The notes below the pieces were generated by a model. That model ran no database searches. It saw nothing but the letters and a program-made list of their open reading frames with translations, and was not told the origin of the DNA. Made by a program: the position numbers and the translations under genes. This document shows, in pieces, positions 1-64,000 of a DNA stretch of 64,000 bases. The stretch covers positions 62,001 to 126,000 of the forward strand of contig NTKC01000001.1 of assembly GCA_002456995.1 (NCBI GenBank). The letters are read 5' to 3'. This DNA is from Candidatus Thioglobus sp. MED-G25 (GTDB lineage: Bacteria; Pseudomonadota; Gammaproteobacteria; Arenicellales; UBA868). Position 1 is the stretch's first letter, and every line of letters starts with the position of its first letter.

Positions 1-489
1 GGTCTGCAAGAGTTTGACTGTGCTAGAAAACGAGGCGAACGTCTGGGGCAGCTTACACACATAAAGTGTCCCCGTGGTTTCCCAGTCGCAAGCCAGTCCG
101 TATTCATTTATTAATTCGTCATAGAGTCGTCTAGATTGTTGTAACAGACTAAGTGCTGCGTGACCTGTCTTTATCATCTGATCTTCACGACAATTTCCGG
201 CAAATCTGAATAGCCAGCGCCATAGATCGAAATCTACGCGGGGCGCTATAAAAAAAGGTGAACGTCGCCGAAAAAACGAACCCAACGTCTGACCAATCAC
301 GCCAGGTTCTGCTAGGGGTAAAAGGTGGCTCGGACAGATCACGCCACAGTTGCCGTGCGATGCCTCACCACCGACTCGACCCCGGTCTATCAGTGAGACT
401 GAATAACCCCCTGCCTCGAGGTAATGGGCACAGGCTGTGCCAATAACGCCTCCGCCTATCACCAGAACGTGTTTTGTGTGATGGCTCAA
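1..489 (-). CDS. FAD-dependent D-amino-acid dehydrogenase (DadA family), 3' end beyond the window
   Basis: The frame is open from position 489 to the window edge and gives 163 residues. Residues 8-17 read VLVIGGGVIG, an N-terminal FAD-binding dinucleotide fold. An SHGNCGVICPSHLLPLAEPG stretch follows, typical of DadA-type deaminating oxidoreductases. The start chosen is TTG at 489, whose TTGA overlaps the stop of the upstream epimerase gene, so the two genes are probably translationally coupled. In hydroxyproline degradation such enzymes oxidise cis-4-hydroxy-D-proline, the product of the neighbouring epimerase, and pass electrons to the respiratory chain. The substrate is inferred from the neighbour. 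The catalytic C-terminal half is outside the window, so an ordinary D-amino-acid dehydrogenase remains possible. Confidence 0.82.
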   Translation of the reverse strand, partial: MSHHTKHVLVIGGGVIGTACAHYLEAGGYSVSLIDRGRVGGEASHGNCGVICPSHLLPLAEPGVIGQTLGSFFRRRSPFFIAPRVDFDLWRWLFRFAGNCREDQMIKTGHAALSLLQQSRRLYDELINEYGLACDWETTGTLYVCKLPQTFASFSSTVKLLQT

Positions 490-1427
490 CTGGTTATACC
501 CATACAGAAAGGATCCTCTGGATCTAGAATCAAAGTAGATTCGGCATTGATATGTGCACTGCCTGTAATCTTAGGTATTACCCGGTCTTGGTGCCACTTC
601 CCCTCGGCTTCGAAGACACTGCCGACGATACTTTGTTGGCGCCAGGTCGTTCCTGGTGCGAGTTTGCCATCGGCCATCAAGCAGGCCAGTTTGGCGCTGG
701 TGCCCGTACCACAAGGGGATCGGTCGTAGGCACCACCCGGGCAGAGTACAAAATTGCGACTGTCCGCTGGATCATCTGCCGGACCAAACAGTTCGATATG
801 GTCGATCTCTCCGCCATCGTCTCCAGTAATTCCATCGCGAATTAGCGCCGCGCGAATCCGGTTGGCGATTTCACTGAGGCGCGGGATATGGTCAACCGTG
901 ACATGTTGCTGTGGGTCTTGCGCGAGAAAGAACCAGTTCCCACCCCAGGCAATGTCACCATAAATGGTGTCGCCACCATCAAGCTTAAGTTTGACGCACT
1001 GTCTGTAACGATAGCTTGGAACGTTTGTGACAGTGACTCGGTTGTTTTCCTGCAGGCAGATGCTGACATCGCCTACCGATGTTTCAATCAGATGGTTACC
1101 GGGAGCGATTCGGCCCAGGTGATGTAACGTGACTGCCAGACCAATGGTGCCGTGACCGCACATGTTGAGCACACCTACATTGTTAAAAAAGACGATTCCG
1201 GCGGTTGTCTCCGTTCTGGTTGGTTCACACAGAATGCCGCCAACCCAAACGTCGCTGCCTCGGGGTTCGTTGACAATGGCAGATCGAAATTGGTCATACT
1301 CATTTTGGAATATTTTCCGCCGACTGGCCATGTCACCTTTACCGAGATCCGGCCCTCCGGAGATCACAATCCTTGTAGGCTCACCACCTGTGTGGGAGTC
1401 AATTACGTTTACGCGTTGTAATTTCAT
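486..1427 (-). CDS. 4-hydroxyproline 2-epimerase (proline racemase family)
   Basis: A member of the proline racemase family of about 313 residues. It has both catalytic cysteines: one in NMCGHGTIG (about residue 90) and one in DRSPCGTGTS (about residue 239), preceded by the family's Asp. Two cysteines mean a racemase or epimerase; the related trans-3-hydroxyproline dehydratases have Thr at the second site. The N-terminus (DSHTGGEPTR) is standard. I place the start at the ATG at 1427, nine bases after an AGGTG ribosome site; an in-frame GTG at 1439 would add four residues. The gene overlaps a FAD D-amino-acid dehydrogenase, which supports trans-4-hydroxy-L-proline to cis-4-hydroxy-D-proline epimerisation over proline racemisation. 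Confidence 0.87.
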   Translation of the reverse strand: MKLQRVNVIDSHTGGEPTRIVISGGPDLGKGDMASRRKIFQNEYDQFRSAIVNEPRGSDVWVGGILCEPTRTETTAGIVFFNNVGVLNMCGHGTIGLAVTLHHLGRIAPGNHLIETSVGDVSICLQENNRVTVTNVPSYRYRQCVKLKLDGGDTIYGDIAWGGNWFFLAQDPQQHVTVDHIPRLSEIANRIRAALIRDGITGDDGGEIDHIELFGPADDPADSRNFVLCPGGAYDRSPCGTGTSAKLACLMADGKLAPGTTWRQQSIVGSVFEAEGKWHQDRVIPKITGSAHINAESTLILDPEDPFCMGITS

Positions 1428-1584
1428 CTTCAGGGTCACCTGCTACTGAGGAGTTTCCGGCATGACGCACACCGATGGTATCGAATACACTGGATGGCAG
1501 CTGAGATGAGATTATGCGGTCAGGCTACCCACAGTGTCAGTACTGTTTCGATGGTACGCACATTTAGGATGATCACCCAGTGTA

Positions 1585-2430
1585 ATGAAAGATTTGTTTG
1601 ACCTCGGAGCAAAAAAACGCCAGTTCGGTGTGGTGGGACACCCGGTAGAACACAGTAAATCTCCACAGATCCACCGACTTTTTGCGCAGCAGTGTGGACT
1701 CGAACTCGAATACATGGCGATTCAGCTTGATCGGGGAGGTTTCGTTCAGGGAGTACACAACCTGCAGGCAGGCGGTGTGTGCGGTCTCAACGTGACCCTT
1801 CCGTTCAAGGAAGAAGCAAGCCAGTTGTGTGATCATGTGAGTGATCGCGCTGAGATCGCTGCAGCGGTAAATACGCTTTGCTTTAGAGAAGAGGGTGATA
1901 TTTATGGCGATAACACCGATGGTATCGGCCTAGTAATAGATGTCGAGGAAAACCTGGGACTGAGATTGCGCGGTCGAAGACTACTGCTTCTGGGTGCCGG
2001 TGGAGCAGCACGGGGTGTGCTTCAGCCTCTGCTGGAGGCCGGTCCTAAGCAACTAGTGATCGCAAATCGTACCGCGGAGAAAGCCCGCCAACTGGCGGTT
2101 GCGTTTGCAGGTTACGGCCCGGTCGAGGCAGTGGGGCTGGATCACCTTTCAGGTTGTCATTTTGACCTGGTGGTCAATGCCACTTCTGCGAGTCTTTCCG
2201 GCGAGACGCCGCCGCTGCCTGACGCGCTGTTTGCAGCTAATGCTCTGGCCTACGACATGATGTACGGTGATGAACCCACGGTATTTATGCAGTGGGCCAA
2301 GGATCACGGAGCGGAGCAAGTCAGCGATGGTTTGGGTATGCTGGTGGAACAGGCAGCAGCGTCGTTTTATCTCTGGAACGAAATCAAGCCCCAGACGGTA
2401 GAAGTCATCCGCTTGGTGCGACAGATGTAA
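1585..2430 (+). CDS. aroE: Shikimate dehydrogenase (NADP)
   Basis: Reduces 3-dehydroshikimate to shikimate with NADPH, the fourth common step of chorismate synthesis, in the cytosol. The substrate-binding part has VEHSKSPQIH (residues 21-30), the catalytic lysine K75 in NVTLPFKEEA and the aspartate D112 in GDNTDGIG. The nucleotide-binding loop GAGGAAR is at residues 137-143. At 281 residues it matches the usual AroE length. It stands alone on the plus strand, divergent from the hydroxyproline genes and convergent with hemH. In many gammaproteobacteria aroE sits beside hemF and tsaC; here those two are about 5 kb away on the other strand, so that cluster is partly broken. aroQ of the same pathway is at 16.4 kb. 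Confidence 0.95.
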   Translation: MKDLFDLGAKKRQFGVVGHPVEHSKSPQIHRLFAQQCGLELEYMAIQLDRGGFVQGVHNLQAGGVCGLNVTLPFKEEASQLCDHVSDRAEIAAAVNTLCFREEGDIYGDNTDGIGLVIDVEENLGLRLRGRRLLLLGAGGAARGVLQPLLEAGPKQLVIANRTAEKARQLAVAFAGYGPVEAVGLDHLSGCHFDLVVNATSASLSGETPPLPDALFAANALAYDMMYGDEPTVFMQWAKDHGAEQVSDGLGMLVEQAAASFYLWNEIKPQTVEVIRLVRQM

Positions 2431-2504
2431 CGGCCACATTATTCAATGCCTAGTTAGAGTCTTTTCAATGAGCAGGTCCAGAAGGCGGTTTTATATAGGA
2501 AGGC

Positions 2505-3524
2505 TCAGGGAGCAAAGCCAGCCAACGCCTGTTCCACGATCGATCCTAGCGCCAGGACATGGTCTTGACGATCGTTAAGACAGGGAATGTAATGGAATTG
2601 TTCGCCACCTGAGCGCAGGAATATCTCCCGGTTCTGGATTTCGATTTCCTCGAGTGTTTCAAGACAGTCTGCAGAAAACCCCGGGCAGATCACGTCGACA
2701 CTACGAACACCTTGGTTGGCGAGCTGTACCAGAATTTTATCGGTGTACGGTTGAAGCCAGACTGCACGACCGAAACGAGACTGAAAGGTTACCTGCCAGT
2801 CGTCTTGCGACAGCTTGAGTTTTTCAGCAAGCGCTGTGGCGGTAGCAAAGCACTGTTCGGCATAGGGGTCGCCGGCCTGCCGGTAGCGCTCTGGTGTGCC
2901 GTGAAAAGAAATCAGTAACTGCTCAGCCCTACCCTGCTTCGTCCAGTGCTCAGAAATCGACGCCGCCAGCGCATTGAGGTAACCCTCATTGAGGTGATAG
3001 TCACGAACGATATGCAGCGCTGGAAGGTTTCTCCAGCTTTTTACAACGTTGGCTACTGCATCATAGATCGATGCGGTAGTGGAAGACGAATACTGTGGAT
3101 AAAGTGGCAGAATTAGGATCTGTTCTGTGCCCCGTTCAGCCAGATTATGCAGTGCGGAAACAATTGACGGGTTGCCATAACGCATGCCCAGCTCAAAATA
3201 CAATGGTCGCTCGATTTTTTGCTGAAGATAATCCGAGATTAGATCGGTTTGACGTCTCGCAATTGTTAGAAGAGGCGATCCCTCGGGTGACCAGATTTTT
3301 TGATAGGCGGTGGCACTGCGTTTTGGTCTAAACCGGAGAATAATGCCGTGAAGTATTGGACACCAGATCATTCGATGTAGTTCTACCACACGATGATCAT
3401 GTAGAAATTGAGCTAAAAATTTACGTACGGCGGGTGAATCTGGAGCGTCAGGTGTTCCCAGGTTAGCAAGAATGATGCCTATGCTGCGGTTGCGATCAGA
3501 GTCAATCCCAGTTTGGTAGCGCAT
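2505..3524 (-). CDS. hemH: Ferrochelatase
   Basis: Inserts Fe(II) into protoporphyrin IX, the last step of haem b synthesis, at the cytosolic membrane face. The 339-residue protein begins with the family's ILANLGTPDAP block. It has the active-site histidine H208 in LLISFHGTPERY and the acidic site around E289 in CPGFSADCLETLEEI. There is no C-terminal cysteine cluster, so it is the cluster-free bacterial type. hemF (6.4 kb) and hemB (36 kb) of the same pathway are also in the window but not in one operon. It is convergent with aroE, with 74 bases between them and no clear terminator. Confidence 0.95.
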   Translation of the reverse strand: MRYQTGIDSDRNRSIGIILANLGTPDAPDSPAVRKFLAQFLHDHRVVELHRMIWCPILHGIILRFRPKRSATAYQKIWSPEGSPLLTIARRQTDLISDYLQQKIERPLYFELGMRYGNPSIVSALHNLAERGTEQILILPLYPQYSSSTTASIYDAVANVVKSWRNLPALHIVRDYHLNEGYLNALAASISEHWTKQGRAEQLLISFHGTPERYRQAGDPYAEQCFATATALAEKLKLSQDDWQVTFQSRFGRAVWLQPYTDKILVQLANQGVRSVDVICPGFSADCLETLEEIEIQNREIFLRSGGEQFHYIPCLNDRQDHVLALGSIVEQALAGFAP

Positions 3525-3870
3525 CGGGTCAAACTCCTAGAATTGATTAGCGTTACTTGTCCGGTTGACATCGAAGCGACTCACGCTGCAATAGTCTAAA
3601 TCGCACGCTGATAGTTGTATGTTACCCAAGACTCGTTTGCAGTGTGTGTCATCATATTGCAATGAGTATCGCCTCCCTGCTGTGAAAATTGTGTTAACGA
3701 GATTTCATCTGTGATGGTTCACGGTCGAGTCAGGCTCGAATCGAGTGTGAAATCCAATGATATCGAAATCCAATAACGATCGCGCTACGTAATGATGTTA
3801 TAACAAGGGATAATGAATCTGTAGTTATTTCGGCAACTTAATTTGGAGCCTTCGGCTAGGGAGTAAGATT
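3525..3870. other. Intergenic region between hemH and a membrane-protein gene
   Basis: These 346 bases between divergent genes hold no convincing reading frame. The direct repeat GAAATCCAAT occurs at 3749-3758 and again at 3765-3774, 16 bases apart, which could be paired sites for a regulator. A small hairpin AGCC-TTC-GGCT lies just before the GGGAG ribosome site of the next gene. I could not pick a convincing promoter for either gene. Confidence 0.4.
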
Positions 3871-4365
3871 ATGCACTGGTTCGTGCTGGGAATTATCGGG
3901 CTTACGCTTGTCGTCTCAGCAAGTCGTTATCCTCGACTGGCGTTTACTTTGCTGGTTGTACTTCTCGCAGTCGCAGTCATTATCTACCAGTTGAATTTAA
4001 AAAATGACGAACGTTCCGACTCGCTGATTTCGGATTCAGAGGTCGAACTATCCCAAGTGATCATGACTCCAGGTTACGCGGGTAGTTACGACATGAAAGG
4101 CATTCTACGCAATGACTCGCTAGTTTCTTCTATAGTCGAGGTTGTAGTACAAATTGAGATGCTGGATTGCCCAACTCAGGGTAAAACAGATCGGGGCAAC
4201 TGTAACGGATTGGGGTGGGTGACGGCCAGGATCACTAAGAATGTACCACCCGGACAGAAACAGGAGTTTAATACCAACCTGTCATTTCCTCCATCCGAAG
4301 ATTCGGGCTATATCACCTGGGATTACCAGATCTCGCAGGTCATCGGGCGACCACACCGGCGTTAA
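3871..4365 (+). CDS. Small membrane-anchored protein of unknown function
   Basis: I do not recognise this 164-residue protein as a named family. Two hydrophobic segments (about residues 3-16 and 24-42) form a hairpin at the N-terminus. The remaining 120 residues are soluble and rich in beta-type sequence, with two cysteines (LDCPTQ and GNCNGLGW) that could form a disulphide if the domain is periplasmic. The pattern (GILRNDS ... VEVVVQIEMLDC) recalls FxLYD-type domains that sit outside the membrane; this is a resemblance only. A GGGAG ribosome site lies eight bases before the ATG. It is a single-gene unit, ending before a strong hairpin at 4427. Confidence 0.6.
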   Translation: MHWFVLGIIGLTLVVSASRYPRLAFTLLVVLLAVAVIIYQLNLKNDERSDSLISDSEVELSQVIMTPGYAGSYDMKGILRNDSLVSSIVEVVVQIEMLDCPTQGKTDRGNCNGLGWVTARITKNVPPGQKQEFNTNLSFPPSEDSGYITWDYQISQVIGRPHRR

Positions 4366-4426
4366 TCGCTCCATAGATTCCGGTCGTTTTCTAGCCAGCA
4401 GGCGAGAAAACTACCCCAAAAACACA

Positions 4427-4458
4427 AAAGAGGCGACGGCCGGAGCCATCGCCTCTTT
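4427..4458. terminator. Bidirectional rho-independent terminator
   Basis: A 14-bp stem (AAAGAGGCGACGGC against GCCATCGCCTCTTT, one mismatch) closes a 4-base loop. The outer pairs are A:T, so each strand ends in a short T run after the GC core. It lies between two convergent genes, the membrane protein (plus) and the lysine-rich peptide (minus), and can serve both. Confidence 0.75.
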
Positions 4459-4509
4459 CGAGATAGGAACGTCTGCCTAACGGTTGATTAACGTCACTGT
4501 TACGCGTTC

Positions 4510-4659
4510 TTAGCGCCTTTTCTTAGCTGCTTTTTTCTTAGTTGCTTTTTTCTTAGTTGCTTTTTTCTTAGTTGCTTTTTTCTTGGATGCTGCTTTTTTC
4601 TTAGTTGCTTTTTTCTTGGATGCTGCTCGTTTCTTCGTGGCTTTTTTCTTTGCTGCCAT
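4510..4659 (-). CDS. Histone H1-like lysine/alanine-rich peptide (49 residues)
   Basis: A 49-residue reading frame made almost wholly of Lys, Ala and Thr/Ser with a few Arg at the ends. It starts MAAKKKATKKRAASKKK and then repeats KKKAT/KKKAAS blocks to a KKRR end. The ATG at 4659 is preceded by an AGAGGAAA ribosome site. A near-consensus promoter lies about 180 bases upstream and a terminator follows, so it looks like a real, expressed single-gene unit despite its size. The composition matches bacterial histone H1-like tails (AlgP/Hc1 type), which bind nucleic acid through charge. A chromatin or RNA-binding role is inference from composition. The C-terminal tail of Adk at 35.7 kb has a closely similar composition but a different repeat unit. 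Confidence 0.75.
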   Translation of the reverse strand: MAAKKKATKKRAASKKKATKKKAASKKKATKKKATKKKATKKKAAKKRR

Positions 4660-5077
4660 AGTTAATTTCCTCTGCTAGGGTTGATGTGAGGTGAGCTATT
4701 GACTGCCAGTTGTTAATTGGAACGATATGTTTAAATTTATAACGTTAAAGCTCTCATTTAATTTTTCGAGATAGTTTTACCGTTAAACATTTCGTTCTCA
4801 CAAACGCGGAGTAACAAAACACAGTTGCTCCTAAAGCGCGAACTATAGTCAGGCAAAAACAAATGTCAAGCGATAGCCACTTTAATTAAATGATGTGTAA
4901 TTAATGTTGAGGTATGTTTTTAGGTGAGTGAAGTAGTTTTATTTATTCTTACTGAGTAGTAATCAGCAATTGTTTTGTCAAACAACATCTCGAAAGTGTT
5001 GCACGATGGCGTTAAAAACTACCGCTAATCTAGCTAAGAAAGACCGATCAATTTGAGTCATTGGGCGTAATAATTGA
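4660..5077. other. A+T-rich leader and upstream region of the lysine-rich peptide gene
   Basis: No gene is visible in these 418 bases. The part nearest the peptide gene would be a leader of about 175 bases if the promoter at 4842-4869 is used, long for a 49-residue product. A short inverted repeat TTGTTT/AAACAA lies around 4969-4985. The waaA gene ends at 5078 with no obvious terminator. Confidence 0.5.
4842..4869 (-). promoter_or_regulatory. Sigma-70 promoter for the lysine-rich peptide gene
   Basis: Read on the minus strand, a perfect -35 TTGACA (4869-4864) is followed after 16 bases by TATAGT (4847-4842). This is the best promoter match in the region and points at the 49-residue gene. The adk gene has the same TTGACA-16-TATAGT arrangement. 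Confidence 0.65.
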
Positions 5078-6364
5078 TTAGTTGCGTTGGTTTAGATAAG
5101 GCAAAATAAGTTTTAGTGTACGGTCAGTGGCACCGGTGTTTTCAGATACCATGCGTATACCGTTTTCACCGGTTGTTGCGCGAAGATCGGCATCGCGTAA
5201 CAGAGTGCACACCTGCGCTTTAAGCGACTCAGAACCATCAATCTGAAACCCAGCCTGACGAGCGAGCGCAAGCTGGCTGATCTCAGAAAAATTGCGCATA
5301 TAAGGCCCAAATATAACGGGCACACCTACCGCGCAGGGTTCCAAAATATTATGACCACCGATTCCTTTTATACGAATCAAACTGCCTCCGACGATGGCAA
5401 TGTCGGCAGCGGCATAAAGCATTGCAAGTTCACCCATGGTATCCGCAATCTGAACAGACACAGAGTCTGGAATAGGGCCATGCTGCTGGCTGCGTCGTGC
5501 CATGTTAAATCCGGATCGAACGGTCAGTCGGGCAACTTGATCAAAACGTTCCGGATGTCGGGGTGCCAAGACCAGTAGCGTCTGTGGAAACTGTTCGGAC
5601 AGGTCCTTGAGCAGGCCTAAAAGCAGTGATTCTTCACCATCGTGAGTGCTGCCGCAAACGATCACGGAACGGTCGCGTCCCCAATTTCGCCGCACAGCTT
5701 CTGCGACCTCTCGCAGACTGAGCGGTAAGTTGGTCTCGAATTTCATGCTGCCGGTTCGGGTTACTCTATTCGGGGAGACGCCCAGATCGATCAGCCGCTG
5801 TCGGTCACTATCGGATTGGACACCGAATTCAGATACCTTGGTCAGAGCCAGCCCGATTACTGGAAAAACACGCGCATAGCCCCGGCGTGACTTTTCTGAC
5901 ATGCGGACATTCGTCATTAAGACTTTCGTTCCCATGCGATCGCACTGAGTAATTATGTTTGGCCAGATTTCCGTCTCCATCAGAATCAGAACGTCAGGTG
6001 ATGTCCTTTGTAGGAAGCGCGTTACGGCAAACGGATAATCATATGGCGCATAACAGTGGGTTACTTGTTGATCGATCGTTGAGCGTACCCTTTCCGATCC
6101 AGTAGGGGTCATCGTTGTGACCAAAATCCGGCAGTCTGGCCGAGCACTGAGAAGATTGGTAATAAGCGGAGTGGCTGCATTAACTTCCCCAACAGACACA
6201 GCATGAATCCAGACATTGAATCGGTCGGGATAATTCGGGCCGTACCCAAAACGCTCTGCCCAGCGGTCGCGGTAGGCGGAGCTGTAGAATCCTTTGACGA
6301 CCAATCGTAGCAGTACGATAGGTAACAGCAACCAAAGCAGCAGGGTATAGAGACGTCTAGCCAA
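5078..6364 (-). CDS. waaA: 3-deoxy-D-manno-octulosonic acid (Kdo) transferase
   Basis: Transfers Kdo from CMP-Kdo to lipid IVA on the cytosolic side of the inner membrane, the step that starts the LPS inner core. The 428-residue protein has an N-terminal membrane anchor (residues 5-24), the catalytic base E60 in HAVSVGEVNAATP, and the ETEIWPN motif that closes the N-terminal GT domain. The C-terminal half carries the CMP-Kdo-binding GT-B fold (GGSLIRIKGIGGHNILEP). It lies 25 bases downstream of hemF on the same strand, at the end of a long run of minus-strand genes. Confidence 0.95.
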   Translation of the reverse strand: MARRLYTLLLWLLLPIVLLRLVVKGFYSSAYRDRWAERFGYGPNYPDRFNVWIHAVSVGEVNAATPLITNLLSARPDCRILVTTMTPTGSERVRSTIDQQVTHCYAPYDYPFAVTRFLQRTSPDVLILMETEIWPNIITQCDRMGTKVLMTNVRMSEKSRRGYARVFPVIGLALTKVSEFGVQSDSDRQRLIDLGVSPNRVTRTGSMKFETNLPLSLREVAEAVRRNWGRDRSVIVCGSTHDGEESLLLGLLKDLSEQFPQTLLVLAPRHPERFDQVARLTVRSGFNMARRSQQHGPIPDSVSVQIADTMGELAMLYAAADIAIVGGSLIRIKGIGGHNILEPCAVGVPVIFGPYMRNFSEISQLALARQAGFQIDGSESLKAQVCTLLRDADLRATTGENGIRMVSENTGATDRTLKLILPYLNQRN

Positions 6365-6388
6365 TGGGTTTAGTTGTTCTCGATCAGT

Positions 6389-7309
6389 TCATGAATCATC
6401 TTCGAGCCAGTCTCTGGGTCGAAGGAATTGAAGGTAAAGTGCTTCTTCAGAAGAACCTGGGGTAGGTTTCCAGTTGTATCGCCACGACACTTCGGGCGGC
6501 AGCGACATCAAAATTGATTCCGTACGACCACCACTTTGTAGACCAAATAATGTGCCGCGATCATAAACTAGATTGAATTCCACGTATCGACCTCGCCGAT
6601 AGCGCTGAAACTCGAGTTCATTCGTGCCGTAGGGGGTTGCACACCGCCGCTCTACAATTGGGAGGTAAGCCGGCAGAAAATGTTCACCGATACTACGGGT
6701 CACTCCAAAGGAATTTTCAAAGCCACCTTCATTGAAGTCGTCAAAAAACAATCCACCAATGCCGCGCTGTTCTCCGCGGTGTTTCAGAACAAAGTATTCG
6801 TCACACCACTTTTTCATGCGAGGATAAAGGTCCTCACCAAAAGGTCTTAAGGCCTCCCATGCAGTGCGATGCCAGTGAATAGCATCTTCCTCAAATCCGT
6901 AGTAAGGGGTGAGGTCGAAACCACCACCAAACCACCAGACCCCATCTTTCTCACCGGTTGATGCTGTGAAAAAACGAACATTCATATGGGCTGTTGGTAC
7001 ATAGGGATTGAGTGGATGAATCACCAGGGAGACGCCCATGGCTTCATATTTGCAACCAGCCAGGGTGGGTCTATGGACTGTTGCGGCCGTTGGCAGTCGG
7101 TCTCCCCTAACATGGGAGAAGTTAACACCTACCTGCTCAAAAAGCGCTCCCTGGCGCAGAATTCGGGTGCGTCCGCCACCCCCTTTGTGGTGTGTCCAGG
7201 TGTCTTCTGTGAATAACGCCTTGCCGTCGGTGTGTTCTAGTGCCGAGCAGATCTGATCCTGCAGAGTTCTGAAAAATTCTCGAACTTCCTCACTAGTAGA
7301 AGTAGTCAT
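6389..7309 (-). CDS. hemF: Aerobic coproporphyrinogen-III oxidase
   Basis: Converts coproporphyrinogen III to protoporphyrinogen IX using O2, in the cytosol. The 306-residue length and the conserved blocks fit the family: GGGGRTRIL near residue 45, the catalytic histidine H108 in [22 protein letters not shown], and [16 protein letters not shown]. Presence of this oxygen-dependent enzyme suggests a lifestyle with oxygen. It sits between tsaC and waaA on the minus strand, 29 bases from the tsaC stop, probably in the same transcript. Confidence 0.96.
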
Positions 7310-7338
7310 AGTGGGGGTTTAGATCAAAGCCGTCTGTT

Positions 7339-7902
7339 TCAGTTTCCACCGCGGACAAGCTGGCCAGTACGGGCATCGCGGATCTCGCTCGGTGAATTTG
7401 CCCGACCTACTGGGCCATCAATTATCCAATCTATGTCATCACCAAATTCAAACCGGACTTGTCTGGCGGTACGTAGTGGAGGCTGATTCTTTCTATTTGC
7501 GCTGGTGGATACGATCGCAGACCGACTTTGTCGACACAGTACCATTGCCAGTGGGTGGTCAGTGAGTCGTACCGCGAGGGTATCGTATTGACCGCGCAGC
7601 CAACGGGGGGTAGCGGTTAAAGCCGGCAGTAACCAGGTGTGTGGTCCAGGCCAGCTGGCGAGCGGTGCTGTGAGTGAACTGCTGTCGGAACAATCAATAA
7701 GCCGTCCCAGCCGGCGAACATCGTCTGCGATCACGATCAGCCCTTTGGTCCAACTCCGGTGCTTTAGTGTCAGTATCCGCCGGACGGCGGTTTCGTTGAG
7801 CGGGTCGCAGCCCAACCCAAAGCAGAATTCGGTCGGGTAAGCAATTATCCCGCCTGCCGCACAAACTTCGACTGCTTTTTCAATCTGGCGCCGAAAGGAC
7901 AT
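7339..7902 (-). CDS. tsaC: L-threonylcarbamoyladenylate synthase (TsaC/YrdC family)
   Basis: Makes threonylcarbamoyl-AMP from Thr, bicarbonate and ATP for t6A37 of tRNAs reading ANN codons. The Sua5/YrdC fold is visible: IIAYPTEFCFGLGCDP near the N-terminus, LKHRSWTKGLIVIA, and VSTSANRKNQPP near the end. I start at the ATG at 7902 (187 residues, the usual TsaC length). A longer upstream frame would run through the purE gene and add 73 residues unlike the family. The chosen start lies 23 bases inside the 3' end of purE, so translation may be coupled. Confidence 0.9.
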   Translation of the reverse strand: MSFRRQIEKAVEVCAAGGIIAYPTEFCFGLGCDPLNETAVRRILTLKHRSWTKGLIVIADDVRRLGRLIDCSDSSSLTAPLASWPGPHTWLLPALTATPRWLRGQYDTLAVRLTDHPLAMVLCRQSRSAIVSTSANRKNQPPLRTARQVRFEFGDDIDWIIDGPVGRANSPSEIRDARTGQLVRGGN

Positions 7903-8410
7903 TTTGTTTATCCAGGTTTGTTTGCAACTTGTGATCTTTATCTCGAACGAGTTGGGCGTTTGCTTCCCTCTCGGCTCTAAGTCTTTCCGCCAGTTCGGCG
8001 TCACTGATTGCAAGTATTTGTGCGGACAGATAAGCGGCATTTTTTGCCCCTGCTTTGCCGATGGCGACACAGGCGACCGGTATTCCCCCAGGCATCTGGA
8101 CAGTGGACAGCAGTGCATCATGCCCGTTGAGTGGTCCAGCGTCCATGGGGATTCCGATGACAGGTTTTAGTGTATGGGCAGCAACTGTTCCAGCTAGGTG
8201 TGCTGCCAGACCCGCCGCTGCAACAAATACGGTACAGCCTCTTTCCTCAGCGTCACGCACATAACGACGGGTGTCATCGGGCGTACGGTGGGCAGAAGTA
8301 ATCTTTACTTCAAAAGGTATTGCCAGGGCGCTCAAGGTATCAAGAGTAGATTGTACGGTTGAGAGGTCGGAATCGGATCCCATCAAGACCGAGACAAATT
8401 TTTTGCTCAT
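7880..8410 (-). CDS. purE: N5-carboxyaminoimidazole ribonucleotide mutase
   Basis: Catalyses N5-CAIR to CAIR in de novo purine synthesis. The 176-residue protein starts with VLMGSDSDL and has the catalytic histidine in [10 protein letters not shown] and the loop [27 protein letters not shown] of class I PurE. The class I form normally works with PurK, but no purK lies beside it; the next gene is tsaC. The C-terminus is longer than the core by about 15 polar residues and overlaps the tsaC start. It is the last purine gene of the purH-purD-purE run, 11 bases after purD. Confidence 0.94.
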
Positions 8411-8421
8411 ATCAATTCTCC

Positions 8422-9720
8422 TTACTTGTGTTCGGTTTTTTGCCGGGCTAGCGCACGGTGGCCAATATCCGCACGCCAGAAAGACCCTGGCCAGTGTATC
8501 GACTTTATTGTGCTATAGACCAAGTCGCGGGCTGATTCAATATCAGAACCGAGCCCTGTTACGCACAGTACGCGACCACCGCTGGTAAGTACCTGTCCAT
8601 CTCGATCATGGGTGCCTGCATGAAAGACCTTGACGGTGTCTTTCTCTGGCGTATCGAGCCCGTCGATGGGCAGACCGATGTCGTAGCAATCCGGATATCC
8701 AGCCGATGCCATCACTACGCCCAGAGAACAGCGCTTGTCCCAGACGACGTCGATGTCTGCAATATGACCGTCGAGTACCGCGTCGCACAGGGTTGCAAGA
8801 TCCGAATTTAGTCGCATAAGTATCGGTTGGGTTTCAGGATCACCGAGGCGGCAGTTGAATTCAAGTACCCGTGGTACGTTATCTTCGCCAATCATCAGGC
8901 CAGCATAAAGAAAACCGGTGTAAGGAATTCCTTCGCTAGCCAGGCCATTGACGGTTGGTTCTATGACCTGCTTGAGAATGCGCTGATCAAGTGACGGGTC
9001 AACGATCGGTGCCGGTGAATAAGCCCCCATTCCGCCGGTGTTGGGTCCCTGATCACCGTCATCTCGAGCCTTGTGGTCCTGGGAGGTTGCCAGGGGCAGC
9101 ACCTCTTTCCCGGAGACTAGACAGATATAGCTGACTTCCTCTCCACTCAAGAATTGCTCGATGACCACCTGATTGCCGGCGTCGCCAAAGCGCTGCTCTT
9201 CCAAAATCTGCGTAATAGCTTGCTTTGCTTCCTTGAGTTCGTGAGTGATGATGACGCCTTTGCCAGCAGCCAAACCGTCGGCTTTGATGACAAAAGGCGG
9301 TTCATTTGACTCAAGCCAGGCGTAAGCTTTTCTTGACTCGCTGAACACTTGGTGTTCGGCAGTCGGTATGTTGTGGCGCTGCAGAAAATCCTTGGCGAAA
9401 GATTTAGACCCTTCAAGCTGGGCAGCTTTACCGCTAGGTCCCAGACAGCGCAACCCTTTTTCGGTAAAACGGTCAACGATACCTTCTACAAGTGGTCCTT
9501 CGGGACCGATGACGGTCAAATTAATGCCTTCAAGTTGGGCAAATTCACAAAGCCGATCGGTATCGTCAGCCGCTATAGCGATGTTTTCCACGCCGTTTTC
9601 GTGCGCCGTGCCCGCATTTCCTGGGGCAACAAATACCGTGTTTATACGGTCGGATTGTGCAAGCTTCCAGGCCAGTGCGTGTTCCCTACCCCCACTGCCG
9701 ACTACCAGTACTTTTGCCAT
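8422..9720 (-). CDS. purD: Phosphoribosylamine-glycine ligase
   Basis: Joins glycine to phosphoribosylamine with ATP, step two of purine synthesis. The start chosen is the ATG at 9720 (MAKVLVVGSGGREHA), which matches the family N-terminus; a TTG nine bases earlier overlaps the purH stop. ATP-grasp features are present: the KADGLAAGKGV loop, QDHKARDDGDQGPNTGGMGAY, and the metal-binding LEFNCRLGDPETQ. At 432 residues it is full length. It follows purH with a five-base gap, the usual purHD arrangement, and precedes purE. Confidence 0.95.
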   Translation of the reverse strand: MAKVLVVGSGGREHALAWKLAQSDRINTVFVAPGNAGTAHENGVENIAIAADDTDRLCEFAQLEGINLTVIGPEGPLVEGIVDRFTEKGLRCLGPSGKAAQLEGSKSFAKDFLQRHNIPTAEHQVFSESRKAYAWLESNEPPFVIKADGLAAGKGVIITHELKEAKQAITQILEEQRFGDAGNQVVIEQFLSGEEVSYICLVSGKEVLPLATSQDHKARDDGDQGPNTGGMGAYSPAPIVDPSLDQRILKQVIEPTVNGLASEGIPYTGFLYAGLMIGEDNVPRVLEFNCRLGDPETQPILMRLNSDLATLCDAVLDGHIADIDVVWDKRCSLGVVMASAGYPDCYDIGLPIDGLDTPEKDTVKVFHAGTHDRDGQVLTSGGRVLCVTGLGSDIESARDLVYSTIKSIHWPGSFWRADIGHRALARQKTEHK

Positions 9721-9725
9721 CGTGT

Positions 9726-11294
9726 TCAATGCCGAAAGTGACGCATGCCCGTGAATACCATTGCAAGCCCGTGTTCGTCCGCAGCTGCAATGACTTCGTC
9801 GTCGCGGACTGAGCCGCCGGGTTCAATAACGGCACTGATTCCGGCTGCCGCGGCTGAGTCAATACCGTCTCTGAATGGGAAAAAAGCGTCCGATGCCATG
9901 ACGGCACCCGCGGGGTTCAGATTCTCGTCCGCTGCTTTGATGCCGGCTATTTTGGCTGAATAAACACGGCTCATCTGCCCAGCCCCGATTCCGATTGTTC
10001 GTTGATCAGCGGCGTATACAATCGCATTTGATTTAACGAATTTGGCCACTGTCCAGGCAAACTGCAGGTCGCGAAATTGTTCGGGAGTCGGTTCCCGCCG
10101 GGTCACGACCTTAAGATCGTCGACTGACACCTGTCCTTGATCTTGTTCTTGAACCAGAAGACCGCCGCCAACGCGTTTGAAGTGGTGCTGTTCAAAGGCT
10201 TCACTTGCGATAATGTCTGTTAGCAGAACGCGTATGCCCGTTTTTGCTGCGAGCACTTCAGCCGCCTGTTCGCTTTGGGTGGGCGCGATGATGACTTCTA
10301 CGAACTGTCGGTCGAGTATTTGTTGGGCGGTAGAGGCATCAAGCTCTCGGTTGAACGCAATAATGCCGCCAAAAGCGGAGGTGGGGTCAGTCGCATAAGC
10401 CATCTGATAAGCATCGAGCAAGGTGTCGGCGCAGGCCACACCACAGGGATTAGCATGTTTGACGATAACGCAGGTGGCTGTATCAAAAGCCGCGACACAT
10501 TCAAGTGCTGCGTCGGCATCCGCAACATTATTGAAAGACAGTGGTTTACCTTGGGTCTGATGAGCTGTTGCTAAAGTGCCAGGGGCGGGCGATGCTTCCC
10601 GATAAAAGGCCGCAATTTGGTGGGGATTTTCACCGTAGCGCAGGCCGCTGGCTTTCTGGAACTGTAGATTTAGTGTCCGTGGTAAACCTTTATTTTCATC
10701 GCTGTCCGTCAGGTAATTGGATATCAATCCATCGTAACGGGCGGTGTGACTGAAAGCATCTGCTGCCAAGCGTTTGCGGGTTGCCGTTGAGACGCCACCA
10801 TTGGCGCTGAGCTCTGTGAGAATGCAGTCGTAGTCATTGCTGTCGACGATTACTGTAACGTCCGCATGGTTCTTGGCCGCGGCTCGCAGCAACGCCGGCC
10901 CGCCAATGTCGATATTTTCGATTGCTCGTTCGGCGGAGCAGTCCGGTTGTGCGATTGTCTGTTCAAACGGATAAAGGTTAACAGCCACAAGATCTATGGG
11001 CAGTATTCCTGCTTTTGCCATGTTGCCTTCGTCAGTACCGCGTCGAGCCAGAATGCCGCCGTGTATTTTCGGATGCAGGGTCTTTACACGCCCAGCCATC
11101 ATTTCAGGAAAACCTGTGTAATCAGAAACTTCGATAACGTCGATGTTGTGTTCCTGCAGTAATCGGGCTGTACCACCGGTTGAGAGGATGTCAACCTGGA
11201 GCTCCCGAAGCGTACGTGCAAAGGCTACGACACCTGTTTTATCCGAGACGCTGATGAGCGCACGTTTTACGGGCGCAAAGCGTTCCGTTGCCAT
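9726..11294 (-). CDS. purH: Bifunctional AICAR transformylase / IMP cyclohydrolase
   Basis: Performs the last two steps to IMP. The N-terminal cyclohydrolase domain (about 1-200) begins [11 protein letters not shown] and has STGGTARLL and [15 protein letters not shown]. The C-terminal transformylase has the Lys-His pair in [10 protein letters not shown] and ends with a segment ([15 protein letters not shown] ... IQPG-type) binding the nucleotide. 522 residues is standard. It lies 61 bases after fis in the dusB-fis-purH-purD order seen in other gammaproteobacteria. A GGGA ribosome site lies before the ATG. Confidence 0.96.
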
Positions 11295-11355
11295 GGTGTT
11301 TTTCCCAAGGTCAAAGTTGCGGCAGTAATAATCCAGCGCAGCGGCACAGCAGAGT

Positions 11356-11613
11356 TCATCTGATCAGTTGGTAGAACTTAAGTTTCTTACGTAAGGTGTT
11401 GCGGTTGATGCCCAGAACCTCAGCGGCACGAGACTGATTTCCGTTGGTTTGCTGCATAACGACTTCAAGCAGAGGGCGCTCGACTTCCCGCAGAACCATA
11501 TCGTAAACCGAAGCCGGCTGCGCACCATTCAACTCTCTGAAATAACGTTCTATAGACTGCTTGACGTGGTGGTTAAGTGGTTTGCCTTCAGAAGTATCTA
11601 CATGCTCAGTGAT
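11356..11613 (-). CDS. fis: Nucleoid protein Fis, probably started at an AUC codon
   Basis: Fis bends DNA and regulates rRNA, recombination and growth-phase genes. The 85-residue product has the four-helix layout: [19 protein letters not shown] in helix A, then [32 protein letters not shown] covering the dimer core and helix-turn-helix. The frame contains no ATG, GTG or TTG between an upstream stop and TTG inside helix A, which would remove a needed part. An AUC at 11613, seven bases after a strong GGAGG, gives a normal-length protein and lies just after the dusB stop (11616). A sequencing substitution in a real ATG/GTG is the alternative. It follows dusB as in other gammaproteobacteria. Confidence 0.88.
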
Positions 11614-11615
11614 CC

Positions 11616-12599
11616 CTACCCCTCCGGGCCAATCAAATGGCGCCTGACAAACTCGATCTGTTCATCAGGTTTGTCGATTAGATTAAAGCGTCTGCGAAAC
11701 ACTTGAACGTTTCCTATTGCCGAGGTGTACCAGGACACATGTTTACGTGCAATCCGGACACCGTTGACGTTTCCGTAGAGCAAGTACAACTCGCTCAGGT
11801 GCGTCAGAAGGGTATCACGTTTGCTGATTGGATGCGGGTCTCCCGGATCGATTCCACAGTTCAAATAGTTGGCTATGCGACCGAACAACCAGGGTTGTCC
11901 CTGCGCTGCTCTGCCAATCATGATTCCATCAGCTTGGGTATATTCCAGCACTCGCTTCGCTTTTTGTGGCGAATCAATGTCACCGTTGGCGATGACGGGG
12001 ATTCCTACTTCCCTTTTTATTTGCTTGATGGTCTGATATTCGACTGGACCATGAAATTTGCACTGCCGAGTACGACCGTGTACTGACAGCCCGCTTATGC
12101 CCGCCGATTCTGCGATCTTTGCGATTCGAACCCCGTTGCGTTGATCTGGGTCCCACCCCGTTCGAATCTTTAGTGTGACTGGCACATCAACTGCTGAAAC
12201 CACAGCGTCCAAGATTTGGCCCACCAGAATTTCATGCCGTAACAAGGCGGAGCCGACCCTGCGATTGCACACTTTCTTGGATGGGCAACCCATATTGATA
12301 TCGATGATATTGGCGCCACGATCTACATTGAACTTCGCAGCTTCAGCCATCTGTAACGGGTCCGCTCCGAGCAGCTGAATACTAATAGGGCCTGTTTCAC
12401 CGCTGTGATCAATTCGTCGCAAACTCTCGGACGAGTGACGAAGTGCGGGGTTTGCACTAATCATTTCACTCACAGCCAGTGCAGCACCGTGGATGCGGGC
12501 GAGTCGACGGTACGGTCGGTCACTCACGCCGGCCATGGGTGCAGCTAATACGCTGCCCTGTAGCCTGACCCGGCCGAGTTGAATACTGGAATCCGTCAT
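11616..12599 (-). CDS. dusB: tRNA-dihydrouridine synthase B
   Basis: FMN enzyme that reduces uridine to dihydrouridine in tRNA with NADPH. The TIM-barrel N-terminus has VLAAPMAGVSDRPYRRL, the catalytic cysteine C105 in INMGCPSKKV, then VTLKIRTGWD, SVHGRTRQ and VIANGDI, with DGIMIGRAAQGQPWLF closing the FMN site. 327 residues is usual. The last codons carry the GGAGGGG ribosome site for fis, so dusB and fis are likely one transcript. Confidence 0.94.
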   Translation of the reverse strand: MTDSSIQLGRVRLQGSVLAAPMAGVSDRPYRRLARIHGAALAVSEMISANPALRHSSESLRRIDHSGETGPISIQLLGADPLQMAEAAKFNVDRGANIIDINMGCPSKKVCNRRVGSALLRHEILVGQILDAVVSAVDVPVTLKIRTGWDPDQRNGVRIAKIAESAGISGLSVHGRTRQCKFHGPVEYQTIKQIKREVGIPVIANGDIDSPQKAKRVLEYTQADGIMIGRAAQGQPWLFGRIANYLNCGIDPGDPHPISKRDTLLTHLSELYLLYGNVNGVRIARKHVSWYTSAIGNVQVFRRRFNLIDKPDEQIEFVRRHLIGPEG

Positions 12600-12621
12600 T
12601 GATATCTAGCTGAAAATTGAC

Positions 12622-13626
12622 TTAGCTACTGACTATCCTAGCCTCGAAACCTACTGCATTATCTTCGGGCTGGGCTAGGTTTACGACCACGACCACATCA
12701 GCCCCGGGTGGCACTTTTTTATCGAGGTCGTCTATTGTGAGAAACGATTTTGGTGAATATGTACGACGGCCGACAATACGGCCATTTCGGTCACTCAAGG
12801 CCAGTTCAATCGCGGGGTAGGTTCGATGTTGTGTGCTGCGGTTAAGCAGGCGAACTTTAACGATCACAACACCGGGTATATCCGGATGCAGATCAACCTT
12901 GGTTTCGATCACGCGGAATACAGGACCCGACAGCGGTAGCGGTATGCTGCAATTGAAGTTTTTGCAGACTTGAACCAAGTAGGGTCGGGCAGCTGGAATA
13001 GCAGCGAGTTGGTCGAATAACACGTAGCGTGCCTGTAGAAACAATGCCAAAACAGCAACCACTGACGCGCTGAACCAGATCAGATTTCTGGATGTTGCTG
13101 GGGCTGGATGTACAGTCTGCGAATGACCATGGCTGAGAGTGGCTGTGTTAGTTGATGCGCTGTCGAAGTCGCGGGCGCTATCAGTTAGACCGAGTCTGGG
13201 CTCAGTTTGATAGGTTGTTGAATGGAAATCGGACACTTTCTGATTTCCAGTTGGGCCGAAACCTCGCTCGCCGCGAAGTACCCTTTTTATCTCATCCAGA
13301 CTTTCTGTTTCAGTTGCCGGCAGTTGCAATTCATCGAGGTGTTCTGTCTCTAGATCAAATAATCGCGGTCGCGGGTCCACTTTGGACTGGTCAAAATCAG
13401 AATTTTGGTCTGCTGATGTACCGGCAGTTGATTGATTCTGTAACGACCGGGCTTGTGTCGGGTTTGGAATCTGTTCTACCAGGTTCCATGCTGCGTTGAA
13501 TACTGTATCGCACTCACCGCATTGAACAAGACCTGCCCCAGCAGCCAGGGTATCCGCCGTTACTGATAGGATGCCCTTGCAACCGTTACAGCGAGTTTCA
13601 AGCAAAGTCTGTTCGTTATACGTCAT
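12622..13626 (-). CDS. Zinc-ribbon membrane protein with DUF3426-type C-terminal domain
   Basis: The start is placed at the ATG at 13626 (MTYNEQTLLETRCNGC), inside the last codons of prmA; a longer frame upstream has no family character. Residues 12-40 form a CxxC...CxxC zinc ribbon (RCNGCKG ... QCGECDTVF) of the MJ0042 type. A polar linker follows, then one membrane segment around residue 190 (WFSASVVAVLALF). The C-terminal 130 residues look like the periplasmic DUF3426 domain. It sits between prmA and dusB, as such proteins do in Pseudomonas. The function is not known; a sensor role is a guess from the cytosolic zinc ribbon and outer domain. Confidence 0.8.
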   Translation of the reverse strand: MTYNEQTLLETRCNGCKGILSVTADTLAAGAGLVQCGECDTVFNAAWNLVEQIPNPTQARSLQNQSTAGTSADQNSDFDQSKVDPRPRLFDLETEHLDELQLPATETESLDEIKRVLRGERGFGPTGNQKVSDFHSTTYQTEPRLGLTDSARDFDSASTNTATLSHGHSQTVHPAPATSRNLIWFSASVVAVLALFLQARYVLFDQLAAIPAARPYLVQVCKNFNCSIPLPLSGPVFRVIETKVDLHPDIPGVVIVKVRLLNRSTQHRTYPAIELALSDRNGRIVGRRTYSPKSFLTIDDLDKKVPPGADVVVVVNLAQPEDNAVGFEARIVSS

Positions 13627-14518
13627 GTTTGATGGGCCTACATGTTGTGCGCGTACCGATAAGCAAAATCCATTCGTCTGCCGGCACGGTATCAAAAGTA
13701 TAGCCCGGACCGAATGCGGCACATACAGTTTCAGCCTGAGCGCCCAGAACTCCGCTGAGTAACACCATCCCATCGGCTGCGAGCAGTGAATTCAGCCGTG
13801 GTGCCAGTTCGATCAGCGTGTGAGCCAGTATGTTGGCGATGACGATGTCAAAGATCATCGGGCTCACAATTTGTTCGGGCGTCTCGACCGTCAGTTGGTC
13901 GCCGATCTCGTTGTTCAGGCCATTCTGCAGAGTGGTGCTCAAGGCCTTAGGGTCGATGTCTGTGGCTGTTGCTCGCAAAGCACCCAACTTCAGTGCCGCT
14001 ATTGCCAGTATTCCCGATCCGCAGCCCCAATCAAGTACCGTATGCTCGCTGAGGTCAATTTTGTTTAATTGCCTGAGGCAAAGCGCAGTGGTGGGATGTG
14101 TACCAGTCCCAAAAGCCAGACCTGGGTCAATTATGATATTGACAGCGGTAGGGACCGGCGGTTGACACCAGCTTGGACAGATCCATAGATCACCTTCGAC
14201 ATTGACTGGTTTGAATTGATCTCGGCTAACCCGTTCCCAGTTACGGTCCGCTAAGATTTGACAATTGATCCCGGTGTGTCCGCCACTGGCGTCATGAAGG
14301 TAATTACAGATAGTCTTTTGGTCGGCGTCTGGCGGGAAAAGACCGCTGACATTTTCTGTTGACCAGCCCTGAAAATCGGATAATGCAGTGTCAAAACGCG
14401 CGCTGCCCCCGGCATGCTGCCGTGACACTGCCACAGCACCGAGGCCGTCCATTGCTTCAGTGATCCGCTGAACGGCGGGTTGTTCAACGGTAATGCTGAT
14501 TTGCAGCCAATAATCCAC
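13616..14518 (-). CDS. prmA: Ribosomal protein L11 methyltransferase
   Basis: Methylates ribosomal protein L11 with S-adenosylmethionine. I use the GTG at 14518, giving 300 residues, close to the 293 of E. coli. The frame continues upstream to 14614, but that part overlaps accC and lacks the family's N-terminal sequence. The N-terminal substrate domain begins VDYWLQISITVEQ. The methyltransferase core has DPGLAFGTGTHPTTALCL, LDWGCGSGILAIAA, ATDIDPKAL and DIVIANILAHTLIEL, the NILA motif of PrmA. The ribosome site before the GTG is poor, so the exact start is less sure. It follows accC by 43 bases. Confidence 0.92.
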   Translation of the reverse strand: MDYWLQISITVEQPAVQRITEAMDGLGAVAVSRQHAGGSARFDTALSDFQGWSTENVSGLFPPDADQKTICNYLHDASGGHTGINCQILADRNWERVSRDQFKPVNVEGDLWICPSWCQPPVPTAVNIIIDPGLAFGTGTHPTTALCLRQLNKIDLSEHTVLDWGCGSGILAIAALKLGALRATATDIDPKALSTTLQNGLNNEIGDQLTVETPEQIVSPMIFDIVIANILAHTLIELAPRLNSLLAADGMVLLSGVLGAQAETVCAAFGPGYTFDTVPADEWILLIGTRTTCRPIKHDV

Positions 14519-14561
14519 AGGAGACAGAATGCCAACGGAGCCTGTTATGCGACCGGCCAGG

Positions 14562-15902
14562 TCAGCTTCGCCGGTTCCTTTCGATGTAGTGGATATCCAT
14601 CGGTTGCCGTACAAAGGCCGAATCAGTTACCAGGCGTTGTTGAAGTGGAATATTGGTCTTAATGCCGTCGATCACCATCTCCTCAAGAGCGCCACTCATT
14701 CTGGTTAATGCCTGTGTACGGTTCTCGCCGTGGGTAATGACTTTGGCGATCATGGAATCATAGTAAGGTGGTACGGTGTAGTTGTTATAAATATGAGAGT
14801 CCACCCGGATACCAGGTCCGCCCGGTTGGTGGTACTGAGTGATTGTGCCTGGTGATGGCAGAAACGTGTCCGGGTCTTCCGCATTGATGCGGCACTCAAC
14901 AGCGTGCCCCCTGAAAATGATGTCCGCCTGAGTATGTTCAAGTGGCTGACCTGCCGCCACCTGCATCTGTTCTCTGACAATATCAATCCCGGTAATCGCT
15001 TCGGTTACTGGATGTTCGACCTGGATACGTGTATTCATCTCAATGAAAAAGAACTCACCGTTGTCATAAAGAAATTCGAGGGTACCGACTCCTCGATAGT
15101 TCAGGACGTGGCAGGCGTCTATACAGCATTGAGTCATCTTTGCCCGCAACTTCGGATCAATGCCTGGGGCAGGTGCTTCTTCTATGATCTTTTGGTGTCT
15201 ACGCTGCATTGAGCAATCCCGATCTCCAAGATGGATCACATGTCCGTGCGTGTCTGCGAGTACTTGGAACTCAATATGACGAGGACGTTCCAGATAACGT
15301 TCCAGGTAAACTGTGGCATCTCCGAAGGATGCTTGTGCTTCGTTACGGGTCAGTTGCCAGGCATTGAGTAGCGCGGCTTCAGTGTGGGCAACCCGCATCC
15401 CCTTGCCACCGCCGCCCGACGCGGCTTTGATAATGACGGGATAACCGATTTCCGCAGCAATTTTCGCGACTGCCGTATTGTCGTTTGGCAATGGGCCGTT
15501 CGAACCTGGCACGCAGGGTACACCGGCTTTTTGCATCTGCTCAATAGCCGCAATTTTGTTCCCCATCACACGGATTGTGTCTGCTGAAGGACCCACAAAT
15601 ATAAATCCGCTCTGTTCGACCCGTTCGGCGAAATCAGCGTTTTCTGCAAGAAATCCATAACCTGGATGGATCGCAACAGCATCTGTTACTTCAGCTGCGG
15701 CAATCACAGCCGGAATATTCAGGTAGCTGTCTGTGCTTGCCGCCGGACCGATACACACGGATTCATCAGCCAGGCGTACGTATTGTGTATCCCGATCCGC
15801 TTCGGAATACAGTGCAACAGTACGAATTCCGAGCTCACGGCATGTTCTAAGAATTCGCAGCGCAATCTCACCGCGATTGGCGATCACCAATTTATCAATC
15901 AT
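14562..15902 (-). CDS. accC: Acetyl-CoA carboxylase, biotin carboxylase subunit
   Basis: Carboxylates biotin on AccB with ATP and bicarbonate, the first half-reaction of fatty acid synthesis. The start is the ATG at 15902 ([17 protein letters not shown]), 10 bases after accB; an earlier frame start would overlap accB. Visible are [10 protein letters not shown], the ATP-grasp loop [12 protein letters not shown], the [19 protein letters not shown] block and [14 protein letters not shown] with catalytic residues. At 446 residues it is full length. accB and accC form the usual pair, downstream of aroQ. Confidence 0.97.
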
Positions 15903-15912
15903 CAGACACCGG

Positions 15913-16380
15913 TCAGGAAGATAAAGATTCAATCAGGAAAAGAGGCTCACCAAATTCAACCGGGTCGCCGCTGTGCTTGAAAATCTTGCAGACGATGCCG
16001 GCGCTTTCAGTATCGACCGGATTAAAAATTTTCATCGCCTCAATAACACATAACGTATCCCCCACGCTTACCTCGGTTCCCAGTTTGACATAGGCTGGGG
16101 TGTCAGGATTTGGTGAGGCGTAATAGGTCCCTACCATGGGTGAAACCACGGACACTTGATCCGCTGGAAAGCTCACGCTAGCCGCGCGGTCATCCAATGA
16201 GGGTTCGGCGACTGTGCTTAGTGGCGCGGGTGGTATGGCCTGAGTTGGTACCGAGTACACTTGGGTTCCGTTATTGCTGCGACTCAGACGAATCGATTCC
16301 TCACCCTCACTGATCTCAATTTCAGTCAATTCAGACTCTTCAAGCAGCTCAATGAGTTTTTTAACTTTGCGGATATCCAT
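15913..16380 (-). CDS. accB: Acetyl-CoA carboxylase, biotin carboxyl carrier protein
   Basis: Carries the biotin that shuttles CO2 between AccC and the AccA/AccD transferase. The biotinylated lysine is K117 in VIEAMKIFN, where the family usually has EAMKMMN; the Met-to-Ile change after the lysine is mild. The N-terminal [14 protein letters not shown] segment and a Pro/Ala-rich linker (residues 40-65) are typical. The C-terminal thumb region ([16 protein letters not shown]) is present. It lies between aroQ and accC on the minus strand. Confidence 0.96.
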
Positions 16381-16397
16381 CAGTTGTTGCCCGGTGT

Positions 16398-16844
16398 TCA
16401 GTGCCCGGATTCAAGGTGTGCAATGGCAGCGTCAAGAGCAAACTCGTAACTCATGGCACCGAAACCCGCGATAACCCCTAGCGCAATATCAGAAAAGTAA
16501 GAATGGCGGCGGAAACTCTCTCGGGCGTGGACGTTCGACAGATGCACTTCGATGAACGGTATCGCCACCCCTGCGAGTGCGTCACGTAAAGCCACACTGG
16601 TATGCGTAAAGCCCGCGGGGTTGATCACGATAAATTCGGTGCCATCTGTCGCTGCTGCATGAACTTGTTCGATTAGTTCGTGTTCCGCGTTCGATTGGAA
16701 GCTCGTCAGCTGAAAACCTTTGCTGGCAGCGGTTTGAGATGCCAGCTGGTTGATATCAGCCAACGTCTGGTGACCATAAAGTGAAGGCTCACGAGTGCCC
16801 AGTAAGTTCAGGTTGGGGCCGTGCAGTAGCAGGATGTGTCTCAC
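16398..16844 (-). CDS. aroQ: 3-dehydroquinate dehydratase, type II
   Basis: Dehydrates 3-dehydroquinate to 3-dehydroshikimate. The 148-residue type II enzyme starts [21 protein letters not shown], with the catalytic tyrosine Y23 at its end and the flexible-loop arginine near it. [16 protein letters not shown] and [15 protein letters not shown] follow, carrying the catalytic histidine region. It is the first gene of the aroQ-accB-accC run, 17 bases before accB, an order common in gammaproteobacteria. It supplies the substrate of AroE at 1.6 kb. Confidence 0.96.
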
Positions 16845-16971
16845 GGGAGGAAGACCTTAAGGATTAACTGAGGTGTCCATTGTGCACGAAGCTATCTAGT
16901 CTGTCTAGTTCGGTGATTTTTAGGTCATATAGGTACAAATCTCTTCAATTTCGACGAACTTAGGCGATGAC

Positions 16972-17502
16972 TTAGAGGAGGCGTGTTAACCAGTTCGAGA
17001 GTTCAGCCGCTTGTAGTTCGCCCGTTTTTCGGTAGCGGAGCACACCGGTCCGGTCAAACACTAAAGTAAAGGGCAGTTGTCCAGCACTGCCGTAGCGCTG
17101 CATGAGTTCGGGACCTGCGGTTAGGCCGATCAATGAGACATAGTTCAGGCCCACTTCATCCTCGAACCGGCGAACGGACTCGGCATCATCAACCGCAATA
17201 CCCACGATCTGAATCTCGTGCGCATGTCGTGCCTGCATTGCGATCAGTAAGGGGATTTCAGTTCGGCAAGGTGCGCACCAGGTGGCCCAGAAATTAATCA
17301 GTACCACTTTGTTGTCGATCACTCGCGTTGACCATTCCTCTCCCGTACTGGTAGGCAGGTCAAACGAAATAATGGTGTCAGCCCCGGCGCTGATGTCAGC
17401 GACAGAAGGCGAACGCAGTTGACTTAACCAGTACCCGCCAGCCGCCACCACCACCAATGCAAGCAGGGTGTAGACTGCCAAGGTTTTCCTTGAGTTTCCC
17501 AC
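16972..17502 (-). CDS. TlpA-like membrane-anchored thiol-disulphide oxidoreductase
   Basis: A thioredoxin-fold protein of the TlpA/ResA type. One N-terminal membrane segment (TLAVYTLLALVVVAAGGYWL) anchors it to the inner membrane with the domain in the periplasm. The active site WCAPC is in INFWATWCAPCRTEIP. The GTG at 17502, eight bases after dsbD, gives 176 residues; a TTG 24 bases later has a better AAGGA ribosome site and would keep the membrane segment. The longer frame starting inside dsbD is not credible. Next to dsbD, it is a natural receiver of reductant from it, perhaps for cytochrome c assembly. The client is not known. Confidence 0.87.
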   Translation of the reverse strand: MGNSRKTLAVYTLLALVVVAAGGYWLSQLRSPSVADISAGADTIISFDLPTSTGEEWSTRVIDNKVVLINFWATWCAPCRTEIPLLIAMQARHAHEIQIVGIAVDDAESVRRFEDEVGLNYVSLIGLTAGPELMQRYGSAGQLPFTLVFDRTGVLRYRKTGELQAAELSNWLTRLL

Positions 17503-17509
17503 TAGGCGG

Positions 17510-19756
17510 TCATTCTCTAAGGCTCTTGAGCAGAGAGAGGAAACGGTTCGGGCCAAGGTAGCCGTAGAGGCGTTTTGCCAACAGTTCTTGACCTTGTGCG
17601 TCGAAAAACAGCAGCGCTGGGGGACCATATACGCCATAGCGTTGCTTGATGGTTTTACCAACTGGATCTGAGGGATCGGTGACGTCCAGTTTGAGCAAAC
17701 GGAATTGGGTCAGGTCTGTGCGTACCTGCGGATCGTTAAATGTTGTTTTTTCCATGCGCAGGCAATCAGTGCACCAGTCTGCATAAAAGTCCAGAATCAC
17801 AGATTGCTCATCTGAGCGGGCGTCAGATAGCAGCTGTTCAAATTCGGCCACGCTGGTCACCTTGTAAAATTGAGGTTGGCCTTTTACGGACATAGCGTCG
17901 TTCAATACGTCCTCGCTAAACAGCGCTAAGCTGACGGGCTGCAGGATATTACGACCACCGTTCAAGCCGCCGAACATTGCCAACATTCCCCAGATGATGC
18001 AAAGGGTACCCAAAGCATTCCAGGCGTAGCGCCACTTCAGCATAGGGGCCTGGCTTTTAACGAGATAGATGCCAAACATGATTAAGAGCACTGCCCACAA
18101 CAGTAAAACAGGTACAGCAGGGATGGTGCCAAGAAGATAAATGGCAACACCAATCAGCATCACACCAAACAGATGTTTCACTCGATCCATCCAGGCGCCA
18201 GTTCGCGGCAGTAAGATACCTGCACCGAAGCCGATGGCAATGAGAACCACGCCCATACCCAACGCCATAGAAAACATCAGCCCAGCACCCAGATAGGGGT
18301 CACCATGGAATATTGCGATGCTCAGTACAGAAATCAGCAGCGGTGACACACAAGCACCGACTACCAGTGCGGATACTGCACCAAGAAGAAAAATCATGCC
18401 AAACGAGCCGGCACTCAAACTGGTCGTACGCGCGGTCAGAATTGACTGTACAAAGGCAGGCATTTGAATTTCATAGAGGCCAAACATAGACAATGCCATC
18501 AGTGTGAGGATGATACTGATCAAGCCAATTGCCCAAATGTTCTGAAAATAGGCTTGCAGTTGCTCTCCGGTCGCGCCTGCCACAGCACCGATTGCAGCAT
18601 AAGTCGCGGCCGTCCCCAGTACATAGGCCAATGAAATCGCCCCGCCCCGGAGGCGACTGGAAGTGCCGCCTTGACCGACGATGATGCTGGAAAGAATCGG
18701 AATTAAGGGCAGTACACACGGCGTAAAGGTTAGCAGTAACCCCGTGACGAAAGCGGCACCGAAAAAAGCAATGAGGTTGCGGGCTGATAATGCCTCATCA
18801 GCTTGGCCCTTAGTCTTGGTGTTCACGAAGCTGGGGAATTCAATCTTGCGGATTGTGTTCATGGGCGCATAGCAAATGCCCTTTTCGGCACAGCCCTGGA
18901 AATTGACGGACACGCTGAGCGTGTCAGCCATCGGATTATTTCTCTCAATGGGCACAATGATGCTACGGCTAATGAGGTAAACATCAACAGCACCAAAATA
19001 GGGGTCCTGTTTTACAGTGCCTGGCGGCAGGTCGAATGCGCGAACCTGTGCTTTACCTTGCACAACCTGAAAAGCGATTTTGTCACGATATAGGTAGTAT
19101 CCTGGTGCGATCTTGAAATGTGCTGCCAGAGCGTTTTCGCCAACGATCTCGATCTCCACCTGAAAAGCATCCTCGGGATCGAGAAATTTCTGGACATCAC
19201 CAGCGGTGGTGCCCAGCAATGTCTGCAATTCAGTCACGCTGCCACCAGTACTGGATGACTCCGAACTCGTCTTGACTGAACCAGAGCGCTGATCATTGCT
19301 TAATGACGACGTCGTGACGGGTACGACTATTTGGACACGTTGTGTAATCGGTGGATAACAAACGCCGACCGGTTTGTTACAGCCTTGACCTGCCGCGAAC
19401 AGGACCAATGGACCCCCGACAAAGTGATCTCTATCCAACGGCAGAGTGATGCGAACTGAATCTGTATAAGTCTCGACCTCGCCAAAATACTCATCGTGTT
19501 TGATGGTCCCGGCAGGATATCTGGCGTCACCTAAAACGGCTTGAACAGGTTCAGCTGTAAAGCCAAACTTACTGCGATACATGTAGTAACCCTCAGCGAT
19601 CGTCCATACGGCCTCGATCGTATTCGGGTTGACCACCGAGGCGTGGAACTTGAATGCTTCTTCAGCTGGAAGGAGATTGCTGTCCTGCTGGGCTACCCCA
19701 TTTAATGGGGATAGCATTACTGATAACAGCAGGAGCAGGGCGGTTATCGGTTTCAT
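17510..19756 (-). CDS. dsbD: Thiol:disulphide interchange protein DsbD with two N-terminal alpha domains
   Basis: Carries electrons from cytosolic thioredoxin across the inner membrane to periplasmic partners. From the ATG at 19756 it has a signal peptide (about 1-22) and then two DsbD-alpha domains in tandem. The first (about 28-145) ends with GCNKPVGVC, the second (about 193-305) with GCAEKGIC. The membrane part follows, with cysteines in LTFTPCVLP and VVGACVSPL. The C-terminal thioredoxin domain has the redox motif WCTDC. At 748 residues it is much longer than the 565 of E. coli DsbD, the extra being the doubled domain. The tlpA-like gene follows at once. Confidence 0.93.
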   Translation of the reverse strand: MKPITALLLLLSVMLSPLNGVAQQDSNLLPAEEAFKFHASVVNPNTIEAVWTIAEGYYMYRSKFGFTAEPVQAVLGDARYPAGTIKHDEYFGEVETYTDSVRITLPLDRDHFVGGPLVLFAAGQGCNKPVGVCYPPITQRVQIVVPVTTSSLSNDQRSGSVKTSSESSSTGGSVTELQTLLGTTAGDVQKFLDPEDAFQVEIEIVGENALAAHFKIAPGYYLYRDKIAFQVVQGKAQVRAFDLPPGTVKQDPYFGAVDVYLISRSIIVPIERNNPMADTLSVSVNFQGCAEKGICYAPMNTIRKIEFPSFVNTKTKGQADEALSARNLIAFFGAAFVTGLLLTFTPCVLPLIPILSSIIVGQGGTSSRLRGGAISLAYVLGTAATYAAIGAVAGATGEQLQAYFQNIWAIGLISIILTLMALSMFGLYEIQMPAFVQSILTARTTSLSAGSFGMIFLLGAVSALVVGACVSPLLISVLSIAIFHGDPYLGAGLMFSMALGMGVVLIAIGFGAGILLPRTGAWMDRVKHLFGVMLIGVAIYLLGTIPAVPVLLLWAVLLIMFGIYLVKSQAPMLKWRYAWNALGTLCIIWGMLAMFGGLNGGRNILQPVSLALFSEDVLNDAMSVKGQPQFYKVTSVAEFEQLLSDARSDEQSVILDFYADWCTDCLRMEKTTFNDPQVRTDLTQFRLLKLDVTDPSDPVGKTIKQRYGVYGPPALLFFDAQGQELLAKRLYGYLGPNRFLSLLKSLRE

Positions 19757-19975
19757 GAGCAAATCGAGACAATCGCGTTGAGTTATTACGCTGTACAAAT
19801 CATCTTGGAGCGGTAGACGTCGAGCATTGTTACCACCCGACTATGTATCTTGGGCTATTGTAGCGACCTAGACCAACGAGCGTCTGGGAATCGACTACAC
19901 TTAACGTCCACAATCGAATTAAGTTTTGTGCTGTTGAGTCAACCGTGCCACTTAGACCTTAACTAGACCTTAACA

Positions 19976-20407
19976 GTGCCCACTATTTTCCTGATTTTTC
20001 TCGCGGTTCCATTGGTTGAGATTTTTTTGTTGATCAAGATGGGGAACGTCATTGGGGCACCGTGGACCATCGCACTGGTTGTCCTCACGGCGCTGGTGGG
20101 TGCTTGGCTGGTCCGGCTGCAGGGCCTGTCTGCTCTGAACCGTGTTCGTCAAAGTGCAGCCCGCGGTGAGTTGCCGGCACTCGAATTGCTGGAGGGTTTA
20201 TTTCTTCTTGCTGCAGGCGCATTGTTACTCACACCGGGGTTTTTTACGGATATCGTGGGGTTTGCGTGCTTGACGCCGCCACTCCGACGGGCGCTAATCC
20301 GGTTGGCTGTCCGGCGGTTTGGTCCGATCCATCCGGGATCGACCTCCGTGAATTCCAGCCCAGGTAAATCCAGTATTGAAACCGATTATCACCGGCTGGA
20401 TGATTGA
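19976..20407 (+). CDS. fxsA: FxsA family membrane protein
   Basis: A polytopic inner-membrane protein of about 143 residues whose loss or gain affects exclusion of phage T7 in E. coli; its native role is unclear. The GTG start at 19976 gives MPTIFLIFLAVPLVEIFLLIKMG, the family N-terminus. Hydrophobic stretches at about 3-20, 28-45 and 72-92 and the PGFFTDIVGFACLTPP motif fit FxsA. It lies directly upstream of groES, as in E. coli and Pseudomonas, but the strong promoter and operator of groESL lie between them. Confidence 0.9.
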   Translation: MPTIFLIFLAVPLVEIFLLIKMGNVIGAPWTIALVVLTALVGAWLVRLQGLSALNRVRQSAARGELPALELLEGLFLLAAGALLLTPGFFTDIVGFACLTPPLRRALIRLAVRRFGPIHPGSTSVNSSPGKSSIETDYHRLDD

Positions 20408-20422
20408 GTGGCAATGGCCCAC

Positions 20423-20450
20423 TTGACAGGGAGCTGAAACCAGCTATCAT
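20423..20450 (+). promoter_or_regulatory. Sigma-70 promoter of groES-groEL
   Basis: TTGACA at 20423-20428 and TATCAT at 20445-20450 are separated by 16 bases. The predicted start site falls inside the operator that follows at once. No good heat-shock sigma-32 pair was seen here, so control seems to be through the repressor. Confidence 0.75.
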
Positions 20451-20476
20451 TAGCACTCAATAGAGGCGAGTGCTAG
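20450..20476 (+). promoter_or_regulatory. CIRCE operator (HrcA binding site)
   Basis: TTAGCACTC, nine bases, then GAGTGCTAG: this matches the CIRCE consensus TTAGCACTC-N9-GAGTGCTAA with one difference in the last base. It overlaps the end of the -10 box and the start of the groESL transcript, so HrcA bound here would block transcription and heat would release it. The hrcA gene itself is not in the window. Confidence 0.93.
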
Positions 20477-20534
20477 CTGTACCGCATACTCGCCCCTTTG
20501 TTGTCATCCATCAATACTTTAGGAGATTTAGGTA

Positions 20535-20825
20535 ATGAAGATTCGACCGCTTCACGACCGCGTCGTTGTGCGACGACTCGAAGAAGAGCGTACGAGCGCC
20601 GGCGGAATCGTGATTCCCGATAGTGCTGCGGAAAAACCGATGACGGGCGAAGTTTTGTCGACCGGCAACGGTAAGGTTCAGGAGAACGGCGAACGGCAGT
20701 CACTGGACGTCAAAGCAGGAGATAAGGTGCTTTTTGGCAAGTACTCCGGTACCGAGGTAAAAGTCGACGGTGAAGAAGTTTTAGTCATGCGTGAGGACGA
20801 CATAATGGGAGTTATCGAAGGTTAA
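20535..20825 (+). CDS. groS: Co-chaperonin GroES
   Basis: The 10-kDa lid of the GroEL chaperonin. The 96-residue protein has the N-terminal [18 protein letters not shown], the mobile loop with the [13 protein letters not shown] segment that binds GroEL, and the [17 protein letters not shown] core. An AGGAG ribosome site lies nine bases before the ATG. It is the first gene of the operon under CIRCE control, 63 bases before groEL. Confidence 0.98.
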
Positions 20826-20876
20826 GCCTGTCGATCACTCGGACCGTTGAACATCAACACTGATTTATATCTATAA

Positions 20877-22538
<1,662 letters not shown>

Positions 22539-22567
22539 GCTGCCAGGCATAGCGCAAGTAGTATCCT

Positions 22568-22600
22568 GAGGGCCCCGATTATTCGGGGCCCTCTTTATTT
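22568..22600 (+). terminator. Rho-independent terminator of groES-groEL
   Basis: An 11-bp perfect stem (GAGGGCCCCGA against TCGGGGCCCTC) around a 4-base loop is followed by a T-rich tail (TTTATTTT). The position just past groEL and before a convergent gene fits. Confidence 0.9.
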
Positions 22601-22626
22601 TGGCGCACTTGATGCGGGCTTTCGTT

Positions 22627-23415
22627 CTAGACGATAGTAATCAGCGCATCGAGTACATCATTGGGCCGTTCCATCATCAGCGAGTGGCCCGTACCCTCAA
22701 GCAACTCGACACGCGCGCCCGTTATCACTTTGGCCAATTCTTTGCCAGCTCTGGCAGGTGTCATGATGTCACGGGTTCCCAAGATAAATAGGGTTGGACA
22801 CCGTACAGCCTCGGCGTTCACCACCCCGGTGTCATAGCAATTACAGGCTGCAAGGCCGGCATGAATGACATCGTTGTCTGAATTCTCAAGCAGTCGCAGG
22901 GTGCCGCCGACCATCCACATTCCGGGGTTCTCATTGCCACCGAGTTGAGCCGCTTTGCTGTAACCCCAATAGGTCAGCATGTCGATCGCAGCGTGGTCGT
23001 TTTGTGCAGAACTGCTCAGAAGGGACTTGTGGACCGCCATCGGTACAGCGGTACCGATAAGCGCCAACGAACGTGTGCGTTCCGGGTAGCGGGCTGCAAG
23101 GGAAAGCGTCACCAGCGAACCCATGCTGTGGCCAACCAAGGCGGCTTTTTCAATATTCGCCCCATCCATTGCAGCGACGACTTCATCAGCCATGTGTTCG
23201 ATAGTATCCGGTGGAGGTCCCTCGGAACGGCCATGGCCGGGTAGGTCAGTTGCCAACACGTTGTACTGATGCCGGGCAAAGAAACGCGCGGGGAGGACCC
23301 AGACAGTGTGATCCATACCGGTCCCGTGTACAAAGACGACCGATTCCTGTTCAGACTGATGGTCGCGGGCACCTGTATAGGCGAAAATATTTTTCTGGTT
23401 AGCATTGATATACAT
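22627..23415 (-). CDS. Alpha/beta-fold hydrolase
   Basis: A 262-residue alpha/beta hydrolase without a membrane signal. The nucleophile S97 is in the elbow GHSMGS, the oxyanion-hole region is VFVHGTGMDH, the acid is in FILGTRDIMTP and the histidine in EGTGHSLMMERP. These fit small-molecule esterases or C-C bond hydrolases, and the substrate cannot be read from the sequence. It lies 20 bases after metY on the same strand and may share its transcript, but no sulphur-specific feature is visible in it. It converges on groEL. Confidence 0.85.
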   Translation of the reverse strand: MYINANQKNIFAYTGARDHQSEQESVVFVHGTGMDHTVWVLPARFFARHQYNVLATDLPGHGRSEGPPPDTIEHMADEVVAAMDGANIEKAALVGHSMGSLVTLSLAARYPERTRSLALIGTAVPMAVHKSLLSSSAQNDHAAIDMLTYWGYSKAAQLGGNENPGMWMVGGTLRLLENSDNDVIHAGLAACNCYDTGVVNAEAVRCPTLFILGTRDIMTPARAGKELAKVITGARVELLEGTGHSLMMERPNDVLDALITIV

Positions 23416-23435
23416 GGTTAATCAGCCTCCTGTGC

Positions 23436-24731
23436 TCAGGCTTTTTGCGCAGCGCTTAAAGCGGTTTCTAGATCCTGCAGCAGATCCTGTGGGTCTTCCA
23501 GTCCCACAGACAGGCGAATCAGCCCTTCCGAGATGCCGGCCGCTTGAAGCGCCTGGGCATCCATCCGGTGGTGGGTCGTGCTGGCGGGGTGAATCACGAG
23601 TGATTTGGCATCACCCACATTGGCAAGATGTGATAGCAGCTCGACTTTTTCGATGAATCGCTGCCCTGCAGCCCGCCCGCCCTTGATACTGAAGCTGAAA
23701 ACGGCACCGCAACCACGCGGCAACATCCTTTGGGCCAATTCGTGATCCGGATGGTCGGGCAACTCCGGATAACTGACCCACTCCACAGCATCGTGCTGTG
23801 ACAGATACTTGACGATTTTCCGCGTGTTTTCAACATGTCGCTGCATACGAAGCGGCAGGGTTTCCATCCCTTGAAGCACCTGGAATGCCGTGGTCGGGCT
23901 CATACAGGCACCGAAGTCTCGCGCACCTTCTTTGCGGGCACGGGTGATAAACGCTGCGGGGCCAAATTCAACTGCGAAATTCATGTCGTGAAAGCCGGCA
24001 TAAGGTTCGGTCATTGTTGGGAACTTTCCCGAGGTCTCCCAGTCGAAAGTGCCACCGTCTACCAGCAGACCGCCAATGACGACACCGTGCCCACTTAAGA
24101 ATTTGGTGGCCGAGTGAAAAATAATGTCAGCGCCGAGGTCAAATGGACGGCACAAATACGGCGTGGTGAAGGTTGAATCAATCATGAGTGGCAGACCATG
24201 CTGGTGTGCAACCTCGGCCAGGACAGGAATATTCAGCACTTCCAGTCCAGGGTTACCGAGCGTCTCGCCAAATAAGACGCGGGTTTCCGGCCGTATAGCG
24301 GCTGCAAACGCATCCGGGTCGCGAGGGTCGACAAAAGTAGTTTCGATACCGAATCTGCGCAAAGTGTAGTCCAGCAAGTTGTGGGTGCCACCATAAATTG
24401 AACCTGAGGATACGATGTGTGAGCCCGCACTCATCAGAGTAGCAATAGCCAGATGGCATGCTGCTTGGCCGCTAGCCGTGGCAATCGCACCGACGCCACC
24501 CTCTAAAGCCGCTATTCTTTCTTCCAGAACTGCAGTGGTCGGATTGGTGATTCTGGAGTACACGTGTCCGGCACGTTCGACGTTAAAAAGTGCTGCTGCA
24601 TGATCGGCACTTTTGAAAACATAAGATGCTGTTTGGTAGATCGGTGTAGCACGAGCACCCGTTGTCGGGTCGGGTTGTTGTCCCGCATGCAGGGTCAGGG
24701 TGTCGAAACCGAACGTTTTCGGTGTAGTCAT
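23436..24731 (-). CDS. metY: O-acetylhomoserine sulfhydrylase
   Basis: PLP enzyme that makes homocysteine directly from O-acetylhomoserine and sulphide. The 431-residue protein begins with FDTLTLHAGQQPDPTTGARATPIYQT, characteristic of MetY. The PLP lysine is in FHSATKFLSGHG. The Cys/Met metabolism family block SRITNPTTAVLEERIAALEGG is present, and the length is greater than that of the shorter MetB/MetC/MetZ relatives, which supports the Y type. A GGAGA ribosome site precedes the ATG. This is direct sulphhydrylation, the alternative to transsulphuration. Confidence 0.92.
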   Translation of the reverse strand: MTTPKTFGFDTLTLHAGQQPDPTTGARATPIYQTASYVFKSADHAAALFNVERAGHVYSRITNPTTAVLEERIAALEGGVGAIATASGQAACHLAIATLMSAGSHIVSSGSIYGGTHNLLDYTLRRFGIETTFVDPRDPDAFAAAIRPETRVLFGETLGNPGLEVLNIPVLAEVAHQHGLPLMIDSTFTTPYLCRPFDLGADIIFHSATKFLSGHGVVIGGLLVDGGTFDWETSGKFPTMTEPYAGFHDMNFAVEFGPAAFITRARKEGARDFGACMSPTTAFQVLQGMETLPLRMQRHVENTRKIVKYLSQHDAVEWVSYPELPDHPDHELAQRMLPRGCGAVFSFSIKGGRAAGQRFIEKVELLSHLANVGDAKSLVIHPASTTHHRMDAQALQAAGISEGLIRLSVGLEDPQDLLQDLETALSAAQKA

Positions 24732-25073
24732 ATCGTTCTCCGAAACGGGTGTCTATGTAACATGGTTTAACTTTAACTGGTCACCTAAGAATAGGCATCG
24801 GCTTAAATGTCAATGTTTGCAACGTAGTGACTAGTCGATTGAATTAAACAGCAGATTGAGCGATCCGTCGAACGGATCTCTAGTCCAAGGCGTTTATTGA
24901 TTTTGAGACTCCAGGCAGTCTCCCAGACGCGCACTGACACAGGGTCGGCAGACGCATAGTTAGGGCAGGGAGTTTAAGCGGTAATAGTACTAGCGTTGCA
25001 AAATGGTCGTTCGAGGCACAATCATAAACTTAGCTTGCATTGAACCGTGTTCAATGGTGTTGCTGAAAACCGT
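24732..25073. other. Intergenic region between nrdJb and metY
   Basis: No gene is seen in these 342 bases. Three inverted repeats are: CATTGAAC-CGT-GTTCAATG (25038-25056), just past the nrdJb stop and possibly its terminator though without a T run; GATCCGT-CGA-ACGGATC (24862-24878); and GAGACT/AGTCTC (24905-24922). The metY leader (the 120 bases above 24731) has no recognisable SAM riboswitch. Confidence 0.4.
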
Positions 25074-25799
25074 TCAACCACATTTAGAGTCGCCACAGTT
25101 GAGACAGGTCATGCAGCCATCGAGAAGAAGCACAGCTTTAGTCTGGCATATCTTGCACAGTCTGGCTTCGGCGGGAAATCCAGTGGTCGAACTGTTCTCA
25201 GAGCCAGACTGATTTCTGGTTTCATATTCCTGGCGTTTGTCATCGACCAGTTTTTGTTGATGATCGTCGAGATCATCTTCTAGGATCATGCCGATTATTT
25301 TCATGTGTGCTTCGATCGCATCTCCTATCTCAGCAACCAGTGATGGCGTGTACTTTCCACCTCGTTTGAAATAGCCGCCTTGAGGATCGAATACACTGCG
25401 TAGTTCTTCGACTAGAAAAGTGGCATCGCCGCCCTTGCGAAAAACAGCCGAGATGATTCGAGTCAGAGCAACGATCCACTGAAAATGGTCCATGTTCTTA
25501 GAGTTGATAAAGATCTCGAATGGGCGGCGTTTTTCGTAAGGTGTTTCAGGATTTAGTACGATGTCATTGATGGTGACGTAAAGTGCATGCTCTGACAGTG
25601 GGGTCTTGATTTTGTAGGTGCTTCCGATCAGCATTTCCGGCCGTTCGAGCTTCTCATGCATCTGAATGACGTTGGAAGCAGAACCCTCAGCGCCCGCGAT
25701 TACCTCGTTTTCCGGTGCCATCACAGTGGTCTTCGGCGGGTCACCCTCAGCTTTGATTACCTCGAAGTCGGCGATGGGGTTGTCGATCTTAATAACCAT
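25074..25799 (-). CDS. nrdJb: Ribonucleotide reductase class II, C-terminal subunit (NrdJb type)
   Basis: A 241-residue protein matching the separately encoded C-terminal part of split class II reductases, as in Pseudomonas. It has no catalytic core of its own. The N-terminal two-thirds resemble the TSCPD-type domain, and the end carries a cysteine cluster (LCKICQTK ... GCMTCLNCGDSKCG) that looks like a zinc ribbon and redox tail for re-reducing the active site. It follows nrdJa by eight bases, with GGGTGG as ribosome site. The split is normal for several gammaproteobacterial groups. Confidence 0.88.
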   Translation of the reverse strand: MVIKIDNPIADFEVIKAEGDPPKTTVMAPENEVIAGAEGSASNVIQMHEKLERPEMLIGSTYKIKTPLSEHALYVTINDIVLNPETPYEKRRPFEIFINSKNMDHFQWIVALTRIISAVFRKGGDATFLVEELRSVFDPQGGYFKRGGKYTPSLVAEIGDAIEAHMKIIGMILEDDLDDHQQKLVDDKRQEYETRNQSGSENSSTTGFPAEARLCKICQTKAVLLLDGCMTCLNCGDSKCG

Positions 25800-25807
25800 T
25801 TTCCACC

Positions 25808-27928
25808 CTAAAATTTGCCGTAGTAACCTTCTTTTAGGGCATCAAACAGGTTGGCGGCCGTATGGGTTTCGCCATCATATTCAATTTCTTCGTTGCCCTT
25901 GGCGTCGACCATCTCTCCGTTTTCCAAGGTGAAGCGATAGGTGGTGTTTTCCAGGTCTTCTTCTTTGACCAGTACTCCCTGAAAGGCATCCGGGTTAAAC
26001 CGGAAGGTCGTGCAGCCTTTGAGGCCTTTTTCGTAGGCGTACATGTAGATATCTTCGAAATCCTCAAACGGGTAGTCCGTGGGCACGTTGGCAGTTTTGG
26101 AAATCGACGAATCAATCCATCTTTGCGCAGCAGCCTGTACGTCGACATGCTGTTTGGGGGTTATGGAATCGGCGCTGACGAAATAATCCGGTAGCACGTT
26201 GTTATCGTGGTTTGGCGTCGAAGCAGGGTTGACCAAGCGGCGATATTCCAATAACTCAAACGACAGGACATCGATTTTTTCTTTGGTTTTTCGACCTTCG
26301 CGTATGACGTTTCGGCTGTACAAATGGGCAAAAGACGGCTCAATGCCGTTGCTCGCATTATTCGCCAGGGACAAACTAATGGTGCCAGTAGGCGCGATAG
26401 AAGTGTGGTGACTGTAGCGTGCGCCGTGTTCAGCAATCTTATCGGTGAGTTCATCAGGAAACTGTTGCATGTAACGACTGTATTTTGCCATCAAGATAGA
26501 CCCTCTAACACGGTCACCACTTTGATAACCATCAGCTTCCATTTCGGGTCGTTTGGCCAGCATTTCTTTATCGACCGTAAACTCGTCCTGCATAATCGGT
26601 GCGGGCCCCTTTTCTATAGCGAGTTCAACACCGGTCTGCCAACCGACCTCAGCCATTTCCCGTGAAACGCGTTCAGTGAAAGCCAGTGAATCTTCACTGC
26701 CATACTTCATCTGCATCATCACCAATACAGAGCCCAGTCCCAGAAAGCCCATTCCGTGACGCCGTTTATATTCGATCTCGTGTCCTTGCTGATCAAGAGG
26801 CAACCCGTGAATATCAACTACGTTGTCTAGCATGCGGGAGAATATACTGACGACGCGACGGAACTGTTCCCAATTAAAACGCGCACTCGCTGAAAACGGT
26901 TGTTCCACAAAGCGAGTTAGATTGATCGAGCCCAGCAAACAACTGCCATAAGGCGGCAAAGGTTGCTCGCCACACGGATTGGTCGCTCGGATCTCTTCAC
27001 AGAACCAGTTATTGTTCATCTCGTTGATTCGATCAATCAGAATAAATCCCGGTTCAGCGTAGTCGTAGGTTGAGGACATAATCAAGTTCCACAACCGGCG
27101 AGCTGGCAACGTGCGAAAAACTTTGCAGGCGACCTCGCCTTTATCGTTGGTGACGTAGCCCTCACGACAGGGCCAGTAGCGCCAAGTGATCTGGCTCTCA
27201 GCATCATCAATTTCCGTTGCCAGAGCAGGAAAAAGCAGTTCCCAGTCCGTATCATTTCGTACAGCTTGCATAAACTCATCGGTAACTAAACAGGATAGGT
27301 TGAACTGCCGAAGTCGGCCGTTTTCTCGCTTAGACTGAATAAAATCAACGATATCTGGGTGGGCGATGTCAAAAGTGCCCATTTGTGCGCCTCGACGACC
27401 ACCGGCAGAAGAGACCGTGAAACACATGGCGTCAAAAATATCCATAAAAGATAACGGTCCGGAGGTGTAAGCACCTGCGCCGCTCACAAAAGCGCCCTTT
27501 GGCCGCAACGTGGAGAACTCATAGCCAATGCCACAACCGGCTTTCAGTGTCAGACCGGCATCATGAACTTCAGTCAGTATGCCTTTCATTGAATCAGGGA
27601 TAGTGCCGGACACGGTACAGTTGATCGTACTGGTCGCTGGTTTGTGTTCCCGAGCACCCGCATTAGAAATGATCCGGCCCGCCGGGATGGCGCCGTTTCT
27701 AAGTGCCCACAAAAATTCTGTATACCAGTGATCTTGTTTTTCGTTGGTCTGTTCAACCACGGCCAACGCGCTTGCGACCCGTTTGAAGGTGTCATCGATG
27801 GTGTGGTCAATTACTTGGCCGGACTTTGCTTTGAGCCGGTACTTCTTGTCCCAGATATCAATAGACGCAGGTTGTAACTCAACACTCGAGGCGTCGGTCT
27901 TGTGCTGTTCCAGTGATGCCTTTGTCAT
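25808..27928 (-). CDS. nrdJa: Adenosylcobalamin-dependent ribonucleotide reductase, catalytic subunit (NrdJa type)
   Basis: Reduces ribonucleoside diphosphates for DNA synthesis with a B12-derived radical, with or without oxygen. In 706 residues it has the first redox cysteine in STINCTVSGTI (about residue 104), AGCGIGYEFSTLRP (about 130) and the active-site motif NPCGEQPLPPYGSCLLGSINL (about 317-337). SIAPTGTISL is near residue 510. The end ETYRFTL... lacks the C-terminal cysteine pair, which is supplied by NrdJb. It has its own promoter with paired NrdR boxes. The organism must obtain or make cobalamin. Confidence 0.94.
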   Translation of the reverse strand: MTKASLEQHKTDASSVELQPASIDIWDKKYRLKAKSGQVIDHTIDDTFKRVASALAVVEQTNEKQDHWYTEFLWALRNGAIPAGRIISNAGAREHKPATSTINCTVSGTIPDSMKGILTEVHDAGLTLKAGCGIGYEFSTLRPKGAFVSGAGAYTSGPLSFMDIFDAMCFTVSSAGGRRGAQMGTFDIAHPDIVDFIQSKRENGRLRQFNLSCLVTDEFMQAVRNDTDWELLFPALATEIDDAESQITWRYWPCREGYVTNDKGEVACKVFRTLPARRLWNLIMSSTYDYAEPGFILIDRINEMNNNWFCEEIRATNPCGEQPLPPYGSCLLGSINLTRFVEQPFSASARFNWEQFRRVVSIFSRMLDNVVDIHGLPLDQQGHEIEYKRRHGMGFLGLGSVLVMMQMKYGSEDSLAFTERVSREMAEVGWQTGVELAIEKGPAPIMQDEFTVDKEMLAKRPEMEADGYQSGDRVRGSILMAKYSRYMQQFPDELTDKIAEHGARYSHHTSIAPTGTISLSLANNASNGIEPSFAHLYSRNVIREGRKTKEKIDVLSFELLEYRRLVNPASTPNHDNNVLPDYFVSADSITPKQHVDVQAAAQRWIDSSISKTANVPTDYPFEDFEDIYMYAYEKGLKGCTTFRFNPDAFQGVLVKEEDLENTTYRFTLENGEMVDAKGNEEIEYDGETHTAANLFDALKEGYYGKF

Positions 27929-28061
27929 TTGTTGTTATTCCTTAGGGGGAGGTAAAAGACCCCACAGGCTGCACCCTCAAAGCTAAAGGGGAGCCCGTTA
28001 ATCTGCCGCTGCTATTTACGAATCTAAAAACGCCACTTTGTTTGGGTAGGTCTGGACAATA
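27929..28061 (-). other. Leader of nrdJa with possible hairpin
   Basis: The transcribed leader should be about 150 bases. It is purine/pyrimidine-tract rich, with GGGG...CCCC blocks that can pair around a loop (GGGGTC and ACCTCCCC segments, 27938-27965) just before the AAGGA ribosome site. I saw no B12-box, so a cobalamin riboswitch is not supported. A class of leader RNAs named the nrdJ motif has been described upstream of nrdJ genes; whether this is one needs a covariance search. Confidence 0.4.
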
Positions 28062-28117
28062 ACACTATATGTTGTGGCATCGAACAGAGCATACGCCCAA
28101 CATATTGGGTCGGTCAA
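28062..28117 (-). promoter_or_regulatory. nrdJ promoter with two NrdR boxes
   Basis: On the minus strand TTGACC (28117-28112), 18 bases, TATGCT (28093-28088) make a good promoter. One NrdR-like box (CCCAACATATTGGG core, 28110-28095) lies between -35 and -10. A second (CCACAACATATAGTGT, 28077-28062) lies downstream. The two share AACATAT and are 33 bases apart centre to centre, close to the usual three helical turns. This is the arrangement expected for repression by NrdR. Confidence 0.8.
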
Positions 28118-28128
28118 CTTTTTTCACG

Positions 28129-28157
28129 AGGGCACAAAAAATGCCCTATAAAAGGGC
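28129..28157 (-). terminator. Possible weak terminator of the cbbO/norD gene
   Basis: Just past the stop, the minus strand reads GCCC, seven bases, GGGC and then A plus six T. A competing 6-bp hairpin AGGGCA/TGCCCT overlaps it. The four-pair stem is short, so this is tentative. Confidence 0.35.
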
Positions 28158-28173
28158 TTCAGACTATAGGCTG

Positions 28174-30303
28174 TCAGGTGGTCAGGCGCCGGTAAATCTC
28201 TGATACCTTGACCGGCAACTGGCGTACATCGTCGACCAGTGTGTAGTTGACTGCTCCGTACATGTGTGGCAGGTAGTCTCGTGCTTCGCGATCGATAGTG
28301 ATACAGAACGGATGTATGCCCGCACGCTTGGCTTCTACAAGTGCTTGCCGAGTATCTTCGATCCCATACTCACCGCGGTAGCCGTCATAGTCATCTGGTT
28401 TGCCATCTGACAACGTAATTAAGAGTCGTGTCCGAGCATCAATATTTTTAAACAGGTGAGTAAGGTGGCGGATTGTTACGCCCATACGCGTGTAGTCCTG
28501 CGGTTGAATGCCGGCGATACGCGCTTTGACTTCCTGGCCGTAGGTTTCATCAATTCGCTTGATACGATAAAGCTCACAGCGTTTCCGAGTCATGCCGGAA
28601 AAGCCATAAATAGCATAACGGTCACCTAGAATTTCTAGAGCTTCACAAAGCAGCACCAAGCTTTCTCTTTCTGCGTCGTTGATCCAGCCCTTCGTCGAAC
28701 CACTGACGTCGACCATAAATATCACAGCAATATCGCGTTCGAGTCGTTGCGGGCGGGTGAAGAGGTTTTCCGGCATCTCGCGGCCAGAAATGGCTTCGAT
28801 TCGGGCTTCGATTGCGGCATCCAGGTCGATATCGTCCCCATAAGGCTGTCGTTTTAGTCGTCGTTCACCACCCCGAAGCGCTTCAAAACTCCGACGAATT
28901 TCACTGACTAGGCCATGGTATTTTTCAAGCGTTTCTGCCACAAACGGCTTGTCCACCGATCTCATGTCGATTTCTCTTAGCACACACCATCCTTTACGAT
29001 AGTGACGCCGTCGGAAATCCCATTCATCGTAGTGTAGTGCGCCTTCTTCGCGGTGGGATCCTTTCCACACGTCTTTGGCGCTTCTGTCTTCGTTAGGACC
29101 TGCGTCGTAATCTCCCGCCCCAGCAGCTACGAGATATTCCGGTGGGATTTCATCCAAATCCAGCAGCATTGACTGCAGAATCTGTTTAATGTCGGGCGGA
29201 GTGGCCACAGGGTTGCCGTCCATCTCCAGCATCAACTCCATCTCCCCGTTTGTGTTTTCCGGCGTCAGCAATTCAATTTGTCGTATTGCTGAATCATCCA
29301 AGGTTTGATCATCGCGTAGCAGTTTGCTTAGGCGGACCTTGAGTTCTTCGCGATCCTGTTCCATTCGTATGGCGAGTACCTGTTCAGCGAGTTCGAGTTG
29401 AAGAGTTCCCTGCCAGGGTTGGGGAGTGGGTGCGGTGACTGACTGTGGATAAATCAGCTTAAGCTGTTCAAGTGTTGTCTCGATGGTCGAGGTCGGTTCT
29501 TTGAGTTTAGATAGTGCATTTTGCCACTCGATTGCTGCAGGTTTATCGCGGCTAATTTCTAGCAGAGTGTTCATCTGGCGCCACAATCCGGGCAACTCTC
29601 GTTTAATGCAAGCTTCAAGTCGTATTGATTCGAGCGCGAAAAAAATCGATAGCGCTCGTTGAGGCTCTGAGTATTCAGCCAGGCGTGCTGATAGCGGCGG
29701 ATCGTCTTGGGTTTGTTTTCGAAATGTGCCAAAGCGCGTTTGTGCCCAAAGATAGGTTGCCATGAGTTTGTACAGCGTGAAGTTATTCTGTTTATCACCA
29801 TAACGGTTGAGCAGAGCCGGCAGGAAGAGCACTTCAGTATCTGTAAAAACTTCATCACTGGACTCAATGCGTAAGGACCTACCTGCCAGACCACGGATGT
29901 AATGATTAAGTACACCGACGGTCTCGTCGAGGCGGACCGTAACCGGGCGCAGATTCTCTTCACGAGCAAAAGTATCAACGGCAGCGAAGGCTTCACTTCC
30001 GGGATAAAGACCTTGGCGATCGTAAACATCCATAGCATTAATGATCCAGTCCTCAACCTGCCTCAGATCCATACACTCAAATGCTCGCGCTGCGTGACGG
30101 ACGAACTGAAAACCCATCTCGGAGTTGGTGCGGATGATGACCTCTAACCAGTGGAGCGTGAACTCTTGTTGTGTTCTGGTGCAGACCGATAGGGCCAGCG
30201 CGGGTTCCCGGGCCGTTCGCCTTGATGACAGGACCGCGTCGAGCATTTCGTCGAAACGTTCTTCAAGTGCTTCAAAAGAAAAGGATTTATCTTCAGGCAT
30301 CAA
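28174..30303 (-). CDS. CbbO/NorD-type von Willebrand factor A domain protein
   Basis: A 709-residue protein with a C-terminal VWA domain (about residues 520-705) that has the metal site DVSGSTKGW and later TLSDGKPDDYDGY. The N-terminal part is the helical, variable region of CbbO and NorD. These proteins work with an AAA+ MoxR partner (CbbQ or NorQ) to activate or load cofactors into RuBisCO or nitric oxide reductase. A partner of that type is at 32.3 kb, but neither RuBisCO nor norCB is in the window, so the client is unknown. It starts 135 bases from the divergent PGPGW-type gene. Confidence 0.85.
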   Translation of the reverse strand: MMPEDKSFSFEALEERFDEMLDAVLSSRRTAREPALALSVCTRTQQEFTLHWLEVIIRTNSEMGFQFVRHAARAFECMDLRQVEDWIINAMDVYDRQGLYPGSEAFAAVDTFAREENLRPVTVRLDETVGVLNHYIRGLAGRSLRIESSDEVFTDTEVLFLPALLNRYGDKQNNFTLYKLMATYLWAQTRFGTFRKQTQDDPPLSARLAEYSEPQRALSIFFALESIRLEACIKRELPGLWRQMNTLLEISRDKPAAIEWQNALSKLKEPTSTIETTLEQLKLIYPQSVTAPTPQPWQGTLQLELAEQVLAIRMEQDREELKVRLSKLLRDDQTLDDSAIRQIELLTPENTNGEMELMLEMDGNPVATPPDIKQILQSMLLDLDEIPPEYLVAAGAGDYDAGPNEDRSAKDVWKGSHREEGALHYDEWDFRRRHYRKGWCVLREIDMRSVDKPFVAETLEKYHGLVSEIRRSFEALRGGERRLKRQPYGDDIDLDAAIEARIEAISGREMPENLFTRPQRLERDIAVIFMVDVSGSTKGWINDAERESLVLLCEALEILGDRYAIYGFSGMTRKRCELYRIKRIDETYGQEVKARIAGIQPQDYTRMGVTIRHLTHLFKNIDARTRLLITLSDGKPDDYDGYRGEYGIEDTRQALVEAKRAGIHPFCITIDREARDYLPHMYGAVNYTLVDDVRQLPVKVSEIYRRLTT

Positions 30304-30438
30304 CGCAATTGGTACTGTTGTACAGCCGTTTGAGTCAAGTAAGTATACCGAGCGGCTATGGTTTGGCTGGATTTGGACCTGTTTGCTGGAATCAACCGGC
30401 TCAAGCTACAGTGTGCGTTCAGCAGATTAGGGGTAGAA

Positions 30439-30867
30439 ATGGGTAGATTAAGTACTGTACTACTGTGGGTGCAGACACACCCGTTGGTGGTCACGGGTAT
30501 GCTGGTCGTGTCGTTGCTGCTGGCCGGGGTTTACGCCATTGTGATCTTTATGGCCATCGGCCGTATGAATGCGGATTATTTTATGCGGTCTGAAGCGGAC
30601 CGAGATAGCTGGCGCTATCGGCACACCGGCCTATGGTTGGTGATTCGCGTCATCAAGAATTTGCTCGGTGTGCTTCTGGTATTGCTTGGCTTGGCTATGC
30701 TGGTATTGCCAGGGCAGGGCATTCTGACCATTTTGATTGGGATAAGCCTGCTCGAATTTCCAGGAAAACACAGACTCGAGTTGGCTATCGTGAAGCGGCC
30801 GTCGATACGCAGGGCGATCGACCGAATTCGGGAGCGCTCCGGAACAGAGCCACTCAATCTGCCCTGA
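30439..30867 (+). CDS. Small PGPGW-type membrane protein
   Basis: A 142-residue membrane protein with two hydrophobic parts: an N-terminal segment (about residues 15-37) and a second region (about 64-100) containing VLPGQGILTILIGISLLEFPGK. That motif is like the PGPGW family of membrane proteins, with Q in place of the second P. The ATG at 30439 has an AGGGGT ribosome site; the frame is open upstream to 30358. It is the only plus-strand gene between the norD-like and apt genes, and converges on apt with two bases between them. Function is unknown. Confidence 0.65.
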   Translation: MGRLSTVLLWVQTHPLVVTGMLVVSLLLAGVYAIVIFMAIGRMNADYFMRSEADRDSWRYRHTGLWLVIRVIKNLLGVLLVLLGLAMLVLPGQGILTILIGISLLEFPGKHRLELAIVKRPSIRRAIDRIRERSGTEPLNLP

Positions 30868-30869
30868 TG

Positions 30870-31397
30870 TTAGTCGCCCTCGAAGGCGATCAAAGTGCGC
30901 GTGGGAACATCCATCGCCTCGAGTTTTTCTTTCCCCCCAAGGTCAGGTAGATCGATCACGAAGCTCGCACCTACAACGAGTGCGCCAGCGTCACGAAGCA
31001 AGGCAACGGTCGCGCATGCCGTCCCACCAGTGGCGATCAGGTCATCAACCAGCAGGACCCGGTCTCCCGACTTGACGCTGTCGGTATGAATTTCAATTTC
31101 ATCCGTGCCGTATTCGAGATCATAGTGCTTGCTGATAGTTTGCCACGGCAGTTTTCCTTTTTTGCGTACGGCGATAAAACCAATAGATAGTTGATGCGCA
31201 ACTGCTCCGCCCAAAATAAATCCGCGTGCCTCAATCCCGGCTACAGCATCGATCTGATTCCCGGCGAATGGTTGAACTAAATCGTCGACGGTCTTACGAA
31301 AACCGGCGGGGTGCTGCAACAATGTGGTGATGTCGCGGAAAATAACACCGGCTTTTGGATAGTCCGGTATAGACCGAATAAGTGTTTTGATGTCCAT
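30870..31397 (-). CDS. apt: Adenine phosphoribosyltransferase
   Basis: Salvages adenine to AMP with PRPP. The 175-residue protein from the ATG at 31397 has [17 protein letters not shown] near the start and the PRPP-binding loop [14 protein letters not shown]. Starting at 31397 rather than 31433 avoids overlap with mtnP. It lies 13 bases after mtnP, whose reaction releases adenine, so the two genes form a plain methylthioadenosine salvage pair. The C-terminus is the usual one. Confidence 0.95.
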
Positions 31398-31410
31398 AGT
31401 GGGTTTGCCG

Positions 31411-32301
31411 TCAGACAAATAATCGGCCGGCAACCGCGTCGAGCATTTCTACGATGGCTGGGTCCCGGGCATCAGGTGCTGTAATGAGCGCTGACTCCAG
31501 TGCCCGGTCATCCCCTGAAGGACACAGTGCCGGTCGAGTTCGCATTCGAGGAGCGATTGTTTTGACCAGTGAACGAGCCCGGGCAGCATTATCCAGAAGG
31601 ACCCCGATGATTGTCTCGACATCAACGTTGTCGTGGCCAGGGTGCCAGCAGTCGTAATCGGTCACCATCGCGACCGTACAGTAGGGTATCTCGGCCTCAC
31701 GGGCGAGTTTAGCCTCCGGCATGTTAGTCATACCGATCACATCACAGCCCCATTGTCGATAGAGATTTGATTCGGCCAGAGTCGAAAACTGTGGGCCCTC
31801 CATAGCAAGGTATATTCCGCCGCGGTGAACTGGAATATCACAATCCCGGCAGGCGGCCTCGCACCAGTCACCCAGTCGGGTGTTGACCGGATGTGCCATC
31901 GACACGTGGGCGACCAAACCGGTGCCAAAAAAACTTTTTTCTCGCGCAAACGTCCGATCTATGAACTGATCGACAATCACAAAGGTCCCTGGCGCTAGAT
32001 CGTCACGAAATGAACCAACGGCTGACAGGGAGATAATATCAGTCACACCAACTCGCTTGAGTGCGTCGATGTTGGCTCGGTAATTAATACTACTCGGGCT
32101 GAGTCTATGTCCCCGACCATGCCGGGGCAGAAAAATCATTTGTACACCGTCGAGTCGACCACGAAGTAACTCGTCGGATGGATCTCCCCAGGGACTTTTA
32201 ACCTGTTGCCAGTGGATATCCTCCAGTCCCTCGAGGTCGTACAGACCGCTGCCACCAATGATGCCAAGCACCGGTGCTGGATGAATATCTGTCATGGTCA
32301 T
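31411..32301 (-). CDS. mtnP: S-methyl-5'-thioadenosine phosphorylase
   Basis: Splits methylthioadenosine, a waste of polyamine synthesis, into adenine and methylthioribose-1-phosphate. The 296-residue protein has the N-terminal [13 protein letters not shown], the phosphate site [50 protein letters not shown] and the base-recognition TDYDCW, which is close to the human enzyme. This supports adenine over inosine specificity, as does the adjacent apt. The start could be the ATG at 32301 or the one six bases on (32295), which has better spacing to AAGG. Confidence 0.92.
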
Positions 32302-32316
32302 TTACCTTGCGGTGAG

Positions 32317-33123
32317 CTAAAACAAGGTCGTGCCCAGTTCATTGACTGCTGCCTGCATGTCGGGCTCATCTGTGAGTGATGCTGCAATGGCACCACGGCA
32401 GGCTGTGCGGGGTTCCACCCCGCTATGCATGAGTTTGGCTGCATGGACGAGCAACCGTGTACTGGCGCCTTCTTCCAATCCGTTGCCTTTAAGATTACGG
32501 GTCATTGCAGCATAGCGAACGAGCAGTTGTGCCATCTGTTTATCGATGCCTGATTCATGGGCAACGATACCCGCTTCGAGTTCAGCTTCGGGGTAGTCAA
32601 AATCTATGGCCACAAATCGCTGCCGGGTACTTTGTTTCAGATCCTTAAGGACACTCTGGTAGCCAGGGTTGTAGGAAATCGCAAGGCAGAATTCCCCCGG
32701 GGCTTTGACTGTTTCACCTGTCTTCTCAATCGGCAGTACTCGCCGGTCATCTGCCAGCGGATGGATGACCACGGTCGTATCCTTTCTGGCTTCAACGATC
32801 TCGTCAAGGTAACACAGCGCGCCCATTCGTACAGCGTGTGTCAACGGACCATCAATCCAGCGTGTTTCACCACCGACTATTAGATAACGGCCGACGAGGT
32901 CTGAGGCGGTTAGATCATCATGGCACGACACTGTGACCAGGGGGCGTTTCAGTCTCCAGGCCATATGTTCCATAAAGCGGGTCTTGCCACAACCGGTAGG
33001 CCCCTTGAGCAGTACCGGGATACAGTTGTTGTAAGCTGCTTCAAAGACCTGAATTTCTTCCCCTTGAGTCGCGTAGAACGGCTCCTGCGTAATATATTCT
33101 GTCTGTGCGGTCGGTTGATTCAT
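32317..33123 (-). CDS. CbbQ/NorQ-type AAA+ ATPase (MoxR class)
   Basis: A 268-residue ATPase from the ATG at 33123 (MNQPTAQTEY); the frame opens 22 codons earlier but CbbQ proteins start here. It has the P-loop GPTGCGKTR (residues 41-49), Walker B LCYLDEI and the CbbQ region STRQRFVAIDFDYP. It is the partner of the CbbO/NorD-type gene at 28.2 kb, but the two are split by mtnP, apt and a small plus-strand gene. Its client protein cannot be read from the window. Confidence 0.88.
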   Translation of the reverse strand: MNQPTAQTEYITQEPFYATQGEEIQVFEAAYNNCIPVLLKGPTGCGKTRFMEHMAWRLKRPLVTVSCHDDLTASDLVGRYLIVGGETRWIDGPLTHAVRMGALCYLDEIVEARKDTTVVIHPLADDRRVLPIEKTGETVKAPGEFCLAISYNPGYQSVLKDLKQSTRQRFVAIDFDYPEAELEAGIVAHESGIDKQMAQLLVRYAAMTRNLKGNGLEEGASTRLLVHAAKLMHSGVEPRTACRGAIAASLTDEPDMQAAVNELGTTLF

Positions 33124-33274
33124 GATGGTCTGGTGCGGTTTTTTGTTGCCTGTTCTGTCTACCGTTAAATCCCGGTGTTCCGAGAACATAGTCTAGCTGG
33201 GGTGGCTGACAAGTCCACCAGGATTCTCGACAATGGTCGAATACAGTAATGTCATGCAGATGCTAGCGGTCCAG

Positions 33275-34540
33275 TCAAAGGTTGAAAGTGTTTGCCAGTT
33301 TCCTTTTAACCGGTGTGTTCTTCAATCGCACATATTGCGGTAAGCCCTGACGGTATGGCGGATAGTCTTCCCCAGCGATTAGAGGCATCAGGTACTGTCG
33401 GCATCTGGCCGTAATGCCAAAACCGTTGCGACTGATGAAACTGCGGGGCATCTTTTTTTCCCGGTTTGCAACTCGGTTTAAGTCTGCCTCGCCAATCGTC
33501 CAGCGATAGGGAGAGTTTGATATCCGTACTATAGTTGGCATAACGGCGTTCTTGCCGGCTAGAGCGAATTCAACCGCCGCACGGCCGGTGGCATAGGCCT
33601 GGTCGACGTCGGTTTTGGAGGCGATATGGCGGGCAGCACGCTGAAGATAGTCAGCAACCGCCCAGTGGTACTTCAGCCCAAGGTCATCGCGGATCATTCC
33701 GGCGACGACTGGCGCCACACCACCGAGTTGCGTGTGGCCAAATGCATCTTTGAGGCCCTGGTCAGCTAGGAAACGGCCAGTCGCGTCGCGTGCGCCTTCC
33801 GACACAACGATTGAACAGTAGCCAAAACGCTTAATCTTGCGGGTGACTGCAGCCGTAAAGCTTTCGCGTTCAAAAGGAATTTCCGGGAACACGATGAGTA
33901 TTGGAATTTCGATTTTTCGGTCCGACGCCATCCCGCCCGCTGCAGCAATCCAGCCAGCGTGTCGACCCATGACTTCAACGATAAAAACTTTGGTTGATGT
34001 TTTGGCCATGGAGGCCACGTCAAAACTGGCTTCACGCGTGGAGACGGCGATGTACTTGGCAACGGAACCGAATCCTGGGCAATTGTCGGTAATCGGCAGA
34101 TCGTTATCCACAGTCTTGGGAATGTGTATGGCCTGTATCGGATAGCCTTTTGTTCTGGCAAGTTGAGAGATCTTAAGGCAGGTGTCGGCAGAATCGCCCC
34201 CGCCGTTGTAGAAGAAATAACCAATGTTGTGCGCCTTGAAGACTTCGATGAGTCGTTCATATTCGGCTGCACTCTCAGCAAGGCTCTTGAGTTTGTAGCG
34301 GCAGGAACCGAATGCGCCAGCGGGGGTGTGGCGCAGTGCTGTAATAGTGGCCTTTGATTCACGACTGGTGTCAATGAGATCCTCGTTTAATGCACCGATG
34401 ATACCGTTGCGGCCCGCATAGACCTTACTGATCTGTTGTCGATTACTCCGTGCCGTCTCTATCACACCACAGGCTGAAGCGTTGATTACAGCGGTGACAC
34501 CGCCGGACTGTGCATAAAACGCATTTTTGCCTTGGGTCAT
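33275..34540 (-). CDS. Diphosphate-dependent 6-phosphofructokinase
   Basis: Phosphorylates fructose 6-phosphate with diphosphate, reversibly. The type is shown by GGGDSADT (residues 113-120), where the ATP form has GGDGS, and by PKTVDNDLP (141-149), where the ATP form has PGTIDND. The 421 residues are in the range of the long bacterial PPi-PFK group. No ATP-type phosphofructokinase gene is seen in the window. It precedes the cbbQ-type gene and is divergent from adk across 321 bases. Confidence 0.93.
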   Translation of the reverse strand: MTQGKNAFYAQSGGVTAVINASACGVIETARSNRQQISKVYAGRNGIIGALNEDLIDTSRESKATITALRHTPAGAFGSCRYKLKSLAESAAEYERLIEVFKAHNIGYFFYNGGGDSADTCLKISQLARTKGYPIQAIHIPKTVDNDLPITDNCPGFGSVAKYIAVSTREASFDVASMAKTSTKVFIVEVMGRHAGWIAAAGGMASDRKIEIPILIVFPEIPFERESFTAAVTRKIKRFGYCSIVVSEGARDATGRFLADQGLKDAFGHTQLGGVAPVVAGMIRDDLGLKYHWAVADYLQRAARHIASKTDVDQAYATGRAAVEFALAGKNAVMPTIVRISNSPYRWTIGEADLNRVANREKKMPRSFISRNGFGITARCRQYLMPLIAGEDYPPYRQGLPQYVRLKNTPVKRKLANTFNL

Positions 34541-34861
34541 GGTCTTTTCCTTAATGATGAAATTGATTGGGCTATCAAGTACGACCGTTGGAAATCAAGT
34601 ATAGCGATACTCGTAATGTTGCCGTGCTGGCAACCGATTTTTACCCCGCTGGAACGCAATCTGATCGCCGATCGCGCTGGTCATTCAACATTATATTGGC
34701 AGCGGCAACCAATGGAACCTGCGAATATATTGACAGATGGAGAAACGGAACTATAGTAAGCGCCCCGATTTTTCATCGAGCGGAGAGATTTGATAGTTAG
34801 GGCTGTTGAGATTTCGGCTTGGTATTTGTTGATAAAACACCAGTAAAACAAGGATTCTGGA
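34541..34861. other. Intergenic region between pfp and adk
   Basis: No gene is visible. It holds the adk promoter at 34730-34757 and a leader of about 98 bases. The frames open across it on the plus strand look non-coding, and I see no hairpin of note. Promoters for the PPi-phosphofructokinase gene on the other strand could not be picked with confidence. Confidence 0.45.
34730..34757 (+). promoter_or_regulatory. Sigma-70 promoter of adk
   Basis: TTGACA at 34730-34735, 16 bases, TATAGT at 34752-34757. The pattern is the same as at the 49-residue lysine-rich gene. It lies about 105 bases before the adk ATG. Confidence 0.7.
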
Positions 34862-35938
34862 ATGAGAATAGTGCTGTTGGGTGCGCCGGGTTGCGGAAAG
34901 GGAACTCAAGCCAAATTAATGGCTGAGAAATACCGAGTGCCACAGATCTCCAGTGGAGAACTTCTTCGACAGGCAGTGTCAGAGAAAACGGATCTGGGTA
35001 AACGGGTTGAATCGATCATGGCGTCTGGCGAACTGGTATCGGACGATATCGCAACCGACGCTGTAACGGAACGGCTTCGTAGCAATGAAAGCAAACGAGG
35101 GTTTGTCCTGGATGGCTTTCCCCGCACGATCCCCCAGGCTCAGCAACTCGATACTCGTTTGGGCTGGATGAACCGGCCGCTACAGCTAGCTCTGTATTTT
35201 TCGCTCGACCCAGCAGTGGTTGTGAAGCGAGCCCTTGGACGCCTGGAATGCGCAAAATGCGGCGCATCATACAATCGATATTTCTCGCCGCCAGCCAAAC
35301 GCGGAATCTGTGAACACTGTGGTTCAAAAGAGCTTGTTCAACGACCGGATGATCATCAGCACGCAGTACGCGCACGCTTGGACGCTTACGACCGGGATAC
35401 AGTGCCACTGATTACGTATTTCAAGGCCCAGCACAAATTACGTACTGTCGAGGGAGAGGGCGATATTCAGGATATTTTTAAACGGATATGTGAGATCGTA
35501 GACACTGAGATTCGACCTCTGGAGACGAAAGTAATCGCGATAGAAACCGGTCGTGAGTATCGATCCGATGCTGTAACGTTGATCAGTGGCGGTAAGGTGG
35601 TTCGAAAAGACAGTCGTGCTGACAATGACAAAGCTGTTGGTCAGGCGAAGCAACGCTTATCTGCTAGGGACTCTAAAAAAGCTGCCGAGAAGAAGGTTGC
35701 CAAGAAGAAAGTAGTTAAGAAAAAAGCTGCCGAGAAGAAGGTTGCCAAGAAGAAAGTAGTTAAGAAAAAAGCTGCCGAGAAGAAGGTTGCCAAGAAGAAA
35801 GTAGTTAAGAAAAAAGCTGCCGAGAAGAAGGTTGCCAAGAAGAAAGTAGTTAAGAAAAAAGCTGCCAAGGAGAAAGCCGTCAAGACAAAAGTGGTGGTAC
35901 GGAAATCTGCGACCAAAAAACGCACACACAAGGGCTGA
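34862..35938 (+). CDS. adk: Adenylate kinase with a lysine-rich, histone H1-like C-terminal tail
   Basis: The N-terminal 215 residues are a complete adenylate kinase (2 ADP to ATP plus AMP): P-loop GAPGCGKGTQ (7-16), GELV, FPRT and a zinc-type LID with cysteines 130, 133, 150 and 153. E. coli Adk stops there at 214. Here a linker (about 216-270) is followed by a tail of about 85 residues: four exact copies of AAEKKVAKKKVVKKK and a worn fifth copy, ending in a Lys/Arg/Thr-rich segment. The kinase active site is intact. The tail should bind DNA or RNA by charge; what it does for the enzyme is unknown. It is transcribed alone or with hemB, six bases downstream. Confidence 0.93.
   Translation: MRIVLLGAPGCGKGTQAKLMAEKYRVPQISSGELLRQAVSEKTDLGKRVESIMASGELVSDDIATDAVTERLRSNESKRGFVLDGFPRTIPQAQQLDTRLGWMNRPLQLALYFSLDPAVVVKRALGRLECAKCGASYNRYFSPPAKRGICEHCGSKELVQRPDDHQHAVRARLDAYDRDTVPLITYFKAQHKLRTVEGEGDIQDIFKRICEIVDTEIRPLETKVIAIETGREYRSDAVTLISGGKVVRKDSRADNDKAVGQAKQRLSARDSKKAAEKKVAKKKVVKKKAAEKKVAKKKVVKKKAAEKKVAKKKVVKKKAAEKKVAKKKVVKKKAAKEKAVKTKVVVRKSATKKRTHKG
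35681..35905 (+). repeat. 45-bp tandem repeat encoding the Adk tail
   Basis: Four copies of a 45-base unit (35681-35725, 35726-35770, 35771-35815, 35816-35860) are identical base for base; a fifth (35861-35905) has diverged. Each unit encodes 15 residues, AAEKKVAKKKVVKKK. Exact identity in third positions points to recent tandem duplication, and copy number may vary or be wrong in an assembly. Confidence 0.97.
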
Positions 35939-35941
35939 TAA

Positions 35942-36940
<999 letters not shown>

Positions 36941-36998
36941 ACGATCACTGTTCGTAAAGGGTGTATCGTCTCCTGCCGCCAACAGGAGTGTATTGATC

Positions 36999-37760
36999 GT
37001 GGGAACGCAAGGTACTGATCCCCAGACCGCACATTTTGGTTTCCGTCAGGTCGACGAAGATGAGAAAGATACGCTGGTTGCGAGTGTCTTTCGATCCGTA
37101 GCAGGTCAATACGATTTAATGAACGACCTGATGTCTCTGGGTGGTCACCGCTTGTGGAAAGATTTCGTGATCAGCAGAAGTAGTGTACGTTCCGGTCACA
37201 AAATTCTTGATGTGGCCACTGGCACAGCTGATCTCGTTCGCCGATTTGCAGAGCGTGTAGGCCCCGACGGTCAGGTTGTTGGTGTGGATATCAACGCAGA
37301 CATGCTTGCGATCGGCCGGTCGCGACTTGTAGACGCCGGCATAGCCCAAGGGGTTGAACTACTGATCGCAAACGCGGAACAACTGCCTTTCATTGAACAT
37401 CGATTTGACTGTGTGACCATCGCCTTTGGGTTGAGAAATGTGACGCATATCCCGATTGCCCTCCAAGCCATGACCAGGATGCTTCGACCAGGCGGCCGCA
37501 TGTTGGTTCTAGAGTTTTCCCAGCCGCGAGACGGACCTTTTGCCCGCTGGTACGACCACTATTCGTTCAAGCTGATACCCCCTCTAGGCAGGGTAGTCGC
37601 CGGTGATGAAGAAAGTTATCGCTATCTCGTCGAATCTATCCGCCGTCACCCTGATCAGGAAACGCTGAAAGATATGATGCTCTCAGCTGGACTTGAAGAT
37701 GTGTCGTATCACAACTTGAGCGGTGGTGTGGTGGCACTGCATGTTGGGTTTCGATACTGA
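36999..37760 (+). CDS. ubiE: Demethylmenaquinone/2-polyprenyl-benzoquinol methyltransferase
   Basis: C-methylates the quinone ring in ubiquinone (and menaquinone) synthesis. I start at the GTG at 36999 (VGTQGTDPQTAHFGFRQV), which has AGGAGTG at a good distance; the frame is open upstream to 36903 but that part overlaps hemB. Motifs are ILDVATGTADL, GVDINADML, FGLRNVTHIPIALQAMTRMLRPGG and the C-terminal LSGGVVALHVGFRY. 253 residues is normal. First of ubiE-ubiJ-ubiB. Confidence 0.95.
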   Translation: MGTQGTDPQTAHFGFRQVDEDEKDTLVASVFRSVAGQYDLMNDLMSLGGHRLWKDFVISRSSVRSGHKILDVATGTADLVRRFAERVGPDGQVVGVDINADMLAIGRSRLVDAGIAQGVELLIANAEQLPFIEHRFDCVTIAFGLRNVTHIPIALQAMTRMLRPGGRMLVLEFSQPRDGPFARWYDHYSFKLIPPLGRVVAGDEESYRYLVESIRRHPDQETLKDMMLSAGLEDVSYHNLSGGVVALHVGFRY

Positions 37761-37779
37761 GGATTAGCTCTGAACGCTT

Positions 37780-38400
37780 ATGGAATTCCGACAGATCATG
37801 GCGACGGTTCTTGAGCGTACCCTGAACGCAACGCTGGCGATGGATCCTGGGTCTGTGCAGCTGTTGGCCAAGTTAGAAGGTAAGGTCATCGCAATGAACA
37901 TCGAATCAATCGACGGAAGTTTCTACCTTCTGCCCCATAGAGACCGGGTGTCGATTGAGATCAATCACGATCAAAACCCCGACATTGTCATCGAGGGTGG
38001 ATTACTCGAATATGTGCGAAGTGCGACCGCTAGCGTCAGGGGATCGGCTAACCCTGACCAGTTGCTGGAGATCAGTGGTGACGCCCATTCGGTTGCAGTA
38101 ATGCGGGAATTTCTCAGATCGCTACAGCCAGATTTCGAAGAACGATTGTCATCATTAATCGGTGATATTCCGGCCCGCCAGGCTGGTAATCAGATTCGGT
38201 CCTTCGCCGAATGGGCCGATCAGATCGGTCAGTCCATTGCTGTCAATACGGGCGAGTATCTCACTGAAGAGAAGCAGCTTCTTGTGGTTAGACCAAGAAT
38301 CGACCGTTTCCTTATTGCGGTAAATCAATTGCGAGATGACACTGAGCAGTTGGCAAGGCGCCTGGGTACGTTGGAAAAGGTTGAGCGCAAAGGCGGATAA
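37780..38400 (+). CDS. ubiJ: Ubiquinone biosynthesis accessory factor UbiJ
   Basis: A lipid-binding subunit of the Ubi complex, with an SCP2-type N-terminal domain. The 206-residue sequence keeps the RTLNATLAMDPGSVQLLAKLEGKVI start and the GDAHSVAVMREFL region and ends in a coiled helix rich in Arg/Glu. The position between ubiE and ubiB is the usual one. Its stop TAA overlaps the ubiB ATG (TAATG), so translation is likely coupled. Confidence 0.92.
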   Translation: MEFRQIMATVLERTLNATLAMDPGSVQLLAKLEGKVIAMNIESIDGSFYLLPHRDRVSIEINHDQNPDIVIEGGLLEYVRSATASVRGSANPDQLLEISGDAHSVAVMREFLRSLQPDFEERLSSLIGDIPARQAGNQIRSFAEWADQIGQSIAVNTGEYLTEEKQLLVVRPRIDRFLIAVNQLRDDTEQLARRLGTLEKVERKGG

Positions 38401-40064
38401 TGGTCGGCGCTAGGCAGACACTCCGGTTGTTTCGTATCGTCCAGATCCTGGTCAGGCACGGGCTGGATGAGTTCATCACGGTTTTGCACCTATTCCGGCC
38501 GTATCGGGCTTTGCTTTACCTTTTTCCCGGTTTCTGGTTCCGAAATCTGGATAAACCGCGTGGCCAGAGACTGCGGGAGGCGCTAGAGGAACTCGGTCCG
38601 ATTTTCGTGAAGTTCGGTCAGCTATTGTCGACACGGCCAGACCTGATCCCTGAAGATATCGCCAGTGAGTTAACCCGGCTCCAGGACCGTGTTACACCTT
38701 TCCCCGGTAAGACAGCGCGTGCTGTCATTGAATTGTCCTATGACGGACCTGTGGAAACACATCTGGCTGAATTCGAAGATCAGCCTATGGCCGCGGCTTC
38801 AGTGGCCCAGGTACACAGGGCGAGGCTTCTTGACGGGACCAAAGTAGTGGTCAAGGTGTTGCGCCCCGGGATAGAGGTTGCGATAGACAGGGACCTCGCC
38901 GTGCTTCACGCCCTTGCGCATATGGCGGACAGGCACTGGTCAGACGCGAAACGACTGCGCCCGGTGGAAGTCGTCGAAGACTACGATAAGACGATCCATG
39001 ACGAACTTGACCTGATGCGCGAAGCAGCAAATGCAGCCCAGTTGCGCCATAATTTTCTGGACTCCGATCTAATCTACGTGCCGCAAGTTTACTGGGAGCA
39101 CTGCCGGCGTGACGTCATGGTCATGGAACAGATCGGTGGCATACCTATACGCGATGTCGACGCGATAAGACAAGCTGGTGTAGACATGAAGCAACTGGCA
39201 CACAATGGCGTAGAAATATTTTTTACACAGGCATTTCGTGATGGGTTCTTCCACGCTGACATGCATCCAGGTAACATCTTTGTTGGCCCCGATGGTCAAT
39301 ATCGAGCGGTTGACTTCGGTATCATGGGAACACTGAGTGAACAGGACAAGCGATACTTGGCCGAAAATCTGCTTGGCTTTTTCAATCGTGACTACCGGGC
39401 TGTTGCTCGAGCACACCTGCGGGCGGGGTGGGTACCTGCGGATACCCGCGCTGACGAATTTGAGTCAGCGGTTCGTACCGTCTGTGAACCGATCTTCGCC
39501 AAGCCGATCAGCGAAATATCATTCGGTCGACTGGTGATCCGGCTTTTCCAGGTAGCGCGGCGGTTTAACATGCCGGTGCAACCGCAGTTGGTTTTATTGC
39601 AGAAAACCCTGTTGAACATCGAAGGTTTGGGGCGTCAGCTCTATCCCGAACTCGACCTGTGGGAAACGGCCAAACCTTTCCTCGAACGTTGGATGCGTGA
39701 GCAGATTGGACCGCAGGCCTTATTCAATACCGTTCGACAGGAACTCCCGCACATCGCCGCACTGTTGCCACAGCTACCGGGCCTGACGCAAGATCTGTTG
39801 CAGCGCTTCCAAGATGATGAATCGCATTCAAAGGCCCGAACCCGGGAGATTGAGGCGCTGAATTGTCGGATTGACCGCAGTGAGCGGCGGTTGACAGGCG
39901 TTCTGCTTGGTAGTGCAGTCGGGCTGTCTGGTGTGCTCATACTGTTGTTCGGCAGTGAGACGCTGGGATCGATGGCGGCGGCCCAGGGGGTGGGTACTGG
40001 ATTGTGCCTATTTGGCGTCATTGTAGGACTTTACAGCTGGTTGGCTACGGCTCGGCGACCATAA
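38400..40064 (+). CDS. ubiB: Ubiquinone biosynthesis ATPase UbiB
   Basis: An atypical protein kinase-like ATPase that aids ubiquinone assembly on the membrane. The 554 residues contain the family's KxGQ motif (VKFGQLLSTRPDLIP), the A-rich loop AAASVAQVHRARLL, FRDGFFHADMHPGNIF and the DFGIMGTL metal site. Two hydrophobic helices near the end (VLLGSAVGLSGVLILLFG and LCLFGVIVGLYSWL) anchor it. It is the last gene of the ubi run; a small hairpin with a T tail follows. Confidence 0.95.
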   Translation: MVGARQTLRLFRIVQILVRHGLDEFITVLHLFRPYRALLYLFPGFWFRNLDKPRGQRLREALEELGPIFVKFGQLLSTRPDLIPEDIASELTRLQDRVTPFPGKTARAVIELSYDGPVETHLAEFEDQPMAAASVAQVHRARLLDGTKVVVKVLRPGIEVAIDRDLAVLHALAHMADRHWSDAKRLRPVEVVEDYDKTIHDELDLMREAANAAQLRHNFLDSDLIYVPQVYWEHCRRDVMVMEQIGGIPIRDVDAIRQAGVDMKQLAHNGVEIFFTQAFRDGFFHADMHPGNIFVGPDGQYRAVDFGIMGTLSEQDKRYLAENLLGFFNRDYRAVARAHLRAGWVPADTRADEFESAVRTVCEPIFAKPISEISFGRLVIRLFQVARRFNMPVQPQLVLLQKTLLNIEGLGRQLYPELDLWETAKPFLERWMREQIGPQALFNTVRQELPHIAALLPQLPGLTQDLLQRFQDDESHSKARTREIEALNCRIDRSERRLTGVLLGSAVGLSGVLILLFGSETLGSMAAAQGVGTGLCLFGVIVGLYSWLATARRP

Positions 40065-40075
40065 AGCGCCCATTT

Positions 40076-40100
40076 AACCAACTATAACACTTGGTTTTTT
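40076..40100 (+). terminator. Possible terminator after ubiB
   Basis: AACCAA and TTGGTT pair around nine bases, followed by a run of T (TTTT). The stem is only 6 bp and partly A:T, so it is weak. The right arm doubles as the -35 element of the next promoter. Confidence 0.45.
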
Positions 40101-40119
40101 CGACTAATATCCTTATAAT
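40091..40119 (+). promoter_or_regulatory. Promoter of the iscR-suf operon
   Basis: TTGGTT at 40091-40096, 17 bases, then a perfect TATAAT at 40114-40119. An IscR type 1 site would be expected around it; the A+T-rich bases just after TATAAT (TTACTTGGTTATTCC) resemble one half only, so I do not claim an operator. Confidence 0.6.
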
Positions 40120-40252
40120 ATTACTTGGTTATTCCAGTGATGCATAAGCCAATTGGGTGAACGCAAGAACGTCAACTTGCGAGTGACCCTCTCGTCCAGC
40201 GACTGAATTTGCGGCGCTTCGGGCACTATCTTGAACACAGGGGGGCAGTAAA

Positions 40253-40765
40253 ATGCGATTGACAACCAAGGGCCGTTACGCGGTGACCGCGATGCTTGAT
40301 CTCGCCCTGAATCAGGGCAAGGGCGCTGTGACGCTCCAGGACATTGCGTTAAAACAGGAGATCTCACTCTCGTATCTCGAGCAGCTATTTGCCAAATTAC
40401 GCGGTAACGGTTTGGTCAAGGGCACCCGGGGTCCTGGCGGGGGGTACCGGCTTGCACAGAGTGCTGAGGCCATCTCAGTTGCAGCAATCATCACTGCGGT
40501 TGATGAGAAAGCGGATATGACCCGATGTGGTGGTGAGGCAAACTGCCAAGATGGCAAAAAGTGTCTGACCCACGAGCTGTGGACAGACCTTAGTCTGGAG
40601 ATCTATAAGTTTTTAGACGGCATCACATTGTTTAACCTTGTGAACAGGCCGGAAGTGCGAGAGGTAGCCGAGCGTCAGGAGATTGAACAACAGAGCCACT
40701 CCAGTGGCTTGCAGTCTATCGTCGTTGAATCTGATCAATTGACGGGGACGACTAACAGGTACTAA
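40253..40765 (+). CDS. iscR: Fe-S cluster-responsive transcription regulator IscR
   Basis: An Rrf2-family repressor that senses Fe-S supply. The helix-turn-helix region [20 protein letters not shown] is followed by the cluster ligands C92, C98, C104 and H107 (RCGGEANC ... KKCLTHELW), the same numbers as in E. coli. It heads the sufBCDSU genes, so it very likely adjusts their expression to Fe-S demand. At 170 residues, with a polar tail, it is full length. Confidence 0.95.
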
Positions 40766-40836
40766 TCCCTTCACACAATATTCAGAAGGTTTCTCGCACC
40801 CTCTGTTTGTGTTCCAAATTCTTACAGGCGATAAAT

Positions 40837-42285
40837 ATGAATTCATCAGTATCGGCAATCAGTGACCTGATCGGTCGTGACTACAAAGAAGGGTTCGTCA
40901 CCGAGATCGAAACGGACACCTTTCCACCTGGGCTGGACGAAAATGTAATTCGAGCCTTGTCTACAAAAAAGAACGAACCTGAATTTATGCTCGACTGGCG
41001 CTTGAGTGCGTTTCAACGCTGGCAGGAAATGGTTGAGCCTAGCTGGGCACATGTTAGTTACCAACCGATCGATTTTCAGGCGGTTAGTTATTATTCTGCG
41101 CCGCGCAGTGTGGGAGACGGCCCCCAGAGCCTCGATGAGGTCGATCCGAAACTCCTGGAGACGTACAACAAGCTGGGTATTTCGCTGCAAGAACAGAAAT
41201 TCCTCGCGGGTGTCGCTGTGGATGCGGTTTTTGACAGCGTGTCAGTCGCGACAACATTCAAGAGCAAACTCGCTGAAGCCGGGGTGATCTTCTGTCCGTT
41301 TTCAGAGGCTGTGCAGGAGCACCCGGAACTGGTGAGCCGATATCTGGGAGCAGTTGTGCCAGCGGGGGATAACTTCTACGCTGCCCTCAACGCGGCCGTT
41401 TTCAGCGATGGCTCATTCGTTTATATCCCCAAGGGGGTGCGTTGCCCGATGGAGCTGTCGACATATTTTCGAATTAACGCATTGAATACCGGGCAGTTCG
41501 AGCGAACGTTGATTGTCGCGGACGAAGACAGTTATGTCAGTTACCTGGAAGGATGTACGGCGCCGATGCGCGACGAGAACCAGTTGCACGCCGCGGTGGT
41601 TGAGCTGGTGGCAATGAAAGGTGCCCAGATCAAATACGCTACAGTACAAAATTGGTACCCGGGCGACGAGGAAGGTCGCGGTGGCATTTACAACTTCGTC
41701 ACCAAGCGTGGGGCCTGTAGAGGTGACGAGGCCAAGATATCGTGGACCCAGGTGGAAACAGGATCAGCAATTACCTGGAAGTATCCCAGCGTCTTGCTTG
41801 AGGGCGATCGATCGGTTGGAGAATTCTACTCAGTAGCACTGACCAACAACTGCCAACAGGCGGACACAGGAACAAAGATGGTCCACATTGGCAAAAACAC
41901 CAGTAGCACGATCATCTCCAAGGGTATTTCAGCGGGTCGTGGCCAGAACGCTTATCGAGGCCAGGTTAAGATACTTAAGGGTGCTGACAATGCGCGCAAC
42001 TACTCCCAGTGTGATTCCCTGCTGATGGGGGACCGCTGCGGTGCACATACCTTTCCCTACGTGGAAGTGAAAAATCCAACCGCAACGGTCGAACACGAAG
42101 CAACCACTTCAAAAATTGGCGAAGACCAGTTGTTCTATTGCCGGCAACGAGGTTTGTCGGAAGAAGACGCGGTATCGATGATTGTCAATGGATTTTGCAA
42201 GGAAGTATTCAAGGAACTGCCAATGGAGTTTGCGGTAGAGGCGCAGGCGCTGCTGGGCGTCAGTCTGGAGGGGGCTGTGGGATGA
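40837..42285 (+). CDS. sufB: Fe-S scaffold SufB
   Basis: Core scaffold of the SUF Fe-S assembly machine, in complex with SufC and SufD. The start is the ATG at 40837 ([25 protein letters not shown]); a TTG upstream at 40807 adds unrelated residues. The 482-residue protein has the beta-helix core and the SufB cysteines, for example in [23 protein letters not shown]-terminal [19 protein letters not shown] block that binds SufC is present. First gene of the suf run after iscR. Confidence 0.97.
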
Positions 42286-42331
42286 TGTGGTGGAATGAAT
42301 CATTAGAACGAGTATGGCGGAGTAAAAACCA

Positions 42332-43102
42332 ATGTTGAGCGTGACTAATCTTGATGTTGCTGTTAACGGGGGCATGATCCTCAATGAGCTTAACCTCGAA
42401 GTCCAGGCAGGCGAAGTTCACGCAATAATGGGCCCAAATGGTTCAGGTAAAAGCACATTCGCAAATGTGTTAGCTGGTCACCCCGGCTATGAAGTCACGG
42501 CAGGTTCGGTTATTTACGAGGGCCAAGATCTACTGCAAATGGATCCTGAAGAAAGGGCGCGTCGGGGAGTTTTTCTTGCCTTCCAGTATCCGGTCGAGAT
42601 TCCAGGAGTTAGCAATGTTTATTTGTTGAAAGCAGCTGTCAACGAAATTCGAAAACATCGCGGGGAAAGCGAACTCGATGCGGTGAAATTTCTCAAGCTG
42701 GTACGCGAAAAACTGAAGCTGGTCGACATGAAGGAAGAATTCTTGCACCGTGCGATTAACGAAGGATTTTCTGGGGGTGAAAAAAAACGCAACGAGATAT
42801 TCCAGATGGCCATGTTGGAACCGAAACTTGCTATCCTGGACGAAACTGATTCGGGTCTGGATATCGATGCTCTCAAAGTCGTCGCCCAAGGTGTCAATGA
42901 GTTGCGGGACTCGAGCAGATCGATTGTTATGGTCACACACTACCAGCGATTGCTTGATTACATCGTACCTGACTACGTTCATGTTCTGGCCGGTGGACGA
43001 GTGGTCAAGTCGGGTGGTAAAGAGCTGGCTTTAGAGCTTGAAGAGCACGGTTACGGTTGGATCGAAGGCCAAACCGCCGAACTTCTCGAAACCAGGGCCT
43101 GA
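42332..43102 (+). CDS. sufC: Fe-S assembly ATPase SufC
   Basis: ABC-type ATPase that powers the SufBC2D complex in the cytosol; it has no membrane partner. Visible are Walker A GPNGSGKST (residues 34-42), the Q-loop FQYPVEIPG, the signature FSGGEKKRNE and Walker B LAILDETDSGLD with its H-loop VTHYQRL. 256 residues is usual. It lies 46 bases after sufB and its stop is five bases before sufD. Confidence 0.97.
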   Translation: MLSVTNLDVAVNGGMILNELNLEVQAGEVHAIMGPNGSGKSTFANVLAGHPGYEVTAGSVIYEGQDLLQMDPEERARRGVFLAFQYPVEIPGVSNVYLLKAAVNEIRKHRGESELDAVKFLKLVREKLKLVDMKEEFLHRAINEGFSGGEKKRNEIFQMAMLEPKLAILDETDSGLDIDALKVVAQGVNELRDSSRSIVMVTHYQRLLDYIVPDYVHVLAGGRVVKSGGKELALELEEHGYGWIEGQTAELLETRA

Positions 43103-43106
43103 ACCA

Positions 43107-44447
43107 GTGAATATCGCTGCTTCTAACGCCGACGCCGCCGACTATGTTGCGGCACAGCAGATCGCAGCTGGCGCACTGCCGGCTGCTGGTACGCCTTGGT
43201 TGGACGCCAGTCGAGACAAGGCCAAGGTGATTCTGGCTGATGTTGGGCTACCCACGACCCGGCTGGAGGACTGGAAATACACCAACACGCGATCGATTAC
43301 ACGAACCAAATTCGATCCGGTCCTGCGTTCGGAAAGCTGGTCTGAGACCGCGGTTATTGAACAACTGAAAGTGCCCGAACTAAAAAGTCATCGGCTCGTA
43401 TTTGCCGACGGGATTTTCGTGTCTGAATTGTCAAGTGATGCCGATCTGCCCCGGGGTGTCAGGGTCATGAGTATGGCGCAGTTGTTGCAGTCTGAGCCGG
43501 AGTATTTGAAATCCGCATTGGGGTCAGCTTTACCGGAATCACCGCATGGATTTACGGCGATGAATTCGTCGTTCATATCGGATGGTGCTTTCGTAGAAAT
43601 CGGTGCTGAAGTCATGCTCGATAAACCGATCGAACTTCTGTTTGTTTCAGCATGTAGTGGCAAAGATCGGCTGGGATTGCCCCGAAACCTGGTGCTGTGC
43701 CGATCCGGCAGTTCTGCGACCGTTGTCGAGCGTTACCTGTCGGCAACAAAGTCTCGGTCACTGACTAACGTTGTCACCGAAGTGGTACTCGATGACAGCG
43801 CCAGTTTAAATCATTACCGGGTTGTTGACGAAAGCGCTGACAGTTTTCACGTTGGCGGTCTTTTTGTCCAACAGGATCAATCGAGTCGGCTTGACGCCTG
43901 CTCTGTTGTAGTGGGTGGTGGCCTGGTACGTAACGACGTGCTGGTGAATCTGAATGCGCCCGGTGCGGCAGTTGATCTAACCGGCCTTTATCTCGGTCGA
44001 GGTCGAAGCCACATTGATAACCATACGCATGTGGTTCACCATACACCAGACGGCACCAGTCGGGAACATTACAAAGGCATTTTGGATGACCGTTCCCGGG
44101 CTGTCTTTCACGGTCGAATTACAGTCGAATCAGGAGCCCAGCAGACCGATTCAGAGCAGAGCAATCACAATCTGCTGCTATCCAGAGATGCCGAAGTAGA
44201 CACCAAGCCGCAGCTTGAGATCTATGCAGACGATGTGAAGTGTGCGCATGGGGTCACTGTCGGTCAGTTGGATGACAAAGCTGTTTTCTATTTGCGTGCG
44301 CGCGGGGTCGGTGAGGACGAAGCGCGCAAAATGCTCACACTAGCCTTCGCTGCCGATGTCCTTGCAAAGATCGAGCAGCCTGCGCTCAAGGGCTACCTTG
44401 AACGTTGTGTCAGCGATCTATTGTCGTCCATAACGCACACCAGTTGA
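43107..44447 (+). CDS. sufD: Fe-S assembly protein SufD
   Basis: Partner of SufB in the SufBC2D scaffold; it helps iron entry. The 446-residue protein starts at the GTG at 43107; the frame is open 23 codons earlier but inside sufC. It has RLEDWKYTNTRSI near the start and the conserved end region CAHGVTVGQLDDKAVFYLRARGV with the H that matches E. coli SufD H360. Its stop overlaps the sufS ATG (TGATG). Confidence 0.95.
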   Translation: MNIAASNADAADYVAAQQIAAGALPAAGTPWLDASRDKAKVILADVGLPTTRLEDWKYTNTRSITRTKFDPVLRSESWSETAVIEQLKVPELKSHRLVFADGIFVSELSSDADLPRGVRVMSMAQLLQSEPEYLKSALGSALPESPHGFTAMNSSFISDGAFVEIGAEVMLDKPIELLFVSACSGKDRLGLPRNLVLCRSGSSATVVERYLSATKSRSLTNVVTEVVLDDSASLNHYRVVDESADSFHVGGLFVQQDQSSRLDACSVVVGGGLVRNDVLVNLNAPGAAVDLTGLYLGRGRSHIDNHTHVVHHTPDGTSREHYKGILDDRSRAVFHGRITVESGAQQTDSEQSNHNLLLSRDAEVDTKPQLEIYADDVKCAHGVTVGQLDDKAVFYLRARGVGEDEARKMLTLAFAADVLAKIEQPALKGYLERCVSDLLSSITHTS

Positions 44448-45706
44448 TGAACATTCCTCGAGCCAGTACACAAGGCGCACTCTCCCCACTTGATGTCGAG
44501 GCGGTAAGGCGAGACTTCCCGGCATTACACCAGCAGGTCAATGACCGGCCGCTGGTTTATTTGGACAGCGGTGCGAGTTCGCAGAAGCCCGAACAAGTTA
44601 TCGAAGCGCTGAACAACTACGAGCGACATGACCACTCGAATGTGCATCGTGGTGTTCACACCCTTAGTCAGCGCGCAACTGAGGCTTATGAAGCATCGCG
44701 TACCAAGGTGCAACAGTTTATCAATGCCAGATCAGTCAAAGAAGTTGTATTTACCCGCGGAACGACCGAGGCAATCAACTTGGTCGCCCAGAGTTATGGC
44801 CGTGCCAAACTGCAATCTGACGATGAAATACTGATTACAGAGATGGAGCATCACGCCAACATTGTCCCTTGGCAGTTATTGTGCGAACAGACCGGCGCCA
44901 AACTCAAGGTCGTTCCGTTTGACGATACGGGTGTGCTAGAGATGTCGCGGCTTAAGGACCAACTCACCGAAAAGACACGTATCGTTGCCGTGACACATGT
45001 ATCGAACGCATTGGGTACGGTCAACCCGGTCGGGCAAATTATTCAACTGGCGCACGATGCCGGTGCAGTTGTTCTAGTGGATGGTGCACAGGCGATTCCG
45101 CACGGACCGGTCGATGTCACTGCGCTGGAGTGCGACTTCTACGCGTTTTCCGGACACAAAGTTTATGGCCCCACTGGCATCGGTGTGTTGTACGGTAGAG
45201 AATCCCTACTCGAAGACATGCCGCCATGGCAGGGTGGGGGTGACATGATCAAAACAGTCAGTTTTGATGAAACGACCTACAACGATCTGCCTTACAAATT
45301 TGAAGCAGGAACACCGCATATCGCCGGGGCTATTGGTCTGGGTGCTGCCGTGGATTATGTGACAGCGCTGGGCTCCGATTGCATTGCCGCGCACGAGCAT
45401 CAGTTGATCAACTACGCAACTGAACGGGCGAACGCGGAAAAAGACATGCACATTTTTGGCCAAGCACCAGTCAAGGCAGGTATCCTGTCTTTTGCCCTGG
45501 ATGGTATACACCCACACGACATCGGAACAATTCTTGATCAAGAAGGAGTTGCGATTCGTACCGGACATCATTGTGCCATGCCGGTAATGACGCATTACGG
45601 GGTTTCAGCCACGGCAAGAGCCAGCTTCGGCCCCTATAACACGATCGATGACATCGATGTGCTGTTTCGGGCGATGGACAAAGTGCGCGAGATGTTTAGA
45701 CAATGA
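44447..45706 (+). CDS. sufS: Cysteine desulfurase SufS
   Basis: PLP enzyme that takes sulphur from cysteine as a persulphide for cluster building. The start is the ATG at 44447, overlapping the sufD stop. The 419-residue protein has the PLP lysine K238 in FSGHKVYGPTG, the histidine region EMEHHANIVPW and the catalytic cysteine C376 in RTGHHCAMPVM. It is type II (short active loop). Its sulphur acceptor is expected to be SufU, the next gene, with a four-base ATGA overlap, and not SufE, which is absent. Confidence 0.96.
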   Translation: MNIPRASTQGALSPLDVEAVRRDFPALHQQVNDRPLVYLDSGASSQKPEQVIEALNNYERHDHSNVHRGVHTLSQRATEAYEASRTKVQQFINARSVKEVVFTRGTTEAINLVAQSYGRAKLQSDDEILITEMEHHANIVPWQLLCEQTGAKLKVVPFDDTGVLEMSRLKDQLTEKTRIVAVTHVSNALGTVNPVGQIIQLAHDAGAVVLVDGAQAIPHGPVDVTALECDFYAFSGHKVYGPTGIGVLYGRESLLEDMPPWQGGGDMIKTVSFDETTYNDLPYKFEAGTPHIAGAIGLGAAVDYVTALGSDCIAAHEHQLINYATERANAEKDMHIFGQAPVKAGILSFALDGIHPHDIGTILDQEGVAIRTGHHCAMPVMTHYGVSATARASFGPYNTIDDIDVLFRAMDKVREMFRQ

Positions 45707-46161
45707 CTGAACTACGAGATCTTTATCAGGCCGTAATTCTCGACCACAACAACAATCCACGGAATTACGGTAAGTTGACATTGGCCAATCGACATGCCGA
45801 AGGGGTGAATCCTCTGTGTGGTGATCAGGTCAATGTGTTCTTTAGACTCGGCGACGACGTCTCAGTGAAAGAAGTTGGGTTTGAGGGCCGCGGTTGCGCG
45901 ATCTGTATGGCGTCAGCTTCGATCATGACCGAGACTGTTAAGCATCTGAGCGTCGTGCAGGCCGATCAGTATGTCACGGCATTCTGCAGCCTGGCAGTCG
46001 GTGAGAATTCTGATTTCACGGGGCGGCTTGATCTGTCGACGCTGAATATACTGGCCGGTGTTAAGGCTTATCCGGCGCGTATCAAATGTGCGACCTTGGC
46101 GTGGCACACAGCCCGTTCAGCGTTGTCTAAGGGTGGCGCAAGCGTTACAACCGAAACCTAA
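45703..46161 (+). CDS. sufU: SufU-type zinc sulphur acceptor
   Basis: A NifU-like protein of the SufU type that takes sulphur from SufS through a zinc-bound site. The ligands are C39, D41 (PLCGDQ), C65 (GCAICMAS) and C129 (RIKCATLAW), in the SufU spacing. At 152 residues it lacks the extra segments of scaffold NifU or IscU. SufU is mainly known from Firmicutes; in gammaproteobacteria SufE is the usual partner, though SufU is also seen in some marine lineages. The gene overlaps sufS by four bases. Confidence 0.93.
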   Translation: MTELRDLYQAVILDHNNNPRNYGKLTLANRHAEGVNPLCGDQVNVFFRLGDDVSVKEVGFEGRGCAICMASASIMTETVKHLSVVQADQYVTAFCSLAVGENSDFTGRLDLSTLNILAGVKAYPARIKCATLAWHTARSALSKGGASVTTET

Positions 46162-46176
46162 AGGTGTAGACAAGTT

Positions 46177-46758
46177 ATGAGTATTAAGAAACACTACGAT
46201 GCGTTTGTCGGCAAGTTTATAGGTGACGAAAATGAAGACTCGACACTGCCTTATGCACAAGCCGGTGAATCGGCCAGTGACGCAGAGTTTGCGGTGGATG
46301 GATCGTCGTTAGCCCATGACAATGCCGAGATTGAGCCCGTTTCAGAGGGTGTGATTACTCCAGACACTGTAATCACCCGCACTGATGCCGACCAGGATCC
46401 CGCTGAGACAGAATCCGAACTAGAAACAGGGCCAGAGGTTACAGGTGGTGGCGACCCCGAACTGCGGAGTCGAGTCATTGCAGCACTTAAGGAAATTTAC
46501 GACCCCGAGATACCTCTGAATATCTATGATCTAGGCCTTATCTACAGGATAGATATAGACCCGGACACTAATACCAGCATTGATATGACGTTAACGTCGC
46601 CAAACTGTCCAGTCGCTGAGAGTCTTCCGGGTGAAGTTGAAAACGCCGCAAAAACTGTTGAAGGTATTGGTGATGTTCAACTTGAACTGGTCTGGGATCC
46701 GCCCTGGGATATGGACCGTTTGGGTGAGGCGGGTCGGCTGGAACTGGGCCTGTTCTGA
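46177..46758 (+). CDS. sufT: SufT/MIP18-type protein with acidic N-terminal extension
   Basis: The last 100 residues are a MIP18/DUF59 domain as in SufT (IYDPEIPLNIYDLGLIYRI ... LTSPNCPVAESLP), with the conserved cysteine C144. SufT helps Fe-S maturation, often under high demand. The first 90 residues are unlike the usual short N-terminus: rich in Asp, Glu, Ser and Thr with no predicted fold. The gene follows sufU by 15 bases. I am sure of the domain; the role of the extension is open. Confidence 0.88.
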   Translation: MSIKKHYDAFVGKFIGDENEDSTLPYAQAGESASDAEFAVDGSSLAHDNAEIEPVSEGVITPDTVITRTDADQDPAETESELETGPEVTGGGDPELRSRVIAALKEIYDPEIPLNIYDLGLIYRIDIDPDTNTSIDMTLTSPNCPVAESLPGEVENAAKTVEGIGDVQLELVWDPPWDMDRLGEAGRLELGLF

Positions 46759-46764
46759 ACGACT

Positions 46765-47085
46765 ATGAGCGATTGGTTAAACGTTGCATCCACTGACGAG
46801 TTGAAACCTGGTGAAGTTAAGGTTGTCGATATAGACGGCACCGATGTCGCTTTGTTTAATATCGCTGAGGAGTACTTTGCGGTTGAGGACCTTTGCACCC
46901 ATGACGGTGCAGAAATCGCTTCCGGTTGTATTCACGGCGATGTCATAGAATGTCCAAGACATGGTGCTCGATTCAGTATCCGCACCGGCGAAGTTACAGC
47001 ACCGCCGGCCTATGAACCGCTTCACCTCTTTGCGCTTGAAGTGAGAGCTGAACAGATTTTTGTGCGAGATGATCGGTGGGACTGA
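46765..47085 (+). CDS. Rieske-type 2Fe-2S ferredoxin
   Basis: A 106-residue soluble Rieske ferredoxin of the type used as an electron carrier for oxygenases. The ligands are C44, H46, C63 and H66 (LCTHDGA ... ECPRHGARF). It is the last gene of the suf run, seven bases after sufT. Its place suggests it is a client or a helper of the SUF system; no oxygenase gene is near. The reductase that would feed it is not in the window. Confidence 0.9.
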   Translation: MSDWLNVASTDELKPGEVKVVDIDGTDVALFNIAEEYFAVEDLCTHDGAEIASGCIHGDVIECPRHGARFSIRTGEVTAPPAYEPLHLFALEVRAEQIFVRDDRWD

Positions 47086-47118
47086 GGCAGCAAAGTCCAC
47101 ACAGTATTTGATCCAAAA

Positions 47119-48504
47119 ATGATGAAAAAGCTGTTTATCAAAACATTTGGTTGCCAGATGAACGACTATGATTCACGAAGGATCGCGGATCTGCTCGCTC
47201 AATCACACGGCATGGAAAAGACCGATGATGCCCAATCGGCGGATGTTCTGTTGCTGAACACCTGTTCTGTACGAGAGAAAGCGCAAGAGAAAGTATTCTC
47301 ACAACTGGGCCGCTGGCGTAAATTGAAGGACAGTCGGCCACAATTGGTGATTGGAGTGGGGGGTTGTGTGGCAAGCCAGGAAGGAGAGGCAATTCTCAGT
47401 CGAGCACCTTATGTCGATCTGGTATTTGGACCACAGACCTATCATCGATTGCCATCGATGTACGATGCACTGATGTCAGAGCGACAGAGTCGGGTGGACG
47501 TCAGTTTTCCGGAGATCGAAAAATTTGACCACCTGCCTCCGCCGCAGAGCGACGGTTGCCGAGCTTTCGTTTCCGTCATGGAAGGTTGCAGTAAGTATTG
47601 CACTTTCTGTGTCGTTCCCTACACCAGAGGAGAAGAATTCAGTCGACCGTTTGACGATGTAATCACAGAAATCTATGAACTTGCAGAGCAAGGTGTTAAA
47701 GAGGTAACGCTACTCGGACAGAACGTCAACGCTTATGCCGGTGCCCGACACGGTGGCGGCAAGGTCGGTTTTGCGGAACTAGTCCGTTACACCGCGGCAG
47801 TAGAAGGTATTGAGCGGTTGCGGTACACCACCTCTCACCCGATCGATTTTGATCAGGATCTAATAGATGTTTATGCCGATGTACCTGAACTGGTCAGCCA
47901 TCTTCACCTCCCGGTACAGAGTGGCTCCGATAGGATACTCAGACTGATGAAACGCGGTTACACCGTGGCAGATTACGAACAGATTATCAGGCAGGTGAAG
48001 TTACAACGCCCAGGGTTGTCAGTTTCAACTGACTTTATAGTTGGATTCCCCGGTGAAACTGATGACGATTTTGATCAGACCATGGACTTGGTTGACCGTG
48101 TGGGATTCGACCAGTCGTACAGCTTTGTTTACAGTGCCAGGCCGGGCACGCCGGCGGCAGTGTTGACGGACGAATTGTCTGCAGAGGTCAAACAGCAGCG
48201 GTTAATCCGCCTGCAGGAACGAATCCGGCAGTTTGCGAGTTCGATCAGTCAGCAGATGATTGGCACCCTCCAACGGGTTCTGGTCGACGGACTGTCAAGA
48301 AAAGATCCCCAACAGTTAAGCGGTCGCACTGACAACAATCGGGTGGTCAATTTTTTGAGTTCTTCACAGTGTGAGAACCAGTTTGTTAATATCATGATAA
48401 CTGAAGCGCTGCCGAATTCTCTGCGTGGCCACAGGGCTGAGGACACTTCCCATAATTCTGCTATCATGAGAACCGGTCAAACACGGGCAAGCAACGCCGC
48501 TTGA
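47119..48504 (+). CDS. miaB: tRNA-2-methylthio-N6-dimethylallyladenosine synthase MiaB
   Basis: Radical-SAM enzyme that adds the methylthio group at A37 of tRNAs reading UNN codons. It has the extra 4Fe-4S ligands C12, C49 and C83, the radical-SAM motif C157-x3-C161-x2-C164, and a TRAM domain at the end. 461 residues is standard. It carries two clusters, so it is a natural client of the suf genes just upstream. It begins miaB-ybeZ-ybeY-corC-lnt, the E. coli order. Its TGA overlaps the TTG start of ybeZ. Confidence 0.95.
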
Positions 48505-49475
48505 AGACGATAACAACTCCGGTCACCTTCCACCTCAATCCGGAAAGTAACCAGCGCCTCGCTGGTCTGTGTGGGGAATACAACATTAACCTCAAACAGG
48601 TCGAGGAACGACTCGGTGTGAAGATCTCTAACCGGGGGCACCTGTTCTGTATAGACGGTAGGTCTGATGCTGTTAAGCAGGCAGGGACCGTGCTCCAAGC
48701 ACTGTACCGTGATACTGAGACTGATCCAGCATTGACTGCGGAAAAGGTTCACTTGGCAATCTCACAGATTCCGTACGATGAAGAAACAGGCGAACCAGAA
48801 ACCCAAGATGTTGTGATTCGTTTTCGCAAGACCATAATTCAAGGCAGGAATCCAAACCAGCGATCCTATCTGCGTAACATCATGGCTCATGATCTCACCT
48901 TTGGTATTGGGCCAGCGGGTACCGGCAAGACATACTTAGCCGTCGCCTGCGCTGTGCAGGCCTTGGCAGATAACGAGGTAGACAGAATTGTTTTGGTGCG
49001 ACCCGCAATTGAGGCGGGTGAGCGGCTTGGTTTTTTGCCGGGCGATATTGGTCAGAAAGTGGATCCATACCTCAGACCTCTTTATGACGCGTTGTACGAA
49101 ATGTTGGGTTTTGAGCGTGTCGGCAAGCTCATGGTTCGAGGAATTATTGAGTTGGCACCGTTGGCTTACATGCGTGGCCGTACGCTGAATGAATCGTTCA
49201 TCATTCTTGACGAGGCTCAGAATACGACGAGCGACCAGATGAAAATGTTTCTTACACGGATTGGCTTTGGTTCCAAAAGTGTAATCACGGGGGATGTGAC
49301 ACAGGTCGATCTGCCGAAGGGATCTCGCTCAGGGCTTCGTCATGCCAGTGGTGTACTCGCTCATGTAGAAGGCATAGCGGTGTCTCAATTCACTTCACGT
49401 GATGTAGTCAGGCATCCTCTGGTTCAGAAAATCGTGGAAGCCTATGAAGTCGACGAGGGAGAAAGACCAAAGTAG
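48501..49475 (+). CDS. ybeZ: PhoH-like ATPase YbeZ
   Basis: A PhoH-family ATPase that works with the rRNA-processing factor YbeY. The start is a TTG at 48501 overlapping the miaB stop as TTGA. The 324-residue protein has an N-terminal KH-like part, Walker [11 protein letters not shown] and Walker [10 protein letters not shown], with [18 protein letters not shown] between. It is full length and sits directly before ybeY as in E. coli. Confidence 0.93.
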
Positions 49476-49933
49476 TGAACACTGCAATCGAAGTCCAGCT
49501 GAGTCTTGACGATGAGCTAGTGCCGGATGGATCAAGAATAACAGCCTGGGTTGATTGTGCTCTGAAGTCTGTACAAAAAAGAGCTGTATCGATCACGGTG
49601 CGGGTTGTTACGCAAGATGAAATGCAGAATCTTAACGTCCGGTTCCGGAACCAGAACTCCGCTACTAACGTTCTTTCATTTCCCTCGGATAATTTTGGAT
49701 CGCAGCGCACGGGAGTCAGTGGTGATATCGTGGTTTGTTCGGTAGTTGTTCAAACCGAGGCACAAGAACAGAACAAAGCCGCAGATGCACACTGGGCCCA
49801 TATAATTATTCATGGCGTACTGCATCTGTGTGGGTATGACCATATAACCGATGCCGTGGCTACTGATATGGAATCACTCGAAGTGCTAATTCTTCGTCAG
49901 TTGGGATTTCCAGATCCCTATCAATTGCGCTAG
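49475..49933 (+). CDS. ybeY: Endoribonuclease YbeY
   Basis: Zinc RNase needed for 16S rRNA 3'-end maturation and ribosome quality control. The 152-residue protein has the H-x3-H-x5-H metal site HGVLHLCGYDH and NVLSFPSDNF. The start is a GTG at 49475 that overlaps the phoH-type gene's TAG (TAGTG). It is shorter than most at the N-terminus only in a few residues. Second of the ybeZ-ybeY-corC-lnt run. Confidence 0.94.
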   Translation: MNTAIEVQLSLDDELVPDGSRITAWVDCALKSVQKRAVSITVRVVTQDEMQNLNVRFRNQNSATNVLSFPSDNFGSQRTGVSGDIVVCSVVVQTEAQEQNKAADAHWAHIIIHGVLHLCGYDHITDAVATDMESLEVLILRQLGFPDPYQLR

Positions 49934-49949
49934 GTGATAGGCTCGGCTT

Positions 49950-50789
49950 ATGTCAAATAGACAACAATGGTGGCGCCCTGTCATCAGTCGGTTGTGGCTT
50001 TTTCTTCGCGGGGTGCCGTTGAGTCGAGAGCAACTGTTTGATGTGTTGCGGCAGGCCCATCACAGAGAATTGCTGGATGACGATACCCTACTGATGATGG
50101 AACGCGTTGCGGTAGTTTCTGACCTTCAGGTCGATCAGGTCATGGTCGCCAGAGCGCAGATGGTTACCGTAGATTCCAGCCGGACGATGGATGAACTGCT
50201 ACCGGTAATTATCGAATCAGCGCATTCGAGATTTCCAGTGACGGGCGGTGATCGCGATACAGTACTTGGAATCTTATTGGCCAAGGATCTGTTGCGCCAT
50301 CTTCGTGAAAATGGTGACCATAACCTGCCCTGGGAAAGTCTGTTGAGACCGGCGGTGTTTATTCCGGAGAGCAAACGTCTGAACGTGCTCTTGCAGGAGT
50401 TCAGGGCCAGTCGCAATCACATGGCTATTGTGGTGGATGAATACGGCGGTGTCGTTGGTCTGGTAACTATTGAAGATGTACTTGAACAGATCGTCGGTGA
50501 CATTGAGGATGAGCATGATGTCGATGAAGGAGCCGGTATGGTTCTCCGACGTGGCACTGACTATTGTGTGGTAAAGGCAATGATGCCGATCAGTAGCTTT
50601 AATCAAATCTTTGATACGGCGCTGAACCCGCTGGAGTTCGACACATTGGGGGGCCTTGTTACGTCCGAACTCGGCCATCTACCGGCCAGAGGTGAATCAG
50701 TAGACCTGCCCGGGATTCATGTCGAAGTACTCAGCGCCGACAGCCGTCTTCCCCGCTTACTGCGAGTCACTCGCAAGCCTTTGCCTTGA
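49950..50789 (+). CDS. corC: CorC/HlyC-type protein with CBS pair
   Basis: A CorC-type protein linked to magnesium and cobalt efflux in E. coli. The 279 residues hold a CBS domain pair (about 55-185, with [21 protein letters not shown]) and a C-terminal CorC_HlyC transporter-associated domain (about 200-275, [22 protein letters not shown]). No membrane segment is visible, so it acts in the cytosol, probably by regulating a membrane partner. It lies 16 bases after ybeY. Confidence 0.92.
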
Positions 50790-50822
50790 CACCGCCGGTG
50801 GTCGAAGTGTTCGGCCAGCACA

Positions 50823-52325
50823 TTGAGTTCTAGCGATTTATTGAGGCGGTTCGGCCCAGTTCTTACTGCCGTCGCAGCCGGCGGTCTATTTCCGTTGGGT
50901 TTTGCACCGTTCGAGTATGCACTGGTCGCACCCCTGTCTTTGGCGGTACTGTTTTTGTTGTGGTTAACAGCCGGTCCCCTGCAGGCAGCTTTGTTGGGGT
51001 TCTGGTTTGGTCTAGGTGCCTTTGGTGTGGGCGTATCTTGGGTTTATGTCAGTCTGCACAACTTTGGCCAGATGCCCGCACCGCTTGCCATCTTGACCGT
51101 TGTAATTTTTGTGTTGATGATGTCGGGATATGTAGCGGCTACGGGGTGGTTGCAGTCTTGTTGTCGTCAGCATCGGTCAGCTGTGAGACTGCTGCTGATC
51201 ATGCCCGCCTGCTGGATTCTTGGGGAATGGCTACGCGGCTGGCTATTTAGTGGGTTTCCGTGGCTCTATCTCGGTTATGGGTTGATTGATACACCATTGG
51301 CAGCACTGGCGCCAGCTGGCGGTGTGTTGGCAGTCGGTGCCGCCGGCGCTGTCTGTGGTGGCGCGATCATGATGTTGGTTACAGGGCCGCTACGAGACCG
51401 TGTGCTGGCAGTTTGTACCCTGGTTATTGTAGGGGCGGGGGTGTTGGTGCTTGATCGTATTGAATTTGTTCAATCTACTGGAAAGCCGCTTCGGATCGCG
51501 ATCATTCAGCAGAATGTTTCCCTCGAGCGCAAATGGTCTGCAGATAATCTTGAAGCAATCGCTCAGAGCTATTTGTCGGTTTCCCGTCAAGTAGAGCAGG
51601 CGGACCTGATTGTTTGGCCCGAAGCCGCACTGCCGCTTTACCATGACCAAATTCCGCCGGCCTATCTCACGCAACTCAGGGCGCTGCCGGCCGACATATT
51701 ATTGGGTGTTCTGGAACGCAGCCGAAACAACGAGAGAACAGAGTTCTTCAATAGCGCACTGGGCCTGGGTGTAGTTGATACCATGTACCGCAAACGGCGC
51801 TTGGTGCCATTCGGTGAGTTTCTTCCATTCCGCCCACTCTTCAGTTGGGTACTGAACTACCTGAACATCCCGATGTCTGACTTTGCGGCCTGGCCGACAG
51901 CGCAACAGCCAATGCGTCTGGCAGGGCAACCCGTCGGCGTTTCGATCTGCTATGAAAATGAATTTGGACATCTCATCAGAAAATCATTGCCAGCATCGAC
52001 AGTGCTGATTAATCTCAGCGAGGAAGGGTGGTTTGGCAACTCTCTGGCCCCTCATCAGCGACTGCAGATGGCCCGTATGAGAGCCATGGAAAGCGGTCGA
52101 GCCCTGATCAGGGCCAGTAATAACGGACTGTCCGCGCTGATTTCTGCCAAGGGAAAACTACTTATTGTCGGACCACAGTTTCAACCCGATACGGTTCGCG
52201 GTAGCGTTGTTCCGATGTCCGGTGTCACACCGTTTGTACGCCTGGGTAACCTACCCATATTGCTGCTGTCAGTAATGGTAATCGCAGGCTCATTCTTGAA
52301 GCGATTTAGGTACCGTACTGTCTGA
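50823..52325 (+). CDS. lnt: Apolipoprotein N-acyltransferase
   Basis: Adds the third acyl chain to lipoproteins on the periplasmic face of the inner membrane. The 500 residues have about six N-terminal membrane segments and a nitrilase-fold catalytic domain with E267 (VWPEAALP), K324 (near LVPFGEF) and C376 (SICYENEF), followed by a C-terminal membrane helix. The TTG start at 50823 has only a weak ribosome site, so a start a few codons on is possible. Last gene of the miaB run. Confidence 0.93.
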   Translation: MSSSDLLRRFGPVLTAVAAGGLFPLGFAPFEYALVAPLSLAVLFLLWLTAGPLQAALLGFWFGLGAFGVGVSWVYVSLHNFGQMPAPLAILTVVIFVLMMSGYVAATGWLQSCCRQHRSAVRLLLIMPACWILGEWLRGWLFSGFPWLYLGYGLIDTPLAALAPAGGVLAVGAAGAVCGGAIMMLVTGPLRDRVLAVCTLVIVGAGVLVLDRIEFVQSTGKPLRIAIIQQNVSLERKWSADNLEAIAQSYLSVSRQVEQADLIVWPEAALPLYHDQIPPAYLTQLRALPADILLGVLERSRNNERTEFFNSALGLGVVDTMYRKRRLVPFGEFLPFRPLFSWVLNYLNIPMSDFAAWPTAQQPMRLAGQPVGVSICYENEFGHLIRKSLPASTVLINLSEEGWFGNSLAPHQRLQMARMRAMESGRALIRASNNGLSALISAKGKLLIVGPQFQPDTVRGSVVPMSGVTPFVRLGNLPILLLSVMVIAGSFLKRFRYRTV

Positions 52326-52358
52326 TGAGTCCCGAGTAGTCAGTGCTAAACTGCCCCG

Positions 52359-53264
52359 ATGAAAGCCAATTCTGATAACCGTCTGGTTGTGGCCATCTCT
52401 TCACGGGCGTTGTTTGATCTCGAAGAGAGTCATCGTGTCTTCACCGAAGAGGGTGTAGATGCATATTGCCGGTACCAGATCAGCCACGAAGACGAGATTC
52501 TAAAGCCCGGGGTGGCTTTTTCGTTGACCCGAAAACTGCTGAACCTTAACCGTTTAGTGAAAACCAACCGGCGTGTCGAAGTAGTACTGATATCCCGCAA
52601 CAGTGCTGACACTGGTCTGCGGATATTCAATTCGATCAGCCACTACGGGCTGGGAATTACACGAGCTGCATTTTCAGGTGGTGCCAGTCCGTTTCCTTAC
52701 GTCGCACCGTTTAATGCCGACCTGTTTCTCTCTACCGATCCCCAGGATGTACGACACGCGCTCGACGCTAACATCGCGGCTGCCACTATCGTGCCCTCGC
52801 AGATTGTTGATAGCGAGGGTGATCAATTACGGATCGCATTTGACGGCGATTCCGTTCTGTTTGCTGATGATTCCGAACGGGTCTACCAGGAACAGGGTTT
52901 GGTCGCCTTCTCCGAATCCGAACGGGCAGCGGCAGATTCACCCATGGTCGGAGGGCCATTCCGACATTTTCTTTCCATTCTTCATCATCTGCAGTCTGAC
53001 TGGCCAGAAGATTGTTCACCAATCCGTACCGCTTTGTTTACCGCCAGGAGTGCACCCGCACACGAACGGGTTATCCGAACACTCAGGGCATGGAACATAC
53101 GCATTGATGAAGCCGTATTTCTGGGGGGGTTGGATAAAGGCGCGTTTCTGAGGACTTTTGGGGCGGATATTTTTTTCGATGATCAGACGGAACACTGCGA
53201 ATCAGCGCGCCAGTTTGTGGCAACTGGCCATGTTCCACATGGTGTGGCAAACGAAGGTGGTTGA
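52359..53264 (+). CDS. 5'-nucleotidase (NT5C1 family)
   Basis: A 301-residue protein of the cytosolic 5'-nucleotidase type (HAD fold). It has SSRALFDLEESH near the start, SRNSADTGLRIFNS, and AFDGDSVLFADDSERVYQ and LGGLDKGAFLRTFGADIFFDDQ, which carry the aspartates. These fit enzymes that dephosphorylate AMP and related nucleotides. It follows lnt by 33 bases and precedes the Do-type protease. Bacterial members are not well studied, so the substrate is inferred. Confidence 0.85.
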   Translation: MKANSDNRLVVAISSRALFDLEESHRVFTEEGVDAYCRYQISHEDEILKPGVAFSLTRKLLNLNRLVKTNRRVEVVLISRNSADTGLRIFNSISHYGLGITRAAFSGGASPFPYVAPFNADLFLSTDPQDVRHALDANIAAATIVPSQIVDSEGDQLRIAFDGDSVLFADDSERVYQEQGLVAFSESERAAADSPMVGGPFRHFLSILHHLQSDWPEDCSPIRTALFTARSAPAHERVIRTLRAWNIRIDEAVFLGGLDKGAFLRTFGADIFFDDQTEHCESARQFVATGHVPHGVANEGG

Positions 53265-53350
53265 TGGGGTTTCGCTGTAGCTTGATATAATTCGTCTACC
53301 GGCTGTGTGGATGCGGTGCCGGCAGATTAATTTCTCTTGCTTGAATTCAA

Positions 53351-54733
53351 ATGATGAAAACACTAATTTACCGGACCATAATCTGTGCGACACTCATGTT
53401 GCTTCTGGGGCCGATGCAGTCGAACGGAGCGGGCTTGCCGCTGGCACTCGATGGCCAGACTCTGCCCAGTCTGGCTCCCATGCTGGAAGATGTACTACCG
53501 ACTGTGGTCAACATTTCGACCGAGGGACGGGTGTCAGCTAGCGGCAGTCCGTTTCAATCGGATCCATTTTTCAAGCACTTTTTTGATTCGCGTCCCGACA
53601 GCCAGCCCAGACAACGCCCTACACAGGGTCAGGGATCGGGTGTCATCATTGACAGTGAATCCGGCTACGTGGTGACCAATCATCATGTGATCGAAAACGC
53701 GGACCAGATTCGTGTTCGTTTGGATGACGGCCGTTCGTTTGAGGCGAAGGTGGTGGGTGCCGATCCCGAAGCCGATGTCGCAGTCATCCAGATACCAGCA
53801 CAAGGCCTGAGGGCGATCAATATTGGAGATTCGGATTCGCTTCGAGTTGGAGATTTTGTGGTGGCGATCGGCAATCCGTTTGGATTAAGTCAAACGGCGA
53901 CCTCCGGAATCGTTAGTGCACTCGGCCGAAACCGACTCGGTATAGAGGGTTATGAGGATTTTATTCAAACCGATGCATCCATCAACATGGGAAACTCGGG
54001 TGGGGCACTGGTCAATCTGCGTGGAGAACTGATTGGGGTGAATGCGGCCATCATTTCTGGAGGTGGCGGCAGCGTTGGAATTGGTTTTGCTATTCCGGTC
54101 AACATGGTGATGAGCCTGATCAAGCAGATCATTGAGTTCGGCGAAGTGCGGCGCGGAATGCTCGGTGTACACATTCAAGATCTGACACCGGAGCTTGCTC
54201 AAGCATTTGGTATTGAGTCTGGCGACGGTGCCCTCATTATGCAGGTTATACCGGGCTCAGCAGCAGAGGCTGCAGGTCTTAAGGAAGGCGATGTCATCAC
54301 CAAGGTAAACGGTCGAGTCATCAAAGGTATGACAGAACTTCGAAACATCATTGGCATGTTGCCCGCTGATGAAGAAATCGAGGTGACCTATCTGCGTGAA
54401 GACGAATCGCTCACCAAGAAAATACGCATCAGAGCGCGGGTTGCCAAATCCGGTCAAGGCGTACAGATCAGCAAAAGGTTCGAAGGCGCTCGTCTGGAAG
54501 ACGTCGACGGCAGCAGCAGTCAGCATGGCCAACCCGGGATAAGGGTTGTAGAGGTTACTCAAGAGAGTGCCGCCTGGCAGGCGGGCCTGCGGTCGGGCGA
54601 TATTATTCTTACAGTGGACAAGCAAAAAGTGTTCAGCCTGAAAGATCTGGTACAGATCGTAAACGGAAGAACCAGCGAACTTTTGCTGCTTATTCAGCGC
54701 GGTGAATCAGCATTGTATCTGTGGATACCGTAA
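53351..54733 (+). CDS. Periplasmic Do-type serine protease (DegQ/MucD)
   Basis: A heat-shock-type protease that removes misfolded proteins in the periplasm. The 460-residue protein has a signal peptide (about 1-26), the catalytic triad H112, D142 and S216 (TNHHV, DVAV, GNSGGAL) and two PDZ domains (about 255-345 and 385-458). This is the DegQ/MucD layout; a specific DegP name is not justified. It lies 87 bases after the nucleotidase gene and 58 before rpe. Confidence 0.94.
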   Translation: MMKTLIYRTIICATLMLLLGPMQSNGAGLPLALDGQTLPSLAPMLEDVLPTVVNISTEGRVSASGSPFQSDPFFKHFFDSRPDSQPRQRPTQGQGSGVIIDSESGYVVTNHHVIENADQIRVRLDDGRSFEAKVVGADPEADVAVIQIPAQGLRAINIGDSDSLRVGDFVVAIGNPFGLSQTATSGIVSALGRNRLGIEGYEDFIQTDASINMGNSGGALVNLRGELIGVNAAIISGGGGSVGIGFAIPVNMVMSLIKQIIEFGEVRRGMLGVHIQDLTPELAQAFGIESGDGALIMQVIPGSAAEAAGLKEGDVITKVNGRVIKGMTELRNIIGMLPADEEIEVTYLREDESLTKKIRIRARVAKSGQGVQISKRFEGARLEDVDGSSSQHGQPGIRVVEVTQESAAWQAGLRSGDIILTVDKQKVFSLKDLVQIVNGRTSELLLLIQRGESALYLWIP

Positions 54734-54790
54734 CGAAAAACTGATCCAACATATGACCACTACGGTTCAAACTGAACGCCAAGCCAGATC

Positions 54791-55483
54791 ATGAAACAAG
54801 ACCTTATCGCACCGTCTATTCTTTCAGCCGACTTTGCAAAACTGGGTGAAGACGTCGAAGCTGTGATCGCATCTGGCGCCGACATGGTGCATTTTGATGT
54901 TATGGACAACCATTACGTTCCAAATCTGACGATAGGTCCCATGGTTTGCCAAGCCTTGCGTAGCCATGGTATCGAGGCACCCATAGACGTCCATCTGATG
55001 GTAAAGCCTGTGGATCGGATTATTCCCGATTTTGCCGATGCTGGAGCGACCTATATTTCTTTCCATCCTGAAGCCAGTGACCATGTTGATCGCACACTAC
55101 AACTGATTCGAGACAACGGATGTCGGCCCGGCCTAGTGTTCAATCCTGCCACACCGCTAGATTCTTTACGCTATGCGATACACAACATAGACATGATTCT
55201 GCTGATGTCAGTGAATCCAGGATTCGCTGGACAGAAGTTCATCTCAACCACATTAGAGAAGCTTAAACAGGTTCGGGCGATGATCGACGAGTCGGGCTTG
55301 GAGATACGACTTGAGATCGATGGGGGTGTCAATCTGGAAAACATCGGCGCCATAGCGCAAGCAGGTGCTGACACCTTCGTCGCTGGGTCGGCTGTTTTTA
55401 GTGCCGGCAATGATTCGGACCCAAACCGCTACGATTCAGTAATCGCTGAGTTGCGTACTGCGCTCGCCCAGGCTAGACGATGA
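54791..55483 (+). CDS. rpe: Ribulose-phosphate 3-epimerase
   Basis: Interconverts ribulose 5-phosphate and xylulose 5-phosphate. The 230-residue TIM barrel has [15 protein letters not shown] at the start, the metal histidines and aspartate in [11 protein letters not shown] and VHLMV, and [12 protein letters not shown]. Its stop overlaps the ATG of gph in ATGA. rpe and gph together precede trpE, an order common in Pseudomonas and relatives. Confidence 0.96.
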
Positions 55484-56199
55484 GTCAGGCCGGCCCTGGT
55501 TCGGCCGGGCGATCCCTGTCACGCCCCCTGTCGGTACGCGCGGTACTGTTTGATCTTGACGGTACGCTGGTCGATTCCGCGCCGGATCTGACCCTTGCGG
55601 CCAACAAAATGTTGAGTGCATTGGGGTACCCCCAGGTGAACTGCACGCAAGTGAAGGGTTGGGTCGGTGATGGTGTACGCAGCTTGGTCCTGCGCGCGCT
55701 GACCGCGATTGTGGGAGATGTGCCAGATGAATCCTTAATCGAGCAGGGCTATGGCCTCTTTCAGCGCTATTACGCCGAATCAGTTTACCAAGACAGTACG
55801 CTTTATCTCGGGGTCCATGAAACGTTGCAAACGCTGAAATCTAGTGGGCTCGCATTAGCCTGCGTCACCAACAAACCGAGCCGTTTTACCAAACCGGTGC
55901 TGGAGAAATCCGGGCTAACCGGGTTCTTCGGCGCTGTGGTATCCGGCGACGATCTGCCACTGAAAAAACCCGATCCGGCGCCACTTCAGTTTGCCGCCGA
56001 GCAACTGGGAGTGCCGCTGACAGCCTGTGTGCTTGTCGGTGATTCGATCAACGACATTTGTGCTGCCGGTGCCGCCGAGATTCCGGTGTTGTGGGCTACC
56101 TACGGGTATGCCGGCCAGGATGATATCGAACAGGACGCAACTTATGGGGCAATTGATACGATTGTTCAGCTGTGTGAGTGCCTGCAAGTCGCCAGCTGA
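55480..56199 (+). CDS. gph: Phosphoglycolate phosphatase
   Basis: A HAD hydrolase that removes 2-phosphoglycolate formed in DNA repair or oxygenation. The nucleophile motif is [14 protein letters not shown] (starts about residue 24), CVTNKP is motif II, and LKKPDPAPL and VGDSINDI are motifs III and IV. It overlaps rpe by four bases. The 239-residue length fits. Other HAD phosphatases share these motifs, but the place next to rpe supports this call. Confidence 0.9.
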
Positions 56200-56373
56200 G
56201 TACAATAGACCTAGATCTCCTGGAGATCGACAATACTATTGCTGTTCATCAGCGGGACGACAGCCTTCAAACCCCAATGAACTCACTATCGAACCATTTG
56301 TCGTGTTTACTGAACTACGCTGTAGTCTACCGAGACATACCGGAATTGCCCACGGTTCAGGAAAAATTCTGAA

Positions 56374-57867
56374 ATGATTAGCCGATTAGACTATGACCAA
56401 TATCGGGCTGCTGGTTACAACCGTATCCCCATGGTGAGGACGGTACTGGCCGATTTCGAGACGCCAGTTAGCACGTATGTCAAACTTGCTCAGGGTGCAT
56501 ACAGCTACCTGCTTGAGTCAGTACAGGGCGGCGAGAAGTGGGGCCGCTACTCGATGATCGGATTGCCGTGTGCAACCGTGATCAAGGTCGACGGTGATCA
56601 GGTTGTGATTGAAGAGGACGGTGAAGTGATACACAGCCAGTCGACCGATGATCCACTGAGTGCCATTCAACAGATTCAGCATCAGTTCCGTGTCCCTCAA
56701 ATCGATGGCATGCCCAGATTTACCGGTGGTCTGGTCGGTTACTTCGGCTACGAAACAATCAATTATGTAGAAACCCATCTGGGGGAGACTGCCAAACCCG
56801 ATCCAGTTGGAGCGCCGGATATTCTGCTGATGGTGTCAGATGAAGTTGTTGTGTTTGATAATCTCAGTGGTCGGCTCCATGTCATCGTACACACCGACCC
56901 TGAAGCAGAGGATGCATTTGAAGCCGGTAATCACCGTTTAGACGAGCTGGCGAGTCAGATTCAGCAAGAGACGGTGTCGGCGGCTGTACCAACCACTACG
57001 CCGGTTGCAGAGGACGATTTTGTTTCTTCGTTTGAACAAGTCGAGTTTGAAGCTGCTGTTGAAGCGGCCAAGGAATATATTCGCAGCGGCGATGTTTTTC
57101 AGACAGTGCTGTCACAGCGTCTGTCCATACCTTTTCGGGCCGAACCTCTCACCATGTACCGCGCACTGCGCACAGTCAATCCTTCGCCCTACATGTACTA
57201 TCTCGACTTGGAGGATTTCCACATCGTCGGTTCCTCTCCGGAAATTCTGGCCCGACTAGAAGACGGACAAGTCACGGTACGGCCCATTGCCGGCACCCGC
57301 CGTCGGGGACACACCGATGAAGAAGATCGGCATCTCGAGCAGGAACTGATTTCTGATCCCAAAGAACTTGCCGAGCACCTGATGCTGGTGGACCTCGGGC
57401 GTAATGATGTTGGTCGCATAGCCCAAATCGGTTCAGTCAAACTGACTGCAAAGATGGAAATCGAACGCTATTCACACGTGATGCACATTGCCTCTAATGT
57501 GGTAGGACAATTGCGCGATGACTATGATGCGATTGACGTACTTCGCGCAACATTTCCAGCCGGGACCGTGTCCGGCGCACCCAAGGTGCGCGCAATGGAG
57601 ATCATCGAAGAGCTGGAGCCAGACCGTCGTGGTATTTACGCTGGAGCGCTGGGTTACATTGGTTGGAACGGGAATATGGACACAGCGATTACGATTCGTA
57701 CAGCCATCATTGCCAATGGACGGTTATACATTCAAGCCGGCGCTGGTATCGTTGCCGACTCGATCCCCGCCCAAGAATGGAAAGAATGTATGAACAAAGG
57801 CCGAGCTGTATTCCGCGCGGCAGCAATGGCTGCTCAAGGGCTCGATCTGGCAGTGCTTGATGACTAG
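56374..57867 (+). CDS. trpE: Anthranilate synthase component I
   Basis: Makes anthranilate from chorismate with ammonia from TrpG. The 497-residue protein has the tryptophan-feedback motif LLES (46-49), the NPSPYMYYLDLEDFHIVGSSPE block and the C-terminal chorismate-binding sequence GTVSGAPKVRAMEIIEELEP. It is preceded by 174 bases with no leader peptide rich in tryptophan, so attenuation is not visible. trpG follows after 41 bases. The feedback site looks intact. Confidence 0.95.
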   Translation: MISRLDYDQYRAAGYNRIPMVRTVLADFETPVSTYVKLAQGAYSYLLESVQGGEKWGRYSMIGLPCATVIKVDGDQVVIEEDGEVIHSQSTDDPLSAIQQIQHQFRVPQIDGMPRFTGGLVGYFGYETINYVETHLGETAKPDPVGAPDILLMVSDEVVVFDNLSGRLHVIVHTDPEAEDAFEAGNHRLDELASQIQQETVSAAVPTTTPVAEDDFVSSFEQVEFEAAVEAAKEYIRSGDVFQTVLSQRLSIPFRAEPLTMYRALRTVNPSPYMYYLDLEDFHIVGSSPEILARLEDGQVTVRPIAGTRRRGHTDEEDRHLEQELISDPKELAEHLMLVDLGRNDVGRIAQIGSVKLTAKMEIERYSHVMHIASNVVGQLRDDYDAIDVLRATFPAGTVSGAPKVRAMEIIEELEPDRRGIYAGALGYIGWNGNMDTAITIRTAIIANGRLYIQAGAGIVADSIPAQEWKECMNKGRAVFRAAAMAAQGLDLAVLDD

Positions 57868-57908
57868 TCCGGTGTAGTAACTGACAGAGTTAGTCCAGGA
57901 AATTAGAC

Positions 57909-58475
57909 ATGTTGCTCATGATCGATAATTACGATTCGTTTACGTATAACCTGGTGCAGTATCTGGGTGAGTTAGGTCAGGAAGTCATCGTTTATCGAAA
58001 CGACCAGATCAGCCTCGACGAAATTGGCAAACTTGCACCCGACCATATCGTGATTTCACCGGGGCCGTGTACACCAAATGAGGCCGGCATATCGGTAGAT
58101 TTGGTCAAGGAATTTGGTGCGCATATCTCTATACTGGGCGTTTGTCTGGGGCATCAGAGTATTGCCCAGGCCTTCGGTGGCGTCATCGTGCGAGCGAGGC
58201 GGTTGATGCACGGCAAAACCTCTATGATCTTGCACCAGGGTGGAGGATTATTCAGGGGGGTGCCGAGTCCTTTTCAGGCCACCCGATATCACTCTTTGGT
58301 GGTTCAGGAGGCTTCCTTGCCGGATTGTTTTGAAATTACGGCACGGGCCGATGATGACGAAATTATGGGTATACGGCACCAGGAGTGGCCGCTCCAGGGC
58401 GTTCAGTTTCATCCCGAATCCATACTGACCCAGTATGGTCACCAGCAACTGCAGAATTTTCTTGACGGCGCTTAG
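57909..58475 (+). CDS. trpG: Anthranilate synthase component II (glutamine amidotransferase)
   Basis: Supplies ammonia from glutamine to TrpE, and possibly to PabB. The 188-residue type 1 amidotransferase has the cysteine nucleophile in LGVCLGHQ, the HPES histidine-glutamate pair near the end and [11 protein letters not shown]. It ends three bases before trpC. In most gammaproteobacteria trpD lies between, but here it does not. Confidence 0.94.
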
Positions 58476-58477
58476 CC

Positions 58478-59287
58478 ATGGAAAGGCCACGCGCCGATAT
58501 TCTGGAACGCATACTTGAGCGTAAACGCGAGCAGGTTGCGAAGTTGCGTGGGACGACATCACAGTCAACCCTTGATCGCCTGGTTGCATCGCAGGAGCCA
58601 CCGCGCGGATTTATAGATGCTTTGTTGACTCGCACGTCACAGGGTGGTGCCGCGGTGATCGCTGAGATCAAGAAAGCTTCACCCAGTCAGGGCGTGATAC
58701 GTGCCGACTTCGATCCGACCTCAATCGCCTTGAGTTATGCCAAAGGTGGTGCGGCCTGCCTTTCAGTGTTGACGGAACCTGATTTTTTTCAGGGTCAGGC
58801 CGAGGACCTTGTGGCTGCACGTTGCGCCAGCAGGTTACCGGTTTTACGCAAAGATTTCATAGTCGACCCTTGGCAGATCGCCGAATCCCGGGCTATCGGT
58901 GCGGACTGTATACTGTTGATCGTTGCGGCGTTGGACCCAACGACTATGGTTGAGTTGGCAGCAGCCGCATCTGACTATAGCTTGGATATGCTGATCGAAG
59001 TGCATGATAGGAACGAACTCGAACTGGCACTGGCGATCAAACCAAAAATGATTGGTGTGAACAACCGTGATTTACATACATTCAAGACAACGCTGACGAC
59101 AACGCTCGATTTGTTGCCTTCGATACCTGACGATGTGCTCGTGGTCACGGAAAGTGGAATTCAGACAGCCCAGGATGTTGTTTTAATGCGACAGAACGGT
59201 GTGAGTAGCTTTCTAGTTGGAGAAGCGTTTATGCGGGCTGAAGAACCAGGCCAACGGTTGGCTGATTTGTTCGATCTTACACACTAA
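58478..59287 (+). CDS. trpC: Indole-3-glycerol-phosphate synthase
   Basis: Closes the indole ring in tryptophan synthesis. The 269-residue TIM barrel has AEIKKASPSQGVIR, VLTEPDFFQG, VLRKDFIVDPWQI and GVNNRDLHTF with the catalytic Lys/Glu residues. It is a single-function protein without a TrpF fusion. It starts two bases after trpG; trpD is missing from its usual place. The end of the tryptophan pathway is not in the window. Confidence 0.96.
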   Translation: MERPRADILERILERKREQVAKLRGTTSQSTLDRLVASQEPPRGFIDALLTRTSQGGAAVIAEIKKASPSQGVIRADFDPTSIALSYAKGGAACLSVLTEPDFFQGQAEDLVAARCASRLPVLRKDFIVDPWQIAESRAIGADCILLIVAALDPTTMVELAAAASDYSLDMLIEVHDRNELELALAIKPKMIGVNNRDLHTFKTTLTTTLDLLPSIPDDVLVVTESGIQTAQDVVLMRQNGVSSFLVGEAFMRAEEPGQRLADLFDLTH

Positions 59288-59305
59288 ACGGATACGGTTA
59301 ACCAG

Positions 59306-59722
59306 ATGCACGCAACAGTGACGGTTACGACGGACAACGCACTGCTGGGTTCATCAGATAGCGGTCATCAAGTAACTATGGACATGGCACCTGATCTGGG
59401 CGGTCAGAATCAGGGCCCGCGGCCTATGGAAATGTTACTGCTGGGTATGGGTGGCTGCACGCTCATCGATGTGATGTTCATCCTGCGTAAATCGCGTCAG
59501 GCATTCAGTGATATGCGAGTGGAACTCGAGGCGCAACGGGCCGAAGAAATTCCACAGGTATTCACCCGGATTCACGCCCATTTTGTCGTCAGTGGCAATG
59601 ACCTCGATCCTAAAAAGGTCGCTAGGGCGATTGACCTTTCTGCTGAAAAATACTGTTCAGCATCCAGGATGCTGGGTGCGGTTGCAGAGATTACGCACGA
59701 TTACGAAATCGTGTCAGACTAA
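59306..59722 (+). CDS. OsmC-like protein (YhfA type)
   Basis: A small OsmC/Ohr-fold protein with two conserved cysteines (GGCTLIDVM, about residue 51, and KYCSASRML, about 117). The family reduces organic hydroperoxides, but YhfA members are less well known. In Pseudomonas the order is trpG-trpD-trpC-vfr-osmC-like; here the same gene follows trpC with neither trpD nor vfr. This supports a deletion or rearrangement at two spots. It is probably co-transcribed with trpC, with an 18-base gap. Confidence 0.87.
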   Translation: MHATVTVTTDNALLGSSDSGHQVTMDMAPDLGGQNQGPRPMEMLLLGMGGCTLIDVMFILRKSRQAFSDMRVELEAQRAEEIPQVFTRIHAHFVVSGNDLDPKKVARAIDLSAEKYCSASRMLGAVAEITHDYEIVSD

Positions 59723-59769
59723 GGCTCTGACGCCTCATGGCTCGGCACTGACTACCGGAATCCTGGCGC

Positions 59770-60822
59770 ATGGAATTTATTACAAGCTGGTTCAAGCAAC
59801 ATTTTTCAAACCCTCAGGTTGTGTATTTGGGGTTGTTCCTCCTGGTGTTATTCGCGGTGCTAATTCTGATGGGTCAGATGATTGGTCCCGTACTTGTCGG
59901 AATCGTGATCGCTTATTTGTTGGAAGGGTTGGTCAGTAAATTTGAGGGTATGAGGGCACCCCGATTTATTGCAGTCTTGATCGTATTTATCGTATTTCTG
60001 TTGTTTTTCGTCGTGATACTTTTTGGATTGTTGCCGTTGGTGTCGCAACAGGCCACCCAGTTTGTGCAGCAGATTCCAAACATGTTGGGGAAAGGGCACG
60101 CAGCTATGCTGAAACTACCGGACATGTATCCAGATCTCGTTTCTCAAACCCAGATCGATGTAATCATGACAGCCATGCGTTTGGAGCTGACATCTTGGGG
60201 TCAGGCAATAGTTTCTATTTCTATGTCATCAGTTGTTGGACTGATTACGGTGCTGATTTATCTTGTGTTGCTGCCGTTACTGGTATTTTTTTTCCTCAAA
60301 GACAAACAGGTGATGATGCAGTGGTTAAGTCGCTTCGTCCCCAAAGAACACCAGTTGGTAGAACAGGTTTGGATCGAAGTCGATCGACAGATAGGCAACT
60401 ATGTCCGTGGCAAGTTCTGGGAAATCGTTGTCGTCTGGATTGCCTGCCAGATCACTTTTTCGTTCCTGGGTCTCGAATACGCGACCTTGCTGGCCATGCT
60501 TGTCGCATTGTCTGTCCTAATTCCTTATGTTGGCGCTGCAGTGGTCACAATTCCTGTGGTATTGGTGGCATGGTTCCAGTGGGGTTGGGGTAGCGAATTT
60601 GGTTATTTATTTGCTGCATATGTTGTTATCCAACTATTAGATGGTAATTTGTTGGTGCCTATTTTGTTTTCAGAGGTCAATAACCTGCATCCCGTGGCGA
60701 TCATCTCGGCTGTTTTAATCTTTGGGAGCCTTTGGGGTCTGATCGGCGTATTTTTCGCGATACCACTCGCTACATTGGTCCATGCGGTAATTAATGCCTG
60801 GCCAAAAAATACCGAGGCTTAG
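59770..60822 (+). CDS. perM: AI-2E family membrane permease (PerM)
   Basis: A 350-residue inner-membrane protein with about seven to eight hydrophobic segments, two near the N-terminus and a cluster in the second half. The family includes PerM and TqsA. It has the family signature region LLDGNLLVPILFSEVNNLHPVAIISAVLIFGSLWGLIGVFFAIPLA. Some members export AI-2 or sodium; the substrate here is unknown. It is flanked by the OsmC-like gene and cfa, with no clear functional link. Confidence 0.9.
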   Translation: MEFITSWFKQHFSNPQVVYLGLFLLVLFAVLILMGQMIGPVLVGIVIAYLLEGLVSKFEGMRAPRFIAVLIVFIVFLLFFVVILFGLLPLVSQQATQFVQQIPNMLGKGHAAMLKLPDMYPDLVSQTQIDVIMTAMRLELTSWGQAIVSISMSSVVGLITVLIYLVLLPLLVFFFLKDKQVMMQWLSRFVPKEHQLVEQVWIEVDRQIGNYVRGKFWEIVVVWIACQITFSFLGLEYATLLAMLVALSVLIPYVGAAVVTIPVVLVAWFQWGWGSEFGYLFAAYVVIQLLDGNLLVPILFSEVNNLHPVAIISAVLIFGSLWGLIGVFFAIPLATLVHAVINAWPKNTEA

Positions 60823-60917
60823 GATTCAAGTCAGCATATTTGGTGTGACTGCATAGTCATATCTTCTGTCGCCTGCGTTAAAAATATTGATTGAGCGGAG
60901 TCACTTGACGCATAACG

Positions 60918-62240
60918 GTGACGAGGTATCATCGACAGTTATTCAGAAAAAATAAGGCATGTTTACCGTTGGATAGCAGAAATTCAACAGTCAGCAGCAG
61001 AACCGCAGCGGGTGAGCGCTTCAGGACCGAGGACTCAACTGGCAACGGTTTCTCTCGCGCGTATGAACGTTGGGGTCTTCGCCAGTTGTTTCAGCAGATG
61101 GGCGATCCTCAGGTATCGATGCGATTGTGGGACGGTTTTAGCATTACACCTCGTCAGGGAGAATCGCTGGCGACAATCAAAATTCACAGTCGTCGGACCC
61201 TCGCACAATTAGTCCTGAAAGGTGACGTTGCGTTCGGTGATGAGTTTGCAGCCGGCAATATCGAGATCGATGGCGATCTGGTTGCGCTGCTGGTTGAACT
61301 GTATGGCAGTCGGGCACAACAGCGGTCGTTTCTTGCGCGAGTGGTTGAGCTTCTTTTCCGCAATAGACCGCGCAGTAACACACTGCAGGGTTCACGTGAC
61401 CATATCCATCATCATTACGACATCGGTAATGCATTTTATAAGTTGTGGTTGGACCATGAGATGCAGTACACCTGCGCCTATTTTCCGGAGCCGGACATGA
61501 GTCTGGAAGCGGCCCAACAAGCCAAAATGGATCACATCTGTCGAAAATTACGCCTTGAGCCGGGTGACCGGGTAGTAGAGGCCGGCTGTGGCTGGGGATC
61601 ACTCGCCCGACACATGGCACTCCATTACGGTGCCAAGGTGACAGCCTGGAACATTTCTCATGAGCAAGCCAGGTATGCCACTGAGCGGGCAAAAGCAGAA
61701 GGGTATGATGACAGGGTGCGTTACGTGGAGGATGACTACAGGAACATCAGTGGTGAATATGACGTATTTGTATCGGTGGGTATGCTGGAACACGTAGGCG
61801 AACAGAATTATTCAGCTCTGGGTTCGGTAGTCGACACGTGCCTTGCCGCAGACGGCCGGGCATTGATTCACACGATTGGTCGAAACCAACCGAAGCTAAT
61901 GAATGCATGGATTGAAAAAAGAATATTTCCAGGTGCCTATCCACCGACCCTACGAGAAATGATGGGCATTCTCGAACCAAACAATTTTTCAGTACTTGAT
62001 GTTGAAAATCTCAGGTTGCACTATGCCCGCACACTGGAACACTGGTTGTTGCGTTATGACGATGCCAGCGATGAAGTTGTCGAAATGTTTGATCCGGCAT
62101 TTGCTCGGGCCTGGCGACTTTATCTGTGTGGTTCGATTGCTGCCTTTCTCTACGGATCGTTACAACTCTTCCAAGTTCTGTTTGCCCGTGGGCGGGACAA
62201 CACCGTACCCTGGTCAAGACAGCACCAGTATCTTTCCTGA
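60918..62240 (+). CDS. cfa: Cyclopropane-fatty-acyl-phospholipid synthase
   Basis: Adds a methylene group across the double bond of membrane phospholipid chains with S-adenosylmethionine. The 440-residue protein aligns along the E. coli enzyme: HHHYDIGNAFYKLWLD, the SAM loop VEAGCGWGSLARHMA, YRNISGEYDVFVSVGMLEHVG with catalytic residues, and IHTIGRNQPKLMNAWIEKRIFPGAYPP. The start at 60918 is a GTG with a poor ribosome site; a TTG further in is possible. It gives more resistant membranes in slow growth and is usually a stationary-phase gene. Confidence 0.93.
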   Translation: MTRYHRQLFRKNKACLPLDSRNSTVSSRTAAGERFRTEDSTGNGFSRAYERWGLRQLFQQMGDPQVSMRLWDGFSITPRQGESLATIKIHSRRTLAQLVLKGDVAFGDEFAAGNIEIDGDLVALLVELYGSRAQQRSFLARVVELLFRNRPRSNTLQGSRDHIHHHYDIGNAFYKLWLDHEMQYTCAYFPEPDMSLEAAQQAKMDHICRKLRLEPGDRVVEAGCGWGSLARHMALHYGAKVTAWNISHEQARYATERAKAEGYDDRVRYVEDDYRNISGEYDVFVSVGMLEHVGEQNYSALGSVVDTCLAADGRALIHTIGRNQPKLMNAWIEKRIFPGAYPPTLREMMGILEPNNFSVLDVENLRLHYARTLEHWLLRYDDASDEVVEMFDPAFARAWRLYLCGSIAAFLYGSLQLFQVLFARGRDNTVPWSRQHQYLS

Positions 62241-62259
62241 ACGGTAGTTACAACGAACA

Positions 62260-62571
62260 ATGCGCCGCGTCTACACTGCTGCAACGCTGCCGGAAGCGCA
62301 CTTGATTCTGCAACAACTTGAAAGCGCCGGAATCAACGCTCGGGTATTTAATGAGAACGCACAGGGCGCTATCGGAGAACTGCCAGTCACCGATACCTGG
62401 CCGGATGTTTGCATCGTTCAGAATCACCAATTTCATGCTGCCCGGGCAGTGATTGAGCGTTACGAAACCAGCTCGGAAGACGAGCTGTTATGCAATTCTT
62501 GTGGTGAGACCTCCCCAGGCAGTTTTGAAGTGTGCTGGCAGTGTCATGCAGTCCTGTCGACACAAGCTTGA
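62260..62571 (+). CDS. DUF2007-type protein with C-terminal zinc ribbon
   Basis: A 103-residue protein. The first 60 residues (VYTAATLPEAHLILQQLESAGINARVFNE) are a DUF2007-type putative signal-transducing domain. The last 25 hold a CxxC...CxxC zinc ribbon (LCNSCGETSPGSFEVCWQC). No function is known, and the combination is common in proteobacteria. The gene follows cfa by 19 bases and may share its transcript. Confidence 0.75.
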   Translation: MRRVYTAATLPEAHLILQQLESAGINARVFNENAQGAIGELPVTDTWPDVCIVQNHQFHAARAVIERYETSSEDELLCNSCGETSPGSFEVCWQCHAVLSTQA

Positions 62572-62694
62572 GGAGGTGTAAGAACCCGGCATCAGAATCC
62601 GATAGGATCGACATTTCGAATTTGGAGGTTGCCCCCCAATCTGTCAGATAGGATAGTCGCGGCGGAAGCGGTTCAATATAGTAAAATCAGGTCA

Positions 62695-62721
62695 CCCCAG
62701 ATCGGACTGGCCGATCTGGGG
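62695..62721 (+). other. Perfect 11-bp hairpin before the DUF4389-type gene
   Basis: CCCCAGATCGG, five bases, CCGATCTGGGG: a perfect stem ending 17 bases before the ATG at 62739. No T run follows on either strand, so it is not a usual terminator. The following gene has no clear ribosome site, so the hairpin may control its expression or mark an RNA-processing site. The role is not known. Confidence 0.6.
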
Positions 62722-62738
62722 ATAAAATATTCACGATA

Positions 62739-63047
62739 ATGGACGCACACGAACCTACTGAACTTCGAACCGGCGAAACCTGGTTGCGCCTGGTGGTGAT
62801 GCTTGTTTACTTCTTTATGGTGTTTTACGTGGTGAAGTTTCTGGTTGGAATCAGTATGCTTTTTCAGTTTGTCTTGGTCGTCTTCAGGGGCTCAGTCAAC
62901 ATCCGACTCAAAAAGTTCACTGCGGATCTCAATCTTTTTGCATACAACGTGCTGCAATACGTATCTTGGAACACCGATCAACGACCTTTCCCGTTCTGTG
63001 ACTGGCCCTGCGCGGAAGATCTGTCCGCGCCTGCCGAAGATCGCTGA
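62739..63047 (+). CDS. DUF4389-type membrane protein
   Basis: A 102-residue protein with one long hydrophobic region (about residues 16-49) and a DUF4389-type end (RLKKFTADLNLFAYNVLQYVSWNTDQRPFPF). No function is known. The start has a poor ribosome site and is preceded by the hairpin at 62695. leuS follows about 40 bases later on the same strand. Confidence 0.75.
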   Translation: MDAHEPTELRTGETWLRLVVMLVYFFMVFYVVKFLVGISMLFQFVLVVFRGSVNIRLKKFTADLNLFAYNVLQYVSWNTDQRPFPFCDWPCAEDLSAPAEDR

Positions 63048-63053
63048 GCGTGA

Positions 63054-64000
<947 letters not shown>

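What the first reader, a model, noticed from the sequence alone, without database searches (positions are those of the whole stretch)
35510..35938. Adenylate kinase carrying a histone H1-like lysine-rich tail
The Adk core is complete by about residue 215, yet the frame continues for 140 residues, ending in an 85-residue block of almost only Lys, Ala, Val and Glu. Such a basic tail is known from histone H1-like proteins, and is not part of Adk. It would tie a nucleotide-balancing enzyme to DNA, RNA or the nucleoid. I know of no general description of this fusion. The frame is intact and the active site is whole, so it should be expressed.
Basis: partly seen in the sequence, partly recalled or inferred. 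Interest (0 to 1): 0.8.

Follow-up and report, generated by a model that had tools for sequence, protein, structure and literature searches.

The report
Adenylate kinase with histone-H1-like tail
In a gammaproteobacterium, and in dozens of related bacterial families, the enzyme adenylate kinase carries a long lysine-rich tail that resembles the tail of histone H1, is predicted to bind DNA or RNA, and would tie the cell's energy-nucleotide balance to its chromosome.

Summary
Confirmed and extended. ORF 34862-35938 (+) is a complete tetracysteine-LID adenylate kinase (residues 1-215) followed in frame by a 47-residue linker and a 96-residue tail (43 Lys, net +41) with four exact 45-bp repeats. 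It is not an assembly quirk: all three same-genus genomes have it, and the order's clade on the core tree holds 53 tailed and 1 untailed sequence. Basic tails occur in 47 family codes among the sequences I read. Lys+Arg content does not follow GC (rho -0.06, n=116) while codons do (rho 0.81), so selection acts on the protein. In the order a short motif, T-[VI]-I-[AS]-G-G-x-[IV]-x-[RK], follows the core by about 25 residues (36 of 53 linkers; 0.2 expected); function unknown. Most likely mechanism (inferred): the tail holds the enzyme on nucleic acid, most simply the nucleoid, as Lys-rich tails do in TopA, PhaF and AlgP. A polyphosphate tether is unlikely: PPK1 in 1 of 33, PPK2 in 0 of 33 genomes of the family. 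The window also encodes a free 49-residue H1-like protein; in one distant family the tail opens with its own RBS-like site and ATG. I found no published description in my searches. Nothing was tested at the bench.

The parts
34730..34757 (+). sigma-70-like promoter, TTGACA-16-TATAGT, 11 of 12
   Evidence: one found, 1.2 expected in shuffles, so weak by itself
34850..34854 (+). ribosome-binding-site-like AAGGA before the adk ATG
   Evidence: match of 5 to AAGGAGGT
34862..35506 (+). adenylate kinase core, residues 1-215, with P-loop GAPGCGKGT, DGFPR and a C130/C133/C150/C153 LID
   Evidence: Pfam ADK and ADK_lid over cut-off; TIGR01351 222.9 vs 168 bits; most of these residues invariant or nearly so in alignments; only Adk match in the genome
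35507..35647 (+). linker, residues 216-262, predicted disordered from 228
   Evidence: AlphaFold2 pLDDT under 50 for residues 228-271
35576..35605 (+). conserved linker motif TLISGGKVVR, residues 239-248
   Evidence: 36 of 53 order linkers match [VILT][ASIVT]GGx[VI] vs 0.21 expected, pattern written after reading the sequences; third codon positions vary
35648..35935 (+). lysine-rich H1-like tail, residues 263-358, net +41
   Evidence: weak HC2 match 19.9 bits
35675..35854 (+). four exact 45-bp tandem copies coding 15-residue units of the tail
35945..36940 (+). hemB (delta-aminolevulinic acid dehydratase), 6 bases after the adk stop
   Evidence: ALAD 444 bits; found beside 43 of 53 tailed order loci
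33275..34540 (-). phosphofructokinase-family gene, divergent neighbour
   Evidence: PFK 158.9 bits; found beside 32 of 53 tailed order loci
4510..4659 (-). free 49-residue H1-like protein MAAKKKATKKRAASKKK..., net +28, with RBS-like agaggaaattaact

Best explanation
This is the only adenylate kinase found in this genome, with a C-terminal histone-H1-like tail that is predicted to bind nucleic acid without sequence preference and would hold the enzyme on the nucleoid (or on RNA). Shown from sequence: an intact core, a linker with a conserved short motif in this order, and a strongly basic tail kept across many families. Inferred: the tail is flexible, folds partly into helix on a polyanion, and concentrates the reaction 2 ADP = ATP + AMP where AMP and ADP arise from DNA- and RNA-bound work. 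Also inferred: repeat number in the tail sets the strength of binding, and the linker motif is a docking site for an unknown partner.
For: The core is intact and gives the only PF00406 match in the genome, which is 86% complete. Tail net +41 on a near-neutral core, +5; median charge of the extension +53 over 116 sequences, the window's included. On the core tree the order's clade of 54 rows holds 53 tailed and 1 untailed sequence (L069, f3); over all 144 rows the tail label needs 6 changes against 19.9 for shuffled labels, 0 of 500 as low. Basic tails (30 residues or more, K+R at least 15%) occur in 47 family codes. K+R fraction is flat over GC3 0.24-0.97 (rho -0.056, p 0.55) while tail GC3 follows core GC3 (rho 0.81), n=116: the protein, not the DNA, is kept. 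Order-wide linker motif: 36 of 53 against 0.21 expected. AlphaFold2 models of the window protein and of relative P0146 give a firm core and a mostly low-confidence extension; the window model has one helix at 274-313. Lys-rich tails bind DNA in AlgP and PhaF (PMC9239181, abstract and passages; PMC3574117, passages) and hold TopA on DNA (PMC7398561, passages); lysine-rich low-complexity regions are enriched in DNA-binding bacterial proteins (PMC6821194, passages). Among window frames of 60 aa or more, adk alone has 11 or more Lys in any 40 residues, so it is not a habit of all proteins here; shorter frames were not scanned that way.
Against: No binding, localisation or expression data. The tail is absent from 11 of the 82 distinct class sequences read (one more, L154, is cut and was dropped) and from 10 Adk copies read in the order, so it is not needed for the enzyme. 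Some tails are poor in Lys: 4 of 53 order tails, all f8, have under 15% Lys. The HC2 and H1-like models stay below their cut-offs. Neither DNA nor RNA is favoured by the sequence. The linker motif is not predicted to be structured and is absent from f1-g4 (0 of 12) and from the wider class sample (0 of 68). One close copy, P0003, has a broken frame in the tail.
Confidence: 0.55

Rival explanations
1. The tail tethers the enzyme to polyphosphate (granules), as AlgP is tied to them, so that Adk and polyphosphate chemistry meet.
For: AlgP, an H1-like protein, sits on polyphosphate granules and needs its C-terminal repeats for spacing them (PMC9239181, abstract and passages). Families f4, f6, f7, f8 and f12 have both tailed Adk and polyphosphate kinases.
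Against: In the window's family f1, PPK1 is found in 1 of 33 genomes (G023) and PPK2 in 0 of 33, yet the tail is kept. The genomes are incomplete, but so many misses are hard to blame on that.
Confidence: 0.07
2. The tail is a former, or still active, separate H1-like gene fused to adk: in some lineages an internal start yields a free H1-like protein besides the fusion.
For: In family f76 (G172, G304, G407) a strong in-frame RBS-like AAGGAG(G) and ATG open the Lys-rich part. Matches of 6 or more: 3 of 17 Met codons that open a Lys-rich stretch against 1 of 587 core Met codons, Fisher p 7e-5. Free H1-like proteins with similar starts (MAAKKKATKK...) exist in 18 of 41 genomes searched, all of family f1, the window's genome included.
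Against: The three cases are one family, so not independent, and I noticed the pattern before testing it. True adk starts reach a match of 6 in only 4 of 148, so such sites are not how these genes usually start. The window's own linker and tail have no ATG and no RBS-like site before GTG or TTG. Similar starts may be convergent in low-complexity sequence.
Confidence: 0.2
3. The tail is a neutral product of repeat expansion with no function.
For: Exact 45-bp copies, varying copy number among close copies (P0001 4, P0002 2 units) and one frame-broken copy.
Against: Presence in 47 family codes, composition held constant over GC3 0.24-0.97, a conserved linker motif before it.
Confidence: 0.08
4. 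The extension is mainly a protein-docking device: the linker motif recruits a partner and the tail only adds solubility, charge or membrane contact.
For: Motif positions I241, G243 and G244 are invariant among 13 aligned order members chosen for having the motif. Other families have other short linker motifs: 10 of 68 with an EDL-type helix and 6 of 68 with an IRRAVA-type helix, 0.00 expected (patterns written after reading the sequences).
Against: The motif is missing in many tailed enzymes while the tail stays (0 of 12 in f1-g4, 0 of 68 in the class sample). No partner is known.
Confidence: 0.1

Closest known systems
AlgP (AlgR3) and phasin PhaF of Pseudomonas
   Same: Unrelated N-terminal part plus long, repetitive Lys/Ala-rich C-terminal tail, predicted or found disordered, that binds DNA (PMC9239181 and PMC3574117, passages).
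   Different: AlgP carries KPAA-type repeats with proline; the window's tail has no proline. Their N-terminal parts bind granules or are of unknown function; here it is a metabolic enzyme.
Actinobacterial topoisomerase I with C-terminal lysine repeats
   Same: An enzyme whose H1-like Lys repeats keep it on DNA (PMC7398561, passages).
   Different: TopA acts on DNA itself; adenylate kinase acts on free nucleotides, so the tail could only place it, not make it processive.
NCBIfam NF010381 / PRK13808 adenylate kinase (335 positions)
   Same: An Adk with a Lys/Ala-rich C-terminal tail; 7 of 299 genomes of the phylum sample are over its cut-off, all in family code f220, tails read in L180-L186.
   Different: Core without the tetracysteine LID; the window protein scores 156 against a cut-off of 426; a lineage outside the class.
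Chlamydial Hc2 and H1-like DNA-binding proteins (PF07382, NF038053)
   Same: Lys-rich H1-like composition, size variation by repeat number (PMC2848022, start of abstract in listing).
   Different: Free proteins without an enzyme; the window tail stays below both cut-offs.

Membership tests
Adenylate kinase (TIGR01351, PF00406) | Whole-protein score over curated cut-off | tested here: met
   222.9 vs 168 bits; 151.8 vs 26.8 bits
Adenylate kinase (TIGR01351, PF00406) | Catalytic residues: P-loop, DGFPR, LID arginines | tested here: met
   present, and mostly invariant or nearly so in 13 and 48 aligned relatives; their catalytic role is recalled, not from a call
Adenylate kinase (TIGR01351, PF00406) | Phosphotransferase activity | not testable with these tools
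   needs assay
NF010381/PRK13808 long adenylate kinase | Score over the equivalog cut-off | tested here: not met
   156.2 vs 426 bits
Histone H1-like Hc2 (PF07382) / NF038053 | Score over curated cut-off | tested here: not met
   19.9 vs 40 bits; 20.0 vs 80 bits
H1-like basic tails (AlgP/PhaF/TopA type), as a functional kind | Long Lys-rich, low-acid, repetitive C-terminal region | tested here: met
   96 residues, 43 K, 4 R, 6 D+E
H1-like basic tails (AlgP/PhaF/TopA type), as a functional kind | KPAA-type repeat with proline (AlgP, PhaF) | tested here: not met
   no proline in residues 263-358
H1-like basic tails (AlgP/PhaF/TopA type), as a functional kind | Disorder without ligand | tested here: inconclusive
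   pLDDT under 50 for 228-271 and 315-351, but a helix at 274-313 with block means of about 57-83
H1-like basic tails (AlgP/PhaF/TopA type), as a functional kind | Binding to DNA or RNA | not testable with these tools
   needs binding assay

The most novel reading that the evidence does not exclude
Across much of the Gammaproteobacteria the adk gene is a two-in-one gene: it makes the cell's energy-charge enzyme and, as its tail, an H1-like nucleoid protein (in some families also released from an internal start). Adenylate kinase would thus be a chromatin-bound enzyme, and the ATP/ADP/AMP balance would be set, and perhaps read, at the nucleoid, with lineage-specific linker motifs as docking sites.
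Probability: 0.15. Interest if true: 0.88.

Novelty: new variant of a known kind. Interest (0 to 1): 0.62.

Why it matters
Adenylate kinase is a textbook soluble enzyme. That it carries an H1-like tail in dozens of gammaproteobacterial families means that a metabolic enzyme may be tied to a polyanion in a large group of bacteria without being noticed in the literature I could search. If the tail binds the nucleoid, local regeneration of nucleotides near transcription and replication becomes a testable question, also in the named species Thiogranum longum (that it is cultivable is recalled).

Tried and rejected
Internal start at the motif: the SGGxV codons could be an RBS plus GTG, but the glycine and valine/isoleucine codons vary freely and no RBS-like site precedes GTG/TTG in the window: rejected for the window.

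AT-rich or GC-driven repeat: composition does not follow GC: rejected.

Motif packing on the core: two AlphaFold2 models leave it at low confidence: no support.

Polyphosphate tether: see rivals.

Rfam: no family at gathering score in the window. PHROGs: only weak kinase matches. Solved structures: of 86 matches the best 60 were shown; they are 187-245 residues long and none of their best stretches goes past residue 214 of the query, so none of those 60 has this tail.

Literature searches for a tailed Adk: searches gave no description that I saw in the listings; one listed paper (PMC3574117) names adenylate kinase only in its reference list. Searches were for background. The library holds open-licence papers only.

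Full report
WHAT IS THERE. The frame 34862-35938 (+) encodes 358 residues without a break. Residues 1-215 are a complete adenylate kinase (TIGR01351 222.9 vs 168 bits; Pfam ADK and ADK_lid) with the four cysteines of a metal-binding-type LID (role recalled) and catalytic residues that are mostly invariant or nearly so in relatives. It is the only PF00406 match in the genome (86% complete). Residues 216-262 are a linker, net +1; residues 263-358 are a tail with 43 Lys, 4 Arg and 6 acidic residues, net +41. DNA of the tail holds four exact 45-bp copies, 35675-35854. A promoter-like site lies at 34730-34757 (one found, 1.2 expected) and hemB starts 6 bases after the stop. The nearest named records are gammaproteobacterial or proteobacterial metagenome bins, two at 96% Adk identity (L038, L039).

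IT IS NOT AN ARTEFACT. Of 41 genomes (own plus 40 relatives) 36 gave an Adk match, and of 109 genomes of the order 97 did. G001, G002 and G003 of the same genus have Lys-rich tails. Of 66 distinct order sequences read, 53 are tailed by my rule (30 residues or more, K+R at least 15%), 10 untailed, and 3 are cut before the tail (L020, L027, L045); the tailed ones come from families f1, f4-f9 and f12. Four of the 53, all f8, have under 15% Lys. The untailed are in f2, f3 and f11 and as other-type copies in f7, f8 and f9; for f10 I have only open-frame lengths. Metagenome proteins agree: of the 120 listed relatives 119 have 70-186 residues beyond position 215 and one (P0087) has 5. Against: P0003 is frame-broken inside the repeat, and P0002 (240-member cluster) has 2 repeat units where the window has 4.

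HOW WIDE. In the class sample 341 of 369 genomes had a match at E 1e-30. Of 133 matches of at least 235 bits, own excluded, 80 have an open frame of 290 or more (numbers typed by hand; two genomes appear twice). This is a proxy: of those 80 I read 69, of which 67 are tailed and two, G330 and G439, are not; 11 were not read. I fetched 80 class stretches, chosen mainly for long frames plus short-framed controls, and read 89 loci including seven duplicates: of 82 distinct, 70 are tailed (among them two short tails of 38-44 residues in f130), 11 untailed, and L154, cut by its contig end and poor in Lys, was dropped. Together with the order the tree has 144 rows, 123 tailed and 21 untailed; the label needs 6 changes, shuffled mean 19.9, 0 of 500 as low; starred branches force only 2, and gain cannot be told from loss. 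The order's clade has 54 rows, 53 tailed and one untailed on a long branch (L069, f3). The tail is seen in 47 family codes, its absence in 15, with 3 in both. Because of the biased choice, 47 is a count, not a rate. Named carriers: Thiogranum longum (372 aa) and a Solemya pervernicosa gill symbiont (418 aa); Thiogranum is a gammaproteobacterium. A hemB or phosphofructokinase neighbour was found in 51 of 53 tailed order loci and in 26 of 70 tailed class loci, many of the latter short stretches with little flank.

SELECTION ON THE PROTEIN. Over 116 tails, the window's included (those with fewer than 30 residues beyond the first 30 of the extension, or with X, were dropped), the Lys+Arg fraction does not change with GC3 of the core (rho -0.056, p 0.55; GC3 0.24-0.97) while GC3 of the tail does (rho 0.81); AAG use follows too (rho 0.43). 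Median net charge of the extension is +53. The sequences are related, so the p value is only a guide.

LINKER MOTIF. About 25 residues after the core, 36 of 53 order linkers carry [VILT][ASIVT]GGx[VI] (0.21 expected from shuffling each linker; the pattern was written after reading the sequences): f8 19 of 19, f7 4 of 4, f5 2 of 2, f4 1 of 1, f6 1 of 1, f1 9 of 24 (f1-g4 0 of 12); f9 and f12, one sequence each, lack it; the class sample has 0 of 68 (two of 70 were too short to count). In the window it is TLISGGKVVR. Codons vary, so it is kept as protein. In other families other motifs appear: an EDL-type helix in 10 of 68 and an IRRAVA-type in 6 of 68, also described after reading. Models of the window protein and of P0146 leave the motif at low confidence.

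MECHANISM. From the anatomy, the tail most likely binds nucleic acid by charge. Precedents: AlgP and PhaF tails bind DNA and place granules (PMC9239181, abstract and passages; PMC3574117, passages); Lys repeats hold TopA on DNA (PMC7398561, passages); Lys-rich low-complexity regions are enriched in DNA-binding proteins and poly-Lys peptides also bind RNA (PMC6821194, passages). The step from binding to function, namely local recycling of AMP and ADP, is my inference. DNA and RNA cannot be told apart here; I commit to the nucleoid because the precedents are DNA and because the same genome encodes a free H1-like protein.

POLYPHOSPHATE. The AlgP paper suggested to me a polyphosphate tether. PPK1 is in 55 of 109 and PPK2 in 65 of 109 genomes of the order, but in family f1 only in 1 of 33 and 0 of 33 (f1 counted). 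The tail is kept in f1, so polyphosphate is not likely its general ligand.

A FREE H1-LIKE PROTEIN AND A NESTED START. The window encodes a 49-residue protein, MAAKKKATKKRAASKKK..., net +28, at 4510-4659 (-) with an RBS-like sequence. Relatives of it are found in 18 of 41 genomes, all in f1, at places other than adk; 16, the window's included and some cut by contig ends, are readable with a Met start. In class family f76 the Lys-rich part of Adk itself opens with AAGGAG(G) and an in-frame ATG (L087, L125, L136). Strong RBS-like matches (6 or more): 3 of 17 Lys-opening Met codons against 1 of 587 core Met codons, p 7e-5, but the three are one family and the idea came first. With the looser match of 5 or more the contrast is 4 of 17 against 23 of 587 (p 0.005); over all tail and linker Met codons it is 7 of 117; true adk starts reach 5 in 22 of 148 and 6 in 4 of 148. 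This suggests, but does not show, that the tail came from an H1-like gene. The window lacks such a site.

NOVELTY. NCBI has an Adk model with a Lys/Ala-rich tail from another lineage (7 of 299 phylum genomes over its cut-off, all f220), whose core is of another type, so such fusions probably arose more than once. No paper listed by my searches appeared to describe a tailed Adk. I therefore call it a new variant of a known kind: H1-like tails on proteins are known; on this enzyme and at this breadth they seem undescribed.

CHECK.

Noticed in passing
window 4510-4659 (-): A 49-residue free H1-like protein with RBS-like agaggaaattaact and a GC-rich inverted repeat followed by T after its stop; not in Pfam or PHROGs at E 0.01; relatives in 18 of 41 genomes, all family f1.
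   Followed up: partly
L087, L125, L136 (family f76): Strong in-frame RBS-like sequence and ATG open the Lys-rich tail of Adk, a possible nested H1-like gene.
   Followed up: partly
L095, L117, L123, L124, L128, L141, L147, L148, L152, L153 and f134, f92, f164 loci: Family-specific helical linker motifs (EDL-type, IRRAVA-type) between Adk core and tail.
   Followed up: partly
L162, L163 (family f130): Short 38-44 residue tails, richer in Arg, instead of long Lys tails.
   Followed up: no
G030, G032, G081, G084, G093, G096: Genomes with both a tailed and an untailed Adk.
   Followed up: no
L110, L142, L149 (families f60, f149): Tails with lower Lys content that end in a charged, coiled-coil-looking segment.
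   Followed up: no
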